Below, piece by piece: positions 1 to 64,000 of a stretch of 64,000 bases of DNA. This DNA comes from Nocardia sp. NBC_01503 (lineage in GTDB: Bacteria; Actinomycetota; Actinomycetes; Mycobacteriales; Mycobacteriaceae): assembly GCF_036327755.1 (NCBI RefSeq), contig NZ_CP109596.1, forward strand, positions 7,068,001 to 7,132,000. Direction: 5' to 3'. Each line of letters starts with the position of its first letter. The stretch's first letter is position 1. A program made the position numbers and the translations under genes. Under the pieces are notes generated by a model that saw nothing but the letters and a program-made list of their open reading frames with translations, was not told the DNA's origin and did no database searches.

Positions 1-317
1 CGTTCCGCCCGCGCCTGATCACCCAGTACACCGAAGGCCAGTATCGTCACCCCGAGCGGACCGTGCTCACCGGTCACCTTCTCCAACAGCGGCTGATGGC
101 TCGCGAAATCATCGGCATCGAACTCCACACAGTGCACCTGCGCCGCCCCCGCCGCACTCAATTCGGCTCGCTGCGGGCCGAGATCATCGGCGCGGCGCGC
201 CGCCAGCACCACCACGCGCCCCGGCGCGAGTCGCCGCGCCACCTCGAGCCCGATCTCACTCCGTCCACCCAGCAGCAATACGACGCCCGCATCGGCGTCC
301 CGCGAACCCAATCCCAT
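1..317 (-). CDS. Short-chain dehydrogenase (DprE2-like), 3' end outside window
   Basis: N-terminal 105 or so residues of an SDR oxidoreductase that runs off the left edge. Translation from the ATG at 317 gives an NAD(P)-binding LLLGGRSEIGLEVARRL segment at about residues 14-30, then a DFDADDF segment and AFGVLGDQA, the layout seen in DprE2-type reductases and in M. tuberculosis Rv2073c. The next gene to the right is Rv2074-like and divergent, so synteny supports an Rv2073c homologue. The frame is open upstream of 317, so an earlier start is possible. Substrate is not inferable from this fragment. Confidence 0.75.
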   Translation of the reverse strand, partial: MGLGSRDADAGVVLLLGGRSEIGLEVARRLAPGRVVVLAARRADDLGPQRAELSAAGAAQVHCVEFDADDFASHQPLLEKVTGEHGPLGVTILAFGVLGDQARAE

Positions 318-450
318 GGCAAACAGTCTGCCATTCGCCCTGCCCAGCCCGGCGCGCCCAGGTGTCCGAACCGCTGCGCGCGATACCCGCCGCCGCGCCG
401 CACGGCCCGCGGCGAATGCGATGTCCCGCCCGATTGCTAGCGTCGTCGGC

Positions 451-876
451 ATGCCCACCACCTCGACGCGCCCCGAGCTCTCCGCCGCCGCCACCGAATT
501 CGTCACCGAGCGGCATCTCGCCACCCTCACCACCCTGCGCGCCGACGGCACCCCACACGTGGTCGCGGTGGGCTTCACCTGGGATCCCGAGGCCGGGATC
601 GCGCGCATCATCACCAATGACGGCTCGGTGAAGGTCCGCAATGTGCGCCGCGGCGGCTATGCGGCGGTCAGTCAGGTCGACGGTCCGCGCTGGCTCACCC
701 TGGAGGGGCCCGCGACCGTGCTCGACGATCCGGAGTCGGTCGCCGATGCCGTGCAGCGGTACGCGGGCCGCTACCGCCAGCCCCGTGCGAACCCGACCCG
801 CGCGGTCATCGCCATCACCGTGCGGCGGGTGCTGTCCAGCAGCGTCTTCAAGCCGGGCGCTCCCGCCGAGCGCTGA
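451..876 (+). CDS. F420H2-dependent biliverdin reductase-like (Rv2074 family)
   Basis: A 141-residue split-barrel flavin/deazaflavin protein of the PPOX class. The stretches LTTLRADGTPHVVAVGF, SQVDGPRW and RYAGRYRQPR are nearly those of M. tuberculosis Rv2074, which reduces biliverdin with reduced F420. I chose the ATG at 451 (MPTTSTRPELSAAATEF) because family homology begins there; a longer frame from 316 adds a low-complexity Arg/Ala leader that overlaps the start of the divergent SDR. A strong hairpin follows at 893-926. Cofactor preference is inferred from family membership. Confidence 0.85.
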   Translation: MPTTSTRPELSAAATEFVTERHLATLTTLRADGTPHVVAVGFTWDPEAGIARIITNDGSVKVRNVRRGGYAAVSQVDGPRWLTLEGPATVLDDPESVADAVQRYAGRYRQPRANPTRAVIAITVRRVLSSSVFKPGAPAER

Positions 877-892
877 ACCGGCTCCCGACACT

Positions 893-926
893 CGACGGGC
901 TCCGGGAATCAACCCGGAGCCCGTCG
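893..926. terminator. Bidirectional hairpin terminator
   Basis: Perfect 14-bp inverted repeat (893-906 with 913-926) around a 6-nt loop, in the 72-bp gap between two convergent genes, the Rv2074-like gene and the M24 peptidase. It can serve both strands. Confidence 0.75.
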
Positions 927-948
927 AAATATCTTGACGTACAGCCCT

Positions 949-2076
949 TTACAGCTGCGTGAGCCCGTGCGGCCGCTTGTTCATCGACTCGCAGCCGTCC
1001 GCGGTCACCACCACGATGTCCTCGATGCGCGCACCCCACTCGCCGACGAAATAGATGCCGGGCTCGATGCTGAACGCCATCCCCTCCCCGAGCACCAGGT
1101 CATTGCCCGCGACGATGTAGGGCTCCTCGTGCACCGACAGACCGATGCCGTGCCCGGTGCGGTGTACGAAGTAGTCACCCAGCCCGGCCGCGACGAGCAC
1201 CTCGCGCGCGGCGGCGTCGACGGACTGCGCGGTGACCCCCGGGCGCACCGCGGCGACCGATGCGGCCTGCGCGCGCTCGAGCACCGCGACCCGCTCGGCC
1301 ACCTCCTCGGACGGCTCACCCATCACATAGGTGCGGGTCGAGTCGGAGAAGTAGCCGGGTTCCACCGGACCACCGATATCGATGACCACCACATCGCCGT
1401 CCTCGATCACCCGGTCCGAGTCGTGGTGATGCGGGTCCGCGCCGTGCGGGCCACTGCCCACGATCACGAACGCGGCGCTCGTATGGCCCTCGGCGATGAT
1501 GGCGGCGGTGATATCGGCGGATACCTCGGCCTCGGTGCGCCCGACGCGCAGGAACTCACCCATGCGGGCGTGCACCCGGTCGATGGCCGCACCCGCGCGC
1601 CGCAGCGCGTCGATCTCGCTGGGGTCCTTGGACATTCGCAATTCGCGCAGCACCGGTGTGGCCGATACCGGCAGTGTGCCGAACCGTTCGGCAATGGGCA
1701 GCAGATGCAGCGCGGGCATGGCGTCATCGACCGCGGTGCGGGCGCCGGCATTGAGAATCGACTTCACCAGGGTGTACGGATCGACGCCGTCGACCCAATC
1801 CACCACCTGCAAACCCAGCTCCGCGACCGCGGACGCGCCGAGCGACGCGAGTTCCATCTTCGGGATCACCACCGACGGCGTCGCACCGGACGCCGGGACC
1901 ACCAGGCAGGTCAGCCGCTCGAACGACTGCGCCCGGGAACCGATCAAATACTGCAGATCCGGTCCGGGGGTGATGAGCAGCGCGTCCAGATGGGCGGCCC
2001 GGGTCAACTCGGCCGCCCGCTCCAATCGCGCCCCGTAGACGTCCGCTGTGAACCGTGACTCGTCATGAGAGCTCAT
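949..2076 (-). CDS. M24 family Xaa-Pro peptidase (PepE/PepQ-like)
   Basis: 375-residue cytoplasmic metallopeptidase of the creatinase/prolidase fold. The N-terminal half is a creatinase-like domain ([15 protein letters not shown]). The C-terminal pita-bread domain carries the metal ligands: VVIDIGG (Asp), SDSTRT (Asp), HRTGHGIGL (His), SIEPGIY (Glu) and ARIEDIV (Glu). It corresponds to Rv2089c. Start taken at 2076 (MSSHDESRF); a frame start at 2100 only adds eight basic residues. Convergent with the Rv2074-like gene and divergent from the exonuclease gene, with about 390 bp before that gene's start at 2464. Confidence 0.9.
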
Positions 2077-2463
2077 AGCCCTCGACGTTACCCGCCGCAC
2101 CCCGCCACCCCGAACCGATCACCCCAACGTGTTCGCACGGCCTGCCCTGGAACACCGGATCACCAAGGAGCGGCATGGATTTCGGCACGCAGTGATCCGA
2201 GGCACCGCGCCCGCTGCCCACCTCGATCGCGCCGGCGCCGGGCACCTGCGGTCCATCCGATCCCGCGGCTCGCTTTCCAGGGCGGTGGCACCGTGCCCCC
2301 GGTCATAGCCGCCAGCGCGCGTGACGGTTGGCTGCGGGTGGTGAACCACAGCCGAATTGATTCGCGCGCCCGAACGCCGCGACCGCGGTTGGACAGTCGC
2401 TCCGGCGAGGCACGCCGTGGATGTCGCGGCACCATGTCACCCGGGCGCGGTAGCGTCTGGCGC
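2077..2463. other. Intergenic region between divergent pepE-like and exonuclease genes
   Basis: 387 bp with open frames on both strands but no recognisable protein. It must hold both promoters. The Arg/Pro-rich translations look like GC-driven shadows. I saw no clear operator. Confidence 0.5.
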
Positions 2464-3432
2464 ATGAGCGAACCCGCCACCGGCCCCCTGCTGCTGCTCG
2501 ACGGCGCCAGCCTCTGGTTCCGCGCCTTCTACGCGATTCCCGAGAAGATCACCACACCGGACGGCAGGCCGGTCAACGCGGTGCGCGGGTTCACCGATAT
2601 GGTCGCGGCGCTCACCAAGCAGCACTCCCCGAGCCGTCTGGTGGTGTGCCTGGACCTGGATTGGCGGCCCAAGTTCCGGGTGGATCTGATCCCGTCGTAC
2701 AAGGCGCACCGGGTTGCCGAGGAGCAGCCCGCCGATGCCATAAACGCTGTGGCGGAAGAGGTTCCCGATACGCTGACCCCGCAGGTGGACATGATCATGG
2801 AGGTCCTGGAGGCCGCGGGTATCGCCACGGCGGGCGCGGAAGGGCTCGAAGCCGACGATGTCATCGGCACCCTCGCCACTCGCGAACTCGACAGCGAGGT
2901 GATCGTGGTCAGCGGCGACCGCGACCTGCTGCAATTGGTACGCGACACTCCCACCCCGCCCGTGCGGGTGTTCTACGTCGGCCGTGGCCTGGCCAAGGCC
3001 GAACTCTGGGGCCCGGCCGAGGTATCCGCGAAATACGGTGTGCCACTGGAGAACGCGGGCCCCGCCTATGCCGATATGGCGGCCCTGCGCGGTGACGCCT
3101 CCGACGGTCTGCCCGGGGTGGCGGGCATCGGCGACAAATCCGCGGCCCAGCTCATCACCAAATTCGGATCCCTGGACGCATTGCGGGCCGCCGCCACCGA
3201 TCCGGCCGCGGATCTGGCCAAGGGCGTACGCGCCAAACTCATTGCCGCGGAAGACTATTTGAAGGTCGCCGGTCCCGTGGTACGGGTCGTGCAAGATGCC
3301 ACGGTCGAATTCTCGCGGCCCGACGCACTGCCGCGCGAACCCGAGGATTCGGACCGGCTCGCGGAGCTGGCCGTGGCCTACAACGCCGAGAGCCCGGTCA
3401 AGCGACTGCTCACCGCCATGGCCAAGCGCTGA
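2464..3432 (+). CDS. 5'-3' exonuclease (PolI N-terminal-domain type)
   Basis: 322-residue stand-alone 5'-3' exonuclease/flap nuclease, like Rv2090. It starts with [18 protein letters not shown] and has the acidic metal-binding residues in [17 protein letters not shown] and [12 protein letters not shown], followed by the helix-hairpin-helix region [17 protein letters not shown]. The likely role is removal of RNA primers or flaps during replication and repair. The ATG at 2464 is used because homology starts there; the frame is open further upstream but encodes Arg-rich noise. It ends immediately beside the convergent gene at 3433. Confidence 0.92.
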
Positions 3433-3837
3433 TCAGAGCGGCCAGGTCTCCGGCTGACCATTCAGGTCGGAGATCAGGGCCTGCCGGAATCGATTGCCCT
3501 CGATATCGCGGAGGGTGATGTGCGTCGGCGCGGTGCGCACCCCACCGGCGGCGCAATTGGGTAAACAGACCCGGCGTGATTGGGTGCCGTCGCCCTCGGC
3601 GGTATTCGGACCCCAACTGGTCCAGGTGATGTCCTTGACCCAGAGACCGCCGTCGCCACAGGCCAGCAGGATATTCGACGGGCGTTGCACGGCCTGGTCG
3701 GCGGTTCGGGTGCAGTCGTAGACGACCGGATCGGGTCCCGCGGCGTGCACCACGACCGCGGGGGCGAAGGCCGCGGCCACCGCGGCGGCGGCGGTGACGC
3801 TCCAACCAGCTTTTCGCACAGTCATATTCATCGGCAC
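3433..3837 (-). CDS. Small secreted protein of unknown function
   Basis: 134 residues with an N-terminal Sec-type signal peptide (basic MTVRK, then an Ala/Val-rich core ending near VHAAG). The mature part has four Cys (YDCTR, LACGD, VCLPNC), suggesting two disulphides, and a motif ITLRDIEGNRFRQAL. Similar short exported proteins are common in Nocardia, but I do not recognise a named family. Start could be ATG 3837 or the ATG two codons inside at 3831. Its stop abuts the stop of the convergent exonuclease gene. Confidence 0.7.
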   Translation of the reverse strand: MPMNMTVRKAGWSVTAAAAVAAAFAPAVVVHAAGPDPVVYDCTRTADQAVQRPSNILLACGDGGLWVKDITWTSWGPNTAEGDGTQSRRVCLPNCAAGGVRTAPTHITLRDIEGNRFRQALISDLNGQPETWPL

Positions 3838-3915
3838 CCCCCAACTCCTATCTGCTTCAAGATCTTCGGGCCACTGTACTCCGGCAAACTCACGGCATCA
3901 CCCCGGAGATGACGA

Positions 3916-3947
3916 AGCCCGGGACGAGTACTTGATCGCCCCGGGCT
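3916..3947 (-). terminator. Hairpin downstream of the DUF4333 gene
   Basis: 8-bp GC-only stem (3916-3923 with 3940-3947) around a 16-nt loop, 36 bp past the stop at 3983. It has no strong T-run, so its strength is uncertain. Confidence 0.45.
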
Positions 3948-3982
3948 CGCACAATGTTTCAGAAGATCAACTTTTCAGCCGC

Positions 3983-4699
3983 TCAGCTGGGACGACCGAC
4001 CTCGTAGGTGCCGTCATCCTTGGTGACCTTGATGGTGACCTTCTTGGCCTCACCGCCCACCTTCAGCGTGCAGTCGAAGGTCTTGTCCACCTCGACCTTC
4101 TGGCCGGACGGGCAGTTCACATCCTGGACATCCTCGATGCCGTAGGAATCCTTGAGCACCTTCTGCACACCGGTGGCCACGGCCTTGTTGTCCAGCTGGT
4201 CCTTGGCGGTCAGCACCACGACACCGGCGACGATCGCGCCCAGCACCACCACGACGGCGGCGACAATGCCGATGATCAGACCGGTCTTCTTTTTCGGCGT
4301 CTGCGGCTGCGGCCACTGCTGACCGCCGGGCTGCTGCTGATCCCAGCCGGGCTGACCCGGCTGACCCTGCTGCGGCCACTGCGGCTGACTCCCCGCCCAC
4401 TGCTGACCGGGCTGCGGCTGCTGACCCCACTCCTGCCCGCCGGTGGCGGGCTGACCCTGCTGCGGCCACTGCGGCTGACTCTGCCCCCACTGCTGACCGG
4501 GCTGCGGCTGCTGCGGCTGACTCTGCGCCCACGGCTGCTGCTGGTCACCCCAATTCGCGGTCGGCTGCGCCGGCTGCTGGCCACCCCAGTTCGGTCCGGC
4601 GCTACCGGGCTGCGGCTGACCGCCGCCCCACTGCTGCGTCGGATCGTTGCGTCCCTCCCCAGTGCCTGGGGCGTCGTTCGGTCCGTACGGGCCGCTCAT
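3983..4699 (-). CDS. DUF4333 membrane protein with Gln/Pro-rich N-terminus (Rv2091c-like)
   Basis: 238-residue protein. Residues 1-130 are a cytoplasmic low-complexity Gln/Pro/Trp/Gly segment with repeated QPGQQW and SQPQWPQQGQP units. A KKK stop-transfer signal and one transmembrane helix (about 138-160) follow, then a C-terminal extracytoplasmic DUF4333 domain with two Cys (VNCPSG, FDCTL). The same position and layout as Rv2091c, upstream of helY, support orthology. ATG 4699 (MSGPYGPND) is chosen over an upstream in-frame start at 4756. Function is unknown; a cell-envelope role is a guess. Confidence 0.85.
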   Translation of the reverse strand: MSGPYGPNDAPGTGEGRNDPTQQWGGGQPQPGSAGPNWGGQQPAQPTANWGDQQQPWAQSQPQQPQPGQQWGQSQPQWPQQGQPATGGQEWGQQPQPGQQWAGSQPQWPQQGQPGQPGWDQQQPGGQQWPQPQTPKKKTGLIIGIVAAVVVVLGAIVAGVVVLTAKDQLDNKAVATGVQKVLKDSYGIEDVQDVNCPSGQKVEVDKTFDCTLKVGGEAKKVTIKVTKDDGTYEVGRPS

Positions 4700-4813
4700 T
4701 TGCTTGCCTCCACTCGCAATCCGATGTACACACGCTAGCCCCCCGAGCGGGAACACGCTCGTGAGCCCACCGCGGTCGGTACGTCTCCAAGAATCAAAGC
4801 ACAGACCGATTCG

Positions 4814-7510
4814 CTACGCGGCGTCCACCGCGACGACACCCCGCCGAATAGCCTTGACCGCCTTGGCCGCCGTGGCCGCGACCTCCACATCGTCGGCGGT
4901 GTTGTGGATCTGGTCCAGCATGTCGATGACCTGACGGCACCAGCGCACGAAATCGCCCGCCGAGAGCGGATTTCCGCGATCCCCACTGGCGAGCAGGGCG
5001 TCGGCGAGATCATCACCGCGCGCCCAGGAGTGCATACCGGTGACGAAACCCAGATCGGGTTCACGGGTGGGCGAGAGCCGATGTTTGGCCTCGTCCGCGC
5101 GCAGCTGCGACCACACCGCGATGGTCGAGTCCACCGCCCGGCGAATCGGCGCGGTCGGCCCCGAAGCACCGAGATATCCACCCTCCTGGCGTGATTCGAA
5201 GACCAGGATCGACACCACCGCGGCCAATTCGGCCGGTCCGAGGCCACGCCACAGACCCTGCCGCAAGCATTCGGCGACCACCAGATCGGCCTCGGCGTAG
5301 ATGCGGGCCAGGCGACGACCATCGGCGGTGACCTCACCGTCCTGGACGTATCCGCGCTCGGCGAGCAGCGCCAGAATCCGGTCGAAGGTACGTGCGAGCG
5401 AATTCGTGGTGGCCGCCACTTGCTGGCGCATGGACTCGGCCTCGCGCGCGATGCGGTTGTAGCGTTCGCCTATGCGCGCCAACTGTTCCCGATCCGGGCG
5501 GGCATGCGCCGGATGGTTCCGCAGCGCGCGCCGCAGCGACTGCAATTCGTGATCGTCCGCGGCCCGGGACTTCTTACCGGTGCGTCCCCGACCGGGCACC
5601 ACGATGCCGGTGCCGCGCAGCGCCGAGGCCAGATCGCGGCGCACCCGCGCGGTGCGATGATCCACATGCCGGGGCAGGCGCAGGTGGCCCAATGATTGCG
5701 CGGGGGTGGGGAAATCGGCCGCCGAGATCCGACCGGCCCATTTGTCCTCGGTGAGCACCAGCGGGCGCGGATCACCCGGTGTGGCATCGGGTTCCAGAAC
5801 CACCGCCAGCCCCTGGCGACGCCCGGCGGGAATCGCCACCACATCACCGCGGCGCAGCGCGGCCAGCGCCGACACCGCGGCCGAGCGCCGATCGGTGCGG
5901 CCCTGACTCTCGATCTGGCGCTCGCGGGACCGAATACGTTCGCGCAATTGGATGTACTCGAGGAAATCGTCATCGCCGAGCTGTGAGCGCAGTTTGCGCA
6001 TCTGCGATTCACTCTTGTCGATACCGCGCACCAACCCCACGACCGACCGGTCCGCCTGGAACTGTGCGAAGGACCGCTCCAGCAGGGTCCGCGAATTCTC
6101 CGCGCCCATCCGATCCACCAGATTGATGGACATGTTGTACCCGGGCCGGAACGAACTCTTGAGCGGATAGGTACGCGTGGAGGCCAATCCGGCCACCGCG
6201 CTGGTGTCCACATCCGGATGCCACATGACCACCGCATGGCCCTCGACATCGATGCCGCGCCGCCCCGCACGCCCGGTGAGCTGGGTGTACTCCCCCGGCG
6301 TCAACTCCGCGTGCGTCTCGCCATTGAACTTCACCAGCCGTTCGAGCACCACGGTGCGCGCGGGCATATTGATACCCAGAGCCAGTGTCTCCGTGGCGAA
6401 TACGGCCCGCACCAGACCGCGCACGAACAGCTCTTCGACGGTGTGCCGGAAGGCGGGCAGCATACCCGCGTGATGCGCCGCGAAGCCACGATGCAGCCCC
6501 TCGCGCCACTCCCAGTAACCGAGCACCTCGAGATCGCCACGCGGCAGATCACCGGTGTGCTTCTCGATGATCGCGTCGACCTCCGCGCGATCCTCCGCAC
6601 GCGCCAGATCGAGCCGCGAGCGCACGCACTGGGCAAGCGCCCCATCGCATCCCGCGCGGCTGAAGATGAAGGTGATGGCCGGGAGCAAACCCTCGTCATC
6701 GAGTTTGGCGATCACCTCGGGCCGCGGCACCGGCCGGAAGAATCGGCGCGGCCCACCGCGCCCGCGCCCGCCGGGCATACCGAAATTGTCCATCCGGTCG
6801 GCGGCTTCGCGCTGTTTGATGAAGCGCACCAGATCCTCGTCGACCAGCACCTTCTGATCACTGGACTTGGTGTCGAAGAGGTCGAACATGCGCCGCCCGA
6901 CCATGACGTGCTGCCACAGCGGCACCGGCCGGGTCTCGTCCACGATGACGGCGGTATCGCCGCGCACGGTCTCCATCCACGCGCCGAACTCCTCGGCGTT
7001 GCTGACCGTGGCGGACAGACACGCCAACCGCACCTCGGGCGACAGGTGCAGGATGACCTCTTCCCACACCGCACCGCGGAACCGGTCGGCCAGGTAGTGC
7101 ACCTCGTCCATCACCACATACGAGAGTCCTTGCAGCGCATCGGAGCTCGCGTACAACATATTGCGCAGCACCTCGGTGGTCATGACCACGACGGGTGCGT
7201 GCGGATTGATGGACTGGTCACCGGTGAGCAGACCCACCGATTCCCGGCCGTAGCGCGCGGTGAGGTCGGCGAACTTCTGATTCGACAGCGCCTTGATGGG
7301 TGTCGTGTAGAAGCATTTGCCGCCCGAGGCCAGGGCCAGATGGACCGCGAACTCGCCGACCACCGTCTTACCCGCACCGGTGGGCGCGCAGACGAGCACA
7401 CTGTGCCCGCCCTGCAACGCCTCACACGACGTGCGCTGGAAGGGGTCCAGCTCGAATTTCAGCTCTTCGGCGAATGCCGCCAGTTCGCCAGTAAGCGACC
7501 TTGATGTCAC
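4814..7510 (-). CDS. helY: Ski2-like DEAD/DEAH-box RNA helicase
   Basis: 898-residue superfamily 2 helicase. Walker A APTGAGKT is at residues 42-49, DEVH at 135-138, the SAT motif in CLSATVS, and motif VI in QLTGRAGRRGID. A Ski2/Mtr4-type C-terminal DSHCT region follows (RQVIDMLDQI near the end). Actinobacterial HelY is thought to remodel RNA, though its substrates are not settled. The GTG at 7510 is 2 bp below the tatC stop, so it is likely cotranscribed with tatA and tatC, as in M. tuberculosis (Rv2094c-Rv2092c). Confidence 0.93.
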   Translation of the reverse strand: MTSRSLTGELAAFAEELKFELDPFQRTSCEALQGGHSVLVCAPTGAGKTVVGEFAVHLALASGGKCFYTTPIKALSNQKFADLTARYGRESVGLLTGDQSINPHAPVVVMTTEVLRNMLYASSDALQGLSYVVMDEVHYLADRFRGAVWEEVILHLSPEVRLACLSATVSNAEEFGAWMETVRGDTAVIVDETRPVPLWQHVMVGRRMFDLFDTKSSDQKVLVDEDLVRFIKQREAADRMDNFGMPGGRGRGGPRRFFRPVPRPEVIAKLDDEGLLPAITFIFSRAGCDGALAQCVRSRLDLARAEDRAEVDAIIEKHTGDLPRGDLEVLGYWEWREGLHRGFAAHHAGMLPAFRHTVEELFVRGLVRAVFATETLALGINMPARTVVLERLVKFNGETHAELTPGEYTQLTGRAGRRGIDVEGHAVVMWHPDVDTSAVAGLASTRTYPLKSSFRPGYNMSINLVDRMGAENSRTLLERSFAQFQADRSVVGLVRGIDKSESQMRKLRSQLGDDDFLEYIQLRERIRSRERQIESQGRTDRRSAAVSALAALRRGDVVAIPAGRRQGLAVVLEPDATPGDPRPLVLTEDKWAGRISAADFPTPAQSLGHLRLPRHVDHRTARVRRDLASALRGTGIVVPGRGRTGKKSRAADDHELQSLRRALRNHPAHARPDREQLARIGERYNRIAREAESMRQQVAATTNSLARTFDRILALLAERGYVQDGEVTADGRRLARIYAEADLVVAECLRQGLWRGLGPAELAAVVSILVFESRQEGGYLGASGPTAPIRRAVDSTIAVWSQLRADEAKHRLSPTREPDLGFVTGMHSWARGDDLADALLASGDRGNPLSAGDFVRWCRQVIDMLDQIHNTADDVEVAATAAKAVKAIRRGVVAVDAA

Positions 7511-7512
7511 CG

Positions 7513-8487
7513 TCAGAGGGTATCGGAGTAATCCGACACGCTTCGCGTTGTTTTCTCCGGCGCGGCCGAGGCAACCGGTTCGGGGGTCTCGACGGGGGTG
7601 GCATGGCCGATGCCTTCGCCGCTGTCGGAGAGCGGTGAGGCCTCGTCATCGGCGAGGTTGTCCCAGTTCTCGGCATTGCGCGCCTTGCGCCGGTCGTTGA
7701 TGCGCGCGATCTGCACCGCGATCTCGAACAGCACGGTCAACGCGAGTGCCAGCGCCAGCATGGAGAACGGGTCCTGCGGTGTCACGATGGCGGCGAAGAC
7801 GAACAGGCCGAAGATCAGCCCGCGCCGCCACTTGGTGAGCCGCTCGTAGGTGAGCACACCCAGGAAGTTCAATCCCACGATCAGCAACGGTGTTTCGAAG
7901 CTGACGCCGAAGATGATCAGCAGTTTGATGATGAACCCGAAGTACAGCGAACCGCTCAGCGCCGTGATCTGGGTGTTGTTACCGATGGTGAGCAGAAAGC
8001 TCAGCGCGTGCGCGACGATCCAGTACGCCAGCACCGCGCCCGCGACGAACAGGCTCGCACCCGCGGTGACGAAGGAGATCGCGTACTTGCGCTCCTTGGC
8101 GTACAAGCCCGGCGTGACGAAGGCCCACAGCTGATACAGCCAGATCGGGCTGGCCATCACCACACCCGCGGTGGCACCCACCTGCAGGCGCAGCATGAAC
8201 TGTTCGAACGGCGCGGTCGCCAGCAATCGGCACGCACCGTCCGGGCTCAGATTCGCGCGCGAGGAGGCGGGCAGTTCACAGTACGGTCCGGTCAGGACAT
8301 CGCCGAGGCTCTCGATACCCAGGAACGAATGCGAGTACCAGAAGAACCCGAGCAGCGTGGTGACCGAGATGGCCGCCAGCGCGACGAGCAGCCGATAGCG
8401 GAGCTCGGCCAGATGCTCGACGAGGGACATGGTGCCCTCGGGATTGGTCCGGCGCTTACTGCGGCGCGGATCGAACGGAATGCGCAT
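7513..8487 (-). CDS. tatC: Sec-independent translocase subunit TatC
   Basis: 324-residue polytopic membrane protein with about six transmembrane helices. The conserved start [13 protein letters not shown] and the [10 protein letters not shown] segment form the twin-arginine receptor region. A charged, Ser-rich C-terminal tail of about 60 residues is typical of actinobacterial TatC. With TatA and TatB it exports folded proteins carrying RR signals. It lies between tatA and helY. tatB is not in this window, and the TatA here is distinct from it. Confidence 0.95.
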
Positions 8488-8582
8488 GTGTGTGTGACTG
8501 CCTCGCTGCGAGTGAACGCCCCGGACCTGGACAACGCTTGACCGGGGGTGAGCGTCTACTCAACCCCGGTAATCGGGTGCGG

Positions 8583-8852
8583 TCAGACCTGGGGCTTCTC
8601 GACGTTCACGGGCTGCGCGGCGGCAGGCTGCTGCACAACCGGCTGTGCGGCGGGGAGCTGCTGCGGTGCGACCGCCTCGGGGGCGGTCTCGGCCGGCTTG
8701 CTGGCCTCGTTCTGCATCTGGCTGACTTCGCTCTTGAAGATCCGCATGGAGCGGCCCAGGCTGCGGGCCGCGTCGGGCATCCGCTTCGAACCGAAGAACA
8801 GCAGGAAGACCAGTGCGACGATCAGCAAGTGCCACGGGCTGATGCTGCCCAT
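8583..8852 (-). CDS. tatA: Twin-arginine translocase subunit TatA
   Basis: 89 residues: an N-terminal transmembrane helix (SPWHLLIVALVFLLFFGSKR), the FGSKR hinge, an amphipathic helix (MPDAARSLGRSMRIFKSEV), and a Pro/Ala/Gln-rich tail. This is the pore-forming subunit of the Tat system. The ATG at 8852 (MGSISPW) matches the family start; an ATG five codons earlier is in frame. tatC follows 95 bp downstream. Confidence 0.95.
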   Translation of the reverse strand: MGSISPWHLLIVALVFLLFFGSKRMPDAARSLGRSMRIFKSEVSQMQNEASKPAETAPEAVAPQQLPAAQPVVQQPAAAQPVNVEKPQV

Positions 8853-8918
8853 AATTCCAACCTCCAAAGACTGTGGTGTTTCAGATGCTACCGGACATGC
8901 ATATGCCCGGCTTTTTCG

Positions 8919-9962
8919 TCAAGAGTCCGAGTGCGCCACCGCGGCCAGTTCGGCCAGCAACTCCGGCCCGGACCAGGTGCGACGGTCACCGTTCTCCGCG
9001 GCCGTTATCAACTCGACAAGGCGCGCGTTGACCGGCGTGGGCAATCCGACCATGGCTCCGAGGTTCACGATTTCACCACAGAGCCAAGCGATTTCGGTTT
9101 TGCGACCCGCCGCCAGGTCATCGGCCATGGACGAGCGCGCCATGGGATCGATGGCGAGCACGCGCCCGGCAACCCGGCGGAAGACCCCGTCCGGGACGGT
9201 CAGCAGGCGCGCCATGGCCTCGGGCGGCAGCGGGGTGAGCCGGGCCGGGCGAATCCGCGCGCGGGTCATGGCCGCGAGGGCTTCGCGCTGGGTCAGGGCC
9301 AGACAGCGGCGGTAATCCCGGGTGCCCAGCTCCTCCCGCAGGGGACGTCCGGACAGCGCGTTGATGGGATTGTTCAGATTCAGCAGGAGTTTGGCCCACT
9401 GCACGGGCAGCAGGTCGGCATGGCGCTTCACCCCGAGGCCCGATTTCCGCAGCACCGGCGCGAAACGGTTCAGCGCCGGATCATCGGCGAGGGCCACCCC
9501 GCCCGTGGTACCGCGATGGAAGCGGCCGTTCTCGCGGTGCACGACATTGAACATGACCATGCCCGCCAGCACCACGCAGCCGGGCAGCACATCGCGGATG
9601 ACCGCGTCATTGCCGATGCCGTTCTGCAGGCTGATCACCACGGTGCCGGGCTTGACCAGGCCGGAGAGCTCGCGGGCAGCCGACTCGGTGGCGGCGGACT
9701 TCACCGTGATGAGCACCAGATCGGCGTCCGCGGCCGCGGCCGGATCGGTGGCGGTGCGGAACAGCTTCGAATCCACGCGCTGGTCGGCACCGTCCAGATC
9801 CGTGAGCCGGATCCCATCGGCCGCGATCTCGTCGAGCAGGCGTGGGCGACCGACGAAGGTGACATCCGCGCCCGCGGCGGCGAGCTTGCCGCCGACATAG
9901 CTGCCGATACTGCCCGCGCCCAGCACCATCACACGCGGGGAGGCGGTTTTCGGGACGGTCAA
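8919..9962 (-). CDS. 2-dehydropantoate 2-reductase-like NADP oxidoreductase
   Basis: About 347 residues of the PanE/ApbA family. It has an N-terminal Rossmann fold (VLGAGSIGSYVGGKLAAAG), the SLQNGIGN motif, and a catalytic Lys in WAKLLLNLNNPINAL. The family reduces ketopantoate to pantoate for coenzyme A, but paralogues act on other substrates. The TTG at 9962 overlaps the pafC stop (TTGA) and restores a full first beta strand; ATG 9929 would begin inside that strand, and GTG 9932 is a third option. The gene sits between pafC and tatA, a position with no counterpart in M. tuberculosis. Confidence 0.8.
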   Translation of the reverse strand: MTVPKTASPRVMVLGAGSIGSYVGGKLAAAGADVTFVGRPRLLDEIAADGIRLTDLDGADQRVDSKLFRTATDPAAAADADLVLITVKSAATESAARELSGLVKPGTVVISLQNGIGNDAVIRDVLPGCVVLAGMVMFNVVHRENGRFHRGTTGGVALADDPALNRFAPVLRKSGLGVKRHADLLPVQWAKLLLNLNNPINALSGRPLREELGTRDYRRCLALTQREALAAMTRARIRPARLTPLPPEAMARLLTVPDGVFRRVAGRVLAIDPMARSSMADDLAAGRKTEIAWLCGEIVNLGAMVGLPTPVNARLVELITAAENGDRRTWSGPELLAELAAVAHSDS

Positions 9963-11062
9963 GCGGGACCGACCTCCTCGAACCCCGTCAAGTGGAGTTC
10001 GGTCGAATCGTCCTGAGTCAGGGCCGAATACGCGACCAGCGCGGTGCCGGAGCGCTCGCGCACCGCCGTCACCAGCTCGGGCGGGCCCAGCACGGTGACG
10101 CCCGAACCGAAGCCGAGCAGCAGGCGGGCCATCCAGTCCAGCGTGGCGAAGCGCATGGTGGCCTCGACATTGCCGTCCGGATGTACGGCGACCCGGTGCA
10201 TGGGGTACTGGTCCAGGACCCAGGAGTAGTCGGCGTGAATAAGCAGGCGCGCCAGCGGAACCGCGGGATCGTCGACGAAAAGGTCCAGCGCCGAGGTCTC
10301 GTCGAGGGTGGCATCGGCGGGCGGACGGGCCGGTTCGTCGAGTTCGGTGGCCTCCTCGATGCGGTCGAGGCGGAACAGGCGGACACCCTCGGCCTCCCGG
10401 CACCAGGCCTGCAGATAGCTGTTGTTGTCCACCAAGACAATACGAAGCGGGTCGACGGTTCGTTCAGAGACCACATCACGGCTGGCCGAGTAGTAGACCA
10501 TGCGCAGGGCGTGAGCGTTGGCGAGCGCGGAGCGGACCGTGGCCACCGACGGGGCCTCGGCGGGCGCGGGCAGCGCCTCGAATTCCCGCCCGGAGATGGC
10601 GGATTCGATCTTCGCGATGGCCGAGTGCGCGGCGCTGGGATCGACCATGCCGGGCAGATCCGCGATCGAGCGCAGCGCCACCAGCAGTGCGGTCGCCTCC
10701 AGCGAGGTCAGGCGCAGCGGCCGGTCGATACCGGCGGAGAAGGTGACCTCGATGCTCTCCTCGGAGAACGACAGATCGATGAGATCACCCGGACCGTAAC
10801 CCGGGAGTCCGCACATCCACAGCTGATTCAAATCGCTCATCAGCTGTTTGGTGGTGACGCCGAGCTCCCCCGCGGCCTCGGCGGCGCTGATGCCCGGGTT
10901 GGCCTGGAAGTACGGGACCATGTTCAGCAGACGCGACAGGCGCACCGAAAGTCGGCTGCTGGCAGCGGCATTGGCCCGGCGGTCGCGGGCTCCGGCGGAG
11001 GCGCGGGCGCCGTCATTGGCGGTCGATGCAATTTTGCGGGCATTGCCCGATTCGTCGCTCAT
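9959..11062 (-). CDS. pafC: WYL-domain transcriptional regulator PafC
   Basis: 367 residues. After a basic Ala-rich leader comes a winged-helix region (LSRLLNMVPYFQANPGISAAEAAGEL) and a WYL domain (LRMVYYSASRDVVSERTVDPL, then NSYLQAWCREAEGVRLFRLDRI). In mycobacteria PafB and PafC form a DNA-damage-responsive activator of RecA-independent repair genes. Despite the name they are not required for pupylation. The start overlaps the pafB stop by 4 bp, indicating translational coupling and a heteromeric partner. Confidence 0.93.
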   Translation of the reverse strand: MSDESGNARKIASTANDGARASAGARDRRANAAASSRLSVRLSRLLNMVPYFQANPGISAAEAAGELGVTTKQLMSDLNQLWMCGLPGYGPGDLIDLSFSEESIEVTFSAGIDRPLRLTSLEATALLVALRSIADLPGMVDPSAAHSAIAKIESAISGREFEALPAPAEAPSVATVRSALANAHALRMVYYSASRDVVSERTVDPLRIVLVDNNSYLQAWCREAEGVRLFRLDRIEEATELDEPARPPADATLDETSALDLFVDDPAVPLARLLIHADYSWVLDQYPMHRVAVHPDGNVEATMRFATLDWMARLLLGFGSGVTVLGPPELVTAVRERSGTALVAYSALTQDDSTELHLTGFEEVGPA

Positions 11063-12051
11063 GCGGAGACCTCCGTCCGTTCCAGCACCGACTTGAGCCG
11101 GGCGATCACGTTCTCACGCAGCTCCTCCGGGGCGAGCACCAGGGCATCCGCGCCGAGACCGGTGATGAGCCGGGCCAGCCAGTCACGAGAACGAATGGGC
11201 ACCTCCACAATCGAGCCGTTGCGACCGCCGAGCTCACGCTCCTCCATGGTCGCGCCGAGGCGGCGGATCTCCTGACCGCGGCCGTCTGCCACCCACACCG
11301 TGGCCGAACCCGCGATCGGGGCCTGGCCGGTGACCTCGGCGACGAGGGCGCGCAGGTCCACGTCTTCGGGCTTGTGCACCGTATTGGCGGGACCGTATTC
11401 GGTGACCGCCTCACCGATCCGCGAGACGCGGAAGGTGCGTTGCGCATTGCGCACATTGTCGTAGCCGACGAGATACCAGCGGCCGTGATGGGTGACCACA
11501 CCCCACGGCTGCACATCGCGTTCGATCGGGTCGCCGTGCGATTGCCGATGCATGAACTTCACCGAGCGGCCCGCGTCGATGGCGGCCAACAGCTTTCCGA
11601 GCACCGGTTCCGAACCACGGGTGCGGGCCGGAACGGCAGGGACCGAGGCCACACCGGCATCGGGCTCCACATGAATGCCCGCCGCACGGAGCTTGAGCAG
11701 TCCACCCTCGGCCGCGGCGGCCAGTTCGGGTGACTCCCACAGCTGTACGGCCACCGCGACAGCGGCGCTTTCCGCACTGGTCAGATCGATATCGGGTAGC
11801 TCATAGGCATCCCGATTGATGCGGTAGCCCTCGGCGCCGGAGTACCGGCTGATGGGCCCGATTTCGAGCGGAATGCCCAGATCGCGCAGCTCGTTCTTGT
11901 CGCGTTCGAACATTCGGCTGAAAGCCTCGTCGCTCGCCGACTCCTCGTAACCCGCCACCGAGTCCCGAATCCGCTCGGCGGTCAGGAATTGGCGGGTGGA
12001 CAGCAGCGCGATAACCAGATTCATCAACCGCTCGACCTTGGATATCGCCAC
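11059..12051 (-). CDS. pafB: WYL-domain transcriptional regulator PafB
   Basis: 330 residues. It has an N-terminal HTH (KVERLMNLVIALLSTRQFLTAERIRDSV) and a WYL domain (AGRSVKFMHRQSHGDPIERDVQPWGVV, then RWYLVGYDNVRNAQRTFRVSRI), ending in a WCX-like extension. It partners PafC, whose gene overlaps its stop by ATGA. It is separated from pafA by a hairpin, so pafBC may be partly independent of the proteasome genes. Confidence 0.93.
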   Translation of the reverse strand: MAISKVERLMNLVIALLSTRQFLTAERIRDSVAGYEESASDEAFSRMFERDKNELRDLGIPLEIGPISRYSGAEGYRINRDAYELPDIDLTSAESAAVAVAVQLWESPELAAAAEGGLLKLRAAGIHVEPDAGVASVPAVPARTRGSEPVLGKLLAAIDAGRSVKFMHRQSHGDPIERDVQPWGVVTHHGRWYLVGYDNVRNAQRTFRVSRIGEAVTEYGPANTVHKPEDVDLRALVAEVTGQAPIAGSATVWVADGRGQEIRRLGATMEERELGGRNGSIVEVPIRSRDWLARLITGLGADALVLAPEELRENVIARLKSVLERTEVSA

Positions 12052-12125
12052 CCGTTAGAGAGTAGTGTGCCCGCCCACGCCGTGTGGAACGACCCGGCCT
12101 TGCGAGTCCCGGGGACCACGGCGAA

Positions 12126-12158
12126 ACGGGCCGCGGACCACGAAGGTCTACGGCCCGT
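12126..12158 (-). terminator. Interrupted hairpin downstream of pafA
   Basis: Outer 8-bp stem (12126-12133 with 12151-12158) and inner 4-bp stem, separated by a small internal loop, 16 bp past the pafA stop. Likely attenuates transcription between pafA and pafB. Confidence 0.6.
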
Positions 12159-12173
12159 CCCTTTACCGCGGGT

Positions 12174-13532
12174 CTACATCGAGGCGATCAGTCGATCCAC
12201 GCGCTCGTCGACCGAGCGGAACGGATCTTTGCAGAGGACCGTGCGCTGGGCCTGATCGTTCAACTTCAGGTGCACCCAGTCGACCGTGAAATCACGACCG
12301 GCCTCCTGCGCGGCGGTGATGAAATCGCCGCGCAGCTTGGCACGGGTGGTCTGCGGCGGCGTGGTGACCGCGGCGTCGACCGCCTCGTCCTCGGTGATGC
12401 GCTTGGCCAAACCCTTGCGCTGCAGCAGATCGAAGACGCCGCGGCCGCGCTTGATGTCGTGATAGGCCAGATCCAGCTGGGCGATCTTGGGATCGGACAG
12501 CTCCATGCTGTAGCGATCCTGATAGCGCTGGAACAGCTTTCGCTTGATGACCCAGTCGATCTCGGTATCCACCTTGGCGAAATCCTGCGCCTCGACCGCG
12601 TCGAGAGTGCGACCCCACAGATCCACCACCGCGTCGACCTGCGGATCGCGATCGCGATTGCGCAGGTGTTCGACGGCGCGGGCGTAGTACTCGCGCTGGA
12701 TCTCCAGGGCGCTGGCCTGACGACCGCCCGCCAACCGCACCGGACGCTTACCGGTGAGATCGTGCGACACCTCGCGGATGGCCCGAATCGGGTTGTCCAG
12801 GGCGAAGTCTCGGAAGGCGACGCCCGCCTCGATCATCTCCAGGACCAGCGAGGCGGTACCCACCTTGAGCATGGTGGACGGCTCGGCCATATTGGAGTCG
12901 CCGACGATCACATGCAGGCGGCGGTACTTCTCGGCATCGGCGTGCGGCTCATCACGGGTATTGATGATCGGCCGCGACCGCGTGGTCGCCGAGGAGACGC
13001 CCTCCCAGATGTGCTCGGCGCGCTGCGACAGACAGAAGGTGGCGGCCTTCGGGGTCTGCAGCACTTTGCCGGCGCCGCAGATCAACTGGCGGGTCACCAG
13101 GAACGGCAGCAGGACATCCGAGATACGGGAGAACTCACCGGCGCGCACCACGAGGAAGTTCTCATGGCAGCCGTAGGAGTTGCCCGCGGAGTCGGTGTTG
13201 TTCTTGAACAGGTAGATGTCGCCGCCGATACCTTCTTCGGCGAGACGCTGCTCGGCGTCGATGAGCAGATCCTCCAGGACCCGTTCACCGGCGCGGTCAT
13301 GAGTGACCAGCTGCACCAGGCTGTCGCACTCGGCCGTCGCGTACTCCGGATGGGAACCGACATCGAGGTAGAGCCGGGCGCCATTACGGAGGAACACGTT
13401 GGAACTACGGCCCCAGGAAACCACCCGGCGGAAGAGATACCGGGCCACCTCGTCAGGACTCAACCGACGGTGACCGTGAAAGGTGCACGTCACCCCGAAT
13501 TCGGTTTCGATCCCCATGATTCGTCGCTGCAC
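12174..13532 (-). CDS. pafA: Pup--protein ligase PafA
   Basis: 452 residues, the same length as the M. tuberculosis enzyme. It ligates the C-terminal Glu of deamidated Pup to substrate lysines using ATP. The GIETEFGV motif supplies Mg-ATP-binding Glu9 and Glu11, and [11 protein letters not shown] holds the conserved Asp57. The GTG at 13532 (VQRRIMGIE) is chosen because it gives the canonical N-terminus; an in-frame ATG at 13601 adds an atypical 23-residue leader. It lies between the proteasome core genes and pafBC. Confidence 0.97.
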
Positions 13533-13651
13533 CCTATCGACATTACAGCGATGTAGTGCCCGATAAGGGCGGTGTGGCAGACCCGATGCAAACGTATTCA
13601 CAACGATTTAGCACGGGATGCTGTGTTGCACTGCCTCGCTCCGCTCGGCTG

Positions 13652-13742
13652 TTCGCGGCCCCGGAAGTCCCGCTTCTTCCCTCCTCCACTCCTCCGCTTC
13701 GCTCCCCCGCTACGTCAGTCCAGAAGCGGGACGGGCCGCGAA
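13652..13742. repeat. Long interrupted inverted repeat (stem-loop)
   Basis: Left arm 13652-13661 plus 13667-13677; right arm 13722-13732 plus 13733-13742. The two 10- and 11-bp helices are perfect and would stack with a 5-nt bulge (13662-13666) on one side. The 44-nt loop is pyrimidine-rich on the plus strand. See findings. Confidence 0.7.
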
Positions 13743-13785
13743 CCTGGGGATTTACGGTTGAACGCGGATGCGCGACAAACGATTT

Positions 13786-13815
13786 CGGGCCACGAACTCG
13801 AAAGTCCGTGGCCCG
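13786..13815 (-). terminator. Hairpin downstream of prcA
   Basis: Perfect 9-bp stem (13786-13794 with 13807-13815), 72 bp past the prcA stop. On the minus strand it is followed by an A/T-containing tail. Confidence 0.6.
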
Positions 13816-13886
13816 ACTCGAAATTGCCGGAAACAGCACAAATCCCCGACCGTCCAGAATGAATCGGCCGGGAATTGTGTGAATTT

Positions 13887-14663
13887 TTATGCCTGGGACG
13901 GATCTCCGGACGAGGGCTTATCGGCCTCGGCCGCCGCCGCGGCGCTCTGCGCCTTGCCGGTGATCAGTTGCTGTAGCGCGGACCCGGTGATGCGGCGGAA
14001 AGCCCGTCGCGGCCGGGACTGTTCGAGGGTGGCGACCTCGAGCGAGGCCGACCCCGCGGTCTTCTTGTCCTTGTCCGCCCCCTCGGGCGCGGCCTTGGCG
14101 AACGCCTGCATGGCGACGGTGACCGCGCCGTGCAGATCCAGACCGGGCTGATAGGAGGCCTTGAGTGCGGTGACGATGGGCTCGGTATTGCCGCCCATGA
14201 CCACGAACTCGCGCTCGTCGACGATCGATCCGTCGAAGTTGATGCGGTACAGCACCGAACTCGGCTCGGCGTCCGGGTAGCCGACCTCGGCCACACAGAT
14301 CTCCACCTCGAACGGTTTGAGCTGGTCGGTGAAGATGGTGCCCAGGCTCTGCGCGTACAGGTTGGCCAGGAACCGACCGGTGACATCGCGCCGGTCGAAC
14401 TGGTAACCACGCAGATCGGCCTGCAGAATGCCACCGCGGCGCAGGCTTTCGAACTCGTTGTACTTGCCGACCGCGGCGAAGCCGACGCGGTCGTACAACT
14501 CGCTCACCTTGTGCAGTGTGGCCGAGGGGTTCTCGGCCACGAACACCACACCTTTGTCGTACACCAGCACGATGACGCTTCGCCCGCGTGCGATGCCCTT
14601 GCGCGCGAGTTCGGTCTTATCGCGCATGATCTGTTCGGCGGACGCGTAATACGGCAGCGTCAT
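13887..14663 (-). CDS. prcA: 20S proteasome alpha subunit
   Basis: 258 residues. The N-terminus ([23 protein letters not shown]) is the alpha-type gating helix. The core contains [21 protein letters not shown] and the [15 protein letters not shown] segment. The last 50 residues are a low-complexity charged/Ala tail, as in other actinobacterial PrcA. Seven-membered alpha rings gate entry to the PrcB chamber and dock the Mpa C-terminus. The start overlaps the prcB stop by 4 bp. Confidence 0.97.
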
Positions 14664-15511
14664 GCTCGGGCACTCCCCTCTTCGTCCACGCGCTCGGCCA
14701 GGATCTCGCGAGTGATCTCGGCCAGTCGACCCTCCGACACCTCAACGGAGCCTTCGGAATCGATGACGATCGCCGTCGGATAGATGCCCCGCAGGGTATC
14801 GGGGCCGCCGGTGGCGGTGTCGTCGTCCGCGGCGTCGAACAGGGACTCGACGGCGATGCCGAGCGCCTTGTCCTGATCGATGCCGCGCTTGTATGTCTTC
14901 TTCAGCGACGATTTGGCGAACAGCGAACCGGAACCGACCGCGGTGTAACCGAATCGCTCCTCGCTGCGGCCGCCGACCACGTCATAGGAGATGATGCGAC
15001 CGGACTTGTCCGGGTCCTGCTGGTCCGGGTCGAAACCCACCAGCAGCGGCACCACCGCGAGACCCTGCAGGGCCGCGGGGAGGTTGTCGCGCACCATCTT
15101 CGAGAGTTTGTTGGCTTTACCGTCGAAGGTGAGGGGGACGCCCTCGATCTTCTCGTAGTACTCGAGCTCCACCGCGAACAGCCGGATCATCTCGATGGCC
15201 ATACCCGCGGTACCCGCGATACCGGCCGCCGAGAAGGTGTCGGTGATATACACCTTCTCGATGTCACGGCTGGCCAGCAGGTTGCCCTGGGTGGCCCGGC
15301 GGTCACCCGCGATCAGCACACCGCCGCGGTAACTGACCGCGACGATGGTGGTGCCGTGCGGTGCGATATCGGCCGGCGCGCCCCCTTGGGGATAACCGTC
15401 ACCGCGGAAGTTGTTGCCGGGCAACAGTTCCGGAGCGTGCAATCGCAGGTATTCGGAGAAGGACGAGAGGGCGTTCCCCATCTGGAGACGCAGTGGGTCG
15501 CCTTGGGTCAC
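14660..15511 (-). CDS. prcB: 20S proteasome beta subunit
   Basis: 283-residue precursor of the catalytic subunit. A propeptide of 53 residues ends at HG, so autocatalytic processing would expose Thr54 ([11 protein letters not shown]) as the N-terminal nucleophile. Other catalytic-site features are visible in [10 protein letters not shown] (Asp, Arg) and [10 protein letters not shown] (Ser). The ATG at 15511 overlaps the pup stop (ATGA), giving the usual pup-prcB-prcA operon order. Confidence 0.97.
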
Positions 15512-15702
15512 TGGCCGCCCTTCTGAACGTACGCACGCACGAAGTCCTCGGCATTCTCCTCGAGAACATCGTCGATCTCGTCGAGCAGGTCGTCGGTCTC
15601 CTCAGCCAGTTTCTCCCGGCGCTCCTGCCCTGCAGCACCGTCCCCGACGGGCCCCTCGTCCTCGTCGCCACCACCGGCGCGCTTGGTCTGCTCTTGTGCC
15701 AT
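15508..15702 (-). CDS. pup: Prokaryotic ubiquitin-like protein Pup
   Basis: 64 residues, acidic and mostly disordered, with the coiled-coil Mpa-binding region [20 protein letters not shown]. It ends in GGQ, so the C-terminal Gln must be deamidated by Dop before PafA can ligate it. A strong ribosome-binding site (GAGGAGG) lies about 9 nt upstream of the ATG. It is the first gene of pup-prcB-prcA. Confidence 0.98.
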
Positions 15703-15860
15703 AGCAGCCGACCTCCTCTGTGATCATCGGCGAGCACCGGAGAAAATCCGATGCCCGTACGGTCAACACTACCCAGCCCCGGCGACAACGCGCCGGATTA
15801 ACCGCATTGACGTCGCTTCGCGATCTTCCGGAAGCCTGCGCCGGGCGCGTCGAAAACGCT

Positions 15861-17360
15861 TCAGTGGGTGAGTTGCTGGACCAGTTCGGCGGCGGTGGCG
15901 ACACCGTCCAGCAACTTGCCCACGTGGGCTTTGGTGCCGCGGCGGGGTTCGAGGGTGGGGATGCGGACCAGGGAGTCGCCGCCGAGGTCGAAGATGACCG
16001 AGTCCCAGCTGGCGGCGGCGATATCGGCGCCGAAGCGGCGCAGGCACTCACCGCGGAAGTAGGCGCGAGTGTCGGTGGGCGGGTTGGTCATTGCGTCGAG
16101 GATCTGCTGTTCGGTGACCAGGCGCTGCATGGAACCGCGCGCCACCAGGCGGTTGTAGAGACCCTTGTCGAGGCGCACGTCCGAGTATTGGAGGTCGACC
16201 AGGTGCAGCTTCGGGGCGGCCCAGTTGAGGCCCTCGCGGGTGCGCATACCTTCCAGCAGACGGAGTTTGGCGGTCCAGTCCAGCAGGTCCGCGGTCTCCA
16301 TGGGGTCGCGCTCGAGCAGATCGAGCACGTGCGCCCATTTGGTGAGCAGATCCTGGATACGGGCGTCGTCGATGCCCTGGCGGTAGACGAACTTCTCCAC
16401 CCGATCGAGGTAGATGCGTTGCAGCGCAAGGCCGGTCAGTTCGCGGCCGTCGGCGAGGGCGACGGTGGCGCGCAGGGTCGGGTCGTGGCTGATGGTGTGC
16501 ACGGCGGTGACCGGGCGGGCCAGTTGCAGATCCGAGAGGTCCTCGCCCGCTTCGATCATGTCGAGCACCAGGGCGCTGGTGCCGACCTTGAGGTAGGTGG
16601 CCCACTCGGACAGGTTGGCGTCGCCGATGATGACGTGCAGGCGGCGATACTTGTCGGCATCGGCGTGCGGTTCGTCACGGGTGTTGATGATGCCGCGCTT
16701 GAGTGTGGTCTCCAGGCCGACCTCGACCTCGATGTAATCCGCGCGCTGGGACAGCTGGAAACCGGGCGTATCGCCGTTCTGGCCGATGCCCACGCGACCG
16801 GATCCGCAGATCACCTGGCGTGAGACGAAGAACGGCGTCAAACCCACGATGATCTGGTTGAACGGCGTATCGCGGCTCATGAGGTAGTTCTCATGTGTGC
16901 CGTAGGAGGCGCCCTTGCCGTCGGTGTTGTTCTTGTACAGCTGCATACGCGGCGCACCGGGCACGCTGGAGGCGAAGCGGGCGGCGGCTTCCATGACGCG
17001 CTCACCGGCTTTGTCCCAGATGACCGCATCGAGGGGGTCGGTGACCTCCGGGGCGGAGTACTCCGGGTGCGCGTGGTCGACGTAGAGCCGCGCGCCGTTG
17101 GTGAGGATCATATTCGCCGCGCCGACCTCGTCGGCGTCGATGACGGGTGCCGGGCCGTTGAGCCGACCGAGGTCGAAGCCGCGCGCATCGCGCAGCGGTG
17201 ACTCCACCTCGTAATCCCAGCGGGTGCGTTTGGCGCGCGGCACGCCTTCGGCTGCGGCATAGGCGAGGACCGCCTGGGTCGACGTGAGAATCGGGTTGGC
17301 CGACGGCTCCGAAGGCGTCGAAATGCCGTACTCGACCTCGATTCCGATGATGCGCTGCAT
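15861..17360 (-). CDS. dop: Deamidase/depupylase of Pup
   Basis: 499 residues, a PafA paralogue that converts Pup Gln to Glu and also removes Pup from substrates. GIEVEYGIS carries the ATP/Mg ligands Glu8 and Glu10, and [11 protein letters not shown] carries the conserved Asp95. The actinobacterial Dop loop lies at roughly residues 40-75. ATG 17360 (MQRIIGIE) is the canonical start; an in-frame ATG at 17432 would add 24 basic residues. About 160 bp separate it from pup. Confidence 0.97.
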
Positions 17361-17503
17361 ACGGTCGAGCCTAGGCGACGCGACGGCGGATCGGGCGCGA
17401 CCGGGTGCGGGCCGATTCCCGGGTCGGGTCATTCGTGAGTCGTACCCCGGGTCGTTCTCCCGGGCGATCCGCGCTGACCTGCCCGGATCGCAGAATGACA
17501 GGT

Positions 17504-18796
17504 ATGGTCGAACCGGTCACACCCGCGCAGTCGATACCCCTGGCGATCACCGGATTCGAGTCGAATCCCGTTATGGCAGAGCCAAATCCCACTCCGGCAC
17601 AATCGCGAGCGGTGGCGGCGCGCACCGGTTCGACCCGATTGCCCGCGCTGGATGTGCTGCGCGGCATCGCGATTCTGGGCACGCTGGGCACCAATATCTG
17701 GATCTTCACCAACTCGGCCGGACTGGTCGGTTATGTCGCGCGGCTGGACGAGCCGAGCGGGATATGGGTCTGGACCGAGCGGTTCCTGCAGCAACTGGCG
17801 CAGGGCAAATTCCTGGGCCTGCTCACCATCATGTTCGGAATCGGGCTGGCGATTCAGCGGGGTTCGGCGACGCGCGGCGGGCGGGCATGGCCGGGCCGGT
17901 ATCCGATACGAGCCGGACTGCTGTTCCTGGACGGTCTGTTCAACTTCCTGTTCGTCGCCGAATTCGATGTGCTCATGGGGTACGCGGTGACCGGGCTGGT
18001 GGTGGCGTTCGTCCTCGCCACGAGCGAGCGTGCGCAGCGCCGCTGGCTGTACATCACCGCCGCGATCCATACGGCCATGCTCACCGTGATCGTGGTCGGC
18101 ATCACTCTCGCTGCCGCACAGGGCGATTCGAGCACCCCGCAGCCCCCGGACCCGAATCCCTATACGGACGGCTCATTCTGGGAGCTGGTGGTCTTCCGCG
18201 TCGAGCACGCCCTGGCGTTCCGCCTGGAGCCGATCTTCATCTTCCCGATGTCGATCGCCCTGTTCCTGCTGGGCGCACGCCTGTTCCGCGCCGGAGTCTT
18301 CGAGCCCGAGGGTGCGCGAATCCGCAAGCGGCTCATGATCATCGGCTTCGCGATCGCCGCACCGCTGGACCTGGCCATCGGCATGCTCGGCGGCGATCTG
18401 ATCCTGCTCACCCGCTACGGCCTGGCGCCGTTCGTGGCCCTCGGCATCCTCGGCCTGGTGGCGCAGGTCTATACCCGCCGTACCGCACCGGGATTCGTCG
18501 GCCGCCGCTTCGCCGAGGTCGGCCGCATGGCATTGAGCTGCTACATCCTGCAGAACCTGATCGCCGGATTCCTCTGCTACGGCTGGGGCCTGGGCCTGAC
18601 CCAGCTGGTCTCCCCCGATTCCCGCGTCCCGTTCACTCTCGCCGTCTACCTGATCGTGGCGGCGGTCATGCTGGTCTTCGCGCACGCCTGGCTGCGCCGT
18701 TTCGAGCGCGGTCCGGTGGAGTGGCTGTGGAATGCGACCTACCGCGCGCTGGCCGAACGCGGTAGTCGCACAGGTCAACCCGCGCAGGTCCGCTGA
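17504..18796 (+). CDS. DUF418 family multipass membrane protein
   Basis: About 430 residues with roughly 8-10 hydrophobic helices. The N-terminal motif [20 protein letters not shown] and the C-terminal [18 protein letters not shown] are hallmarks of DUF418 (YeiB-like) proteins. Transport or acyl-transfer has been proposed for the wider family, but no function is proven. Start is uncertain: ATG 17504 (MVEPVT), ATG 17495 and ATG 17573 are all in frame. It is divergent from dop and marks the left edge of the accessory segment. Confidence 0.85.
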
Positions 18797-18818
18797 GAGG
18801 CCCGGTGGACGACGGCCA

Positions 18819-20375
18819 CTACACCGGCACCGGCACCGGGCCGAACCAGCGCCCCAGAGCCGCGCGCAGCGCCCGCAGTTCGGCGGCGTTCGGTCGGGCC
18901 GAGTCGCAAGCCCATACGACGTAGGAGTCGGGGCGCAGCAGAAGCGCGGTCGCGGGCGGCTCATCCGGCCGCGCCGCGACGATGTCCACCCGGTCGCTCC
19001 ACGGCGCCAGTGCCGTGGTGAGCGCTCCCTCCGCGGTGAAGTCGAGCAGTAAAGGCCGTGCGGCTCTGGTCAATTCGGCCAGCCGGGTCGGACCGGAGTC
19101 GAGCGGGAGATCGAGGTCGGGCGCGGGCCGGCCGACGAGCGGGTGCGGATCGGGCTCTCCCATGTCGTAGCGAATATCCGCGCCCGAGATCAGCTCGGCG
19201 AGCCGCCGCACCGTCGATCGATCGGTGAGCAGTTCGGCGAAGACCTCGCGCATGGCGGTGACATCCGCGCCCGGGGCGAGCAGCGCGGCTTGGGTCTGCG
19301 ATTGCATGACCGCGCGATCGGCGGCAAGTCGGCGTTCGGTGTCATAGGTGTCCAGGAGCCCTTCGGGCGCTCGGCCTTCGAGCTCGGCGGCAAGCTTCCA
19401 GCCGAGGTTCATCGCGTCCTGCAGACCGAGGTTCAAACCCGGGCCGCCACCGAAGACCAGCACATGGGCGGCGTCTCCGGCGAGGAAGACCCGACCGTCC
19501 CGGAATCGCGCCGCGACCCTGGTGTTTCCGCCGAGCTGACGGCGCAGCGCATGCGGTCCGGGTCCGGTCGCGGGACCGAGCTCGAGCTCGCCGCCGAGCA
19601 CGTACTCGATACTGGCCCGCATCTCCCGCAGGGTCATCGGCCCGTCCGGCGCCGGCCGATCCCACTCCGTGGTGCTGAACAGGGGCGTTCGGCCGGGGAA
19701 TGGCGCATAGGCCAAGCCACCACGGTCGGTGCGGATGGGCAGGAAGGGGCGGATCTCGCCGTAGCCGGGTACCCGTAGCACCCCGGTCGCCGGGTCCACC
19801 CGATCGGCGGGGATGGTGGCGTGTGCGGTGCGGGTGGTGGTGCGGTCGTAACTGACTCCGGGAAAATCGATTCCGGCCTGTTTCCGCACCAGGCTGTGCC
19901 CGCCGTCGGCGCCGATCAGATATCGGGTGCGCAGCGTCAAGGTCCGCTCCGCCGCCGAAACCTCCACGGTGACACCGTCATCGTCCTGTGCGATGCCGGT
20001 AATCTCGGCGCCCCAGCGTATTTCGGCTCCCAGTTCGAGCGCCCGGTCCCGCAGCGCGGCGACAATCTCCGGTTGTGGTATCGCGAGGTTGTAGACGGGA
20101 CTCTGCTCGAGCAGGCTCAAATCCAAAGGGAGAGCGGCGAACATGAAGTAGTTGGAGTTGGGTTGCGGCCGCCCCGGCGGCCCGCCCAGGCGCTGGTACA
20201 GGCCGCGCCGATCCAGCATCGGCACCACCTGGCCGACCAGACCGTTGGCTTTGGCCTCATCGCTCGGTTCGGCGAGCCGTTCGAGCACCAGCGGGCGGAC
20301 ACCCGCCAGGCCGAGTTCGCTCGCCAGCATCAGGCCGACGGGCCCCGCTCCGGCGATGATCACGTCGTGGGTCAT
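18819..20375 (-). CDS. FAD-dependent aromatic-ring monooxygenase (class A type)
   Basis: 518 residues. It has the N-terminal dinucleotide-binding motif IIAGAGPVGLMLASELG, the IGADGGHSLVRK motif, and the FAD ribityl-binding signature FLAGDAAHV with GLNLGLQDAMNL. A C-terminal thioredoxin-like domain (RPLLLDFTAEG) is like that of PgaE/RdmE polyketide hydroxylases and phenol-type monooxygenases. It should hydroxylate an aromatic or polyketide-like substrate using NAD(P)H and O2. The TetR gene lies 29 bp upstream on the same strand, so it probably regulates this enzyme. Confidence 0.9.
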   Translation of the reverse strand: MTHDVIIAGAGPVGLMLASELGLAGVRPLVLERLAEPSDEAKANGLVGQVVPMLDRRGLYQRLGGPPGRPQPNSNYFMFAALPLDLSLLEQSPVYNLAIPQPEIVAALRDRALELGAEIRWGAEITGIAQDDDGVTVEVSAAERTLTLRTRYLIGADGGHSLVRKQAGIDFPGVSYDRTTTRTAHATIPADRVDPATGVLRVPGYGEIRPFLPIRTDRGGLAYAPFPGRTPLFSTTEWDRPAPDGPMTLREMRASIEYVLGGELELGPATGPGPHALRRQLGGNTRVAARFRDGRVFLAGDAAHVLVFGGGPGLNLGLQDAMNLGWKLAAELEGRAPEGLLDTYDTERRLAADRAVMQSQTQAALLAPGADVTAMREVFAELLTDRSTVRRLAELISGADIRYDMGEPDPHPLVGRPAPDLDLPLDSGPTRLAELTRAARPLLLDFTAEGALTTALAPWSDRVDIVAARPDEPPATALLLRPDSYVVWACDSARPNAAELRALRAALGRWFGPVPVPV

Positions 20376-20404
20376 GACTTCTCCTGAGAGACAGCGATTT
20401 TCGG

Positions 20405-21016
20405 CTAGGGCACCGGCAGGCCCGTGGCCAGCCGGTCGAGCGCTTCGCGCAACAGCCCCATGAGCGGCTGTGCCGGATCGGCGCGTTGACTGTGATCGAT
20501 GGCGGCGCTGATGGCGGCCGAGACCGCCGCGGCCACCAGATTCGGATACAGATCCCGGCTGGCGTCGGTGCCGGTGCGAGCGGCCACCGCGGCCGTAAGT
20601 GTCTGCTGCGCGGTCGCGTTGGCTTCGAGAATCGCGACCTGCACCGCGGGTGCGCCGAGCATGATGCGGATGCCGTCGACCCAGTGCCGGTCGGCAGTGG
20701 TCTCCGCGGTGACGGTCTCACCGAGCGCGAACCGGTCCAGAACCGCGGCGGTCATCGCCTCCCACAGGGTTTCACCGTCCGGTCGGGCGGCGAACTCTTC
20801 GGCGACCTGTTCCATGCGCTCCAGATGCCGGGACGCGACCGCCTCGGCCTTACTGGAGAAATAGTTGCGGAAGGTGCGTACCGAGACATTGGCGGCGGCG
20901 GCGATATCGTCCACCGTCACGTTGTCCCAGCCGCGTTCCACCGCCAGCTGGATGGCGGCCATGCTCAGCGCGAGCCGGGTTTCCCGCTTCTTGCGCGCAC
21001 GCAGTCCATCGCTCAC
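20405..21016 (-). CDS. TetR family transcriptional regulator
   Basis: 203 residues. The N-terminal HTH (WDNVTVDDIAAAANVSVRTFRNYFSSK, about residues 30-56) is standard TetR, and the C-terminal half is a ligand domain of the MftR-like C-terminal type. The start is GTG 21016. It is immediately upstream of the FAD monooxygenase gene and likely forms an operon with it. A 15-bp palindrome at 21037-21051 just upstream is a candidate autoregulatory site. Confidence 0.88.
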   Translation of the reverse strand: MSDGLRARKKRETRLALSMAAIQLAVERGWDNVTVDDIAAAANVSVRTFRNYFSSKAEAVASRHLERMEQVAEEFAARPDGETLWEAMTAAVLDRFALGETVTAETTADRHWVDGIRIMLGAPAVQVAILEANATAQQTLTAAVAARTGTDASRDLYPNLVAAAVSAAISAAIDHSQRADPAQPLMGLLREALDRLATGLPVP

Positions 21017-21036
21017 TCGACTCAGCGTACAGATTC

Positions 21037-21051
21037 TTGCCGGGATGGCAA
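21037..21051. promoter_or_regulatory. Candidate TetR operator upstream of TetR/monooxygenase pair
   Basis: TTGCC-N5-GGCAA dyad, 20 bp upstream of the GTG start. A related GGCGGCAA half lies just beyond. Assignment to this regulator is inferred from position. Confidence 0.45.
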
Positions 21052-21070
21052 TATTTCCTCGGCGGCAAAA

Positions 21071-21829
21071 TTATCCGGTATGCGCGGCGGCCGAGCGCGC
21101 CACCAGATCAGCGACGACGGTATCGCGGGTCATCGGCACCTCCAGGCTGCGCGCATTGCCCTCCAGCAGCGCCAGCACCGATTCGGCGAGAATGCCCTCG
21201 ACCTGCTCGGAGGTGAGCACGCCATCCGCGCGCCAGCTGTTGACCACACCGTCGACGAAGCCCACCATCCCGAATGCGGTGGGGCGGGCGCGATTCGGAT
21301 CCAGGCCGAAACCGCCGAGAATATCGGCGAACAGATCCGCCAACTGCGCGCCGATGCGATCGCGAGCCCCCGCGAGCGCGCTCCCACTGCCCCCGTGCGG
21401 ATCCCCGGCGGCCAGGAAGCGATGCAGATTCGGGTGCCGCTCAACCCATCCCACGTAGGTGCCGACCGCACCGCGCACCGCATCGCGCACGGTGCCGTCC
21501 GGCCGCAAGCGCGGAAGTAGTTCGGCCAGCAGGGAATCCAGAATATGACGGCGGATTTGCTCGTCGAGATCGGCGCGGCCGTCGAAGTGCCGGTAGACCA
21601 CCGGCCGCGGCACCTTCAGGCGATCGGCGATCTGCTGGACGGAGATCTCGGTGCCATTGGCCTCGATGACGGTCAGTGCGGCGTCGAGCATATCTGCGCG
21701 TCGGCGGGCTTTATGTCCGTTCCAGCGGGTACTGCGGCCATCGGTGGCCGTCGAGGTCGAGTGCGTGCTGGTTCCGGTCACCCGCTTCACGATACCCACC
21801 CGCTTATTGACCGATACACCATGTACCAC
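21071..21829 (-). CDS. TetR family transcriptional regulator
   Basis: 252 residues from the first GTG. The HTH is ISVQQIADRLKVPRPVVYRHF (about residues 62-82). The C-terminal domain has FGMVGFVDGVVNSWRAD, a TetR ligand-pocket pattern. GTG 21829 lies inside a candidate operator, and the first 35 residues are low in family signal, so a start at GTG 21799 or 21781 is quite possible. It is divergent from the diiron oxygenase gene. Confidence 0.85.
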   Translation of the reverse strand: MVHGVSVNKRVGIVKRVTGTSTHSTSTATDGRSTRWNGHKARRRADMLDAALTVIEANGTEISVQQIADRLKVPRPVVYRHFDGRADLDEQIRRHILDSLLAELLPRLRPDGTVRDAVRGAVGTYVGWVERHPNLHRFLAAGDPHGGSGSALAGARDRIGAQLADLFADILGGFGLDPNRARPTAFGMVGFVDGVVNSWRADGVLTSEQVEGILAESVLALLEGNARSLEVPMTRDTVVADLVARSAAAHTG

Positions 21830-21866
21830 TAATCTGAGTGTAACAGCGTGTACCAGTAATTCGAGT
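21807..21866 (+). promoter_or_regulatory. Promoter of diiron oxygenase with duplicated operator
   Basis: A near-consensus -35 TTGACC (21807-21812), a 17-nt spacer and -10 TAATCT (21830-21835). A 19-bp element at 21821-21839 is repeated directly at 21848-21866, with core TGTACCA, TAAT and GAGT conserved. One copy covers the -10 and the other lies just past the expected start of transcription. Confidence 0.65.
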
Positions 21867-21878
21867 CAGGATGCTGCC

Positions 21879-22796
21879 ATGAGCAACGACGCCAGCGCCG
21901 CCGCCGAGAACACACTGCTCCCCCGCGATTCCTTCGCCCAGCGTTTGCTCACCGGGCATGTGAAGAAGTTCTACGACCCGGTCGTCGATATCGACTGGGA
22001 CGCTCCCCTGGACCCGCACAAGCTCTTCCTGCCCGCCGAGGTCGTCTCCCTGTACGGCACGCCGTTGTGGGAGGCCATGGATCACGAACAGCGCCGCGAA
22101 CTCTCCCGCCAGGAGCTGGCGAATGTGCTCTCGGTCGGCATCTGGTTCGAGAACCTGCTGAATCGGCTGCTGTTGCGCGAGCTCATGAATGGCGATCCGA
22201 CCACCCGGCACTCGCACTACACGCTCACCGAGATGGGCGATGAATGCCGGCACATGATGATGTTCGGCAAGCTCATCGACAAGGTCGAGGCGCGACCGTA
22301 CTGGCCCAATCGCTATGAGCGACTGACCATCAGCGCCCTGCAACTGTTCCTGCGGGGTTCGATGGTCTGGGTCGGCGCGCTGGTGGGCGAGGAGATCTTC
22401 GACGCCATCCAGCGTCAGACCCTGGACGATCCGCAGTTGCAGCCGGTAGTGGCGCGGGCCATGCGGATTCACGTGACCGAGGAGGCGCGGCATATCGGAT
22501 TCGCGCGAGATGCCTTGGCGCGCAGGGTTCCCGAGATGTCCGCCGCGGAGCGCGCGTACACCAGACTGTGCGTGGCGATCGCCGCGCCGCTGTTCGTACA
22601 CCTGATGACGAACTGGCATATGTACGCCCGAGCCGGAGTCGAGGACGGCCGCGCGGCCCGGCGGATGGCGCGCGCCAATCCGCAGGCCCGGCGGGCGCTC
22701 GGTATCGGGGCCGCGAATCTCGGTGCGTTCCTGGACAAACAGGGCTTGATCGGGCCGATCGGTAAGCGCATCTGGCAGCGCAGGGGGCTGCTGTGA
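21879..22796 (+). CDS. AurF-like diiron oxygenase
   Basis: 305-residue ferritin-like protein of the p-aminobenzoate N-oxygenase (AurF)/DUF3066-like group. Diiron ligands are visible in GDECRHMM and TEEARHIGFA (two ExxH motifs) and in VGEEIF. AurF-type enzymes oxidise amines or hydroxylate unactivated carbons with O2. The ATG at 21879 follows a clear promoter. It overlaps the DUF4873 gene by 4 bp, suggesting the two products work together. Confidence 0.82.
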   Translation: MSNDASAAAENTLLPRDSFAQRLLTGHVKKFYDPVVDIDWDAPLDPHKLFLPAEVVSLYGTPLWEAMDHEQRRELSRQELANVLSVGIWFENLLNRLLLRELMNGDPTTRHSHYTLTEMGDECRHMMMFGKLIDKVEARPYWPNRYERLTISALQLFLRGSMVWVGALVGEEIFDAIQRQTLDDPQLQPVVARAMRIHVTEEARHIGFARDALARRVPEMSAAERAYTRLCVAIAAPLFVHLMTNWHMYARAGVEDGRAARRMARANPQARRALGIGAANLGAFLDKQGLIGPIGKRIWQRRGLL

Positions 22797-23155
22797 GGCG
22801 CTCGCGGCGGGCGGTGACCGAGGAGGCGGACTACCCGAATCCCGTACCCGCACCGGAGTATTCGGGCCCGGCGCTATTGGACGCGCCGGGCACCGAACTC
22901 GCGGTGACGGTGAGCCTGAACGGCCACGTGGACCCGATAGACGGCAATTTTCACTGGTATGGCCGGGTTTCCGCGCCGGAGGGCAGCGATTTGCCCGATC
23001 CCGGGCGCGGGCAGGTCTTCCTCACCCTGCCCGGTGGCACACCCGCGCGCGGGGTGCTCCAGGAGCGTGATCCGTGGGGCAACCTGCGGATAGTAGGAAT
23101 CGGCACGCCGCCATTCCCGTTGGAGCAGGCCGAGATTCACCCCGGCACCCGCTGA
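22793..23155 (+). CDS. DUF4873 domain protein
   Basis: 120 residues with the DUF4873 pattern: VSLNGHVDPIDGNFHWYGRV, then RGVLQERDPWGNLRIVGIG and PPFPLE. This domain also occurs fused to or beside flavin monooxygenases. GTG 22793 overlaps the stop of the diiron oxygenase gene. No catalytic residues are evident, so a binding or partner role is more likely than an independent enzyme. Confidence 0.85.
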   Translation: MRRSRRAVTEEADYPNPVPAPEYSGPALLDAPGTELAVTVSLNGHVDPIDGNFHWYGRVSAPEGSDLPDPGRGQVFLTLPGGTPARGVLQERDPWGNLRIVGIGTPPFPLEQAEIHPGTR

Positions 23156-23167
23156 CTGCCGGGCGAA

Positions 23168-23857
23168 TCAGCCGGGCAGGCCGATGAGGTCTGCCATTAC
23201 CTCCACGGCGTATTCGAAGAACGGCCCGGCCGGATCCATACTGCCGACCAACTGGCCGGTCAATTCGAAGGTCACCGCACCGTACAGCTGCGTCCATGCC
23301 ACGACGGTGCGCGCGACGTACTCCGGCGGCAGTCCGGGCGCGATCTGCGTGGCGATCTCGGTCGACTGCGCGGTCAGTTCATCGGACATACCACCCGCAC
23401 CGGCGGCGAGTTCCCCACTCTCCCACGCCTTCACGACGATTCCGAGCGCCGCGATCGGTACCCGCGACGCGGGCCCGATCGTGTCCTGCGGTGCCTGATA
23501 TCCCGGCACCGGCGACCCATAGAGCAGCGTGTACTCGTGCGGATGCCCGATCGCCCAGTGCCGCACCGCCGCTGCCGCCGCCCGCCAGCGCGCCCGCGGG
23601 GTATCACCGGTGGCCACCGCCTCCTCGACCGCCTCGCCGATCGCGTTGTACGCCTCGATGATCAGCGCGGTGAGCAGGTCGTCGCGGCTCGGAAAGTACC
23701 GGTACAGCGCCGAGGAGACCATACCGAGCTCGCGTGCGATGGCGCGCAGTGAGAGTGCCGCGGCGCCGGATTCGGCGAGCTGACGACGTGCGGCGTCGGT
23801 GATCTCGCGGGTGATCTCGGCGCGGGCCCGTTCACGGGCAGTGCGAGGAACGCTCAT
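23168..23857 (-). CDS. TetR family regulator (WHG-type C-terminal domain)
   Basis: 229 residues. The HTH is LSLRAIARELGMVSSALYRYFPSR (about residues 35-58), preceded by a basic RERARAEIT arm. The C-terminal part (VRHWAIGHPHEYTLLYGSPVPGY) fits the WHG/TetR_C_13 type. ATG 23857 (MSVPRTARE) is chosen over an upstream in-frame ATG at 23887. It is divergent from a Ddn-like gene, with twin palindromes in the shared promoter. Confidence 0.88.
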   Translation of the reverse strand: MSVPRTARERARAEITREITDAARRQLAESGAAALSLRAIARELGMVSSALYRYFPSRDDLLTALIIEAYNAIGEAVEEAVATGDTPRARWRAAAAAVRHWAIGHPHEYTLLYGSPVPGYQAPQDTIGPASRVPIAALGIVVKAWESGELAAGAGGMSDELTAQSTEIATQIAPGLPPEYVARTVVAWTQLYGAVTFELTGQLVGSMDPAGPFFEYAVEVMADLIGLPG

Positions 23858-23897
23858 GCGAACAGTGTGCCACGGTTCGGAGCACACGAATCAAATG

Positions 23898-23964
23898 AGA
23901 GCACCGCTCTTGACAAGTCCGTCACCGTGCGCGCACACTGATCACATCAGAGAGCGCCGCTCTC
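23898..23964 (+). promoter_or_regulatory. Twin TetR-type operators and promoter of the Ddn-like gene
   Basis: Two near-identical dyads, AGAGC-ACC-GCTCT (23898-23910) and GAGAGC-GCC-GCTCTC (23950-23964), have centres 53 bp apart. -35 TTGACA (23910-23915) abuts the first, and -10-like CACACT (23934-23939, 18-nt spacer) precedes the second. Binding at both would block RNA polymerase. Confidence 0.7.
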
Positions 23965-23986
23965 GAAACGAGAAGGGGAGCTCACG

Positions 23987-24433
23987 ATGAACGACCTCGC
24001 CACCCGGTACATCGGCCCCAGCGGCCTGGATCCGATCATGAACCGCATCTTCAACACCCTGCCCAAACTCGGCATCAGCGTCGCCGGATCGCGCCTGCTC
24101 GCCGTGCGGGGCCGCAAGAGCGGGGAATGGCGCACCACCATGGTCAACCTGCTGACCGTCGAGGGAACCCGCTACCTGGTGGCCCCGCGCGGACACACCC
24201 AGTGGGTCAAGAATCTGCGGGTCACCCCCGTCGGCGAGCTGCGCCTGGGCCGCAAGGCCGAACTCTTCACCGCCCGCGAACTGCCCGACGCCGACAAACT
24301 CCCGATCCTGCGCGCCTACCTCGACCGCTGGGGCTGGGAAGTGGGCCGCTTCTTCGAAGGCCTCGACAAGAACTCCACCGACGCCGAATTGGTCGCCATC
24401 GCACCGGGATTCCCGGTCTTCGAACTCTCCTGA
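23987..24433 (+). CDS. F420-dependent nitroreductase-family protein (Ddn-like)
   Basis: 148 residues of the deazaflavin-dependent nitroreductase family. Typical motifs are LLAVRGRKSGEWRTTMVNLL, YLVAPRGHTQWVKNLR and the later WEVGRFFEGL. Ddn in M. tuberculosis uses reduced F420 on quinones and activates nitroimidazoles. Its promoter carries the twin operators of the divergent TetR gene, so expression probably responds to a small-molecule ligand. A strong terminator follows. Confidence 0.88.
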   Translation: MNDLATRYIGPSGLDPIMNRIFNTLPKLGISVAGSRLLAVRGRKSGEWRTTMVNLLTVEGTRYLVAPRGHTQWVKNLRVTPVGELRLGRKAELFTARELPDADKLPILRAYLDRWGWEVGRFFEGLDKNSTDAELVAIAPGFPVFELS

Positions 24434-24442
24434 CGCCCGAAC

Positions 24443-24484
24443 GAACAACCCCACCTAGAACTCGGGTCGGGGTGGGGTTTGTTC
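24443..24484. terminator. Bidirectional terminator
   Basis: 13/14-bp stem (24443-24455 with 24471-24484, one bulged base) between the convergent Ddn-like and ArsC-like genes. A T-run is built into the right arm, and the right arm overlaps the ArsC-like stop codon. Confidence 0.75.
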
Positions 24485-24842
24485 AGCGCAGCGCTTCGAG
24501 GGTGTCGTCGTCGCGGGCGACGAACGCACGGCCGTCATCGGTGAGGACGATGGGACGCTGGATCAAGCGCGGATGCGTTGCGAGGGCGTCGATCCAGCGA
24601 TCGCGGTCGGCAGTGGTTCGGCCCCACGCCGAGACCCCCAGCTCCTTGGCTTCGGGCTCGGCCGTACGGGTGATATCCCACGGCTCCATACCGAGTTTGC
24701 CGAGTACCGTGCGGATTTCGGCGGCGGTCGGCGGGTTGTCGAGATAGCGGCGCTCGACGTATTCGACACCGGCTTCGTCGAGCGTCGCCTTCGCGGTACG
24801 GCTCTTCGAGCACTTCGGGTTGTGCCAGATCTCGGTTGCCAT
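24483..24842 (-). CDS. ArsC family (arsenate reductase-like) protein
   Basis: 119-residue thioredoxin-fold protein. The N-terminal IWHNPKCSKSR contains the CxxS version of the catalytic loop with the nucleophilic Cys. RRYLDNPPTAAEIRTVL and LIQRPIVLTDDGRAFVAR, containing the substrate-binding Arg, follow. The family includes glutaredoxin-dependent arsenate reductases and Spx/YffB relatives. No ars genes are nearby, so an arsenic role is not established. Confidence 0.85.
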   Translation of the reverse strand: MATEIWHNPKCSKSRTAKATLDEAGVEYVERRYLDNPPTAAEIRTVLGKLGMEPWDITRTAEPEAKELGVSAWGRTTADRDRWIDALATHPRLIQRPIVLTDDGRAFVARDDDTLEALR

Positions 24843-24874
24843 ACCGGCAGCCTAGCGATCGGCACTCCCGCGAA

Positions 24875-26509
24875 TCACAGCCAGTCGACGACCCAGGGGT
24901 AGGGGCGCATCCAGTAGAGGCCGGACTCGGGCAGTGGTCCGCCCCAGCGCTGTTCGGCCTGGCCGAGTTCCCAGCGGTACTCGGGGGCGGGTTCGCCCTC
25001 GTGGATTTCGTAGAGGTGCCGGCGCCAGGTGTTGAGCATGGCGGGCACGACCTGCGGGTCGGTGCCGAAGGCCCAGTTCACGCAGCGGCCCATGAGGGTG
25101 TCGACGGCGTGGTTGGCGGCATTGGGGTCACCGGTGCTGAGCGAGTGCAGGAATGCGGCGACCAGGTTGTAGGCCATGGCGTCGTGTACGGAGGTCTGAC
25201 CGTTCTCCAGCGCCCAGACGCCGAGGTAGGTCGGGCCCTGCTCGTCGATCCACACCGCGTGCGCCTCGCCGACCCGATTGTCGAAGATCAGTGCCATGAG
25301 CATGCCGAGTACGGCCTTGCCCACGATCAGCGGATCCGGATTGCCGGTGGCGAGGGCATCGTCGATCAGCGCGCGGTACGCGGCGGCGGCGATGCCCGGC
25401 CGCTGCGCCTCGAGGAGCGCGTCGGCGGTCTCACCACCCGCGAGTTGGTCCGCCGGTGGCTGTTTCGGGCCGGTGATCGATTCGATGCCGTTCCCGGAGA
25501 CGCTCAGCAATTCGGTCTGCGCCACCTCACCGAGGGGCGGGCCGAGCGGCGGCAGATCGATCAGCACCGGCTCGGGCAGCGGCGGAGCGAACGTGTCGGG
25601 CCCCAGCGGATCGCCACCGAAGGGGGCCTGCGGCAAGGAGTTTCCGTTGACCGGAGGCGGCAGATCGATCGGTCCCTGACCAGGCAGCGGCGGAGCGAAC
25701 GCATCGGGCCCCAGCGGAGGTTGCGCGAAGGGGTCCTGACCCACGGGCGGCGCGCCGAACGGATCCTGGCCCGAAGGCGGCAAGGCGTCCGAGCCGATCG
25801 GGGCAAAGCCGGGGGGCGGTGGGAAGGCGTCCACACCCATCTGGGGGAGGCCGGACGGCGGGGCACCGTTGGCGACAGCGGGTGAGCTGTCGAGGTACTG
25901 CAGCGCCTCGCGGGCGAATTCGTTGTCGTGCGACCGCAACCAGTCACGGCCCGCGCGCAGGGTGTCGATGAGGTGTCCGCCGACGCCGTGTTCGATGGCG
26001 GCGCATACGGCGTAGTAGCCGTAGGCACGGTGTTCGCCGTCGCCCTCGGCGATGAGCAGCTGCGCGTAGCGGCTTGCCAGGTCATGTCTTTCGATATCGC
26101 CGAGCAGGGTGCAGGCGGTCATGGCGGCCATCAGGACTTCGCCGTGGTCACCGTGGCTGCGGCGGATGTCGATGCAGCGGTCCGCCATGGTGACGGCGCT
26201 CTCGGGGCGGCCGAGTTGGGTGGCTGCCTCCACGGCCATGGAGTACATGGTGGCGAGGGTGGCGGGCGGGATATCGGCCGGGAAGCGGGCCGGACCGCTC
26301 TCGGCGATGCGCAGCGCCTGCTCGAATTCGCCCGCGGCGAACGCGGATCGGAAGGTGTAGGACACGACCCAGCCGTAGTCCTTGGGGTCCGGTGGGCTCA
26401 GCAGCGCGTCGTCGAACGCCGTCAGTCTGGCGAGCGCTTCGGTCGCACGTCCGGACTCCAGCATGCCGCTCGCCTCGTTCATCACTTCGACGAACGCATT
26501 TCGATCCAT
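24875..26509 (-). CDS. TPR-like protein with Pro-rich repeat linker, unknown function
   Basis: 544 residues. Residues about 1-205 form helical TPR-like repeats (VSYTFRSAFAAGEFEQALRI; AATQLGRPESAVTMADRC). Residues 210-345 are a Pro/Gly/Asp/Phe-rich linker in which GQDPFxxPP and DxFAPPLPxxxxIDLPP units recur. A second helical domain (about 370-540) includes GIAAAAYRALIDDALATGN and MLMALIFDNRVGEAHAVW. No signal peptide, transmembrane helix or catalytic motif was seen. The layout suggests a scaffold, but I do not recognise the protein. Confidence 0.7.
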   Translation of the reverse strand: MDRNAFVEVMNEASGMLESGRATEALARLTAFDDALLSPPDPKDYGWVVSYTFRSAFAAGEFEQALRIAESGPARFPADIPPATLATMYSMAVEAATQLGRPESAVTMADRCIDIRRSHGDHGEVLMAAMTACTLLGDIERHDLASRYAQLLIAEGDGEHRAYGYYAVCAAIEHGVGGHLIDTLRAGRDWLRSHDNEFAREALQYLDSSPAVANGAPPSGLPQMGVDAFPPPPGFAPIGSDALPPSGQDPFGAPPVGQDPFAQPPLGPDAFAPPLPGQGPIDLPPPVNGNSLPQAPFGGDPLGPDTFAPPLPEPVLIDLPPLGPPLGEVAQTELLSVSGNGIESITGPKQPPADQLAGGETADALLEAQRPGIAAAAYRALIDDALATGNPDPLIVGKAVLGMLMALIFDNRVGEAHAVWIDEQGPTYLGVWALENGQTSVHDAMAYNLVAAFLHSLSTGDPNAANHAVDTLMGRCVNWAFGTDPQVVPAMLNTWRRHLYEIHEGEPAPEYRWELGQAEQRWGGPLPESGLYWMRPYPWVVDWL

Positions 26510-26621
26510 GGCCTCTTCGCCTTCCCGCCTTCTTCAGGCCCGGATCGTATGGCGCGCCACCGGACTCGCGCGGGCAGTGAGGGAAACGTCATAGTTTGGC
26601 GGGGGCGGGCATGACCGGCCA

Positions 26622-26647
26622 CCCGGCGACCTTCATCGGTCGCCGGG
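26622..26647 (-). terminator. Hairpin between SnoaL-like and TPR-like genes
   Basis: Perfect 10-bp stem (26622-26631 with 26638-26647), 6-nt loop, 148 bp past the SnoaL-like stop. No T-run. The rest of 26510-26794 shows no gene. Confidence 0.45.
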
Positions 26648-26794
26648 ACTGCTCCTCCCCCACCGCTCAACTACGTTCCCCCACAACAGCTTCCGCCGCG
26701 CTTACGCCGACGGCACCACCCCCTGATCGGGCTCACAACCGAATATCCGGTGGTGCGGCCACGATTCGCGCCCGCACCACCGCATACTCAACAC

Positions 26795-27154
26795 TCAGCC
26801 GGGCACCTTGTCCAGGAATCCGTGCACGCGCTGGATCTTTCCGTCGGCGATGGTGATCACATCGAATCCGACGACGATCGGCTCGTCGGCGCCGGGCGCG
26901 TTCAGCGTCCAGGTGAATCGGGCGATATCGTGGTGTCCGTCGACGGGGCCGAGGCCGAATTCCAGTCCGGCGAACTGTTCCTGGGCGCCGGCGACCATCT
27001 CGGCGACGGCGTCGGTGCCGTTGAGTTCGACCAGCGGGTCGGTGAAGATCACGTCGGGGGCGTAGAGATCCTCGATGAGGGCCCGGCGCTTACCGGCCTC
27101 CTTCTCGTTCCAGCTGTCGATGTACCGCTGTGCGATGTTCTCGTATTCGCTCAT
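26795..27154 (-). CDS. SnoaL-like / NTF2-fold protein
   Basis: 119-residue cone-shaped NTF2-fold protein. It starts IAQRYIDSWNEKEAGKRRALIEDLYAPDVIFTDPL, the usual SnoaL-like helix-strand pattern, and ends GFDVITIADGKIQRVHGFLDK. Such proteins include polyketide cyclases, isomerases and binding proteins, so the activity cannot be assigned. It follows glutamine synthetase at a distance on the opposite side of a short gap. Confidence 0.8.
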   Translation of the reverse strand: MSEYENIAQRYIDSWNEKEAGKRRALIEDLYAPDVIFTDPLVELNGTDAVAEMVAGAQEQFAGLEFGLGPVDGHHDIARFTWTLNAPGADEPIVVGFDVITIADGKIQRVHGFLDKVPG

Positions 27155-27238
27155 GCATCAAGCTTCTTCGCTGCGGCGCGCGGAAGCGATTACGCGTCAG
27201 GTAAAGCCGTGCGGGGCCGCAACCGCTGCGCGCCCTTC

Positions 27239-28675
27239 TCACACGTCGAAGTAGAGGTCGAATTCGTACGGGTGCGGGCGGACGTTTATCTCGGCGATCT
27301 CATTGTCGCGTTTGATGCGGATCCAGGTTTCGATGAGGTCTTCGGTGAATACGCCGCCGTGCGTGAGGTATTCGTGGTCGGCTTCGAGACGGTCGATCAC
27401 CGCGGCGAGGCTGGCGGGGGTCTGGGTTACCTCGGCGGACTCCTCGGGTGTCAACTCGTAGAGATCCTTGTCGATGGGGAGGGCGGGTTCGATTTTGTTC
27501 ATGATGCCGTCCAGGCCCGCCATCATCATGGCCGCGAAGGACAGGTACGGGTTGCCGGAGGAGTCCGGGCAACGGAATTCCAGGCGTTTGGCGGGTGCGC
27601 TCGCGCCGGTGACCGGAATGCGCACGGCCGCTGAGCGATTGCGCTGGCTGTAGACCAGATTCACGGGTGCCTCATAGCCCGGAACCAGGCGTTTGTACGA
27701 GTTCACGGTGGGGTTTGTCCAGGCCAGCAGCGAGGGCGCGTGGTGCAGCAGACCGCCGATGTAATGGCGAGCCAGATCGGAGAGACCCGCATAACCCGAC
27801 TCGTCGTAGAACAGCGGTGTGCCCTCCTTCCACAGGGATTGGTGCACATGCATGCCCGAGCCGTTGTCACCGAAGAGCGGTTTGGGCATGAAGGTGACGG
27901 TTTTTCCGTTCTCCCAGGCGGTGTTCTTGATGATGTACTTGTACAGCTGTAGATCGTCGGCGGCGGCCAGCAACGTATTGAAGCGATAGTTGATCTCCGC
28001 CTGTCCGGCGGTGCCGACCTCATGATGCCCCTTCTCCAGATCGAATCCGGCGTGCATCAGGTTGGTGCACATACGATCTCGCAGGTCGACGTCGGCATCA
28101 TAGGGTGCGACGGGGAAGTAACCGCCCTTGGGGCGCACCTTGTAACCGCGGTTCAGACTGCCGTCCGGATTGACCTTCGCCCCGGTATTCCAGCTCGCCG
28201 AGACCGAATCCACCTCGTAGAACGCGCCATTCATGGTGGTGGCGTAGCGCACCGAATCGAAGATGTAGAACTCGGCCTCGGGCCCGAAGTACGCGGTATC
28301 GGCGATGCCGGTGCTGCGCAGATAATCCTCGGCCTTGCGCGCCACATTCCGGGGATCGCGGCTGTACGCCTGCCGCGTATGCGGATCATGGACGAAACAA
28401 TTGATATTGAGCGTCTTGGCTCGGCGGAACGAATCCAGTTGCGCGGTACGCAGATCCGGTAGCAAGAGCATGTCGGATTCGTGGATGGCCTGGAAGCCGC
28501 GCACCGATGAGCCGTCGAAGGCGACGCCCTCATCGACCAGTTCGGCCCCGAACATACTGGCGGGAATGGAGAAATGCTGTTGTACACCGGGAACATCGCA
28601 GAAGCGGATGTCGATGTACTCGACTTCCTCGGCGCTGATGTAGTCCTGTACTCCGTTGACGGTAGGGGTGATCAC
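27239..28675 (-). CDS. glnA: Type I glutamine synthetase (GlnA1-like paralogue)
   Basis: 478 residues, the same length as M. tuberculosis GlnA1. It makes glutamine from glutamate, ammonia and ATP. Visible signatures are FDGSSVRGF, the ATP-site [30 protein letters not shown], and the adenylylation loop KDLYEL with its Tyr at about residue 405. The GTG at 28675 is chosen because GAGGAG lies 6 nt upstream; a longer frame to 28837 encodes non-family sequence. The neighbours (fadD, pucR) differ from those of primary glnA1 in M. tuberculosis, so this may be a second copy. Confidence 0.93.
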
Positions 28676-29030
28676 TGCGGGCTCCTCGTACAGCCGCACC
28701 GCTACCCGATCGGACGGCCCGGTCGGGGTCCGGCGGTCCTGTTGGCTAGTTCCAAACGGTACCGCCTCCCCGAGACTTTGGCGCCCAACTTGGGAGCCGT
28801 ACTCCGTCTCGTACGCGTAGTAACGTTCCCATGTCACCCGATTCCGGGAGTGCCCCAGGAGTTACCCCACCTCACTAAATCAGTTGTCACGACCGGCATT
28901 TGTGAGTTTGCACAAACCGGTCATCGCATATCTGCTTGATTGCCACTGGTATGGACCCGGCTTTGTGCGGTGTGCTGGATGCCACCTGGGGGGCGGTAGC
29001 GCTCTCGACAATGCGAGTCAGAGGTAGGTC
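28676..29030. other. 355-bp divergent promoter region glnA / fadD
   Basis: Holds promoters for both genes. Visible items are the glnA ribosome-binding site at 28682-28687, a large dyad at 28891-28922 (two stems, GACCGG and TTTGTG, with their complements), and the 78-bp module shared with the cocE-like promoter (28900-28977). No ORF is supported. Confidence 0.65.
28900..28977 (+). promoter_or_regulatory. 78-bp two-box regulatory module, copy 1 (fadD)
   Basis: TTG-N6-TGCACAA (28900-28915), a 47-bp spacer, then TTGTGCGGTGTGCTG (28963-28977). The same boxes with the same spacing occur at 32123-32200. The module ends 53 bp before the fadD start. See findings. Confidence 0.65.
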
Positions 29031-30833
29031 GTGAGTTCATCAAAGGTGTCGGCGGTGCAGCCGCGCACGCTGTGTGAGGCGTTCCAGGCCAATGTCGCGG
29101 CCTATCCCGATTGGGTCGCGCTGCGCACCCTCGGCGGTGCGCAGAGCATCACCTGGCGCGAATACGGTGAGCGGGTGCGGTCCATTGCCGCGGGCCTGGC
29201 CAAGCTGGGGATCGGGCACGGGGACACGGTGGCGATCATGCTCACCAATCGCCCGGAGTTCCACCTCTGCGATACCGCGATCCTGCACACCGGCGCGACG
29301 CCGTTCTCGGTGTACAACACCAATCCGGTGGATCTGCTGGTCTACCAGTTCGGCAATGCGGGCAACAAGGCCGTGATCTGTGAACGCCAGTTCGCACCGC
29401 AGATCCTGGCGGCGGTGGAGAAGGCCGCGGCACAGGGCATTACGGTCGAGCAGGTGATCTGCGTGGATGACGCGCCGGCTGGCACTCTGGCGCTGACCGC
29501 GGTGGAGGGCGACCCGGATCCGGAGTTCGATTTCGAGAAGTCCTGGCGCGCGGTGGATCCCGAGGATCTGCTCACCATCGTGTACACCTCCGGCACCACA
29601 GGACCGCCCAAGGGTGTCGAACTCACCCATACCAATTTCATCGAAAACGCTCGCGTGGTCGATGAATTCGGCGGCGGCGGGCCCGAGGACAAGGTTGTCT
29701 CGTACCTGCCGGACGCGCACGCGGCCAATCGCTGGTTCGCGCACTATCTCTCGATGACCAGGGGTGCGCAGATCACCACCTGCCCGGATCTCAAGCAGGT
29801 CGCCGAGGCGCTGGCGGAGGTGCATCCGTCGGTGTTCCTGGGTGTTCCCCGGGTGTGGGTGAAAGTCAAAGCGGCCCTGGAGGATCGCTTCGCCGCCGAG
29901 CCGAGTCCGGTGCGCCGCGCACTGGTGGACTGGGCGATTCGCACCGGCCGGGCGCGCGCCCGCGCGGTATCGGACGGCCGCGCGCAGGGCCTGTTCGACA
30001 CCGTCCAGTATCGCCTGGCCGATCGCCTGGTACTGGCCACGGTGCGAGAACGCCTGGGGCTGGACAAGGTTCGTGTCGCCGTCACCGGCTCCGCGCCCAT
30101 TCCGCCGGATACGCATGAGTTCTTCCTGGGTCTCGGTCTGCCGTTGTGCGAGGGGTACGGCATGACCGAATGCACCGCGGGCGCGACCGTGGGGCGTCCC
30201 CAGCGCATCAAGATCGGCACCGTCGGCACCGCACTACCCGGTGCGGAGGTGAAGATCGCGCAGGACGGTGAGGTGCTGGTACGCGGCCGCATGGTCATGC
30301 GCGGCTATCGCAACGCTCCGGACAAGACCGCCGAGACCGTCGACGCGGACGGCTGGCTGCACACCGGCGATATCGGCGAACTCGACGCCGAGGGCTTCCT
30401 GAAGATCGTCGACCGCAAGAAGGAACTCATCATCAACGCGGCGGGCAAGAATATGTCGCCGACCAATATCGAGAACACCATCACCGAGAACACCCCGCTC
30501 GCGGGCGCGGTCGCGGTGATCGGCGAGGCCCGCGCCTACAACACCGCGCTCATCTGCCTGGATCCGGAACTGGCGGCCGCCTTCGCCGAACGGCATCAGC
30601 TATCGGATCGAAGCATTGCCGGTCTGGCCCGGGACCCGGTCGTGCTGAAGTCGTTGCGGGAGGGCGTCGACGCGGCGAACGCCAAGCTCTCCCGGGTGGA
30701 GCAGATCAAGAAGTTCGCGGTGCTGCCCGATGTGTGGTTGCCGGGCAGCGATTGCCTCACCGCGACCGGAAAATTGAGGCGCAAACCGATAGCTATCGCA
30801 TACGCGGCTACTATCGACTCGCTGTACGGGTAA
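29031..30833 (+). CDS. Long-chain acyl-CoA ligase (FadD15-like AMP-binding enzyme)
   Basis: 600-residue ANL-superfamily enzyme that activates a fatty acid to its acyl-AMP and then acyl-CoA. The P-loop YTSGTTGPPKGVELTH is at about residue 187, GYGMTEC at about 376, the TGDIGELD hinge region at about 444, and the C-terminal Lys in TATGKLRR. GTG 29031 is preceded by an AGAGG ribosome-binding site. It lies 10 bp before the pucR gene, with which it is probably cotranscribed. Chain length of the substrate is not inferable. Confidence 0.9.
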   Translation: MSSSKVSAVQPRTLCEAFQANVAAYPDWVALRTLGGAQSITWREYGERVRSIAAGLAKLGIGHGDTVAIMLTNRPEFHLCDTAILHTGATPFSVYNTNPVDLLVYQFGNAGNKAVICERQFAPQILAAVEKAAAQGITVEQVICVDDAPAGTLALTAVEGDPDPEFDFEKSWRAVDPEDLLTIVYTSGTTGPPKGVELTHTNFIENARVVDEFGGGGPEDKVVSYLPDAHAANRWFAHYLSMTRGAQITTCPDLKQVAEALAEVHPSVFLGVPRVWVKVKAALEDRFAAEPSPVRRALVDWAIRTGRARARAVSDGRAQGLFDTVQYRLADRLVLATVRERLGLDKVRVAVTGSAPIPPDTHEFFLGLGLPLCEGYGMTECTAGATVGRPQRIKIGTVGTALPGAEVKIAQDGEVLVRGRMVMRGYRNAPDKTAETVDADGWLHTGDIGELDAEGFLKIVDRKKELIINAAGKNMSPTNIENTITENTPLAGAVAVIGEARAYNTALICLDPELAAAFAERHQLSDRSIAGLARDPVVLKSLREGVDAANAKLSRVEQIKKFAVLPDVWLPGSDCLTATGKLRRKPIAIAYAATIDSLYG

Positions 30834-30843
30834 TAGGGGAGTT

Positions 30844-32115
30844 ATGCGAGCGTTGAACAGGGACCGGGCGCTGGAACAGCTGTACCGGCGCGCGGTCGCG
30901 GTGCGGGAGGAATTCCCCGCCGCGATACCGCCGTATCGAACACTGCCGCACCCCTTGGTAGCCAGCGGGTTCGAGCGCGGTAGCAAACTCAATGTGGACC
31001 TGTTCTTCGAATTCCTGCGCACCGGAATCACCCCGGGCGAGGAGGAGACCCGCGAGGTGGTGGAGATCGCCCTGGGCCGGGTCCGGGACGGCGAACCCCT
31101 GGAAGAGGTGCTGGGGCGCTATCGCATCGCCGCGGAGTTCATCTGGTCGCATATTCGTGCCACCGCCGATGAGTCCGAACGCGAACTCCTCGCCGACGCC
31201 ACACTCCCGCTCCTGCACTACATCACCGTATTGACCGCCCGCATCGCCACCGCGTGCGTGCATCGCGCGCACGACCCGCGCTGGGAACTCCTCGAACGCC
31301 GACGCGCGATCGCCGACGCCTTGCTCACCGGGCGTGATCCGATCGAATGGGCCGACGAACCCGCGATCGCGGTCCCGGATGCCTTCGTCATCGCGGTCTT
31401 CCGCCTGAGTTCGGCGCGTATCGCCGACACCGGCGATCTGCGCCACCGGATCGAGGCCATCCCCGGGGTGTTCCTCCGCCTGGACAGTGGCGGCTGGACC
31501 GCGCTACTACCCCTGCACCCTGGCGATGACGGCACCGCCACCACCGCGGCCCTCACCGCCCGCCTGCAACCGGCCCATGCCGACCAGCGCGAAACCCGGC
31601 AACCCGGCACCGTGACCGCTCGATCCGCCTCGGACACCAATCAGGCCGCCCCGCACTCCGATTCGCCCGCATGCGCAAACAAACCAGCGCCGTTCTGGGT
31701 CGGCGTCGCGGTCGCCTCCGCGCGCGCCGAAGTCCCCGCGCTCTTCGCCGAGGCCCGCATGCTCGCCGAATTGGGCCGCTGCCTGGAGCGCCCGCAAATG
31801 CTCTGCCGCCGCGCCGATCTCATGTTCGAGTACACCGTCGCGGCGGGCGGTTCCGCCCGCGCGGGCCTGGCCGCGGTACTGCTCCCACTCGACCCGCAGC
31901 CGCTACTGGCGGAGACCTTGGCGGTCTTCGTGGACAGCGGCTTCAACCAGTTGGCGACGGCCCGCCTGTTGAACATCCACCGCAATACGGTCACCTACCG
32001 CCTGGCCCGCATCCACGAACTCACCGGTCTGGACCCGCACCGACCCATCGATGCCATGACGCTGTCCGCGGCCCGCATTGCCCGCCGCCTCGAATCCGCC
32101 GCCTTCGCCCCGTAA
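30844..32115 (+). CDS. PucR/CdaR family transcriptional regulator
   Basis: 423 residues. The N-terminal half is a sensor domain of the RsbRD-like type (GITPGEEETREVVEIALGRV). The middle is GGDEF-like and degenerate, and the C-terminal HTH is VFVDSGFNQLATARLLNIHRNTVTYRLARI, the PucR signature. It sits 10 bp after fadD and upstream of the cocE-like gene. Both of those promoters carry the same two-box module, making this protein the first candidate to bind it. Confidence 0.88.
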   Translation: MRALNRDRALEQLYRRAVAVREEFPAAIPPYRTLPHPLVASGFERGSKLNVDLFFEFLRTGITPGEEETREVVEIALGRVRDGEPLEEVLGRYRIAAEFIWSHIRATADESERELLADATLPLLHYITVLTARIATACVHRAHDPRWELLERRRAIADALLTGRDPIEWADEPAIAVPDAFVIAVFRLSSARIADTGDLRHRIEAIPGVFLRLDSGGWTALLPLHPGDDGTATTAALTARLQPAHADQRETRQPGTVTARSASDTNQAAPHSDSPACANKPAPFWVGVAVASARAEVPALFAEARMLAELGRCLERPQMLCRRADLMFEYTVAAGGSARAGLAAVLLPLDPQPLLAETLAVFVDSGFNQLATARLLNIHRNTVTYRLARIHELTGLDPHRPIDAMTLSAARIARRLESAAFAP

Positions 32116-32122
32116 CTCGACC

Positions 32123-32200
32123 TTGGTCGAGTGCACAAGGAGCCGGGCCGGAGTCTTGGGGATTGGCGGTGGTCGCGGGTGGGGCTTGTGCGGTGTGCTG
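32123..32200 (+). promoter_or_regulatory. 78-bp two-box regulatory module, copy 2 (cocE-like)
   Basis: TTG-N6-TGCACAA (32123-32138), 47-bp spacer, TTGTGCGGTGTGCTG (32186-32200). It lies just after the pucR stop and 68 bp before the TTG start of the hydrolase gene. Box order, orientation and spacing equal those at 28900-28977. Confidence 0.65.
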
Positions 32201-32268
32201 AAGTCCGACGACGAGGTCGCGGGGCGAGATGCCCGACGGCCTTTTGACCATCCGCAGAAGGTAGATCG

Positions 32269-34329
32269 TTGAGCAGCAAGTCACGGCCGCCCCGCCGGTG
32301 CCGTCTGGCCCCCCTCGCGGTCGCGGGATTCTCCGCGCTCGCCATGACCGTATCCAGCTCCACCTTCGCGGGGGCGGTGCCCACCACCGGGCCGGTGCCG
32401 ACCGCGCCGGTGAACTTCGGGCTGCCCGCCGACTACGCGGCGACGCCCGCTCCGTACGGCGTGAGTTATGAACTCGGACACGTGGTTCCGCTCTCCGATG
32501 GCACCCAATTGCAGGCCGAGGTGCGGTACCCGACCGATCCGGCGACCGGACAGCGCGCGACCGGACCCTTCCCGGTGGTGGTCAACTTCACCACCTACGG
32601 CGCGGTCACCAGTGCCCTCACCGCGGTGCTGACCAGTGTCATCGACGAACTGCACCTCCAGTTGCCGGATCAGATCAAAGACGTTCGGCGCGTGATCAAT
32701 CAGGCCACCAGTGCGCAGGACATGCTGGTGCGGCACGGCTATATCGAGGTGATCGCGGATGTGCGCGGCACCGGCGGCTCCACGGGGGCGTGGAATCCCG
32801 CGTCCCGCCAGGACGGGATCGACGGTGTGCAGCTGGTGGATTGGGCGGCCGGGCTACCGGGCTCCAATGGCAAGGTCGGCATGTACGGGTATTCGTTCCC
32901 GGCCCTGAGCGCACTGCGCACGGCCGAGGCGGTCGGCCCCGATTCGCCGTTGAAAGCCATTGTGCCCATGGCGATGCCGAACAATATCTTCAATGAGGTA
33001 CTCGGCCACGACGGTATGATGAGCCCGATCCTGCTCACCGCGATCTCGCTCATGGTGCCGTATCTGAGCCTGATGGGCCCGTTCATGACCGCGGTGGTGT
33101 CACCGCAGACCTTCGTGAAATCGCTGGTGGATCATATTCAGGCGCTGGTGTCCTCGGACTCCACCATCAAACTGCTGTTGGAGGCGTACGCGGGCGGGCC
33201 TTTGGCCTATGACACCTCGTGGTGGCAGGAGCGCCGCTTCGAGACCGACCTGCACAATCTCGTCGACAACGGCATCGCCATGTACCAGGTGGGCGGGCTG
33301 TGGGACCTGTATCAGGAGGGTCCGTTCCGCAATTACGCTCAGCTGCAGAATCTTTCGGCCGGACGCGATCAGTTCGCGCCGATGGCGGGCGATCAGAGGT
33401 CCGACGGGCGTTACCAATTGCTCATGGGCCCTTGGTATCACGTGGGATTGGGCGTCGGCCCGGGTTCGCGACTGGACACCGATATGATCACCCTGGCCTG
33501 GTTCGACCGCTGGCTCAAGGATATTCCGAACGGCGTCGAGAATACCGATAAGCCGCTGCACGTCATCGATCCGGGCAATAATGCCGCCGATGCCGCGCGG
33601 TATCCGTTCGAGCAGACCACCGTGGTACAGCGCTTCTTCGATGGCAATCGACTCACCGCGCAGCCCCCGACGGTGACCGATGCCGCCGATCGGCTGGACT
33701 ACTCCGGTATCGACAATCTGTGCAACAGGCAGAGTTTGGGCCAGTACACCGCGGGTCTGCTCGACTTCGTCTTCCGCGTCTTCACCGCCTACAACCCCTG
33801 CACGGAGCAGGCGCTGGAGCCGACGGCGGGCCTGAGGTACACCGGCGATCCGGTGACCGAGCCGACCGTGCTGGCCGGACCGTCGAGTGTGGGCCTGTAC
33901 GCCTCCTCCACCGGCACCGATGCGGCCTTCCAGGTGTGGCTGGACGATGTGGCGCCGGACGGCTCGGCCGTGAATATCACCGGCGGTTCGCAATTGGCGA
34001 GTCAGCGCACGCTGAGCGAGGACAAGACCTGGCGCACTCCGGACGGCACCGTGTACGCCCCCGAGCACGCCCTGCTCCAGGAGAATCAGCGGTTGCTCAC
34101 GCCCGGTGAGGTGGTGAAGGTGGATATCAAGCTGCGCCCCACCTTCTACCGGCTGGAGCCGGGTCACGCCCTGCGCCTGCGCATTTCGACCGGCACCTTC
34201 CCCTCGACCATGCCGATTCCGACGGATCTGCCGCGCCTGCTGGGCACTTCGCAGCAGTTGCAGCGCAATTCGGTGTGGCCGTCCAGCCTGGTGCTGCCGC
34301 TCGCACCGGCGGGTGCGCTCACGCACTGA
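32269..34329 (+). CDS. Secreted CocE/NonD-type (S15) alpha/beta hydrolase
   Basis: 686 residues. An N-terminal signal peptide (cluster of Arg, hydrophobic core, cleavage near FAGAVP) predicts export. The alpha/beta-hydrolase core has VRGTGGSTG and the nucleophile elbow GYSFPA (Ser209); GPWYHVG supplies the likely catalytic His391. The C-terminal jelly-roll is the X-Pro dipeptidyl-peptidase C domain (VKVDIKLRPTFYRLEPGHALRLRIS). Members are acyl esterases or peptidases. The start is TTG 32269, with AAGG 9 nt upstream. The 78-bp module precedes it and a terminator follows. Confidence 0.88.
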   Translation: MSSKSRPPRRCRLAPLAVAGFSALAMTVSSSTFAGAVPTTGPVPTAPVNFGLPADYAATPAPYGVSYELGHVVPLSDGTQLQAEVRYPTDPATGQRATGPFPVVVNFTTYGAVTSALTAVLTSVIDELHLQLPDQIKDVRRVINQATSAQDMLVRHGYIEVIADVRGTGGSTGAWNPASRQDGIDGVQLVDWAAGLPGSNGKVGMYGYSFPALSALRTAEAVGPDSPLKAIVPMAMPNNIFNEVLGHDGMMSPILLTAISLMVPYLSLMGPFMTAVVSPQTFVKSLVDHIQALVSSDSTIKLLLEAYAGGPLAYDTSWWQERRFETDLHNLVDNGIAMYQVGGLWDLYQEGPFRNYAQLQNLSAGRDQFAPMAGDQRSDGRYQLLMGPWYHVGLGVGPGSRLDTDMITLAWFDRWLKDIPNGVENTDKPLHVIDPGNNAADAARYPFEQTTVVQRFFDGNRLTAQPPTVTDAADRLDYSGIDNLCNRQSLGQYTAGLLDFVFRVFTAYNPCTEQALEPTAGLRYTGDPVTEPTVLAGPSSVGLYASSTGTDAAFQVWLDDVAPDGSAVNITGGSQLASQRTLSEDKTWRTPDGTVYAPEHALLQENQRLLTPGEVVKVDIKLRPTFYRLEPGHALRLRISTGTFPSTMPIPTDLPRLLGTSQQLQRNSVWPSSLVLPLAPAGALTH

Positions 34330-34362
34330 GCGCGCATCCATGAACCCGGGGGGACCGGGGAT

Positions 34363-34397
34363 GGGTGGTACGGCCGGTCGCCGCCGCCGTACCACCC
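34363..34397 (+). terminator. Terminator of the CocE-like gene
   Basis: Perfect 12-bp stem (34363-34374 with 34386-34397) with an 11-nt loop and a short TTC tail, 33 bp past the stop. Confidence 0.7.
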
Positions 34398-34423
34398 TTC
34401 GCGTACCGGGCGCGATCCATTGA

Positions 34424-34873
34424 CACCCGCCTTTTCGAGCGCCAAGTCGGACGGCGATTAACCTGCCTGAGACAGAAGAGGCAGCAGTGGCGCTGATCGC
34501 CGAATTCGACGGCACCGCATACCCTTACGCCCTCGATGTATCGGATGAGGCCGCCGTGCGGGCGCACGCCGATCAGGTGGCCGCGCTACACGGCGTCCCC
34601 GACGTACTGGTCAACAACGCGGGCGCCGCCCAGGCTGCGCCGTTCCCGCGCACCCCCGGCGAGAGCTTCAAACGGGTGCTGGATATCAACCTGTTCGGCG
34701 TCGTCCACGACTCCCGCGCCTTCGGCACACTCATGGCCGAGCGCGGCCTGGCTCAGACAATTATCTACTTCGCCGCTGCGACTACTGAAAACGGCTGCCG
34801 GAATCGCCATTCCGGGCAGCTGTCGATCAAATCCCATGCCCGGTATGCCTACCCGTGGCGATCGGCCGCATGA
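34424..34873 (+). pseudogene. Decayed short-chain dehydrogenase remnant
   Basis: The open frame contains the middle of an SDR: ETEEAAVALIAEFDGTAYPY, LDVSDEAAVRAHADQV, the DVLVNNAGAAQ motif and VLDINLFGVVHDSRAFG. The nucleotide-binding GxxxGxG N-terminus is missing, and the sequence upstream of 34469 is only faintly SDR-like. After RGLAQTII the family pattern is lost, including the catalytic YxxxK. A GTG at 34487 could start a 128-residue product but would not make a working enzyme. The pattern resembles the SDR half of EphD-like proteins. Confidence 0.75.
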
Positions 34874-34906
34874 CACACTGAGACACCCGATCTTGGGAGG
34901 TCCTCG

Positions 34907-36358
34907 ATGCTCGAACCGCGCCAGGGCGGTCTCCGCCGACTGCGCCGCCGCAGCGATCCGGAGGCGACCGGACAACCGCCGACGCGTGCGGCGGTGCGCA
35001 ATGCCAAGATCGTCACACTGCCGGTGGCGTATGCGGCACGTCGTGCGGGCGGACTCGGCCGCCGCGCCATGGGACAGCCCAGACACGGGGTGGAGATCGA
35101 TATCCAGGCCCGCACCGCGCAGCATATGTTCGAGGTGCTGGGTGAGCTCAAGGGCTGCGCGACCAAATTCGGTCAGCTGCTCGCACTCTACGAACTCGCA
35201 CTGCCGCCGGAGTTGAGCGAGCCCTATCAGGAGGCGTTGAGCCGTCTACAGGACTCCGCCCCTGCCATGCTCCCCGGCGCGGTATCGGCCGCCATGGCCG
35301 CGAACATGGGGCCGGAGTGGCGGGATCGCTTCTGCGACTTCGCTCTTCGCTCCAGCGCGGCCGCCTCGGTGGGCCAGGTGCATCGCGCGGTTTGGGAGGA
35401 CGGGCGGGCGGTGGCGGTCAAGCTCATGTACCCCGGTGCACGCGAATCGGTGCACTCCGATCTCGAGCAGATTCGCCGGCTCGCGCCGCTGGCCACCGTC
35501 TTCGCGCCCGGCGCGGATACCCGTGCGCTCGCCGACGCCTTCGCCGACTGCATCAGCGATGAGCTCGACTACGCGAAAGAGGCCGAGACACAGCGCGTCT
35601 TCGCGGACGCCTACGCCGACGATCCGGATTTCGTGGTACCCGGCATCGTGCATCAGGAGGGTGATGTCCTGGTCAGCGAGTGGCTCGACGGGATCCCACT
35701 CTCCCGCGTCATCGCCACCGGCGCACAGCAGGAGAAGGATCGAATCGGGCTGCTGGTCCTGCGATTCGTGATGTCCAGCTCGGTGCGCACCGGAATGCTC
35801 TACTCCGATCCACATCCGGGGAACTTCCGGGTGCTGCGGGACGGCCGCCTGGGTGTGGTGGATTTCGGCGCCTGCCCGGTCTTTCCGATCGGGTTTCCCG
35901 AGGTCGTCGGTGATCTCGCCGATGCCGCCTTCAACGGCGTGGACGCCGATGTCGAGGCGGCGATGCGCAGGCACGGGTTCATTGCCGACGGCCAGGACTT
36001 CGATATCGTGGCGCTGCGCGCCGTGGCCGAACCCATTCGGGAAATGTTCTTCCCGCACACCATTCGGCTGACCAAACCCTGGCTGCGTGAGCAGGTCCGC
36101 CGGTCCATCGAACCCAGTCTGTCGAATGTGGGCAGGCAGCTCACCTCACCACCGGAGTACACGCCGATCGGGCGCGCCATTCTGGCGACCGTCGGCGTAT
36201 TGGCGCAGCTGGGTACCGAGGGGCCGCTGCGGGACGAATTATCCACGGCCCTACCGGGATTCGCGCAGGCGCTGGAGCGTTTCCATCTCGGGGAGGGTAT
36301 GCGGCGGCCGGTTACAGATGCATCAGATTCGGCCACACCTGTGACCATGAATTCTTGA
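34907..36358 (+). CDS. ABC1/AarF (UbiB-like) atypical kinase family protein
   Basis: 483 residues. Family motifs are KGCATKFGQLLALYE (KxGQ-type helix), SAAASVGQVHRAVWEDGRAVAVKLMYPG (Ala-rich loop and the conserved Lys), ELDYAKEAETQR, SDPHPGNFRVL and VVDFGACPVF (kinase-like DFG). UbiB/ABC1 proteins support lipid or quinone metabolism as ATPases. The actinobacterial members are uncharacterised to my knowledge. The last 47 bp overlap the end of the convergent glycosyltransferase gene. Confidence 0.9.
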   Translation: MLEPRQGGLRRLRRRSDPEATGQPPTRAAVRNAKIVTLPVAYAARRAGGLGRRAMGQPRHGVEIDIQARTAQHMFEVLGELKGCATKFGQLLALYELALPPELSEPYQEALSRLQDSAPAMLPGAVSAAMAANMGPEWRDRFCDFALRSSAAASVGQVHRAVWEDGRAVAVKLMYPGARESVHSDLEQIRRLAPLATVFAPGADTRALADAFADCISDELDYAKEAETQRVFADAYADDPDFVVPGIVHQEGDVLVSEWLDGIPLSRVIATGAQQEKDRIGLLVLRFVMSSSVRTGMLYSDPHPGNFRVLRDGRLGVVDFGACPVFPIGFPEVVGDLADAAFNGVDADVEAAMRRHGFIADGQDFDIVALRAVAEPIREMFFPHTIRLTKPWLREQVRRSIEPSLSNVGRQLTSPPEYTPIGRAILATVGVLAQLGTEGPLRDELSTALPGFAQALERFHLGEGMRRPVTDASDSATPVTMNS

Positions 36359-37865
36359 GCCCGCCGCATTTCCAGATCGTCACATCCTGGGTATTGCCGG
36401 AGAATCCGATCCGGGTATTCACCTTTCCGACCGGCTCCACATGCTCGAACTGATAGTGCATGAACGCTTCGTAGCCGCCGACGGCGATGACCGCGGTGGC
36501 ATCGTCCGGTGGGGCGCCGAAGTAACCGAAGCCACGGCTCGGGCTGTAGATGGGCGGGAGCTGATCGCGGCCGAGTTCATCCAATGCGCTTGCCTGCCAG
36601 TAGGTGTCGGCGAGGATGACGGCCTTGGATCGCTCCTGCGGGGTGAGCCCGTTGTAGACGCGCTCCACCTCATCGGTGAGTTCATGCCAGCCGAATGAGC
36701 CGTAGACGCCGATATTGATGGCGGCCTCGGCGTCATCGGCGGGTGGACGCACCTGATCGGCGGATCGCCACGGGGTCGAATACAGCACGAAAGCCGTTGC
36801 GCCCAAAGATAATACCGTGATGACGGCAATGAGCGCCCGCCGCAGATCGGTGCGCATGCGCTCGGCGGTGGCGACCACGCCGACCGCGCCCGCCGCGATC
36901 AGCACGCCGTACATTCCGGCCGCGTAGTAGATGCGCCCGCCGGTGATCAGGAAGGCCAGATACAGCAGGATGAGGGTCGCGCCGAGAAAACGGTAGGGCC
37001 GCAACGACTCCCATGCAAGCAGCACCCAGACACCCCACAGCAGCAGGAGTGCGCCCAGGAATCCGGCCAGGCTCACCGACATGGGCACGAACATGAGCCG
37101 CCCGCCCAGAATCCCCTGCTCGGCGCCGATGACGCGGCCCATCTCGAGCTGCGGCCAGTCGTGATGGGCCTGCCACAGCAACTCCGGCACCGTCGTGATC
37201 ACCACGATCGCGCCGCCGAGCCACAGCAGCGGGCGGCGCACCAGTTCGCGCGGTCCGAAGACCAGACTGCTCGCGGCGGCCGCCAGCCAGAAGAAGGGGA
37301 TCAGCCATTTGACCTGCATATCGACCGCGGTGACCAGTGCGGCGGCCAGCAGCAGCCAGTCATTGCGGGTGCGCACCCAGCGCACCACCAGCCAGGTGAT
37401 GATCACCCACAGCGCGGTATCGACCGCGTTCGTGGTGAGCATGGTGCCCTGGAGCAGCAGGAACGGGGAGGTGGCGTAGCCGAGGGCGGCGAGCACCTGC
37501 GCCCAGGCGTCACCACCGAATTCGCGGGCGAGCAAGGCGCACAGGATGATCGCGGTGACGGTCAATGCCACCGCGGGCAATCGCAGCACGAAGTACGAGC
37601 CGGGCGCGATGGTGTCCATCAGCCGCGCCAGCAGCGGCAATACCGGCCCCTGATCCGCGTACCCGAATGAGGGCCGTCGCCCCGCCGCCAGGAAGTACAG
37701 CTCGTCGCCGAAGTAGCCGTACCGGGTCGCGGAGAGCAGCAACACCACAGCAGCCGAGAGGGCGACCGCCGCGACGGCCTTCCACGCCACCGCCGGGCGA
37801 TCCGGTTCCGCCCGGTGCCGCCCGGGAGAACTCGACTGGGCCGAACCATCCACCACATCGGTCAA
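36312..37865 (-). CDS. Family-39 glycosyltransferase (ArnT/PMT-like), copy 1
   Basis: About 517 residues with 10-12 transmembrane helices. The first extracytoplasmic loop has the acidic pair in YFGDELYFLAAG, followed by YADQGP, then VDTALWVIITWLVVRWVRTR. Such GT-C enzymes move sugars from polyprenyl-phosphate carriers to envelope acceptors. TTG 37865 is preferred because AGGAG lies 7-8 nt upstream; GTG 37955 is an alternative. It is a close paralogue of the gene at 41633-43156, and both end with a similar IYSPxRGFGYFG domain. Confidence 0.85.
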   Translation of the reverse strand: MTDVVDGSAQSSSPGRHRAEPDRPAVAWKAVAAVALSAAVVLLLSATRYGYFGDELYFLAAGRRPSFGYADQGPVLPLLARLMDTIAPGSYFVLRLPAVALTVTAIILCALLAREFGGDAWAQVLAALGYATSPFLLLQGTMLTTNAVDTALWVIITWLVVRWVRTRNDWLLLAAALVTAVDMQVKWLIPFFWLAAAASSLVFGPRELVRRPLLWLGGAIVVITTVPELLWQAHHDWPQLEMGRVIGAEQGILGGRLMFVPMSVSLAGFLGALLLLWGVWVLLAWESLRPYRFLGATLILLYLAFLITGGRIYYAAGMYGVLIAAGAVGVVATAERMRTDLRRALIAVITVLSLGATAFVLYSTPWRSADQVRPPADDAEAAINIGVYGSFGWHELTDEVERVYNGLTPQERSKAVILADTYWQASALDELGRDQLPPIYSPSRGFGYFGAPPDDATAVIAVGGYEAFMHYQFEHVEPVGKVNTRIGFSGNTQDVTIWKCGGLKNSWSQVWPNLMHL

Positions 37866-38007
37866 CAGCGTGCTCCTGCCCGGCGAGGTACTGCGCGGCC
37901 TGATCAATACGGTCGCCAGCAAATCTACAGCTTCGCCGTCGGCCCGTCCGCACACGAAACACCGAGCGCCCGCCGATCACCCCCGCGGCCCGCGCTGAGC
38001 CGCTCCC

Positions 38008-38385
38008 CTACGCGCGACGGGCCTGCACGTAATACTCCGCGGACAGTGCCGTCAGCACCTGCCGGACCCCCGGTGGCGCCCACCCCGCCGAAGCGTCATG
38101 CCCCACCGTCGGATCGGTGAGCGTGACGGTGCGCCCCCGGGTCTCGAACTCGAACCGCCCCGCGGCCCGAATATTTTTGAGCCAGTCCACATTTCGCCCA
38201 TAGGTGAGCGCGATCCGGTACCCGCCATCGCGCTGGAACACCATGACCGGTGATCGATACACCCGCCCCGATTTACGCCCCGTATGAATCACGATCCCGA
38301 ATCCCGGTGCGATCCTGGCCATTACACCGAGCACTGGATTGCTGACCCGGCGATTGATTCGCGCGAGTGTCTGCGGCAGCGGCAT
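38008..38385 (-). CDS. F420-type nitroreductase family protein (DUF385)
   Basis: 125 residues. HTGRKSGRVYRSPVMVFQRDGGYRIALTYG and VDWLKNIRAAGRFEFE are the deazaflavin-nitroreductase motifs, as in the gene at 23987, though the two are only distantly alike. It should bind F420 in a split-barrel fold. It is divergent from the NUDIX gene, with about 140 bp between them. Confidence 0.85.
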   Translation of the reverse strand: MPLPQTLARINRRVSNPVLGVMARIAPGFGIVIHTGRKSGRVYRSPVMVFQRDGGYRIALTYGRNVDWLKNIRAAGRFEFETRGRTVTLTDPTVGHDASAGWAPPGVRQVLTALSAEYYVQARRA

Positions 38386-38526
38386 GGTCTCGTCCTCTCT
38401 GACGAAAACGTTTGCGCCCCAGAGGCTACGCCCCCGTCACCGAATCCGTCCGAATGTGGATACCGCCCGCTCGCTAATCTGCACCACAGGCCCGCCGGAT
38501 CCCGCGGCGGCATCGAAGGGAGCGCC

Positions 38527-39045
38527 ATGTCCGAGATGATCGCGGTGTACGACGCCGCCGGCAAGGAGATCGGCGCGGAGGAACGCGCCATCGTCTACGC
38601 CGAGGGCCTCTGGCATGCCAGCGCGGGCGTCCTGGTCCGCTCCCTGGACGGCACCCGCGTCTACGTCCACCGCCGCACCGATACCAAAGCGGTCTTCGCG
38701 GGCATGCACGACTGCCTGGCGGGCGGCGTCCTCGATCCGGGCGAGGATCCCGCCGAAGCCGCGATCCGCGAACTGGGCGAGGAGTTGGGCATCGCCATCG
38801 GCCCCACCGACCCGCACCCCACCCACCTGATCACCACCTCCTGGGATGGCGAATGGGCCGGAAAACCCATGCGCTGCCACCTCTTCGCCTACGAAGTCCG
38901 CTCCGACGGCCCCTTCCGCCACCAACCCGAAGAGGTGGCCGACGCCTGGTGGTGGACCGACGCCGAACTCCGCGCCCACCTGTCCGACCCGAACTGGCCC
39001 TTCGTCCCCGACACCCGCACCCTCATCCCCCACCTGCTGCGCTGA
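38527..39045 (+). CDS. NUDIX hydrolase
   Basis: 172 residues. The Nudix box is complete: GGVLDPGEDPAEAAIREL then GEELGI (about residues 71-94). The leading EERAIVYAEGLWHASAGVLVR and later VADAWWWTDAEL resemble the Idi/YfcD-like NUDIX group. It hydrolyses a nucleoside-diphosphate-linked substrate that cannot be named from sequence. ATG 38527 (MSEMIAVYD) is chosen; the frame is open to 38284 but is not family-like. Confidence 0.88.
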   Translation: MSEMIAVYDAAGKEIGAEERAIVYAEGLWHASAGVLVRSLDGTRVYVHRRTDTKAVFAGMHDCLAGGVLDPGEDPAEAAIRELGEELGIAIGPTDPHPTHLITTSWDGEWAGKPMRCHLFAYEVRSDGPFRHQPEEVADAWWWTDAELRAHLSDPNWPFVPDTRTLIPHLLR

Positions 39046-39104
39046 GATTCGATTCCGAAGCAAGCGATTACCCTGGAACCGACACCGGCCGAGAGGACAT
39101 TCGC

Positions 39105-39692
39105 ATGACAGCGTCACCCCGCGAAGAGCCGATCCCGGAGTGGTTCCGGCCGCCGCGAGGTGGATGGCGAGCCGAGGATCTCGATCGCCTGCCTCCCGAA
39201 GCACCCCGACACCTCGAGCTGCTGCACGGAGACCTGATCGTGAACGCTGCCCAGCGGTCCTTCCACGCCCACGCTGTTCGCACCCTCCACTCGGCGTTGG
39301 AGTCGCAGCTCCCACCGGGCTGCCATGCCGACAGCGAGATGAGCGTGCGCATCGACACCAGAAACCGACCCGAACCAGACATCCTGCTCGTGACATCCCC
39401 GCCCGACCCCGACCGGACCTACTACGACCCGTGGGAAGTAGTCCTCGTGGGTGAGGTGATCTCGGAGGAGTCCGAGGAGCGCGACCGCGAGATCAAGCCC
39501 CTGAAGTACGCCCAGGCGGGCATCCGGCACTTCTGGATCATCGACCAGGACAAGGGTTTTCGGCCGACGGTCACCACCTTCGCCCTCGATCGAGCGACCG
39601 GCTCGTACGTCAGGACCGGCGAGTACCGCGACCGGCTCACAGTCAGCGAGCCCTACCCGCTCGACATCGACTTCGCCGCCTTCGACCGCTGA
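39105..39692 (+). CDS. Uma2 family endonuclease-fold protein
   Basis: 195 residues with a PD-(D/E)xK-like core: PEPDILLV (Asp), VLVGEVISEES (Glu) and EIKPLKYAQAGIRHFWIID (Lys and the conserved end). The Uma2/DUF820 family is abundant in cyanobacteria and actinomycetes. Nuclease activity is predicted from fold only, and no toxin-antitoxin partner is adjacent. ATG 39105 lies 59 bp after the NUDIX stop, so cotranscription is possible. A strong terminator follows. Confidence 0.88.
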   Translation: MTASPREEPIPEWFRPPRGGWRAEDLDRLPPEAPRHLELLHGDLIVNAAQRSFHAHAVRTLHSALESQLPPGCHADSEMSVRIDTRNRPEPDILLVTSPPDPDRTYYDPWEVVLVGEVISEESEERDREIKPLKYAQAGIRHFWIIDQDKGFRPTVTTFALDRATGSYVRTGEYRDRLTVSEPYPLDIDFAAFDR

Positions 39693-39715
39693 GTCGAGCT
39701 GCCCCGGAAACGAGG

Positions 39716-39753
39716 ACGGCCCATTTCGATCCCGCGCGATCGAAATGGGCCGT
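39716..39753. terminator. Strong bidirectional terminator
   Basis: Perfect 16-bp stem (39716-39731 with 39738-39753), 6-nt loop, followed by a T-rich stretch (GTTTGCGTTT) on the plus strand. It separates the Uma2 gene from the minus-strand micro-ORF, ending 22 bp from its stop. Confidence 0.85.
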
Positions 39754-39774
39754 TTGCGTTTCCGCGTCTTGCAG

Positions 39775-39858
39775 TTACTGGCCGGTGCTACCGGTGAACA
39801 GGCCCTGGAGGGTCTTGATCAGTACCTGAGACAGGAAATCCGAGGCGGATCCGGACAC
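39775..39858 (-). CDS. 27-residue amphipathic micro-protein
   Basis: A GTG-started ORF with GAGGAG exactly 6 nt upstream (39865-39870) and a terminator 22 bp past its stop. The peptide begins MSGSASDFLSQ, continues VLIKTLQGLF and ends TGSTGQ. The middle 15 residues would form an amphipathic helix with Phe, Leu, Val and Ile on one face. There is no signal peptide. I do not recognise a family; size and pattern resemble small membrane-active peptides. The RBS, the terminator and the dyad-rich upstream region argue that it is real. Confidence 0.6.
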   Translation of the reverse strand: MSGSASDFLSQVLIKTLQGLFTGSTGQ

Positions 39859-39894
39859 GCGCTACTCCTCATCTATGAAATGACATGTCGACTT

Positions 39895-39963
39895 GTGAAT
39901 CATGCACGATTCACTTTATTGGGGAGGGATTTTCGGGGGGAAAATCCCAGCCCGTCGACGGGC
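39895..39963. promoter_or_regulatory. Cluster of palindromes upstream of the micro-ORF
   Basis: Three dyads in 69 bp: GTGAATC-N6-GATTCAC (39895-39914), a 9-bp stem with a G5 loop (39926-39948), and the perfect 14-bp palindrome GCCCGTCGACGGGC (39950-39963). A weaker GGAAC-N11-GTTCC follows just beyond. The sequence is more AT-rich than its surroundings, and no ORF on either strand is convincing here. It probably holds the promoter and operators of the micro-ORF. Confidence 0.5.
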
Positions 39964-40032
39964 GGAACTAGTAGAACTTGTTCCAACTGCGGTTATGCGA
40001 GATCGACAGAAAAGTGATGTACGTCATAACGT

Positions 40033-40713
40033 CTAGCCGGAGGAGGCTGACGAACCGGCCCAGGCGGCGAAGGCGCCCGGATTGCGGGTTTGGAGCAGGA
40101 CGCGGCCGGGGCCGACGAAGTCGAAGACGAAGCCTTCGCCGGATTTGAGCGATTGCAGGGAACGGCCGGAGACGGCGCGGCGGATGGTGAAGTTCATCGC
40201 CAGGTCGTAGGCGACGACGTGGCCGGTGTCGATGGTGACCGGTTCGCCGGGGGCCAGGTCGATGACGTCGATGGCCCCGAAGACGCCGAGCACCACCTCA
40301 CCGTCACCGTGGGCGCGCAGGCCGAAACCACCCTCACCGCCGAAGAGATTCGCCAGGCCACCCCATTTGGCCTCGACGGTCACCCCGTGCGAGTTCGCGA
40401 TCCAGCCGCCGCGGCTGATGAAGTACGGCCGATCCTGGGTAATGGTCAGCGCCAACATATCTCCGGGCAGCGCGGGTGCCACATCGACCCAGCCGCCGGC
40501 GGGCGGCGCGGTGAAGGTGGAGACGAAGAAGGATTCGCCCGCGAGCACCGAACGCTTGAGCCCGGCGATGATGCCGCCCTCGGCCTTGGCTGCCAAGGTG
40601 ACTCCGGCGGAGTGCGCCACCATGGCACCACTCTCGACCCGCATGGGCTCACCGCCCGCGAGGAAGCAGCGCGCAATGGTCGACGACGGTTGATGCCGCA
40701 GTTGAACCTTCAT
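40033..40713 (-). CDS. AIM24 family protein
   Basis: 226 residues of the AIM24/TIGR00266 family, a double-barrel beta fold. Typical segments are MKVQLRHQPSSTIARCFLAGGEPMRVESGAMV (split in mid-run by the first strand pair), FFVSTFTAPPAGGWVDVAPA and LAPGEPVTIDTGHVVAYD. Function is unknown in bacteria; the yeast relative affects inner-membrane structure. ATG 40713 gives the family start. It is upstream of the micro-ORF on the same strand, with 174 bp between them. Confidence 0.88.
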   Translation of the reverse strand: MKVQLRHQPSSTIARCFLAGGEPMRVESGAMVAHSAGVTLAAKAEGGIIAGLKRSVLAGESFFVSTFTAPPAGGWVDVAPALPGDMLALTITQDRPYFISRGGWIANSHGVTVEAKWGGLANLFGGEGGFGLRAHGDGEVVLGVFGAIDVIDLAPGEPVTIDTGHVVAYDLAMNFTIRRAVSGRSLQSLKSGEGFVFDFVGPGRVLLQTRNPGAFAAWAGSSASSG

Positions 40714-40888
40714 GGGCGCGAACGTTAGCAGCGAGAACCCGGCGAATGGGAGTGATATCGGCGCGTCCGCTCGGCCCGGTCCGGTCAACCCGCTCCGCGC
40801 GCGGTCGAGAGATGGAATGATGCCGACCGCATAGTTTGATCAATATGCGATCCAGAGCGCAATCCTCGAATGAAGGAGACCCCCGCCG

Positions 40889-41620
40889 GTGAATATCGAA
40901 CCGCACGCGCACACCATCGATGGCGATACCGCCCGGCCGCGCCGAATCCGCCTCGACCGCAAGGCGCTACGGCGGATCGGCATGCTCGGCGTGACCGTCG
41001 CGGTCGCCGTGCTGGTCACCGGTCGCGCCCAGGCCACCCCGGCCCCGCGGCTCGAGACCGCGCCGGGCTGCGCCAACTCCTCGACCGCCCAGCCCAATGG
41101 TCTGCAGTGGCAGGGCGAACCGGCGATGACCATCGATACCAATGCCGCGTACACCGCAACTCTGGAGAGCAATTGCGGCGACATCACCATCGCTCTCGAT
41201 GCCGCGCGCGCACCGCACACGGTGAACTCGTTCGTATTCCTGTCCGGGCAGCAGTATTTCGACAACACCAAATGCCACCGGCTGACCACGCAGGGCATCT
41301 TCGTACTGCAGTGCGGTGATCCGACCGCGAAGGGCACCGGCGGTCCGGGCTACAAGTTCGGCGATGAGAACCTCGCGGGCGCGGCGTATCCCGCGGGCAC
41401 CGTGGCCATGGCCAATGCCGGGCCGAACACCAATGGCAGCCAGTTCTTCCTGGTGTACAAGGACTCCCAGCTGCCCCCGAACTACACCCCGTTCGGCAGG
41501 ATCACCGGCGGCCTCGACGTGTTGCAGAACATTGCCGCCGCCGGAGTCCAGGACGGTTCCGGCGACGGCACCCCGGCCGCGGACGTCAGCCTGAACATGG
41601 TGACCACGTCACAGGGCTGA
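40889..41620 (+). CDS. Exported cyclophilin-type peptidyl-prolyl isomerase
   Basis: 243 residues. After a 30-residue basic cytoplasmic leader is one hydrophobic segment (IGMLGVTVAVAVLV), making it a membrane-anchored or secreted protein. The cyclophilin domain runs from about residue 80 to the end, with CHRLTTQGIFVLQCGDP, NAGPNTNGSQFFLVYKD and YTPFGRITGGLDVL. The active-site Arg of FHR is seen as CHR. It should help fold exported proteins. GTG 40889 has AGGAG upstream. Confidence 0.9.
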   Translation: MNIEPHAHTIDGDTARPRRIRLDRKALRRIGMLGVTVAVAVLVTGRAQATPAPRLETAPGCANSSTAQPNGLQWQGEPAMTIDTNAAYTATLESNCGDITIALDAARAPHTVNSFVFLSGQQYFDNTKCHRLTTQGIFVLQCGDPTAKGTGGPGYKFGDENLAGAAYPAGTVAMANAGPNTNGSQFFLVYKDSQLPPNYTPFGRITGGLDVLQNIAAAGVQDGSGDGTPAADVSLNMVTTSQG

Positions 41621-41632
41621 GCGGGATCGAGT

Positions 41633-43156
41633 TCACCCCAGGCGCAACATATTCGGCCACTCGCGCGACCACGGTGCGCGCGGGTGGTCACAGCGCCACA
41701 GCGTGATATCCCGGGTGACACCCGGAATGCCCAGTCGCGCATCGGCTCTACCCACGGCGGTGACCTCGGCGCAGTGCTCGCGGGGTTCGCTGCCGTCACC
41801 ACCGACCCAGATCACGGTGGTGGCGGCATCCGGCGGCGTGCCGAAGTAGCCGAAGCCACGGTTGGGGCTGTAGATCGGCGGCAGGCCGTGTTCGGCGCGA
41901 TCGAGATCCAATGCGCTTGCCTGCCAATAGGAGTCGGTGATCACCACGGCGTTCGCACGCTCGGCGGCGGGCAGCGCCAGATACGCCTGCTCGGTGGCCT
42001 GCGCCAGATCTTCCCACCCGAACCGCCCGTACACGCTGAGCTGCTGCCACGCGGCGCTCTCCGATGCGGCGGGTCGCACCTCGGACTCCGGCTGCAACGG
42101 CAGCGCCGCGGCCACCAATACCACCGAGACCAGTACGAGCACACCGCCCACCCAGCGCCGCCACCCCTGCGCCTTGCGGGTGGCGAATACCGCACCGGCC
42201 GCCATCACCGCGCCGTAGCAGCCGACCACGTAATACGCTCGGCCATCGGTGATTACGAACGCGATGGTCAGCAGGACCGGAACCAATCCGAGGAACCGGT
42301 AGGGCCGAAGCTGCGGCATACGCAGCAACGCCCAGACACCACCCAGCAGCAGGATCGTGCCGATCACCCCGGCCGAGGCCAGCGCCATCGGCACGAACAT
42401 GAGCCGTCCGCCGATGCTGTCCTGTTCGGCCGCCACCTGAGCGCCCATCCCGAGCTGCGGCCAGCCGTGCCGGGCCTGCCAGATCAGGGTGGGCAGCATG
42501 GTGACGAAAACCCCTGCGGCACCGGCCCATAGCGCGGGACGGCGCAGCATTTCACGCGGACCGTAACAGAGCACGCCGATGGCGATGGCCGCCCACAGGA
42601 ACGGCACCAGCCACTTCACCTGCAGATCGAGCGCGGTCACCGCGGCCGCCCACAGCAGCAGCGCGTCCCGCCGCGTGCGCACCCACCGAATGACCAGCCA
42701 GCTGATCAGCACCCACAGCGCGGTGTCGATCGAGTTCGTGGACAACTGTATTCCCTGCACCAGCAGGAACGGCGAGGTCGCGTAGGCGATCGCGGTGAGT
42801 ACCTGCGCGGCGCGCGAACCGCCGAACTCCCGGGCGATGAGCGCGCTGAGCACCATGGCGGCCACGGTCACCAGCACCGACGGAAGTCGCAGCGCCACCA
42901 TCGATCCCGGTGCGAGCAGATCCATGAACCAGGCGATGGCGGGGACCAGCGGCCCCTGATCGGCGTAGCCGACCGAGAGCCGGTGCCCCGCCGAGACGAA
43001 GTACAGTTCGTCGCCGAAGAATCCGTACTGGCCGAGCGTGGCCAGTAACGCGATCGCACCGACCGCCGCGATGCCCAGCACCCAGCCGAGCGCGAACGGC
43101 GGTAGCTCACGCGGTGTTTCCTGCCGCACGGCCGCGGTATCGAACGTTCGTGTCAC
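41633..43156 (-). CDS. Family-39 glycosyltransferase (ArnT/PMT-like), copy 2
   Basis: 507 residues, polytopic, with the acidic pair in YGFFGDELYFVSAGHR, then YADQGPLVPAIAWFMDLLAPGS and IDTALWVLISWLVIRWVRTR. It is clearly paralogous to the gene at 36312-37865 along its whole length, including the C-terminal YWQASALDLD and IYSPNRGFGYFG segments. Its start overlaps the stop of the upstream TetR gene by 4 bp, so the pair forms an operon. Confidence 0.88.
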   Translation of the reverse strand: MTRTFDTAAVRQETPRELPPFALGWVLGIAAVGAIALLATLGQYGFFGDELYFVSAGHRLSVGYADQGPLVPAIAWFMDLLAPGSMVALRLPSVLVTVAAMVLSALIAREFGGSRAAQVLTAIAYATSPFLLVQGIQLSTNSIDTALWVLISWLVIRWVRTRRDALLLWAAAVTALDLQVKWLVPFLWAAIAIGVLCYGPREMLRRPALWAGAAGVFVTMLPTLIWQARHGWPQLGMGAQVAAEQDSIGGRLMFVPMALASAGVIGTILLLGGVWALLRMPQLRPYRFLGLVPVLLTIAFVITDGRAYYVVGCYGAVMAAGAVFATRKAQGWRRWVGGVLVLVSVVLVAAALPLQPESEVRPAASESAAWQQLSVYGRFGWEDLAQATEQAYLALPAAERANAVVITDSYWQASALDLDRAEHGLPPIYSPNRGFGYFGTPPDAATTVIWVGGDGSEPREHCAEVTAVGRADARLGIPGVTRDITLWRCDHPRAPWSREWPNMLRLG

Positions 43157-43791
43157 TTCTCCCCCTGTTTACCCGTTGCCAAATCGAAGATGCGGCAGAC
43201 ATGTGCCGCGTAGACGCGCACGTCGAAATCCGGTTCACTGATGGCCCTTCCGGCGATACCGTCGATGGCGTCGCGAATGGACTTGGCCATGAGCACGGCA
43301 TCGAACTCTCCGAAGACGCCCTCGCGCTGACCTTCTCGCAGCATGTCGGCGAGCGGGATGAGAATCTCGTCCGCACCCTCGGGGGTGGCGAAGACCGATT
43401 TGCCCTCGGCGTCACGCAGATTGAGCACCACATCGGTCATGGCGGTCACATAGCGTTTATTGGCGTCGATGAAGTCCAGATTGGATTCGATATAGGCCAG
43501 CACCTTGCCGCGCCAGCCCTCGACCGCGGTGATGACCGGGGTCATGTACTCCGCCCCGGAGACGTACAGCTGGATGACCAGCTGTCGCATCAGGTCGTCC
43601 TTGCCGTCGAAGTGGTAGGAGATGACACCCTTCGAGATTCCGGCGTGCGCGGCGATCCGCGCCAGTGAGGCATTGCCGTAACCGATCTCGGAGATCACCT
43701 CGACGGCCGCGGCGATGATCTGCCGCCGTCGCGCCTCCTCGATGAACGATCTCGGCTGATCGCCTGGCTCATTTTCTGACCGCACGGCCAA
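43153..43791 (-). CDS. TetR family transcriptional regulator
   Basis: 212 residues. The HTH is NASLARIAAHAGISKGVISYHFDGKDDL (about residues 40-67), a BetI-like TetR pattern. The C-terminal domain contains VTAMTDVVLNLRDAEG. It is translationally coupled to the glycosyltransferase gene (ATGA overlap), so it may control that enzyme's expression. A hairpin shields it from the ABC operon that ends just downstream on the same strand. Confidence 0.88.
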   Translation of the reverse strand: MAVRSENEPGDQPRSFIEEARRRQIIAAAVEVISEIGYGNASLARIAAHAGISKGVISYHFDGKDDLMRQLVIQLYVSGAEYMTPVITAVEGWRGKVLAYIESNLDFIDANKRYVTAMTDVVLNLRDAEGKSVFATPEGADEILIPLADMLREGQREGVFGEFDAVLMAKSIRDAIDGIAGRAISEPDFDVRVYAAHVCRIFDLATGKQGEK

Positions 43792-43836
43792 ATTTTATGC
43801 CATGCGGACAGGAAAGAGGAAGCCCCGAAAACAGGG

Positions 43837-43865
43837 GTGCCCGCTACGCGAGGCGTAGCGGGCAC
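43837..43865 (-). terminator. Terminator of the pyrimidine-type operon
   Basis: Perfect 13-bp stem (43837-43849 with 43853-43865) with a 3-nt loop, 20 bp past the stop of the ABC substrate-binding gene. A TTTT tract follows on the minus strand. Confidence 0.85.
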
Positions 43866-43885
43866 GGTTACTGCTGGTGAGCGGG

Positions 43886-45028
43886 TTATTTTCCGCCCTC
43901 GGCGAGGGCCACGGGCTGGGCGGTATAGCCACCGCCGGTCACATCCACACCCTGCGATTCGAGCAGATCCAGCGCCTTGGTGGCGTATTCGGTGGTGTAC
44001 GCGTCCTTGTCGGGATCCTTGGTGAGTACGGTCGCGCCCTCTTGATTCTTGGTGGACTTGGCGATGGTGACGGTGCGATCCCAGGCGGCCTTGTCCATCA
44101 TCCCGACGCCATTGGGCGAGGGCCAGATGAGCTTGTTGATCTCGGTGATCTGCCACTGCTGATGACTCGCGCCCAGGGTCGATCCCGCCGCCACGGTGAT
44201 ATCGCGGCACTTGTCGACATTGTCACGGCAGAACGCCCAGCCCTTGAGCGAGGCGGCGATGAACTTCACCGTCTGATCGGCGTACTTGCTGTCCGTCAAC
44301 TTCTCGGTATTGGCCCAGATGGCGTCCTGGAGCATGGCCACGCCCTGGTCGTTCCAGTCGATGGTGGCGAAATCGTCAGCGGTGTACAGCTTTCCGGTCG
44401 CCGGATTCTTCACCTCGAGCAGCTGCGCGTACTCGTTGTACGACATCGCCTGCGCGGCATCGATATCGTGTGCGAGGAAGGCGTTCATATCGAACTGCTG
44501 CTGCACCAGTTTGACGTCCTTGGCCGGGTCGATACCCGACTTGGTCATCCCGGCGAAGAGCTCGAATTCATTGCCGTAGCCCCAGTTTCCGACCTTCTTA
44601 CCGCGCAGATCGCCCGGGCCGTTGATGCCCGCGGTCTTGAACGAGACCTGTTTGGTGCCCGAGCGCTGGAAGATCTGCGCCACATCGGTGATACCCGCCC
44701 CGGCCTCACGCGAGGCGAGTGCCTTGGGCACCCAGGCGATGGCGTAATCGGCCTGCCCCTGTGCCAGCACGGTCTGCGGCACGATATCGGTTCCGCCGTC
44801 CAGGATTTCGACGTCCAGGCCCTGCTCCTTGTAGAAGCCCTGGTCGACGGCGGCGAGATACCCGGCGAACTGGCCCTGTTTGAACCACTGCAACTGCAAC
44901 TTCACCTTGGTCAGGCCGTCGGAGGTGGTGGTGCTGTCGGTGGTGCTGCATGCCGTCAGCGCCGCCAGGCCCAGCGCCGCGACGGCCAGACAGGCCCGAA
45001 GGCGGTATTTGTGTGTGGTGCTTCTCAT
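43886..45028 (-). CDS. ABC substrate-binding lipoprotein, NMT1/THI5 type
   Basis: 380 residues. A lipoprotein signal peptide ends in the lipobox LTAC (Cys27). The mature protein has the NMT1/THI5 pattern: LQLQWFKQGQFAGYLAAVDQGFYKEQGLDV, PQTVLAQGQADYAIAW and KKVGNWGYGNEFELF. This fold binds pyrimidine or thiamine-precursor ligands, riboflavin or taurine-like compounds. It is the last gene of the operon and overlaps its permease by 4 bp. The neighbouring catabolic genes favour a pyrimidine, dihydropyrimidine or hydantoin ligand. Confidence 0.9.
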   Translation of the reverse strand: MRSTTHKYRLRACLAVAALGLAALTACSTTDSTTTSDGLTKVKLQLQWFKQGQFAGYLAAVDQGFYKEQGLDVEILDGGTDIVPQTVLAQGQADYAIAWVPKALASREAGAGITDVAQIFQRSGTKQVSFKTAGINGPGDLRGKKVGNWGYGNEFELFAGMTKSGIDPAKDVKLVQQQFDMNAFLAHDIDAAQAMSYNEYAQLLEVKNPATGKLYTADDFATIDWNDQGVAMLQDAIWANTEKLTDSKYADQTVKFIAASLKGWAFCRDNVDKCRDITVAAGSTLGASHQQWQITEINKLIWPSPNGVGMMDKAAWDRTVTIAKSTKNQEGATVLTKDPDKDAYTTEYATKALDLLESQGVDVTGGGYTAQPVALAEGGK

Positions 45029-45794
45029 GTGGATCTCCAGAGGGTGGTGCGGGGTCGGCGGGTGAGCTGTTCCAGCAGCAGAACGGCGGCCAGGAAGATC
45101 AGGCCCAGGATCATGGCGGCGACGACATAGGCCCAGGCGCGTGGATAGGCGGTATTGGCCGCGGCGGAGGTGATGCGGCTACCGAGGCCGTGCTGTAGAC
45201 CGCCGAAGTACTCGGCGATGATGGCGGCGATCACCGCGCCCGGTGCGGCGATGCGCAGGCCGGTGAACAGGTGCGGGAGCGCCGCGGGCAGCCGCACGGT
45301 GCGGGTGATCTGCCAGCCGGTGGCGGCGTACGCGGTCATCAGGTCGTGCTGCACGCGCGGGACCTGACGCAATCCCTTCGCGGTGCTGACGAATACGGGG
45401 AAGAAGACCACGATCGCGGCGACCAGGCGGCGGGGCAGGTCGGTCGTGGTGGAGTACATGGAGTTCAGCAGCGGCGCCAGGGCCACGATGGGGATGGCGG
45501 CCGCACCGGCGGACAGTGCGCCGAGTAGCCCGCCGACCACTTCGAACCGCACGGCCACCATGGCCGCGGCGATGCCGAGCAAGGCGCCCACGAAAAGCCC
45601 TATGAGCGCATTGGTTCCGGTGGCCAGGGCCGCCTTGGTGATGGCATCGAGATTGCCGGTGAACGCATCGGCGATCGCCGTCGGTGCGGGCAGCAGGAAG
45701 GAGGGCACGCCCGCCGCGACGGTGAGCACCTGCCAGAGCACCAGCATACCCACGCCGAAGAGCACCGGCGGCAGGCCGGTCGAGATCAGTCGCT

Positions 45795-45798
<4 letters not shown>
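45025..45798 (-). CDS. ABC importer permease
   Basis: 257 residues with six hydrophobic helices. The cytoplasmic EAA-type loop is QHDLMTAYAATGWQITRTVRLPAALPHLFTGLRIAAPGAV. It belongs to the SsuC/ThiX-like BPD permease family. It overlaps its neighbours by 4 bp on both sides. Together with the other permease (46643-47605) it should form a heterodimeric membrane channel. Confidence 0.9.
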
Positions 45799-46642
<844 letters not shown>

Positions 46643-46646
<4 letters not shown>

Positions 46647-47605
46647 CGGGTACCTCCTGACGAATGGCCGGGTCTGCTGTAACGGCGCAGGGCGAACTCG
46701 GCCAGCCCCACCAGCGCGGTGAGCACCACCCCGAGCAGCGCCGCCGCGAATACCGCCGCATACAGCCGGGCCGCATTACCGGTGGACTGCTGGGAGAAGA
46801 CGATGATCTGGCGGCCGATCCCGCCCGCCGTGCCGGTGGAGATCTCGGCGACCACCGCGCCGATCACCGAGGCGGCCGCGCCCAGCCGCAGCGCGGGCAG
46901 CAGATGCGGGACCGCGGCGGGCAGTCGCAGATGCAGCAGGGTGCCCCACCATCCGGCCGCACAACTGTGCAGCAGTTCCACGGAAGCCTTTGCGGGCGAC
47001 TGCAATCCGCGCAGCATGCCGATGGCGACCGGGAAGAACACCAGGTACGCGGCGATCACCACGATGCTCATCCACGGCTTCCAGGGCTGTCCGCCGATGT
47101 GGATGCGCCCACCCCAACCCGCCACCAGCGGCGCCAGCGCGATCAACGGCACCGTCTGGGAGACGATCACATACGGCAGTAGCCCGCGCTCCACGAAGGA
47201 GAACCGCTGCATGAGCACCGCGAGGGCCACCCCGACGATGGTGCCGAGCACGAGCGCCGAGAGTGCCAGCCCGAGTGTGAATCCGGCGGTATGCAGCAGT
47301 GTCGCGCCGACGGTGCGCTTGCCGTCCTTCTCCCCCAGCACGGTAACCACCGCCCACACGTGCGGCAGCGCGCCATCGGTGGTGCGCGGCAGAATGCGTT
47401 GATCTCCGATGCTGATGCCGTTGGCGGGCACCAGCACCTTGACCAATTCCCATACCGCGAGCAGCAATCCGAAGGCGGCGATCGGATAGCCGAGCCCGCG
47501 CACCATCGATCCGCGCCCGGACGGGGACTTCACGCGCGGCGGCCGCAGCACCGCCGCGGGTTCGGGCACGAGCCCGGTAGCCGCCACTGTCGTCGAGTCC
47601 GTCAT
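46643..47605 (-). CDS. ABC importer permease
   Basis: 320 residues. After a 35-residue cytoplasmic leader there are about six helices and the EAA loop KASVELLHSCAAGWWGTLLHLRLPAAVPHLLPALRLGAA. It is in the same family as the permease at 45025. ATG 47605 (MTDSTT) is chosen; the frame is open much further upstream but encodes Arg/Ser-rich noise. It lies 82 bp downstream of the LLM oxidoreductase gene. Confidence 0.9.
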
Positions 47606-47687
47606 AGTCGATCTCTCGCTTCGAACAACCGCCCGCGCGACTCCCGGGTCCGCGAGGTCGGCGAATCTCGTGCCGCCACATCGGTTT

Positions 47688-48725
47688 TCATATCGCGCTC
47701 GCCGTCGCGGTGACCGGGTGCGCCAACCGCGGCAGCACCGATTCGCCGTAGGCCTCGAGGGTGGAGGTCTTGGCGTCGTGCTGCAGGTAGACCGCGAACT
47801 GATCCACGCCGAGCGCTTCGAGTTCCCGCAGCCGCACCAGGTGCTCATCGGGCGTGCCCAGAATGCAGAACCGATCGACGATGGCGTCGGGGACGAAGTC
47901 CGCGTGCGTGTTTCCGGCCCGGCCGTGCTGGTTGTAGTCGTAACCCTGTCGGCCCGCGATGTATTCGGTGAGCGCGGCCGGAACCTCGCTGTCGGCACCG
48001 TATTTGGCGACGATATCGGCGACGTGGTTACCGACCATGCCGCCGAACCAACGGCATTGTTCGCGTGCGTGTTTCAGTCCCGCCTCGCTGCCATCGGTGA
48101 TGTACGCGGGTGCGGCGACACAGATGGTCACATCCTTCGGGTCACGTCCGGCGCGCTCGGCGGCAGCACGCACCCGGGCAATGGTCCACGCGGTGATATC
48201 GGGGTCGGCGAGCTGGAGAATGAAGCCATCCGCCACCTCACCGGTGAGATCCAAGGCGCGCGGACCGTATCCGGCCACCCATACCGGCAGTCGCGAATCG
48301 CCCGCCCACGGCAATCGCACCGCCGTATCCCCGATGGTGACCGCCCGGCCATTGCCGAGTTCCCGGATGACACCGATGGATTCGCGCAGTGTCGCCAGAT
48401 TGGCGGGCCGCCCGCCGAGGGTCCGCACGGCCGAATCGCCGCGTCCGATACCGCAGATGGTGCGATTGCCGTACATCTCGTTGAGCGTGGCGAAGGTCGA
48501 GGCGGTGACCGTCCAATCCCGGGTGGCCGGATTGGTCACCATGGGTCCGACCACGACTTTCCGGGTGACGGCCAGGATTTGGCTGTAGATGACGTACGGC
48601 TCCTGCCACAGCAGATGTGAGTCGAACGTCCACACGTGCGAGAAGCCGTGTGTCTCGGCCACTCTCGCCAATTCCACGACCCGGGAGGCGGGCGGCGTGC
48701 ATTGCAGGACCACACCGATATCCAT
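47688..48725 (-). CDS. LLM-class (F420/flavin-dependent) oxidoreductase
   Basis: 345-residue TIM-barrel protein of the luciferase-like monooxygenase superfamily. It begins MDIGVVLQCTPPASRVVELARVAE and has FDSHLLWQEPYVI, TICGIGRGDSA and PVWVAGYGPRALDL. This resembles the TIGR03842 F420-dependent group. It is 19 bp downstream of the dihydropyrimidinase gene, in the same operon. It could oxidise or reduce a pyrimidine ring, supplying the redox step otherwise missing from the operon; this is inference. Confidence 0.88.
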   Translation of the reverse strand: MDIGVVLQCTPPASRVVELARVAETHGFSHVWTFDSHLLWQEPYVIYSQILAVTRKVVVGPMVTNPATRDWTVTASTFATLNEMYGNRTICGIGRGDSAVRTLGGRPANLATLRESIGVIRELGNGRAVTIGDTAVRLPWAGDSRLPVWVAGYGPRALDLTGEVADGFILQLADPDITAWTIARVRAAAERAGRDPKDVTICVAAPAYITDGSEAGLKHAREQCRWFGGMVGNHVADIVAKYGADSEVPAALTEYIAGRQGYDYNQHGRAGNTHADFVPDAIVDRFCILGTPDEHLVRLRELEALGVDQFAVYLQHDAKTSTLEAYGESVLPRLAHPVTATASAI

Positions 48726-48744
48726 GCGGAGCTCTCCGTTCGAC

Positions 48745-50163
48745 TCAGATGAGGTTCTGTGACAGTGCGCGTTTCACGAATCGGCCGTGCCCGGTACTGC
48801 CCCGGTACTCCCCGCCGTCGATGATCACCCGGCCGCGCGAGAGCACGGTGTCCACGTGCCCGTCGATCTCGAAGCCCTCGTAGGCGGAGTAATCCATATT
48901 CATGTGATGGGTTTTGCCGAGCCCGATGCTGGTGTGCCCGTTCGGGTCGTAGATGACCACATCCGCGTCCGCGCCGGGGCTGATGATGCCCTTGCGCGGG
49001 TACATACCGAACATGCGCGCGGGGGTGGTGCAGCAGATCTCCACCCACTTCTCCAGGGAGATGCGGCCATCCTTGACGCCCTGGAACATCAGATCCATGC
49101 GGTGTTCGACGCCGCCGATGCCATTGGGGATCTTGCTGAAATCGCCCAGCCCCAGCTCTTTCTGGCCCTTCATACAGAAGGGGCAGTGGTCGGTGGCGAC
49201 ATTGGCGACATCACCGGTGCGGATGTACCGCCACAGCTCGTCCTGATGCCCTTCCTCGCGCGAGCGCAGCGGGGTCGAGCACACCCATTTCGCGCCCTCG
49301 AAACCCGGTGCGCCCAACTGTTCTTCGAGGGAGAGGTACAGGTACTGCGGGCAGGTCTCACCGAAGACGTTCTGGCCCCTACCGCGTGCGGTCGCGATCT
49401 GCTCCAGGGCCTGCTTCGCCGAGACATGCACGACGTACAGCGGAGCGCCCGTCACGTTCGCCAGCATGATGGCGCGGTGGGTGGCTTCCTCCTCGAGCTG
49501 CCAGGGCCTGCTCGTCCCATGGAAATACGGTGCGGTGTCGCCGCGCTGGACCGCCTGCTCGACGAGTACGTCGATGGCGATTCCGTTCTCCGCGTGCATC
49601 ATCAGCACCGCGCCCAGATCACCGGCGGTCTGCATGGCGCGCAGGATCTGCCCGTCATCGGAGTAGAAGACGCCCGGATACGCCATGAAGAGTTTGAAGC
49701 TGGTGACGCCCTCGGAGACCAATTCGGCCATGCCCTTGAGAGATTCGGCATTGACCTCACCGACGATCTGATGGAATCCGTAGTCGATGGCGCATTTCCC
49801 GGCGGCCTTCTGATGCCACAGCGCCAGCGAATCCTGTACGCGCTCACCGGGTTTCTGAATGGCGAAGTCGACGATCGTGGTGGTGCCACCCCAGGCCGCC
49901 GCCCGGGTTCCGGTCTCGAAGGTGTCCGAGGCTTCGGTGCCGCCGAACGGCATCTGCATATGGGTGTGCGAGTCCACGCCGCCGGGAATCACGTACTTAC
50001 CGGTGGCGTCGATTACCGTATCGGCGGCCGCGGCCAGGTCCGCACCGAGTGCGGTGCTACCCGGTTGCACCACCGCCGCAATGGTTTCCCCGTCGATGAG
50101 GACGTCGAGCAGCTGGGATCCGGTGGGCGACACCACCGTTCCGCCGTGAATGAAGGTGCGCAT
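48745..50163 (-). CDS. hydA: Dihydropyrimidinase / D-hydantoinase
   Basis: 472-residue amidohydrolase opening the ring of dihydrouracil, dihydrothymine or hydantoins. The binuclear metal site is visible: DSHTHMQMPF (HxH), SFKLFMAYPG (carboxylated Lys), MHAENG (His), VVHVSAKQALE (His) and VATDHCPF (Asp). The ATG overlaps the stop of the upstream amidohydrolase gene (TGATG), so the two steps are translationally linked. Confidence 0.93.
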   Translation of the reverse strand: MRTFIHGGTVVSPTGSQLLDVLIDGETIAAVVQPGSTALGADLAAAADTVIDATGKYVIPGGVDSHTHMQMPFGGTEASDTFETGTRAAAWGGTTTIVDFAIQKPGERVQDSLALWHQKAAGKCAIDYGFHQIVGEVNAESLKGMAELVSEGVTSFKLFMAYPGVFYSDDGQILRAMQTAGDLGAVLMMHAENGIAIDVLVEQAVQRGDTAPYFHGTSRPWQLEEEATHRAIMLANVTGAPLYVVHVSAKQALEQIATARGRGQNVFGETCPQYLYLSLEEQLGAPGFEGAKWVCSTPLRSREEGHQDELWRYIRTGDVANVATDHCPFCMKGQKELGLGDFSKIPNGIGGVEHRMDLMFQGVKDGRISLEKWVEICCTTPARMFGMYPRKGIISPGADADVVIYDPNGHTSIGLGKTHHMNMDYSAYEGFEIDGHVDTVLSRGRVIIDGGEYRGSTGHGRFVKRALSQNLI

Positions 50164-50999
50164 CAGGGGTTCACCAGCGGTCCGTAGGCGTCCGGGCGGC
50201 GATCGCGATAGAACGCCCAGCGATCGCGCACCGTCTTGATCAGATCCATATCGAGATCGCGCACCACCAGCTCCGGGCTGGTGTCCGAGGCGACCTCCCC
50301 GACGAATTTGCCCTCGGGATCGACGAAGTAGCTGGTCCCGTAGAAATCGTCATCGCCGAGCTCCTCGATGCCGACCCGGTTGATCGCGCCGATGTAATAC
50401 TCGTTGGCGACCGCGGAGGCGGGCTGCTCCAGCTTCCACAGGTAACTCGAGAGACCACGCGAGGTCGCCGAGGGATTGAAGACGATCTCCGCGCCCGCCA
50501 GGCCCAGTGCGCGCCAGCCCTCGGGGAAGTGCCGGTCATAACAGATGTAGACGCCGACCTTGCCGACGGCGGTGTCGAAGACCGGCCAGCCGGAGTTTCC
50601 GGGCCGGAAGTAGAACTTCTCCCAGAAGCCCTTGACCTGCGGAATGTGATGCTTGCGGTATTTGCCGAGGTAACTACCGTCCGCGTCGATCACCGCGGCG
50701 GTGTTGTACAGCAGTCCGGACTGCTCCTGCTCGTACACCGGCAGCACCATCACCATGCCCAGTTCGCGCGCCAGCGCGGCGAACCGGTCCACCGTGGGTC
50801 CGGGTACGGATTCGGCGTATTCGTAGTATTCGGCGTCCTGGACCTGGCAGAAATACGGCCCGTAGAACAGCTCCTGGAAGCAGATCACCTTCGCCCCGGC
50901 CGCAGCGGCCTGCCGCGCATAGTCCTCATGCGCTTTGATCATGGACTCTTTGTCGCCGGTCCAGTTCGTCTGGACCAGCGCAGCTCGAACGATTGCCAT
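50163..50999 (-). CDS. Nitrilase-superfamily amidohydrolase (beta-ureidopropionase-like)
   Basis: 278 residues. The catalytic triad is visible as Glu43 (FQELFYGPYF), Lys116 (KYRKHHIP) and Cys153 (YICYDRHFPE). The pattern matches N-carbamoyl-beta-alanine or N-carbamoylputrescine amidohydrolases, which release CO2 and NH3 from the dihydropyrimidinase product. ATG 50999 (MAIVRAALVQ) is the family start; the frame is open to 51128. It is the first gene of the operon. Confidence 0.92.
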   Translation of the reverse strand: MAIVRAALVQTNWTGDKESMIKAHEDYARQAAAAGAKVICFQELFYGPYFCQVQDAEYYEYAESVPGPTVDRFAALARELGMVMVLPVYEQEQSGLLYNTAAVIDADGSYLGKYRKHHIPQVKGFWEKFYFRPGNSGWPVFDTAVGKVGVYICYDRHFPEGWRALGLAGAEIVFNPSATSRGLSSYLWKLEQPASAVANEYYIGAINRVGIEELGDDDFYGTSYFVDPEGKFVGEVASDTSPELVVRDLDMDLIKTVRDRWAFYRDRRPDAYGPLVNP

Positions 51000-51018
51000 A
51001 CTTTGTGATACTGCACCT

Positions 51019-51072
51019 GAAACGAATTTCGTTGTGTTACAAGTTGACGGAAACAGTTTCGTGACCGTAAAT
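51019..51072 (+). promoter_or_regulatory. Divergent promoter with two GAAAC/GTTTC-type operators
   Basis: Site 1 is GAAACGAATTTCGTT (51019-51033), containing AACGAA-T-TTCGTT. Site 2 is GAAACAGTTTCGT (51050-51062), containing GAAAC-A-GTTTC. A plus-strand promoter is suggested by TTGACG (51044-51049) and GTAAAT (51067-51072), 17-nt spacer, with site 2 inside the spacer. The minus-strand operon starts at 50999. Confidence 0.6.
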
Positions 51073-51121
51073 CCTGGGGACGACACCGTTCCCGACGCAT
51101 GCGCCATCGCAGAATGAAAGC

Positions 51122-52573
51122 GTGACAACGGAACTCGGCCCGGTCGTCCCCGATAGCGCTCCCAGCGCCACGGCGATCCCGGCCGGTCCCGACGCCGCCG
51201 ACCTGCTGTCAGGGGTGCACGACCGTACCGCCGCGGGCATAGCCGCCGCCGTCAGCCGCCGTATCCGCTCCGGCGCCCTGCCGCCGGGCACCCGCCTGCC
51301 GACGGTCCGCGAGGTCTCCCGCGTCCTGAAGGTCTCCCCCGCCACGGTCAACCAAGCCTGGCGCGCCCTGGCCGCCGCCGGGGCGATAGTCGCCCGCGGC
51401 CGCGCCGGAACCTTCGTCGGCACACCCCCGCAACCACCCCCCATCACCGCCGCGGGCCGCTACCAGCGCCTGCACTCCCAGTCCGACAACAACTTCCGCA
51501 TCGACCTCTCCCGCGGCGTCCCCGACCCCGCCCTGCTCCCCGATCTCACCTCGGCCCTGCGCGCCCTGGGCGGGGAGAACGCCATCGACGACCTCTCCGC
51601 CACCTACCTCGGCGAACCCGTGCTGCCCGAACTCGAGGCCACCGTCCGAGCAGACTGGCCCATGCGCGCCGAACGCTTCACCGTCCTGGACGGCGCCCTG
51701 GACGCGGTAGACCGCCTCCTCTCCGCCCACGTCCGCCTGGGTGACGCCGTACTCGTCGAAAACCCCTGCTTCCCACCCTTCCTGGACCTCCTGTCACGCA
51801 TCGGCGCCCGCCCCGTCCCGGTGGCCATGGACGAATCCGGTCTGCTCCCCACCGAACTGACCCACGCCCTCACCACTCACTCTCCTACAGCACTGCTACT
51901 CCAGCCCCGCGCCCAAAACCCCACCGGCGCTTCACTTTCCACCAGGCGCGTGCGCGCACTCACCGACGCCATCACGGACCCCACACTCCTGATCATCGAA
52001 GACGACCACTCGGACGGCATAGCCCACACACCCCTGCGTTCCTTGGGCAGCCGCCTCCCGCGCCAGACAGTCCACATCCGCTCCTACTCCAAATCCCACG
52101 GTGCCGACCTCCGCCTGGCAGTAGTGGGCGGGCCCGCTACCTTCCTCGACCCGGTCATCGAACGCCGAATGCTGGGCCCCGGTTGGACCAGCCGCCTCCT
52201 CCAACGCGTCCTGCTCCACATGCTCGCCGACGAAACCGCCCGCCACACCGTCGCCACCGCCCGCCACACCTACCGAACCCGCGCAACCACCCTCCGGAAG
52301 TCTCTGACCCACCACGGCATAACCATTCCCCCAGGCGACGGCATCAACCTGTGGCTCCCGGTGGCCGACGAACACGCTGCCATGATCTCCCTGGCCGCCG
52401 TCGGCATCAAGGCTGCCCCGAGCGCGCCGTTCGAGGTAACCGAACACCCTTACACCGACCATCTTCGTCTGACCATCGCCGCCGTCCAACCTTCCGATAT
52501 CCCTGAAATAGCAACCCATCTCGCCACCGCGGCCACCGCAGCGCCCACCTACCGCCGCATACGCCGTCCCTGA
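51122..52573 (+). CDS. MocR-type (GntR/aminotransferase) transcriptional regulator
   Basis: 483 residues. The GntR winged helix covers residues 36-90 (IRSGALPPGTRLPTVREVSRVLKVSPATVNQAW). The rest is a fold-type I aminotransferase domain, with QPRAQNPTGASLS, IEDDHSDGI and the PLP-lysine region IRSYSKSHGADLRLA. MocR proteins sense PLP or amino compounds. It is divergent from the pyrimidine-type operon, with two operators between them, so it is the likely regulator. GTG 51122 is the start used. Confidence 0.9.
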   Translation: MTTELGPVVPDSAPSATAIPAGPDAADLLSGVHDRTAAGIAAAVSRRIRSGALPPGTRLPTVREVSRVLKVSPATVNQAWRALAAAGAIVARGRAGTFVGTPPQPPPITAAGRYQRLHSQSDNNFRIDLSRGVPDPALLPDLTSALRALGGENAIDDLSATYLGEPVLPELEATVRADWPMRAERFTVLDGALDAVDRLLSAHVRLGDAVLVENPCFPPFLDLLSRIGARPVPVAMDESGLLPTELTHALTTHSPTALLLQPRAQNPTGASLSTRRVRALTDAITDPTLLIIEDDHSDGIAHTPLRSLGSRLPRQTVHIRSYSKSHGADLRLAVVGGPATFLDPVIERRMLGPGWTSRLLQRVLLHMLADETARHTVATARHTYRTRATTLRKSLTHHGITIPPGDGINLWLPVADEHAAMISLAAVGIKAAPSAPFEVTEHPYTDHLRLTIAAVQPSDIPEIATHLATAATAAPTYRRIRRP

Positions 52574-52617
52574 TCGGCAGCGGAAAACGGGCTGCGCCAT
52601 CCAGGAGGTTCGATACG

Positions 52618-52680
52618 ATGGCCAGGCGTAGATGTCGGGGCGGGAATCACATTGGCGCACTGGCATTTTCATTCTCATGA
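52618..52680 (+). CDS. Possible 20-residue leader peptide
   Basis: ATG 52618 is preceded by AGGAGG at 52603-52608, the best Shine-Dalgarno in the area. The peptide begins MARRRCRGG and ends AFSFS. Its TGA (52678-52680) lies 13 bp before the ATG of the secreted protein at 52694, which has only a weak ribosome-binding site of its own. It could be an upstream ORF coupling or regulating translation. There is no homology basis. Confidence 0.35.
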   Translation: MARRRCRGGNHIGALAFSFS

Positions 52681-52693
52681 AAGCAGGGTGGGC

Positions 52694-52900
52694 ATGAATT
52701 TCAAGATGAAGATTGCGGCGGGAGTCATCGCGGGAACCGCTGCGGCCGTCCTCGGGGCCGGTGCCGCTCAGGCCGATCCAAATCCACCGGTCGATCCGTG
52801 CGTCGTTCAGCCCTCGCTGTGCAGGATCGGCGGTGCCGTACAGAACGGCTCGACCAACCAACGGCAGATGGACGAGCAAGCCGGGCAATGGAATAGATAA
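52694..52900 (+). CDS. Short secreted protein, unknown function
   Basis: 68 residues. A signal peptide (MKIAAGVIAGTAAAVLGAG, cleavage near AQADP) leaves a mature part of about 42 residues with two Cys (DPCVVQ, SLCRIG), probably one disulphide. Similar exported mini-proteins are frequent in Nocardia and mycobacteria. ATG 52694 is chosen; a TTG at 52652 is in frame but would put charged residues before the signal. Confidence 0.65.
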   Translation: MNFKMKIAAGVIAGTAAAVLGAGAAQADPNPPVDPCVVQPSLCRIGGAVQNGSTNQRQMDEQAGQWNR

Positions 52901-53063
52901 GGCACTGCGGCGCGGGATGGTGGCCGCCAAGCGGCGGCCACCATCCCGCGTGACCCACACAACACGATCGAGTCGGTAGGTCATAACTCACGTAACAGCG
53001 CCATGATCGGGAATCGATGATCTCTGCGACGCTGTATGACACACGACGTTCGATGGAGGGGTT

Positions 53064-53474
53064 ATGAAGACAGTTGCTCGGAGTATTACCCGCCTCGCCG
53101 CCACGGCCGCCATCACCGGTACCGCCTTCGCGGTCGCGACCGGGGTGGCCGCTGCCGATGAGTGGCCGGAGCAGCAGCCGAACAGTCCGATCTATGTGAC
53201 CGAGACCAAGAACTTTCTGACGCCCACCGATCTCGGGTACTGGAATCCGCTCGACACCAGCCCGCGGCTGACCTCGCCGTATGGGACCGGTACTCGCATT
53301 GTGTGCACCGGGTTCCATGGCGTGTCGACCGGGTGCTGGCAGGCCGACGCGGAGGGGAATCCGCATAAGTTGGTCGCGTTGCCGTTCAACTTCCCGTCGT
53401 TCACCGGATCCGCCGCACCGGGCGGCGGGGCCAGCCATTACGTGTTCCCGGGGTTCATTCCGGGCATCGGGTAG
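53064..53474 (+). CDS. Secreted protein of unknown function
   Basis: 136 residues with a clear signal peptide (MKTVARSITRLAATAAITG, Ala/Val core, cleavage near VAAADEW). The mature part has two Cys (IVCTGFHGVSTGCW), likely bridged, and a Gly-rich end. The ATG at 53064 has GGAGGGG about 5 nt upstream. A strong terminator follows. I do not recognise the family. Confidence 0.75.
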   Translation: MKTVARSITRLAATAAITGTAFAVATGVAAADEWPEQQPNSPIYVTETKNFLTPTDLGYWNPLDTSPRLTSPYGTGTRIVCTGFHGVSTGCWQADAEGNPHKLVALPFNFPSFTGSAAPGGGASHYVFPGFIPGIG

Positions 53475-53490
53475 TTCGCACGGACGACGA

Positions 53491-53522
53491 GGGCGCGCTC
53501 CGATTTCGGAGCGCGCCCTTTT
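53491..53522. terminator. Intrinsic terminator
   Basis: Perfect 12-bp stem (53491-53502 with 53507-53518), 4-nt loop, then TTTT on the plus strand. It lies between the convergent secreted-protein and ABC exporter genes. Confidence 0.9.
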
Positions 53523-53531
53523 CTGTGCCGG

Positions 53532-55292
53532 TCATGCCACGGCGAGGACCTCGTCGCGGGCGAGCAGGTCGGCGTAGAAGCCGTTGCGGGACAGCAGTTC
53601 CGCATGGGTGCCGCGTTCGACCACGCGGCCGCGGTCCAGCACCACGATCTGATCGGCGTTGCGGATGGTCGAGAGGCGGTGGGCGATGGTGATGGTGGTG
53701 CGGCCTTGCGACAGGGCGTCGATGGCGGCTTGGACCTCGCGTTCGGTGCGGGTGTCGAGTGCACTGGTGGCCTCGTCCAGTACCAGGATCGGCGGGTTGC
53801 GCAGGATGGCCCGGGCCACGGCCAGGCGCTGTTTCTCGCCGCCGGAGAAGCGGTAGCCGCGTTCGCCGACCTTGGTGTCGTAGCCGTCGGGGAGTCCGGC
53901 GATATGCTCGTGGATCTGGGCGGCGCGGGCGGCGGCGTTCAGTTCCTCGTCCGTCGCATCGGGTTTGGCGAAGCGCAGGTTCTCGGCCACCGAGGCGTGG
54001 AACAGATACGTCTCCTGCGAGACGACCCCGACCGTGGCGGACAGGTCCGCGAAGCTCAAGTCGCGCACGTCGATTCCGTCGACGGTGATGCTGCCCGAGC
54101 TCGCGTCGTACAACCGCGCGGCGAGGTAGCCGAGAGTCGTTTTACCCGAACCGGTTTCACCGACGATCGCCAGGCTGGTGCCCGCGGGGACGCTGATATC
54201 GATGTCGTGCAGCACATTCCGGCCGGCGGGGTCGTAGGCGAAGCCGACATGGTCGAAGCGCACCGCACCGGTGACACCCTCGGCGGGCAGTGGCACGGGA
54301 TGTTCGGGTTCGGCGATATCGGGTCGCAGATCCAGGTATTCGAAGATCCGGCCGAACAGCGCCATCGAGCTCTGCACCTCGACACCGGTCGAGAGCAGCA
54401 TGACCGCGGGACGCAACAGCCCGGCCTGCAAGGTCGTGAAGGCGACCAGGGTGCCGATGGAGACCAGCGGATGTCCTGCGGCGACGGTCGATCCGGCCGC
54501 CCAGTAGACGACCGCGGGCATGGCCGCCATGACGATGGCGATGGTCGACTGCCGCCAGCGCCCGGCCATATTGGAGCGAATCTCCAAGTCCACCAGGCCA
54601 CGTGACTCCTTCGAGAAATCGTCGACCAGCGCCGGAGACCGGCCCATGGTGCGGCCCAACAGGATTCCGCTCACCGAGAGCGACTCCTCGACGATCGCGG
54701 ACATTCCGGCGAGCTGCTTCTGGCGCTGCCCGGTGATGCGGCGGCGCTCGGAACCGACCCGGCGCGAGATCCAGACGAAGAACGGCAGCATGAGCAGCGA
54801 GACCAGGGTCAGTCGCCAGTCGAGGGCGAACATGGCGATCACGGCCGCGAGCACCGAGGTGAAGTTGGAGATCAGCGAGGTCGCGGTCGAGGTGACCGTG
54901 GACTGCATACCGCCGATGTCATTGGCGATCCGCGACTGCACCTCACCGGTGCGGGTCGCGGTGAAGAACGAGAGCGGCATGGATTGCAGCCGCGCGTAGA
55001 CCGCGGTGCGCAGATCATGCATGACCTCCTGGCCGACCGCGGTCGACAGGTAGGTCTGGAAGACGCCGAAGACGGCGGTGAGCGTGGCGACCGCGATCAT
55101 GCCGAGCGCCAGCAGCGTCAACAGTCCGGTCCGTCCGTGCGGCAGGGCGTCGTCGATGACGCCGCGCACCATGAAGGGTGAGGCCAGTCCCACGATCGAG
55201 GACAGGGCGACCAGCGCACCCACCAGGGCGAGCCGGGAACGATACGGGTGGAACAGCCGGAGTATCCGGCGAAGTTCGGATCGGGCGGCCAT
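53532..55292 (-). CDS. ABC exporter half-transporter (MdlB/MsbA type)
   Basis: 586 residues. Six transmembrane helices occupy residues 15-300, including the coupling segment FTATRTGEVQSRIANDIGG. The nucleotide-binding domain has Walker A GETGSGKTT, signature FSGGEKQRLAVARAIL and Walker B ILVLDEATSALD. It forms a homodimer or pairs with a partner not seen here to export lipids or drugs. It is divergent from a MarR gene, with two dyads between them, which suggests inducible efflux. Confidence 0.92.
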   Translation of the reverse strand: MAARSELRRILRLFHPYRSRLALVGALVALSSIVGLASPFMVRGVIDDALPHGRTGLLTLLALGMIAVATLTAVFGVFQTYLSTAVGQEVMHDLRTAVYARLQSMPLSFFTATRTGEVQSRIANDIGGMQSTVTSTATSLISNFTSVLAAVIAMFALDWRLTLVSLLMLPFFVWISRRVGSERRRITGQRQKQLAGMSAIVEESLSVSGILLGRTMGRSPALVDDFSKESRGLVDLEIRSNMAGRWRQSTIAIVMAAMPAVVYWAAGSTVAAGHPLVSIGTLVAFTTLQAGLLRPAVMLLSTGVEVQSSMALFGRIFEYLDLRPDIAEPEHPVPLPAEGVTGAVRFDHVGFAYDPAGRNVLHDIDISVPAGTSLAIVGETGSGKTTLGYLAARLYDASSGSITVDGIDVRDLSFADLSATVGVVSQETYLFHASVAENLRFAKPDATDEELNAAARAAQIHEHIAGLPDGYDTKVGERGYRFSGGEKQRLAVARAILRNPPILVLDEATSALDTRTEREVQAAIDALSQGRTTITIAHRLSTIRNADQIVVLDRGRVVERGTHAELLSRNGFYADLLARDEVLAVA

Positions 55293-55328
55293 AGGCGCCT
55301 CCTTCCACAGACAATCGCTCCCAATAAC

Positions 55329-55373
55329 TGAGCTAGACTCACAATTATTCCATACAACAGTGAGCTATGCTCA
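55329..55373. promoter_or_regulatory. Twin MarR-type operators, ABC exporter / marR promoter
   Basis: TGAGCTAGACTCA (55329-55341) and TGAGCTATGCTCA (55361-55373) are two near-identical 13-bp dyads with starts 32 bp apart (about three helical turns). The second includes a -10-like TATGCT (55366-55371) that would place the marR transcript start at or next to its ATG (55379). Confidence 0.7.
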
Positions 55374-55378
55374 GCGAT

Positions 55379-55810
55379 ATGGAGAAGGCGACCGACGGCG
55401 ACCTGCCCGACCTGTATCTACGCACCGCCAAGCGCATCCGGCACGCCCAGATGGCCAACCTCGAACCGCTCGGCCTGACACCCGCGCGCGCCCGCGCGCT
55501 GCGGACCCTGGCCCGCGCGGGCGAACCGCTGCGCATGTCCGATCTCGCCGAACGCCTGGGCATCGTGCCGCGCTCGGCCACCACCGTCGTGGACGCCCTG
55601 GAATCCGCGAGCCTGCTCACCCGCACCCCCGATCCGGCCAATCGGCGCGCGATTCTGGTCAGCCTCACCGAAGCGGGGCACGCGCTCCTGGCCCGTATGG
55701 CCGATGCGCGCGTTCAGGCCGCGCGGGACCTGTTCGCCAACCTCTCCCCCGAACGCCGCGAAACCCTGCGCGAGATCCTCGCCGAACTCGACGCGGCCGC
55801 ACAGGGCTGA
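55379..55810 (+). CDS. MarR family transcriptional regulator
   Basis: 143 residues. The winged helix is LRMSDLAERLGIVPRSATTVVDALESASLLTRTPDPANRR, with the beta-wing Asp-Arg pattern. The N-terminal and C-terminal helices form the dimer interface. ATG 55379 is chosen because an earlier ATG (55367) lies inside the operator; no ribosome-binding site is seen, which fits a leaderless mRNA. It probably represses the divergent ABC exporter and itself. Confidence 0.88.
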   Translation: MEKATDGDLPDLYLRTAKRIRHAQMANLEPLGLTPARARALRTLARAGEPLRMSDLAERLGIVPRSATTVVDALESASLLTRTPDPANRRAILVSLTEAGHALLARMADARVQAARDLFANLSPERRETLREILAELDAAAQG

Positions 55811-55897
55811 ATCCACCGAGCAGGCCGGATCCCGGCCACAAGCATGCTGGGATGACGGGCAGTTCGGCGCACCGGGATGACGGATGCCGGGACACGA

Positions 55898-55930
55898 AAA
55901 GGCCGCGCTCCCAAGGGGAGCGCGGCCTTT
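55898..55930. terminator. Intrinsic terminator of mpa
   Basis: Perfect 15-bp stem (55898-55912 with 55916-55930), 3-nt loop, with A/T tracts on both flanks. It lies 12 bp past the mpa stop and can also serve the convergent marR gene. Confidence 0.9.
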
Positions 55931-55941
55931 CGTTTGCGAAC

Positions 55942-57702
55942 CTACAGGTACTGGCCGGTATTCGACTCGGTGTCGATGGCCCGGCTGGCGGAGGCGTTCT
56001 TGCCCGTCACCAGCGTGCGGATGTACACGATCCGCTCGCCCTTCTTGCCCGAGATACGAGCCCAGTCATCCGGGTTCGTGGTGTTGGGCAGGTCCTCGTT
56101 CTCAGCGAACTCGTCCACGATGGAGTCGTAGAGATGCTGAATGCGCAGACCGGGATTGCCCGACTCGAGCACCGACTTGATGGCGTACTTCTTGGACCGG
56201 TCCACGATGTTCTGGATCATGGCGCCGGAGTTGAAGTCCTTGAAGTACAGGACTTCCTTGTCACCATTGGCGTAGGTGACCTCCAGGAAGCGGTTGTCCT
56301 CGCTCTCGGCGTACATGCGATCCACGACCCGCTCGATCATGGCCTTCACGCACTTGGCGCGCTCACCGTCGAATTCGGCGAGATCGTCCGCGTGCAGGGG
56401 CAGCGTCTCGGTGAGGTACTTCGAGAAGATGTCCTGTGCCGCTTCGGCATCGGGCCGCTCGATCTTGATCTTCACGTCCAGGCGGCCGGGCCGCAGGATG
56501 GCCGGGTCGATCATATCCTCGCGGTTGGAGGCGCCGATGACGATGACGTTCTCCAGGCCCTCGACGCCGTCGATCTCCGAGAGCAGCTGCGGCACAACGG
56601 TTGTCTCCACATCGGAGGAGACACCCGAACCACGGGTGCGGAAGATCGAATCCATCTCGTCGAAGAACACGATCACGGGAGTGCCCTCGGAGGCCTTCTC
56701 ACGAGCCCGCTGGAAGATGATCCGAATATGACGCTCGGTCTCACCGACGAACTTGTTCAGCAGCTCCGGGCCCTTGATGTTCAGGAAGAACGACTTGGCT
56801 TCCTTGGCATCCTCACCGCGCGCCTCGGCGATCTTCTTGGCGAGCGAATTGGCAACGGCCTTGGCGATCAACGTCTTACCGCAACCGGGGGGACCGTAGA
56901 GCAGCACACCCTTGGGCGGCCGCAGCGCGTACTCGCGGAACAGATCCTTGTGCAGGAACGGCAGTTCCACCGCATCGCGGATCTGCTCGATCTGGCGCGA
57001 GAGGCCACCGATGTCGTGGTAGTCGACATCGGGGACTTCCTCGAGCACGAGGTCTTCGACCTCGGCCTTGGGAATCCGCTCGAAGGCGAAGCCGGCCTTG
57101 GTGTCGACCAGCAGCGAATCACCCGGGCGCAGTTTGCGAATGGGGCGATCCGGATCCTCCATATCGTCCACGTCGACGAGCGCGGAGAGCGGACCCGAGA
57201 GCCACACCACTCGCTCCTCGTCGGCATGGCCGACCACCAGAGCTCGACGTCCGTCGTCGAGAATTTCGCGCAGCGTGCCGATTTCACCGATTTGGTCGAA
57301 ACGACCAGCCTCGACGACGGTCAGTGCCTCATTGAGACGCACGGTTTGACCGTAGATGAGGGTGGAGGTGTCGATATTCGGCGAGCACGTCAAGCGCATC
57401 TTGCGTCCTGAGGTGAAGACGTCGACCGTCTGATCGTCATATACACCAAGCAGAACGCCGTAACCGCTCGGTGGTTGACCGAGGCGGTCCACTTCCTCGC
57501 GTAGCGCGACAAGCTGCTGGCGCGCTTCCTTGAGAGTGTCCATGAGTTTGGTGTTGCGAATCGTCAGCGAATCTACGCGCGCTTCCAATTCCCGTGAGCG
57601 ATCCGGCGAGTCGGCGAGTTGCCTCCGGAGTGCAGCCGCCTCGGCACGTACCGCCTCGAGTTCCCTCCAGGCTGCCGAATCCGAATGTTCGTTGGGGCTC
57701 AT
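55942..57702 (-). CDS. mpa: Proteasome-associated AAA+ ATPase Mpa/ARC
   Basis: 586 residues. A coiled coil (about 10-75) captures Pup, and two OB folds (about 80-210) follow. The AAA domain has Walker A GPPGCGKT at 270-277 and Walker B VIVFFDEM at 343-350. The C-terminus GQYL provides the penultimate Tyr that docks into the PrcA ring. It unfolds pupylated proteins for the 20S core. It is isolated from dop by about 38 kb, unlike in M. tuberculosis. Confidence 0.97.
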
Positions 57703-57817
57703 GATGCTGCTCCTCCCAGTCCCGGTCTATCAACGCTACCGGGCGATAACCGTTCTCGCTTTCCGACATGGTTTCGTCGTGATCACATCTAGGCTGCGGC
57801 CGACGGACCGGACGAAC

Positions 57818-57860
57818 ATGTTAGCCTGCCCTAACATATTTCCGGCGAGTTAATCGCCGG
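57818..57860 (+). promoter_or_regulatory. Two dyads upstream of the MTB12-like lipoprotein gene
   Basis: ATGTTAG-N6-CTAACAT (57818-57837) contains a 14-bp stretch matching 12 positions of the inner IdeR/DtxR iron box. A second dyad, CCGGCGA-N5-TCGCCGG, is at 57842-57860. Either could also affect the divergent mpa promoter. Confidence 0.4.
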
Positions 57861-57912
57861 CCGATCCGAAAGGCTGCCGTTGATGCTCCTTCCCACCAGT
57901 CGAACTTCTGGT

Positions 57913-58407
57913 ATGCGCAACGCCTCGCGGACGCTTCGTGTTTCCGTGGCTACCGTTGCGGCAGCCCTGGCCGTTACCGCCACTTTGGCTGGCTGCGGCT
58001 CGGATGACAAGAACTCGGCCGAGACGACCGCCAGCACTTCGGTCGGCGTGACCGCCGCGGCCGTCGCACCCGCGCCCACAGCCGAGCAGCTCCAGGGCAT
58101 TTTGACCGCCTTCGCCGATCCGGCCGAACCCGCTGCGGACAAGGCGAAATTGGTGGTCGACGGGGATAAGCGGATCGCGCTCATCGACACCATGAATCAG
58201 GGGCTCGCGCATTACGCGGTGTCGTTCACCGTGGGCGAGATCAAGACGACCGGCGATAAGGCCGAGGCCAAGGTTTCGGTGGTCTCCCCGCACGGCACCA
58301 TGCCCGATGTGCCGATGTCCTTCCAGTACGTGGACGGCACCTGGAAGCTCGCCGACTCCGGCGCCTGCACCATTCTCGGTATGGCGCGCGCCGCCTGCCA
58401 GCCGTAA
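57913..58407 (+). CDS. MTB12-like lipoprotein
   Basis: 164 residues with a lipoprotein signal peptide and lipobox LAGC (Cys28). The C-terminal domain is the low-molecular-weight antigen MTB12 (CFP-2) type: TAEQLQGILTAFADPAEPAADKAKLV, SPHGTMPDVPMSFQYVDG and ACTILGMA. Function is unknown. ATG 57913 (MRNASRT) gives the cleanest signal peptide; TTG 57880 and ATG 57883 are also in frame. It is followed 39 bp later by a paralogue. Confidence 0.85.
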   Translation: MRNASRTLRVSVATVAAALAVTATLAGCGSDDKNSAETTASTSVGVTAAAVAPAPTAEQLQGILTAFADPAEPAADKAKLVVDGDKRIALIDTMNQGLAHYAVSFTVGEIKTTGDKAEAKVSVVSPHGTMPDVPMSFQYVDGTWKLADSGACTILGMARAACQP

Positions 58408-58446
58408 TAGCAGAACTCTCTGATCGCACGAAAGGCTTTTCCGCTC

Positions 58447-58872
58447 ATGCTCGCTCACTCCGCCCGCATCACCCTGGCCGCCCTCGGCGCGACCATCGCG
58501 CTCACCTCCGGTGCGGGCCTGGCCCACGCCGACGCGCCCGCGCCCTCGCCGGAGGAGTTGCAGTCCACCCTCGACCGCTTCGTCGATCCCACCGTCGCCA
58601 CGGTGGACAAGGAGCAGCTCATGGTGAGCGGTGAGCGGCGCGCGAGCAATATCGACACCATGACCTCGAAGCTGGGCAACTACGGCAAGATCGGCTTCGG
58701 TGTCTCGAACATCCAGGTCGACGGCGACAATGCCAATGCCTCGGTCGCCATCATCTCCCCGCACGGCACCATGCCGGGCGTGCCGATGTCGTGGCAGCAC
58801 ACCGCCGCGGGCTGGCAACTCTCGGAGAACACCGGCTGCACCATCCTGTCGATGGGCCGTGCCCCCTGCTGA
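58447..58872 (+). CDS. MTB12-like secreted protein
   Basis: 141 residues with a cleavable signal peptide (MLAHSARITLAALGATIAL, cut near AHADAP), unlike its lipidated neighbour. The MTB12 domain has PEELQSTLDRFVDPTVATVDKEQLM, SPHGTMPGVPMSWQHTA and GCTILSMGRAPC. The two tandem genes share domain and order and arose by duplication. An almost perfect 32-bp palindromic terminator follows. Confidence 0.85.
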   Translation: MLAHSARITLAALGATIALTSGAGLAHADAPAPSPEELQSTLDRFVDPTVATVDKEQLMVSGERRASNIDTMTSKLGNYGKIGFGVSNIQVDGDNANASVAIISPHGTMPGVPMSWQHTAAGWQLSENTGCTILSMGRAPC

Positions 58873-58909
58873 TATGCACGCGGTGCGATTTCGCACCTGA
58901 TGAAACGGG

Positions 58910-58941
58910 CGCGCCCCCTGCCGAATTCGGCAGGGGGCGCG
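58910..58941. terminator. 32-bp perfect palindrome terminator
   Basis: 16-bp arms (58910-58925 and 58926-58941) with no spacer; the loop must open from the central GAATTC. It lies between the convergent MTB12-like and trmI genes. Confidence 0.8.
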
Positions 58942-58954
58942 TTCTTGTCGGTGA

Positions 58955-60769
<1,815 letters not shown>

Positions 60770-60790
60770 CGCTCACTCGGCCCGGACGCA

Positions 60791-60824
60791 CCCGCGCCCG
60801 CTGCGAAATCGCAGCGGGCGCGGG
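60791..60824. terminator. Bidirectional terminator
   Basis: Perfect 16-bp GC-rich stem (60791-60806 with 60809-60824) and 2-nt loop between the convergent nuclease and hisG genes. Confidence 0.8.
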
Positions 60825-60842
60825 TATCGGAACTCGAACCGA

Positions 60843-61694
60843 CTAGAAGGCGCGGCAGGAGCGAATGTCGGTGGCCAGGATGGCCTTGGCGCCGAGGTCG
60901 GCGAGCTTGTCCATCAGCTCGTTGCCGTTCTTACGCGGGACCAGGGCGCGCACGGCGACCCACTCCGGATCGGTCAGCGGGGAGACGGTCGGCGACTCCA
61001 GGCCGGGGGTGATCTCGACGGCGGCCTCGAGCAGCGACTTGGGGCAGTCGTAGTCGAGCATCAGGTACTGCTGGGCGAAGACGACACCCTGGATGCGGGC
61101 GACCAACTGGTTGCGGGCCTTGTTGTGCTGATCGGCGCCCTTGGCCTCGATGAGCACGCCCTCGGAGTCGACGAGCGATTCACCGAAGGCGACCAGATTG
61201 TGCTGGCGCAGGGTGCGGCCGGAGCCGACCACATCGGCGATGGCATCGGCGACACCGAGCTGAATGGAGATCTCGACCGCGCCGTCGAGGCGGATGACCT
61301 CGGCTTCGATGCCCCGGGCCTTCAGATCGGTCAGGACCAGGTTGGGGTACGAGGTGGCGATGCGCTTGTCGTAGAGGTCCTCGACCTTCCATTCGCGCCC
61401 CGCGGGGGCGGCATAGCGGAAGGTGGAGCCGCCGAAGCCCAGGGCCAGGCGTTCCTGAACGGGCGCACCGGAATCCAATGCGAGGTCGCGACCGGTGATG
61501 CCGAGGTCGAGCTCACCGGAGCCGACGTAGATGGCAATGTCCTTGGGGCGCAGGAAGAAGAACTCGACCTGGTTGACCGGATCCAGCACGGTCAGGTCGC
61601 GGGCATCCTTGCGACCGCGGTATCCGGCCTCGCCGAGGATGGCCACGGCCATCTCCGACAGCGAGCCCTTATTTGGGACGGCGACGCGAAGCAT
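60843..61694 (-). CDS. hisG: ATP phosphoribosyltransferase (long form)
   Basis: 283 residues, the homohexameric long form. It catalyses the first step of histidine synthesis from ATP and PRPP. It starts [15 protein letters not shown] and has [19 protein letters not shown] and [15 protein letters not shown], with the PRPP loop at about 150-160. The C-terminal 80 residues form the ACT-like histidine-sensing domain ([29 protein letters not shown]). It is downstream of hisE on the same strand, 87 bp away. Confidence 0.95.
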
Positions 61695-61781
61695 AGATGT
61701 TCCTTTCGGGACGGGTGGGGGGACGTGAGGACAGTGGACGCGGGGTCATCGGCCGCACGGGCTGTGCGGTGAAACGGCGCA

Positions 61782-62045
61782 TCACAGATGTCGGTACACG
61801 TCTTCGAGCCGCAGACCGCGGCCCACCATCAGCACCTGAACCCAATAGAGCAGCTGGGAGATCTCCTCCGACAGCGACTCATCGCTCTCATGCTCCGCGG
61901 CCAGCCATACCTCGCCGGCCTCCTCCAACACCTTCTTGCCCTGCGCGTGTACACCGGCGTCCAAAGCGGCGACGGTTCCTGACCCATCGGGTCGGTTGAC
62001 AGCACGATCCTGTAGCTCGGCGAACAGGGCTTCGAAAGACTTCAC
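61782..62045 (-). CDS. hisE: Phosphoribosyl-ATP pyrophosphatase
   Basis: 87-residue all-alpha MazG-like enzyme for the second step of histidine synthesis. The metal-binding pattern is visible in [37 protein letters not shown] (Glu/Glu/Asp helices). GTG 62045 gives the usual [10 protein letters not shown] start. It is the first gene of a hisE-hisG pair, as in M. tuberculosis Rv2122c-Rv2121c. Confidence 0.95.
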
Positions 62046-62105
62046 GGTGAGTCATTGTTCCAGACCCCGGCATCCGCCCTGCAAAGTCCCCGGTCCGGAC
62101 GGTGC

Positions 62106-62127
62106 GCCCGCGCGTGCACGCGCGGGC
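62106..62127 (-). terminator. 22-bp perfect palindrome downstream of terD-like gene
   Basis: GCCCGCGCGTG followed by its exact complement, 31 bp past the TerD stop. It probably ends the TerD transcript before hisE. Confidence 0.6.
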
Positions 62128-62158
62128 GCGGGCCCCACTCCCTGGAACGAATCCCAGG

Positions 62159-62749
62159 TCAGGCCATGGCGAATCGGAGCAGCGCCTGCATATCGCCCTG
62201 CTTCACTTTGCCTTTGCGGTCCAGGACCTCGAGCTGCCAGGCCGGGCCGCTGCGGAAGGCCCGGGCGATGGCATTGGCATTGTCGGCACCGAGCAGGGAC
62301 GGCCAGATATCGGCCACCTGCTGGGTGGTCCCGCCGGTGGCGTCGTAGATCTTGAACGAGACGTTGTTGGCCTTCTCGAAGCTGCTGCCCTTCTTGAAGG
62401 CGGCCGCGACGAAGATGATCGAGTCGATGGCGGGCGGCACCGTGGCGAAGGTGACGTGCACGGTCTCATCGTCGCCGGAGGCCGCACCGGTCTGTTCGTC
62501 GCCGGTGTGCTGCACCGAACCGTTGCCGAACGGGTCGAGGGAGTCCAGGCCGGCGAAGCGCACGGGTTCGCTGCCCTGCATGAGTACTGCGATCAGATCC
62601 AGATCGACGCCCTTCTTGCGGCGTGCGATACCGAGTAGTCCACCACTGCTTCCGGCTGACGGATCCCAGCTCACCCCGACACTCATCTTGGTGATGCCGC
62701 CGAGATCCGCTGCGCCGTCTTCTTTCTTGAGCGTAATCACGATTGTCAC
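62159..62749 (-). CDS. TerD family protein
   Basis: 196 residues of the TerD/TerZ fold. It has ITKMSVGVSWDP, LDLIAVLMQGSEPVRF, a GDDETVHVTFATVPPAIDSIIFVAAAF segment with the acidic Ca-binding pattern, and ALLRFAMA at the end. TerD proteins bind calcium and are linked to tellurite and envelope stress. No terB/terC-like genes are nearby. It lies 38 bp downstream of the acyltransferase gene on the same strand. Confidence 0.88.
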   Translation of the reverse strand: MTIVITLKKEDGAADLGGITKMSVGVSWDPSAGSSGGLLGIARRKKGVDLDLIAVLMQGSEPVRFAGLDSLDPFGNGSVQHTGDEQTGAASGDDETVHVTFATVPPAIDSIIFVAAAFKKGSSFEKANNVSFKIYDATGGTTQQVADIWPSLLGADNANAIARAFRSGPAWQLEVLDRKGKVKQGDMQALLRFAMA

Positions 62750-62787
62750 GTTACCGACAAATCAGACAGCAGTGGTGGACTCGAATC

Positions 62788-64000
62788 TCATCCGGCCAGC
62801 AAGTTCTCCAACTCCGCTGCGGCCGTTCGCAGTTGCGCCGCGAAATCGTGCATCTGCTGCGCAACGGATTTGGGGGTGGCCAGGTAGAGGTTCCAGCGAT
62901 CGGGCAGCAGCACATAGGCGATGCCGATACAGGTCGGGCTGGTGGAGCCGAAACCGAAGTACTGGATATTCACCGAGGGCGCGGAGCTGGTGCTCAGGAA
63001 ATCGTCGCGGGCGATCCGCCAGCCCGGACTGTCGTAGAACGCCATCGGCGCTGTGGCGCCGAGCTTGTCACCGCGCCGCCCCTGGATCATCTGCAACTCC
63101 CAGAGGTGTTGCTCGGGAGCCTCACCGCGCTGACACTCCTGCGCCCGCCGCACATGCGCGGTGGCGGCCGCCCGCACGGCCTCCCGCTTGCGGTCGTCAT
63201 TGGCGGCCGGATTCTCCATGGCGGCAATGAATTCCAGAATCTCCGGGGTCACCACGCGCATGGCCTCGGTGCGGCCGTTACGGAACTGCCGGGTGGCGAT
63301 GGATTCATAGGTGGCCCCGGTGAGCCCCTTGCTGCGCTTGTGCGCGAGCTGATAGCTCAACTGCGCGAACGCATCCGGGGAGATACCCAGGGTCTTGATA
63401 TGCGAGGTGCCGAAGTCGAACGACACCGTACTCGTGGCATTGTCCAACTCGTACTGCGCGAAAGCCGCTGCCGCGGCGGCCGTTCGGGACTTCTGCGTGT
63501 CATCGAGGACGAATTCGATGGGCTCGGAGGCGGGCAGCCCCTGCGGCTGCGCACCCGATCGCGCGGCATGCTCAGCGACCGGGGTCTCCAGCAGCGCGTC
63601 GACGAAGGACAGGATGGTGGTGCCGTCCAGCCCGCAGTGCTCGATATTGATTCCGGCCTGGCCGTCGGCGAAGACGATGAACGACACCGCCTTGTCGAAC
63701 CAGCGATTCCCGCTGTCCCCGTGCAGGAGTTGATCACACGCGTGCAGGGTGTCACGCGGGGTGAAATCCTCCAGGCAGAGACAGAACAGCGCGGTTTCGA
63801 CGGTATCGAAGGCGGCGGCGTTGGTCGTGCGCAGTTGCTCGTACAGCGGAGCCCAGTCCTTACGGGCCAGGGTGGTCAGATGCCCGGCAGAGGCATTGAC
63901 CGGTGCGCGCCGCGCCCCGGCCTTCATCACCGCTTCCAGTCCGGCGGCCAGATCCTCGGGCGAGTACGGCGCACCGTTCGGCCCGAGCACGTCCATCCGA
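62788..64000 (-). CDS. Choline/carnitine O-acyltransferase family protein, 5' end outside window
   Basis: The C-terminal 400 or so residues of a carnitine/choline acyltransferase-fold protein. The catalytic His is in INIEHCGLDG, and DGTTILSFVD, STVSFDFGTSHIK and SVNIQYFGFGSTSPTCIGIAYVLL follow the family's CoA- and substrate-binding strands. The start lies beyond 64000. Bacterial members are few and their acceptor substrates are mostly unknown. Confidence 0.8.
   Translation of the reverse strand, partial: RMDVLGPNGAPYSPEDLAAGLEAVMKAGARRAPVNASAGHLTTLARKDWAPLYEQLRTTNAAAFDTVETALFCLCLEDFTPRDTLHACDQLLHGDSGNRWFDKAVSFIVFADGQAGINIEHCGLDGTTILSFVDALLETPVAEHAARSGAQPQGLPASEPIEFVLDDTQKSRTAAAAAAFAQYELDNATSTVSFDFGTSHIKTLGISPDAFAQLSYQLAHKRSKGLTGATYESIATRQFRNGRTEAMRVVTPEILEFIAAMENPAANDDRKREAVRAAATAHVRRAQECQRGEAPEQHLWELQMIQGRRGDKLGATAPMAFYDSPGWRIARDDFLSTSSAPSVNIQYFGFGSTSPTCIGIAYVLLPDRWNLYLATPKSVAQQMHDFAAQLRTAAAELENLLAG

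What the first reader, a model, noticed from the sequence alone, without database searches (positions are those of the whole stretch)
39775..39858. 27-residue amphipathic peptide gene with strong RBS and own terminator
The GTG ORF has GAGGAG at a 6-nt spacing and a perfect 16-bp terminator 22 bp after its stop, features that a random 84-bp frame would rarely have together. The peptide has an amphipathic middle (DFLSQVLIKTLQGLF) and a polar Gly/Ser/Thr tail with no signal peptide, reminiscent in size and pattern of small membrane-active or quorum-type peptides. It is too short for routine gene callers.
Basis: partly seen in the sequence, partly recalled or inferred. Interest (0 to 1): 0.68.

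Follow-up and report, generated by a model that had tools for sequence, protein, structure and literature searches.

The report
Conserved Nocardia membrane micropeptide gene
The 27-residue reading frame is a real, evolutionarily conserved gene for a tiny helical peptide, one of a family in Nocardia that shares its own DNA control element, and this copy also carries the switch used for cholesterol-degradation genes; what the peptide does is still unknown.

Summary
Confirmed and extended. The GTG frame at 39858..39775 (-) is a real gene. Relatives in short frames occur in 30 of 98 Nocardia genomes. A degenerate coding pattern scanned over the genome-contig collection hit 31 stretches, all Nocardia. 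Selection is purifying (pN/pS 0.30, p=1.3e-6).

It belongs to a set of 25-47-aa predicted-helical peptides, without recognisable signal peptide (by eye), at unrelated loci. Families A (this one) and B share an upstream inverted repeat. In 96 Nocardia genomes TGAATNNNNCATGCTTCA occurs 30 times; 29 sites precede such a peptide gene (two of them looser forms), and the reversed control pattern has no site. The window's subgroup also carries a KstR (cholesterol repressor) operator: 14 of 19 upstream regions, 0 of 44 in the other groups. The genome has 16 such sites, one beside kstR.

Function is inferred, not shown. The anatomy best resembles corynebacterial PorA/PorH-type envelope peptides (small, helical, no presequence, stand-alone gene). 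Membership is not established and the genomic location differs. Quorum, toxin or accessory-subunit roles are not excluded.

The parts
39775..39858 (-). Micropeptide gene (family A): GTG start, 27 aa, MSGSASDFLSQVLIKTLQGLFTGSTGQ, TAA stop
   Evidence: relatives in 30 of 98 Nocardia genomes; pN/pS 0.30
39865..39870 (-). Ribosome-binding site GAGGAG, 6 nt from the start codon
   Evidence: a GAGG/GGAG-type site precedes the start in all 30 loci (by eye)
39896..39913 (-). 18-bp inverted-repeat element TGAATCGTGCATGATTCA (20 bp with flanks, 39895-39914), shared with paralogue B; probable operator, possibly an RNA hairpin
39930..39936 (-). cgAAA box about 20 nt upstream of the inverted repeat; candidate promoter box
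   Evidence: logo of 51 sites; its role is inference
39972..39985 (-). KstR-type operator TGGAACAAGTTCTA (published consensus TnnAACnnGTTnnA), 127 nt upstream of the start codon
   Evidence: consensus from PMC1995591 (passages)
39716..39753 (-). Perfect 16-bp inverted repeat, terminator-like hairpin without a U-tract, 21 nt after the stop; lies between convergent genes
   Evidence: hairpins with different stem sequences follow the stop in most relatives (by eye)
40033..40788 (-). Upstream neighbour, AIM24-family protein (start uncertain)
   Evidence: Pfam PF01987 on the L148 orthologue; immediate upstream gene call in 9 of 12 group-1 loci
39108..39692 (+). Convergent Uma2-domain gene (start inferred); not part of the cassette

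Best explanation
A real micropeptide gene in a compact cassette of about 330 bp (KstR box, cgAAA box, palindrome, RBS, ORF, hairpin). A sequence-specific factor, unidentified, acts through the palindrome to co-regulate it with at least one unlinked paralogue. In this lineage KstR should also repress it until sterol or lipid catabolism is switched on. The peptide folds as one helix of about 20 residues with a Gly/Ser/Thr-rich tail and goes to the cell envelope without a signal peptide. It most likely acts as a very small helical envelope peptide comparable to corynebacterial PorA/PorH, perhaps acylated on its Ser/Gly-rich ends, changing permeability or lipid traffic. Shown: sequence conservation, selection, the shared element, the KstR-type box, helix prediction. 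Inferred: transcription, regulator binding, envelope location, any pore or acylation.
For: Conservation and selection. Paralogue families B and C at separate conserved loci. Shared element before peptide genes at 29 of 30 exact sites in 96 genomes, reversed control 0; in this genome the two exact hits of TGAAYNNNNCATGMTTCA are at peptides A and B. KstR box in 14 of 19 group A1 upstream regions, 0 of 44 others; the 16 genome sites include one beside a kstR gene (NF033703 equivalog above cut-off). One helix, residues 3-26, mean pLDDT 76.7. Anatomy like PorACj and PorACur (40 and 37 aa, no presequence; AGGAG and stem-loop for PorACj): passages. O-mycoloylation falls mainly on Ser among Ser/Gly/Ala, and Cmt1 orthologues are noted in Nocardia and Rhodococcus: passages. 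One genome has three such ORFs in tandem (40, 38, 47 aa).
Against: No transcript, proteomic or localisation data. At 27 aa it is shorter than PorACur (37 aa), called the smallest channel former there; pores of Nocardia are described as MspA-type (passages). In C. glutamicum, changing the mycoloylated serines of PorH or PorA did not abolish PorH surface assembly (passages), so acylation need not matter. Not next to groEL2/ppk2, where porA/porH lie. Only 30 of 98 Nocardia genomes have it. The KstR box lies 58 nt upstream of the palindrome, not over an identified promoter; 5 of 19 A1 members lack it, including L095 (N. acidivorans), which encodes the identical peptide; A2, A3, B and C lack it. 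KstR control therefore cannot be the ancestral function. Family C lacks the palindrome. Amphipathicity is modest.
Confidence: 0.38

Rival explanations
1. Small accessory subunit: the peptide binds and tunes a larger inner-membrane protein, such as a transporter, like AcrZ- or KdpF-type peptides (recalled).
For: Hydrophobic helix with short polar ends and conserved loci. An ABC importer-like set (ATP-binding and permease genes, by eye) lies 2-5 kb upstream in 6 of 12 group-1 loci. The KstR link would fit a steroid-import partner: MlaE-like permease genes flank two KstR boxes, one scanned (best match TIGR00056, below its cut-off) and one by eye.
Against: No immediate neighbour is common to families A, B and C; several divergent paralogues in one genome would need several partners.
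Confidence: 0.22
2. Secreted or surface-active helical peptide (surfactant, antimicrobial or signal), working like leaderless staphylococcal phenol-soluble modulins.
For: Size, lack of signal peptide, predicted helix and strong RBS; multiple family members in one genome.
Against: Net charge -2 to +1, Gly/Ser tail; I recognised no recurrent exporter gene nearby. Family B is barely amphipathic. No paper linking Nocardia with such peptides among the titles listed (one search showed 12 of 132).
Confidence: 0.18
3. Membrane-acting toxin of a type I toxin-antitoxin or stress module (TisB-like), held off by an antisense RNA or by leader structure.
For: Short hydrophobic helix, own control region and hairpin, paralogues. 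In the window the predicted leader fold pairs the palindrome (7 bp) and places RBS and start codon in a stem.
Against: Conserved chromosomal loci; one A-type query had no match in the plasmid and phage collections. The leader fold is unremarkable (z -1.55) and in 18 other-member and window leaders no common structure appeared (z -1.7 to +1.1). Inner palindrome positions 4/13 pair in only 2 of 48 sites.
Confidence: 0.12
4. Not a peptide gene: a chance frame beside a regulatory RNA or terminator.
For: The upstream element and 3' hairpin are themselves conserved.
Against: Frame-specific purifying selection, conserved start and RBS, paralogues alike as protein.
Confidence: 0.02

Closest known systems
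Corynebacterial PorA/PorH, PorACj, PorACur envelope peptides (TC 1.B.34, 1.B.59)
   Same: Small gene without presequence, helical peptide, mycolic-acid bacteria; for PorACj an AGGAG site and stem-loop of its own; very low sequence similarity within the group (passages)
   Different: 37-57 aa versus 25-33 aa in families A-C; between groEL2 and ppk2 there, elsewhere here; channel activity and O-mycoloylation shown there, unknown here
KstR regulon of mycobacteria (sterol and lipid catabolism)
   Same: 14-bp operator TnnAACnnGTTnnA; one of this genome's 16 boxes is beside kstR (tested) and most other inspected ones are beside steroid- or lipid-type enzymes (by eye)
   Different: I saw no micropeptide of this regulon in the listings; the box is only in subgroup A1
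Phenol-soluble modulins (staphylococci)
   Same: Leaderless, single helix, similar size (recalled; listings)
   Different: No sequence comparison made; different phylum, no exporter link shown
Type I toxins such as TisB
   Same: Short hydrophobic helix (recalled)
   Different: No antitoxin RNA evidence; syntenic chromosomal genes

Membership tests
PorA/PorH-type corynebacterial channel peptides | Small polypeptide (37-57 aa) without presequence | tested here: inconclusive
   No signal-peptide-like N terminus by eye; families A-C 25-33 aa, below the range; tandem relatives in G006 are 38, 40 and 47 aa
PorA/PorH-type corynebacterial channel peptides | Alpha-helical | tested here: met
   AlphaFold2 model of a 33-aa orthologue: one helix, residues 3-26; prediction only
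PorA/PorH-type corynebacterial channel peptides | Gene between groEL2 and ppk2 | tested here: not met
   Neighbours are AIM24 and Uma2/NUDIX
PorA/PorH-type corynebacterial channel peptides | Sequence match to a known family | tested here: inconclusive
   No Pfam or NCBIfam family at cut-off for A, B, C or R, but whether these libraries model PorA/PorH was not checked and no direct comparison was made
PorA/PorH-type corynebacterial channel peptides | Channel activity and O-mycoloylated serine | not testable with these tools
   needs bilayer recording and mass spectrometry
KstR regulon | Operator matching TnnAACnnGTTnnA upstream | tested here: met
   TGGAACAAGTTCTA at 39972-39985; 14 of 19 A1 relatives
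KstR regulon | A KstR orthologue in the genome | tested here: met
   NF033703 equivalog, 330.6 bits against cut-off 280, beside one of the 16 boxes
KstR regulon | KstR binding and derepression by sterol catabolites | not testable with these tools
   needs EMSA and RT-qPCR
Phenol-soluble modulin-like secreted peptides | Secretion and strong amphipathicity | tested here: inconclusive
   Helical moment moderate for A, weak for B; secretion untested
Type I toxin-antitoxin | Antisense RNA antitoxin | not testable with these tools
   no transcript data; Rfam scan of the window at gathering thresholds found nothing

The most novel reading that the evidence does not exclude
Nocardia has a dedicated micropeptide regulon: an unidentified factor reads TGAAT-N4-CATGCTTCA and controls unlinked genes for 25-47-aa helical peptides that assemble in the mycomembrane as the smallest known envelope channels or lipid-handling peptides. 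The copy in this window has been plugged into the cholesterol (KstR) regulon, so that sterol use remodels the envelope.
Probability: 0.18. Interest if true: 0.85.

Novelty: new variant of a known kind. Interest (0 to 1): 0.68.

Why it matters
Mycolic-acid bacteria rely on poorly known ways of getting proteins and nutrients through their outer membrane, and presequence-free micropeptides are one of the puzzles. A conserved, multi-member peptide set with its own cis-element gives a tractable entry: one motif marks such genes at 29 of its 30 exact sites in 96 genomes. The KstR link gives a growth condition under which to look for the peptide and ties it to sterol use.

Tried and rejected
Rfam and tRNA scans of the window: nothing. 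Pfam, NCBIfam and PDB profile searches: no usable match. Plasmid and phage tblastn with one A-type query: no match. Sigma-70-type promoter scan: none in 39600-40100; the only terminator-like site listed is the palindrome read on the + strand. RNA-hairpin reading of the palindrome: not excluded, but weaker than a DNA operator; leader folds of 19 entries (one, L014, set at a wrong start, so 18 usable) gave z -1.7 to +1.1 against simple base shuffles and no common structure. One-mismatch motif sites elsewhere in this genome: of four, I read two (L123, L126) and saw no obvious peptide gene. Family- and order-wide profile searches: no convincing member outside Nocardia except the g27 genus; many weak matches are fragments inside long frames and were disregarded.

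Rows dropped: three of the 33 matching genomes (E above 1, long frames), leaving 30, three weak matches that overlap A genes out of frame, leaving 7, one, leaving 8. In one search members were taken only if they had an RBS, 24-35 codons and 320 nt of upstream DNA, so contig-edge copies are missing. In one search the class of the downstream ORF was judged by eye; two of the 29 are the looser G006 forms. Gene calls come from my own crude caller, and most gene names there are by eye.

Paper searches listed nothing on these peptides in Nocardia; lists were capped. I saw passages only of PMC11066868, PMC12632848, PMC9233653, PMC4827864, PMC5944148, PMC3792995 and PMC1995591, never whole papers. Subscription papers are not held, so prior description cannot be excluded.

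Full report
Observation. The frame 39858..39775 on the minus strand encodes VSGSASDFLSQVLIKTLQGLFTGSTGQ (read with Met at the GTG), with GAGGAG 6 nt upstream and a perfect 16-bp inverted repeat 21 nt after the stop. The hairpin is strong (z -5.25) but has no U-tract and sits between convergent genes, so its terminator role is likely rather than shown.

It is a gene. A search of 98 Nocardia genomes found relatives in short frames in 30 (the tally of 33 includes three chance matches that I dropped). By eye, all 30 loci have a GAGG/GGAG-type RBS, and most have a hairpin after the stop whose stem sequence differs between species. In 26 aligned sequences M1, G3, S4 and L20 are invariant. A degenerate pattern with the shape of the protein, scanned over genome contigs (one genome for each of 84,980 species), hit 31 stretches, all titled Nocardia, including N. 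seriolae, N. cyriacigeorgica, N. niigatensis, N. jejuensis and N. salmonicida. In 15 disjoint close pairs there were 35 synonymous changes at 248 sites against 28 non-synonymous at 652 (ratio 0.30, Fisher p 1.3e-6). Over 248 overlapping pairs the ratio was 0.36 in frame, and 0.91 and 2.58 in the two shifted frames of the same strand.

It is one of a set. The window's genome has two more such genes: B at C1:222956-223033 (-), LGSVESFVTAVLAGLVVKLLTGSIGH, and C at C1:3030405-3030485 (+), MTGIISDVLVQTILKLIATGSASGSAK. After dropping chance or overlapping matches, B was found in 8 of 59 and C in 7 of 59 Nocardia genomes. Each family keeps its own chromosomal neighbourhood (with my own crude gene calls). 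A has AIM24 as the immediate upstream gene call in 9 of 12 group-1 loci, and a proteasomal-ATPase-like gene in 6 of the 8 other A loci. B has an amidohydrolase-like gene upstream in 8 of 8 and a trmD-like gene downstream in 7 of 8. C has a TetR-like and a hydrolase-like gene downstream in 7 of 7. Names are by eye except AIM24, Uma2 and NUDIX. ABC importer-like ATP-binding and permease genes (by eye) are among the five nearest upstream genes in 6 of the 12 group-1 loci. A related type, MGSAATFLADVLVAVITQLIETGSSSGS, matches in 7 of 18 genomes of a second genus of the family. One Nocardia genome (G006) carries three in tandem, of 40, 38 and 47 aa.

Shared control element. A and B are preceded, 33-52 nt before the start codon (measured from its end), by TGAAT-N4-CATGCTTCA or a close variant. 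In this 8.5-Mb genome the pattern TGAAYNNNNCATGMTTCA has exactly two exact sites, at A and B. In 96 Nocardia genomes the exact pattern TGAATNNNNCATGCTTCA has 30 sites in 26 genomes and none for the reversed control pattern. By eye 29 of the 30 are followed by an RBS and a peptide of this class, two of them the looser G006 forms; the exception is L185. A logo of 51 sites adds a cgAAA box about 20 nt upstream. TGAA/TTCA pairs in all 48 distinct sites, but the inner position 4/13 is unpaired in 46 of 48, and leader folds are unremarkable and share no structure. A DNA operator is therefore more likely than an RNA hairpin. In the window's own predicted leader fold, however, the RBS and start codon are paired, so translational control is not excluded. 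The factor is unknown. Family C lacks the element.

KstR. In subgroup A1, to which the window copy belongs, TnnAACnnGTTnnA occurs 126-140 nt before the start in 14 of 19 upstream regions, and in 0 of 44 of A2, A3, B and C. The five without it include L095, N. acidivorans, whose peptide is identical to the window's. In the window it is TGGAACAAGTTCTA at 39972-39985; this sequence, allowing two mismatches, matches twice in the 64 kb (itself and one two-mismatch site), 0.03 expected. The pattern TRGAACNNGTTCYA has 16 palindromic sites in the genome and none for the reversed control. I inspected 14 of the other 15. One flanks a KstR orthologue (NF033703, above cut-off). Two flank MlaE-like permease genes, one scanned (best match below its cut-off) and one by eye. 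By eye most of the rest flank P450, acyl-CoA or steroid-type enzymes; a few I did not identify. The consensus is that published for KstR (PMC1995591, passages). No other gene on that strand lies between the box and the peptide, so KstR control of the peptide is the natural reading, untested.

Empty sites. In 11 of 11 Nocardia genomes chosen because one search found no A in them, the region after AIM24 has neither palindrome nor KstR-type box within 400 nt. In three of them (L227, L228, L229) the longest convergent open frame ends 7-44 nt from AIM24, and in L234 it overlaps it. This fits presence or absence of the cassette as a unit; gain or loss was not resolved.

The peptide. AlphaFold2 on a 33-aa orthologue with 20 aligned sequences gives one helix, residues 3-26, mean pLDDT 76.7. 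Helical moments are moderate for A, C and the related type (best 15-mer 0.38-0.51) and lower for B (0.27, 0.36); net charge is -2 to +1. The ends are rich in Gly, Ser and Thr.

Mechanism and comparison. The closest described anatomy is that of the presequence-free corynebacterial envelope peptides: PorACj is a 40-aa stand-alone gene with AGGAG and a stem-loop, and PorACur has 37 aa (passages). PorA and PorH are 45 and 57 aa; PorH assembly needs the mycoloyltransferase Cmt1, though changing the modified serines had no effect (passages). O-mycoloylated residues lie mainly at Ser among Ser, Gly and Ala (passages). The peptides here would be smaller still. They are not at the groEL2/ppk2 locus, match no family model at cut-off, and Nocardia pores described so far are MspA-type (passages). 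I therefore say it may work like PorA, not that it is a PorA. An accessory-subunit role is the next most likely, then a secreted surface-active peptide, then a toxin module.

Verdict. The quorum idea has no specific support, and function is open. The strongest new facts are the near-exclusive cis-element and the KstR operator.

Noticed in passing
G000:C1:222956-223033 (-), outside the window: Paralogue B with the same upstream palindrome and RBS, TTG start.
   Followed up: yes
G000:C1:3030405-3030485 (+), outside the window: Paralogue C, conserved with its 5' region (short inverted repeat GTCAGTG..CACTGAC, by eye) but without the shared palindrome.
   Followed up: partly
L203 1560-2224 (G006): Three micropeptide ORFs in tandem (40, 38, 47 aa), the first and third with the palindrome; reminiscent of the porH-porA arrangement.
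   Followed up: partly
L185 (G095): The only one of 30 exact palindrome sites not followed by a peptide gene of this class.
   Followed up: no
L213-L219 (second genus, g27): Related peptides MGSAATFLADVLVAVITQLIETGSSSGS and MGSIASLLTDVLVGVILELISSGSAQ; the upstream regions I viewed (L040-L042, L217-L219) show no palindrome by eye.
   Followed up: partly
window 36312-37955 and 41633-43156 (-): Two related membrane glycosyltransferase-like genes (same cluster c3, function by eye) flank this region.
   Followed up: no
window 39108-39692 (+): A Uma2-domain gene sits between the peptide cassette and the NUDIX gene here, while in several relatives' loci the NUDIX-cluster gene call directly follows the peptide; perhaps an insertion.
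   Followed up: no
L148-L155 (group A1 loci): An ABC importer-like set (ATP-binding plus permease genes, by eye) recurs 2-5 kb upstream of the peptide in 6 of 12 group-1 loci.
   Followed up: no
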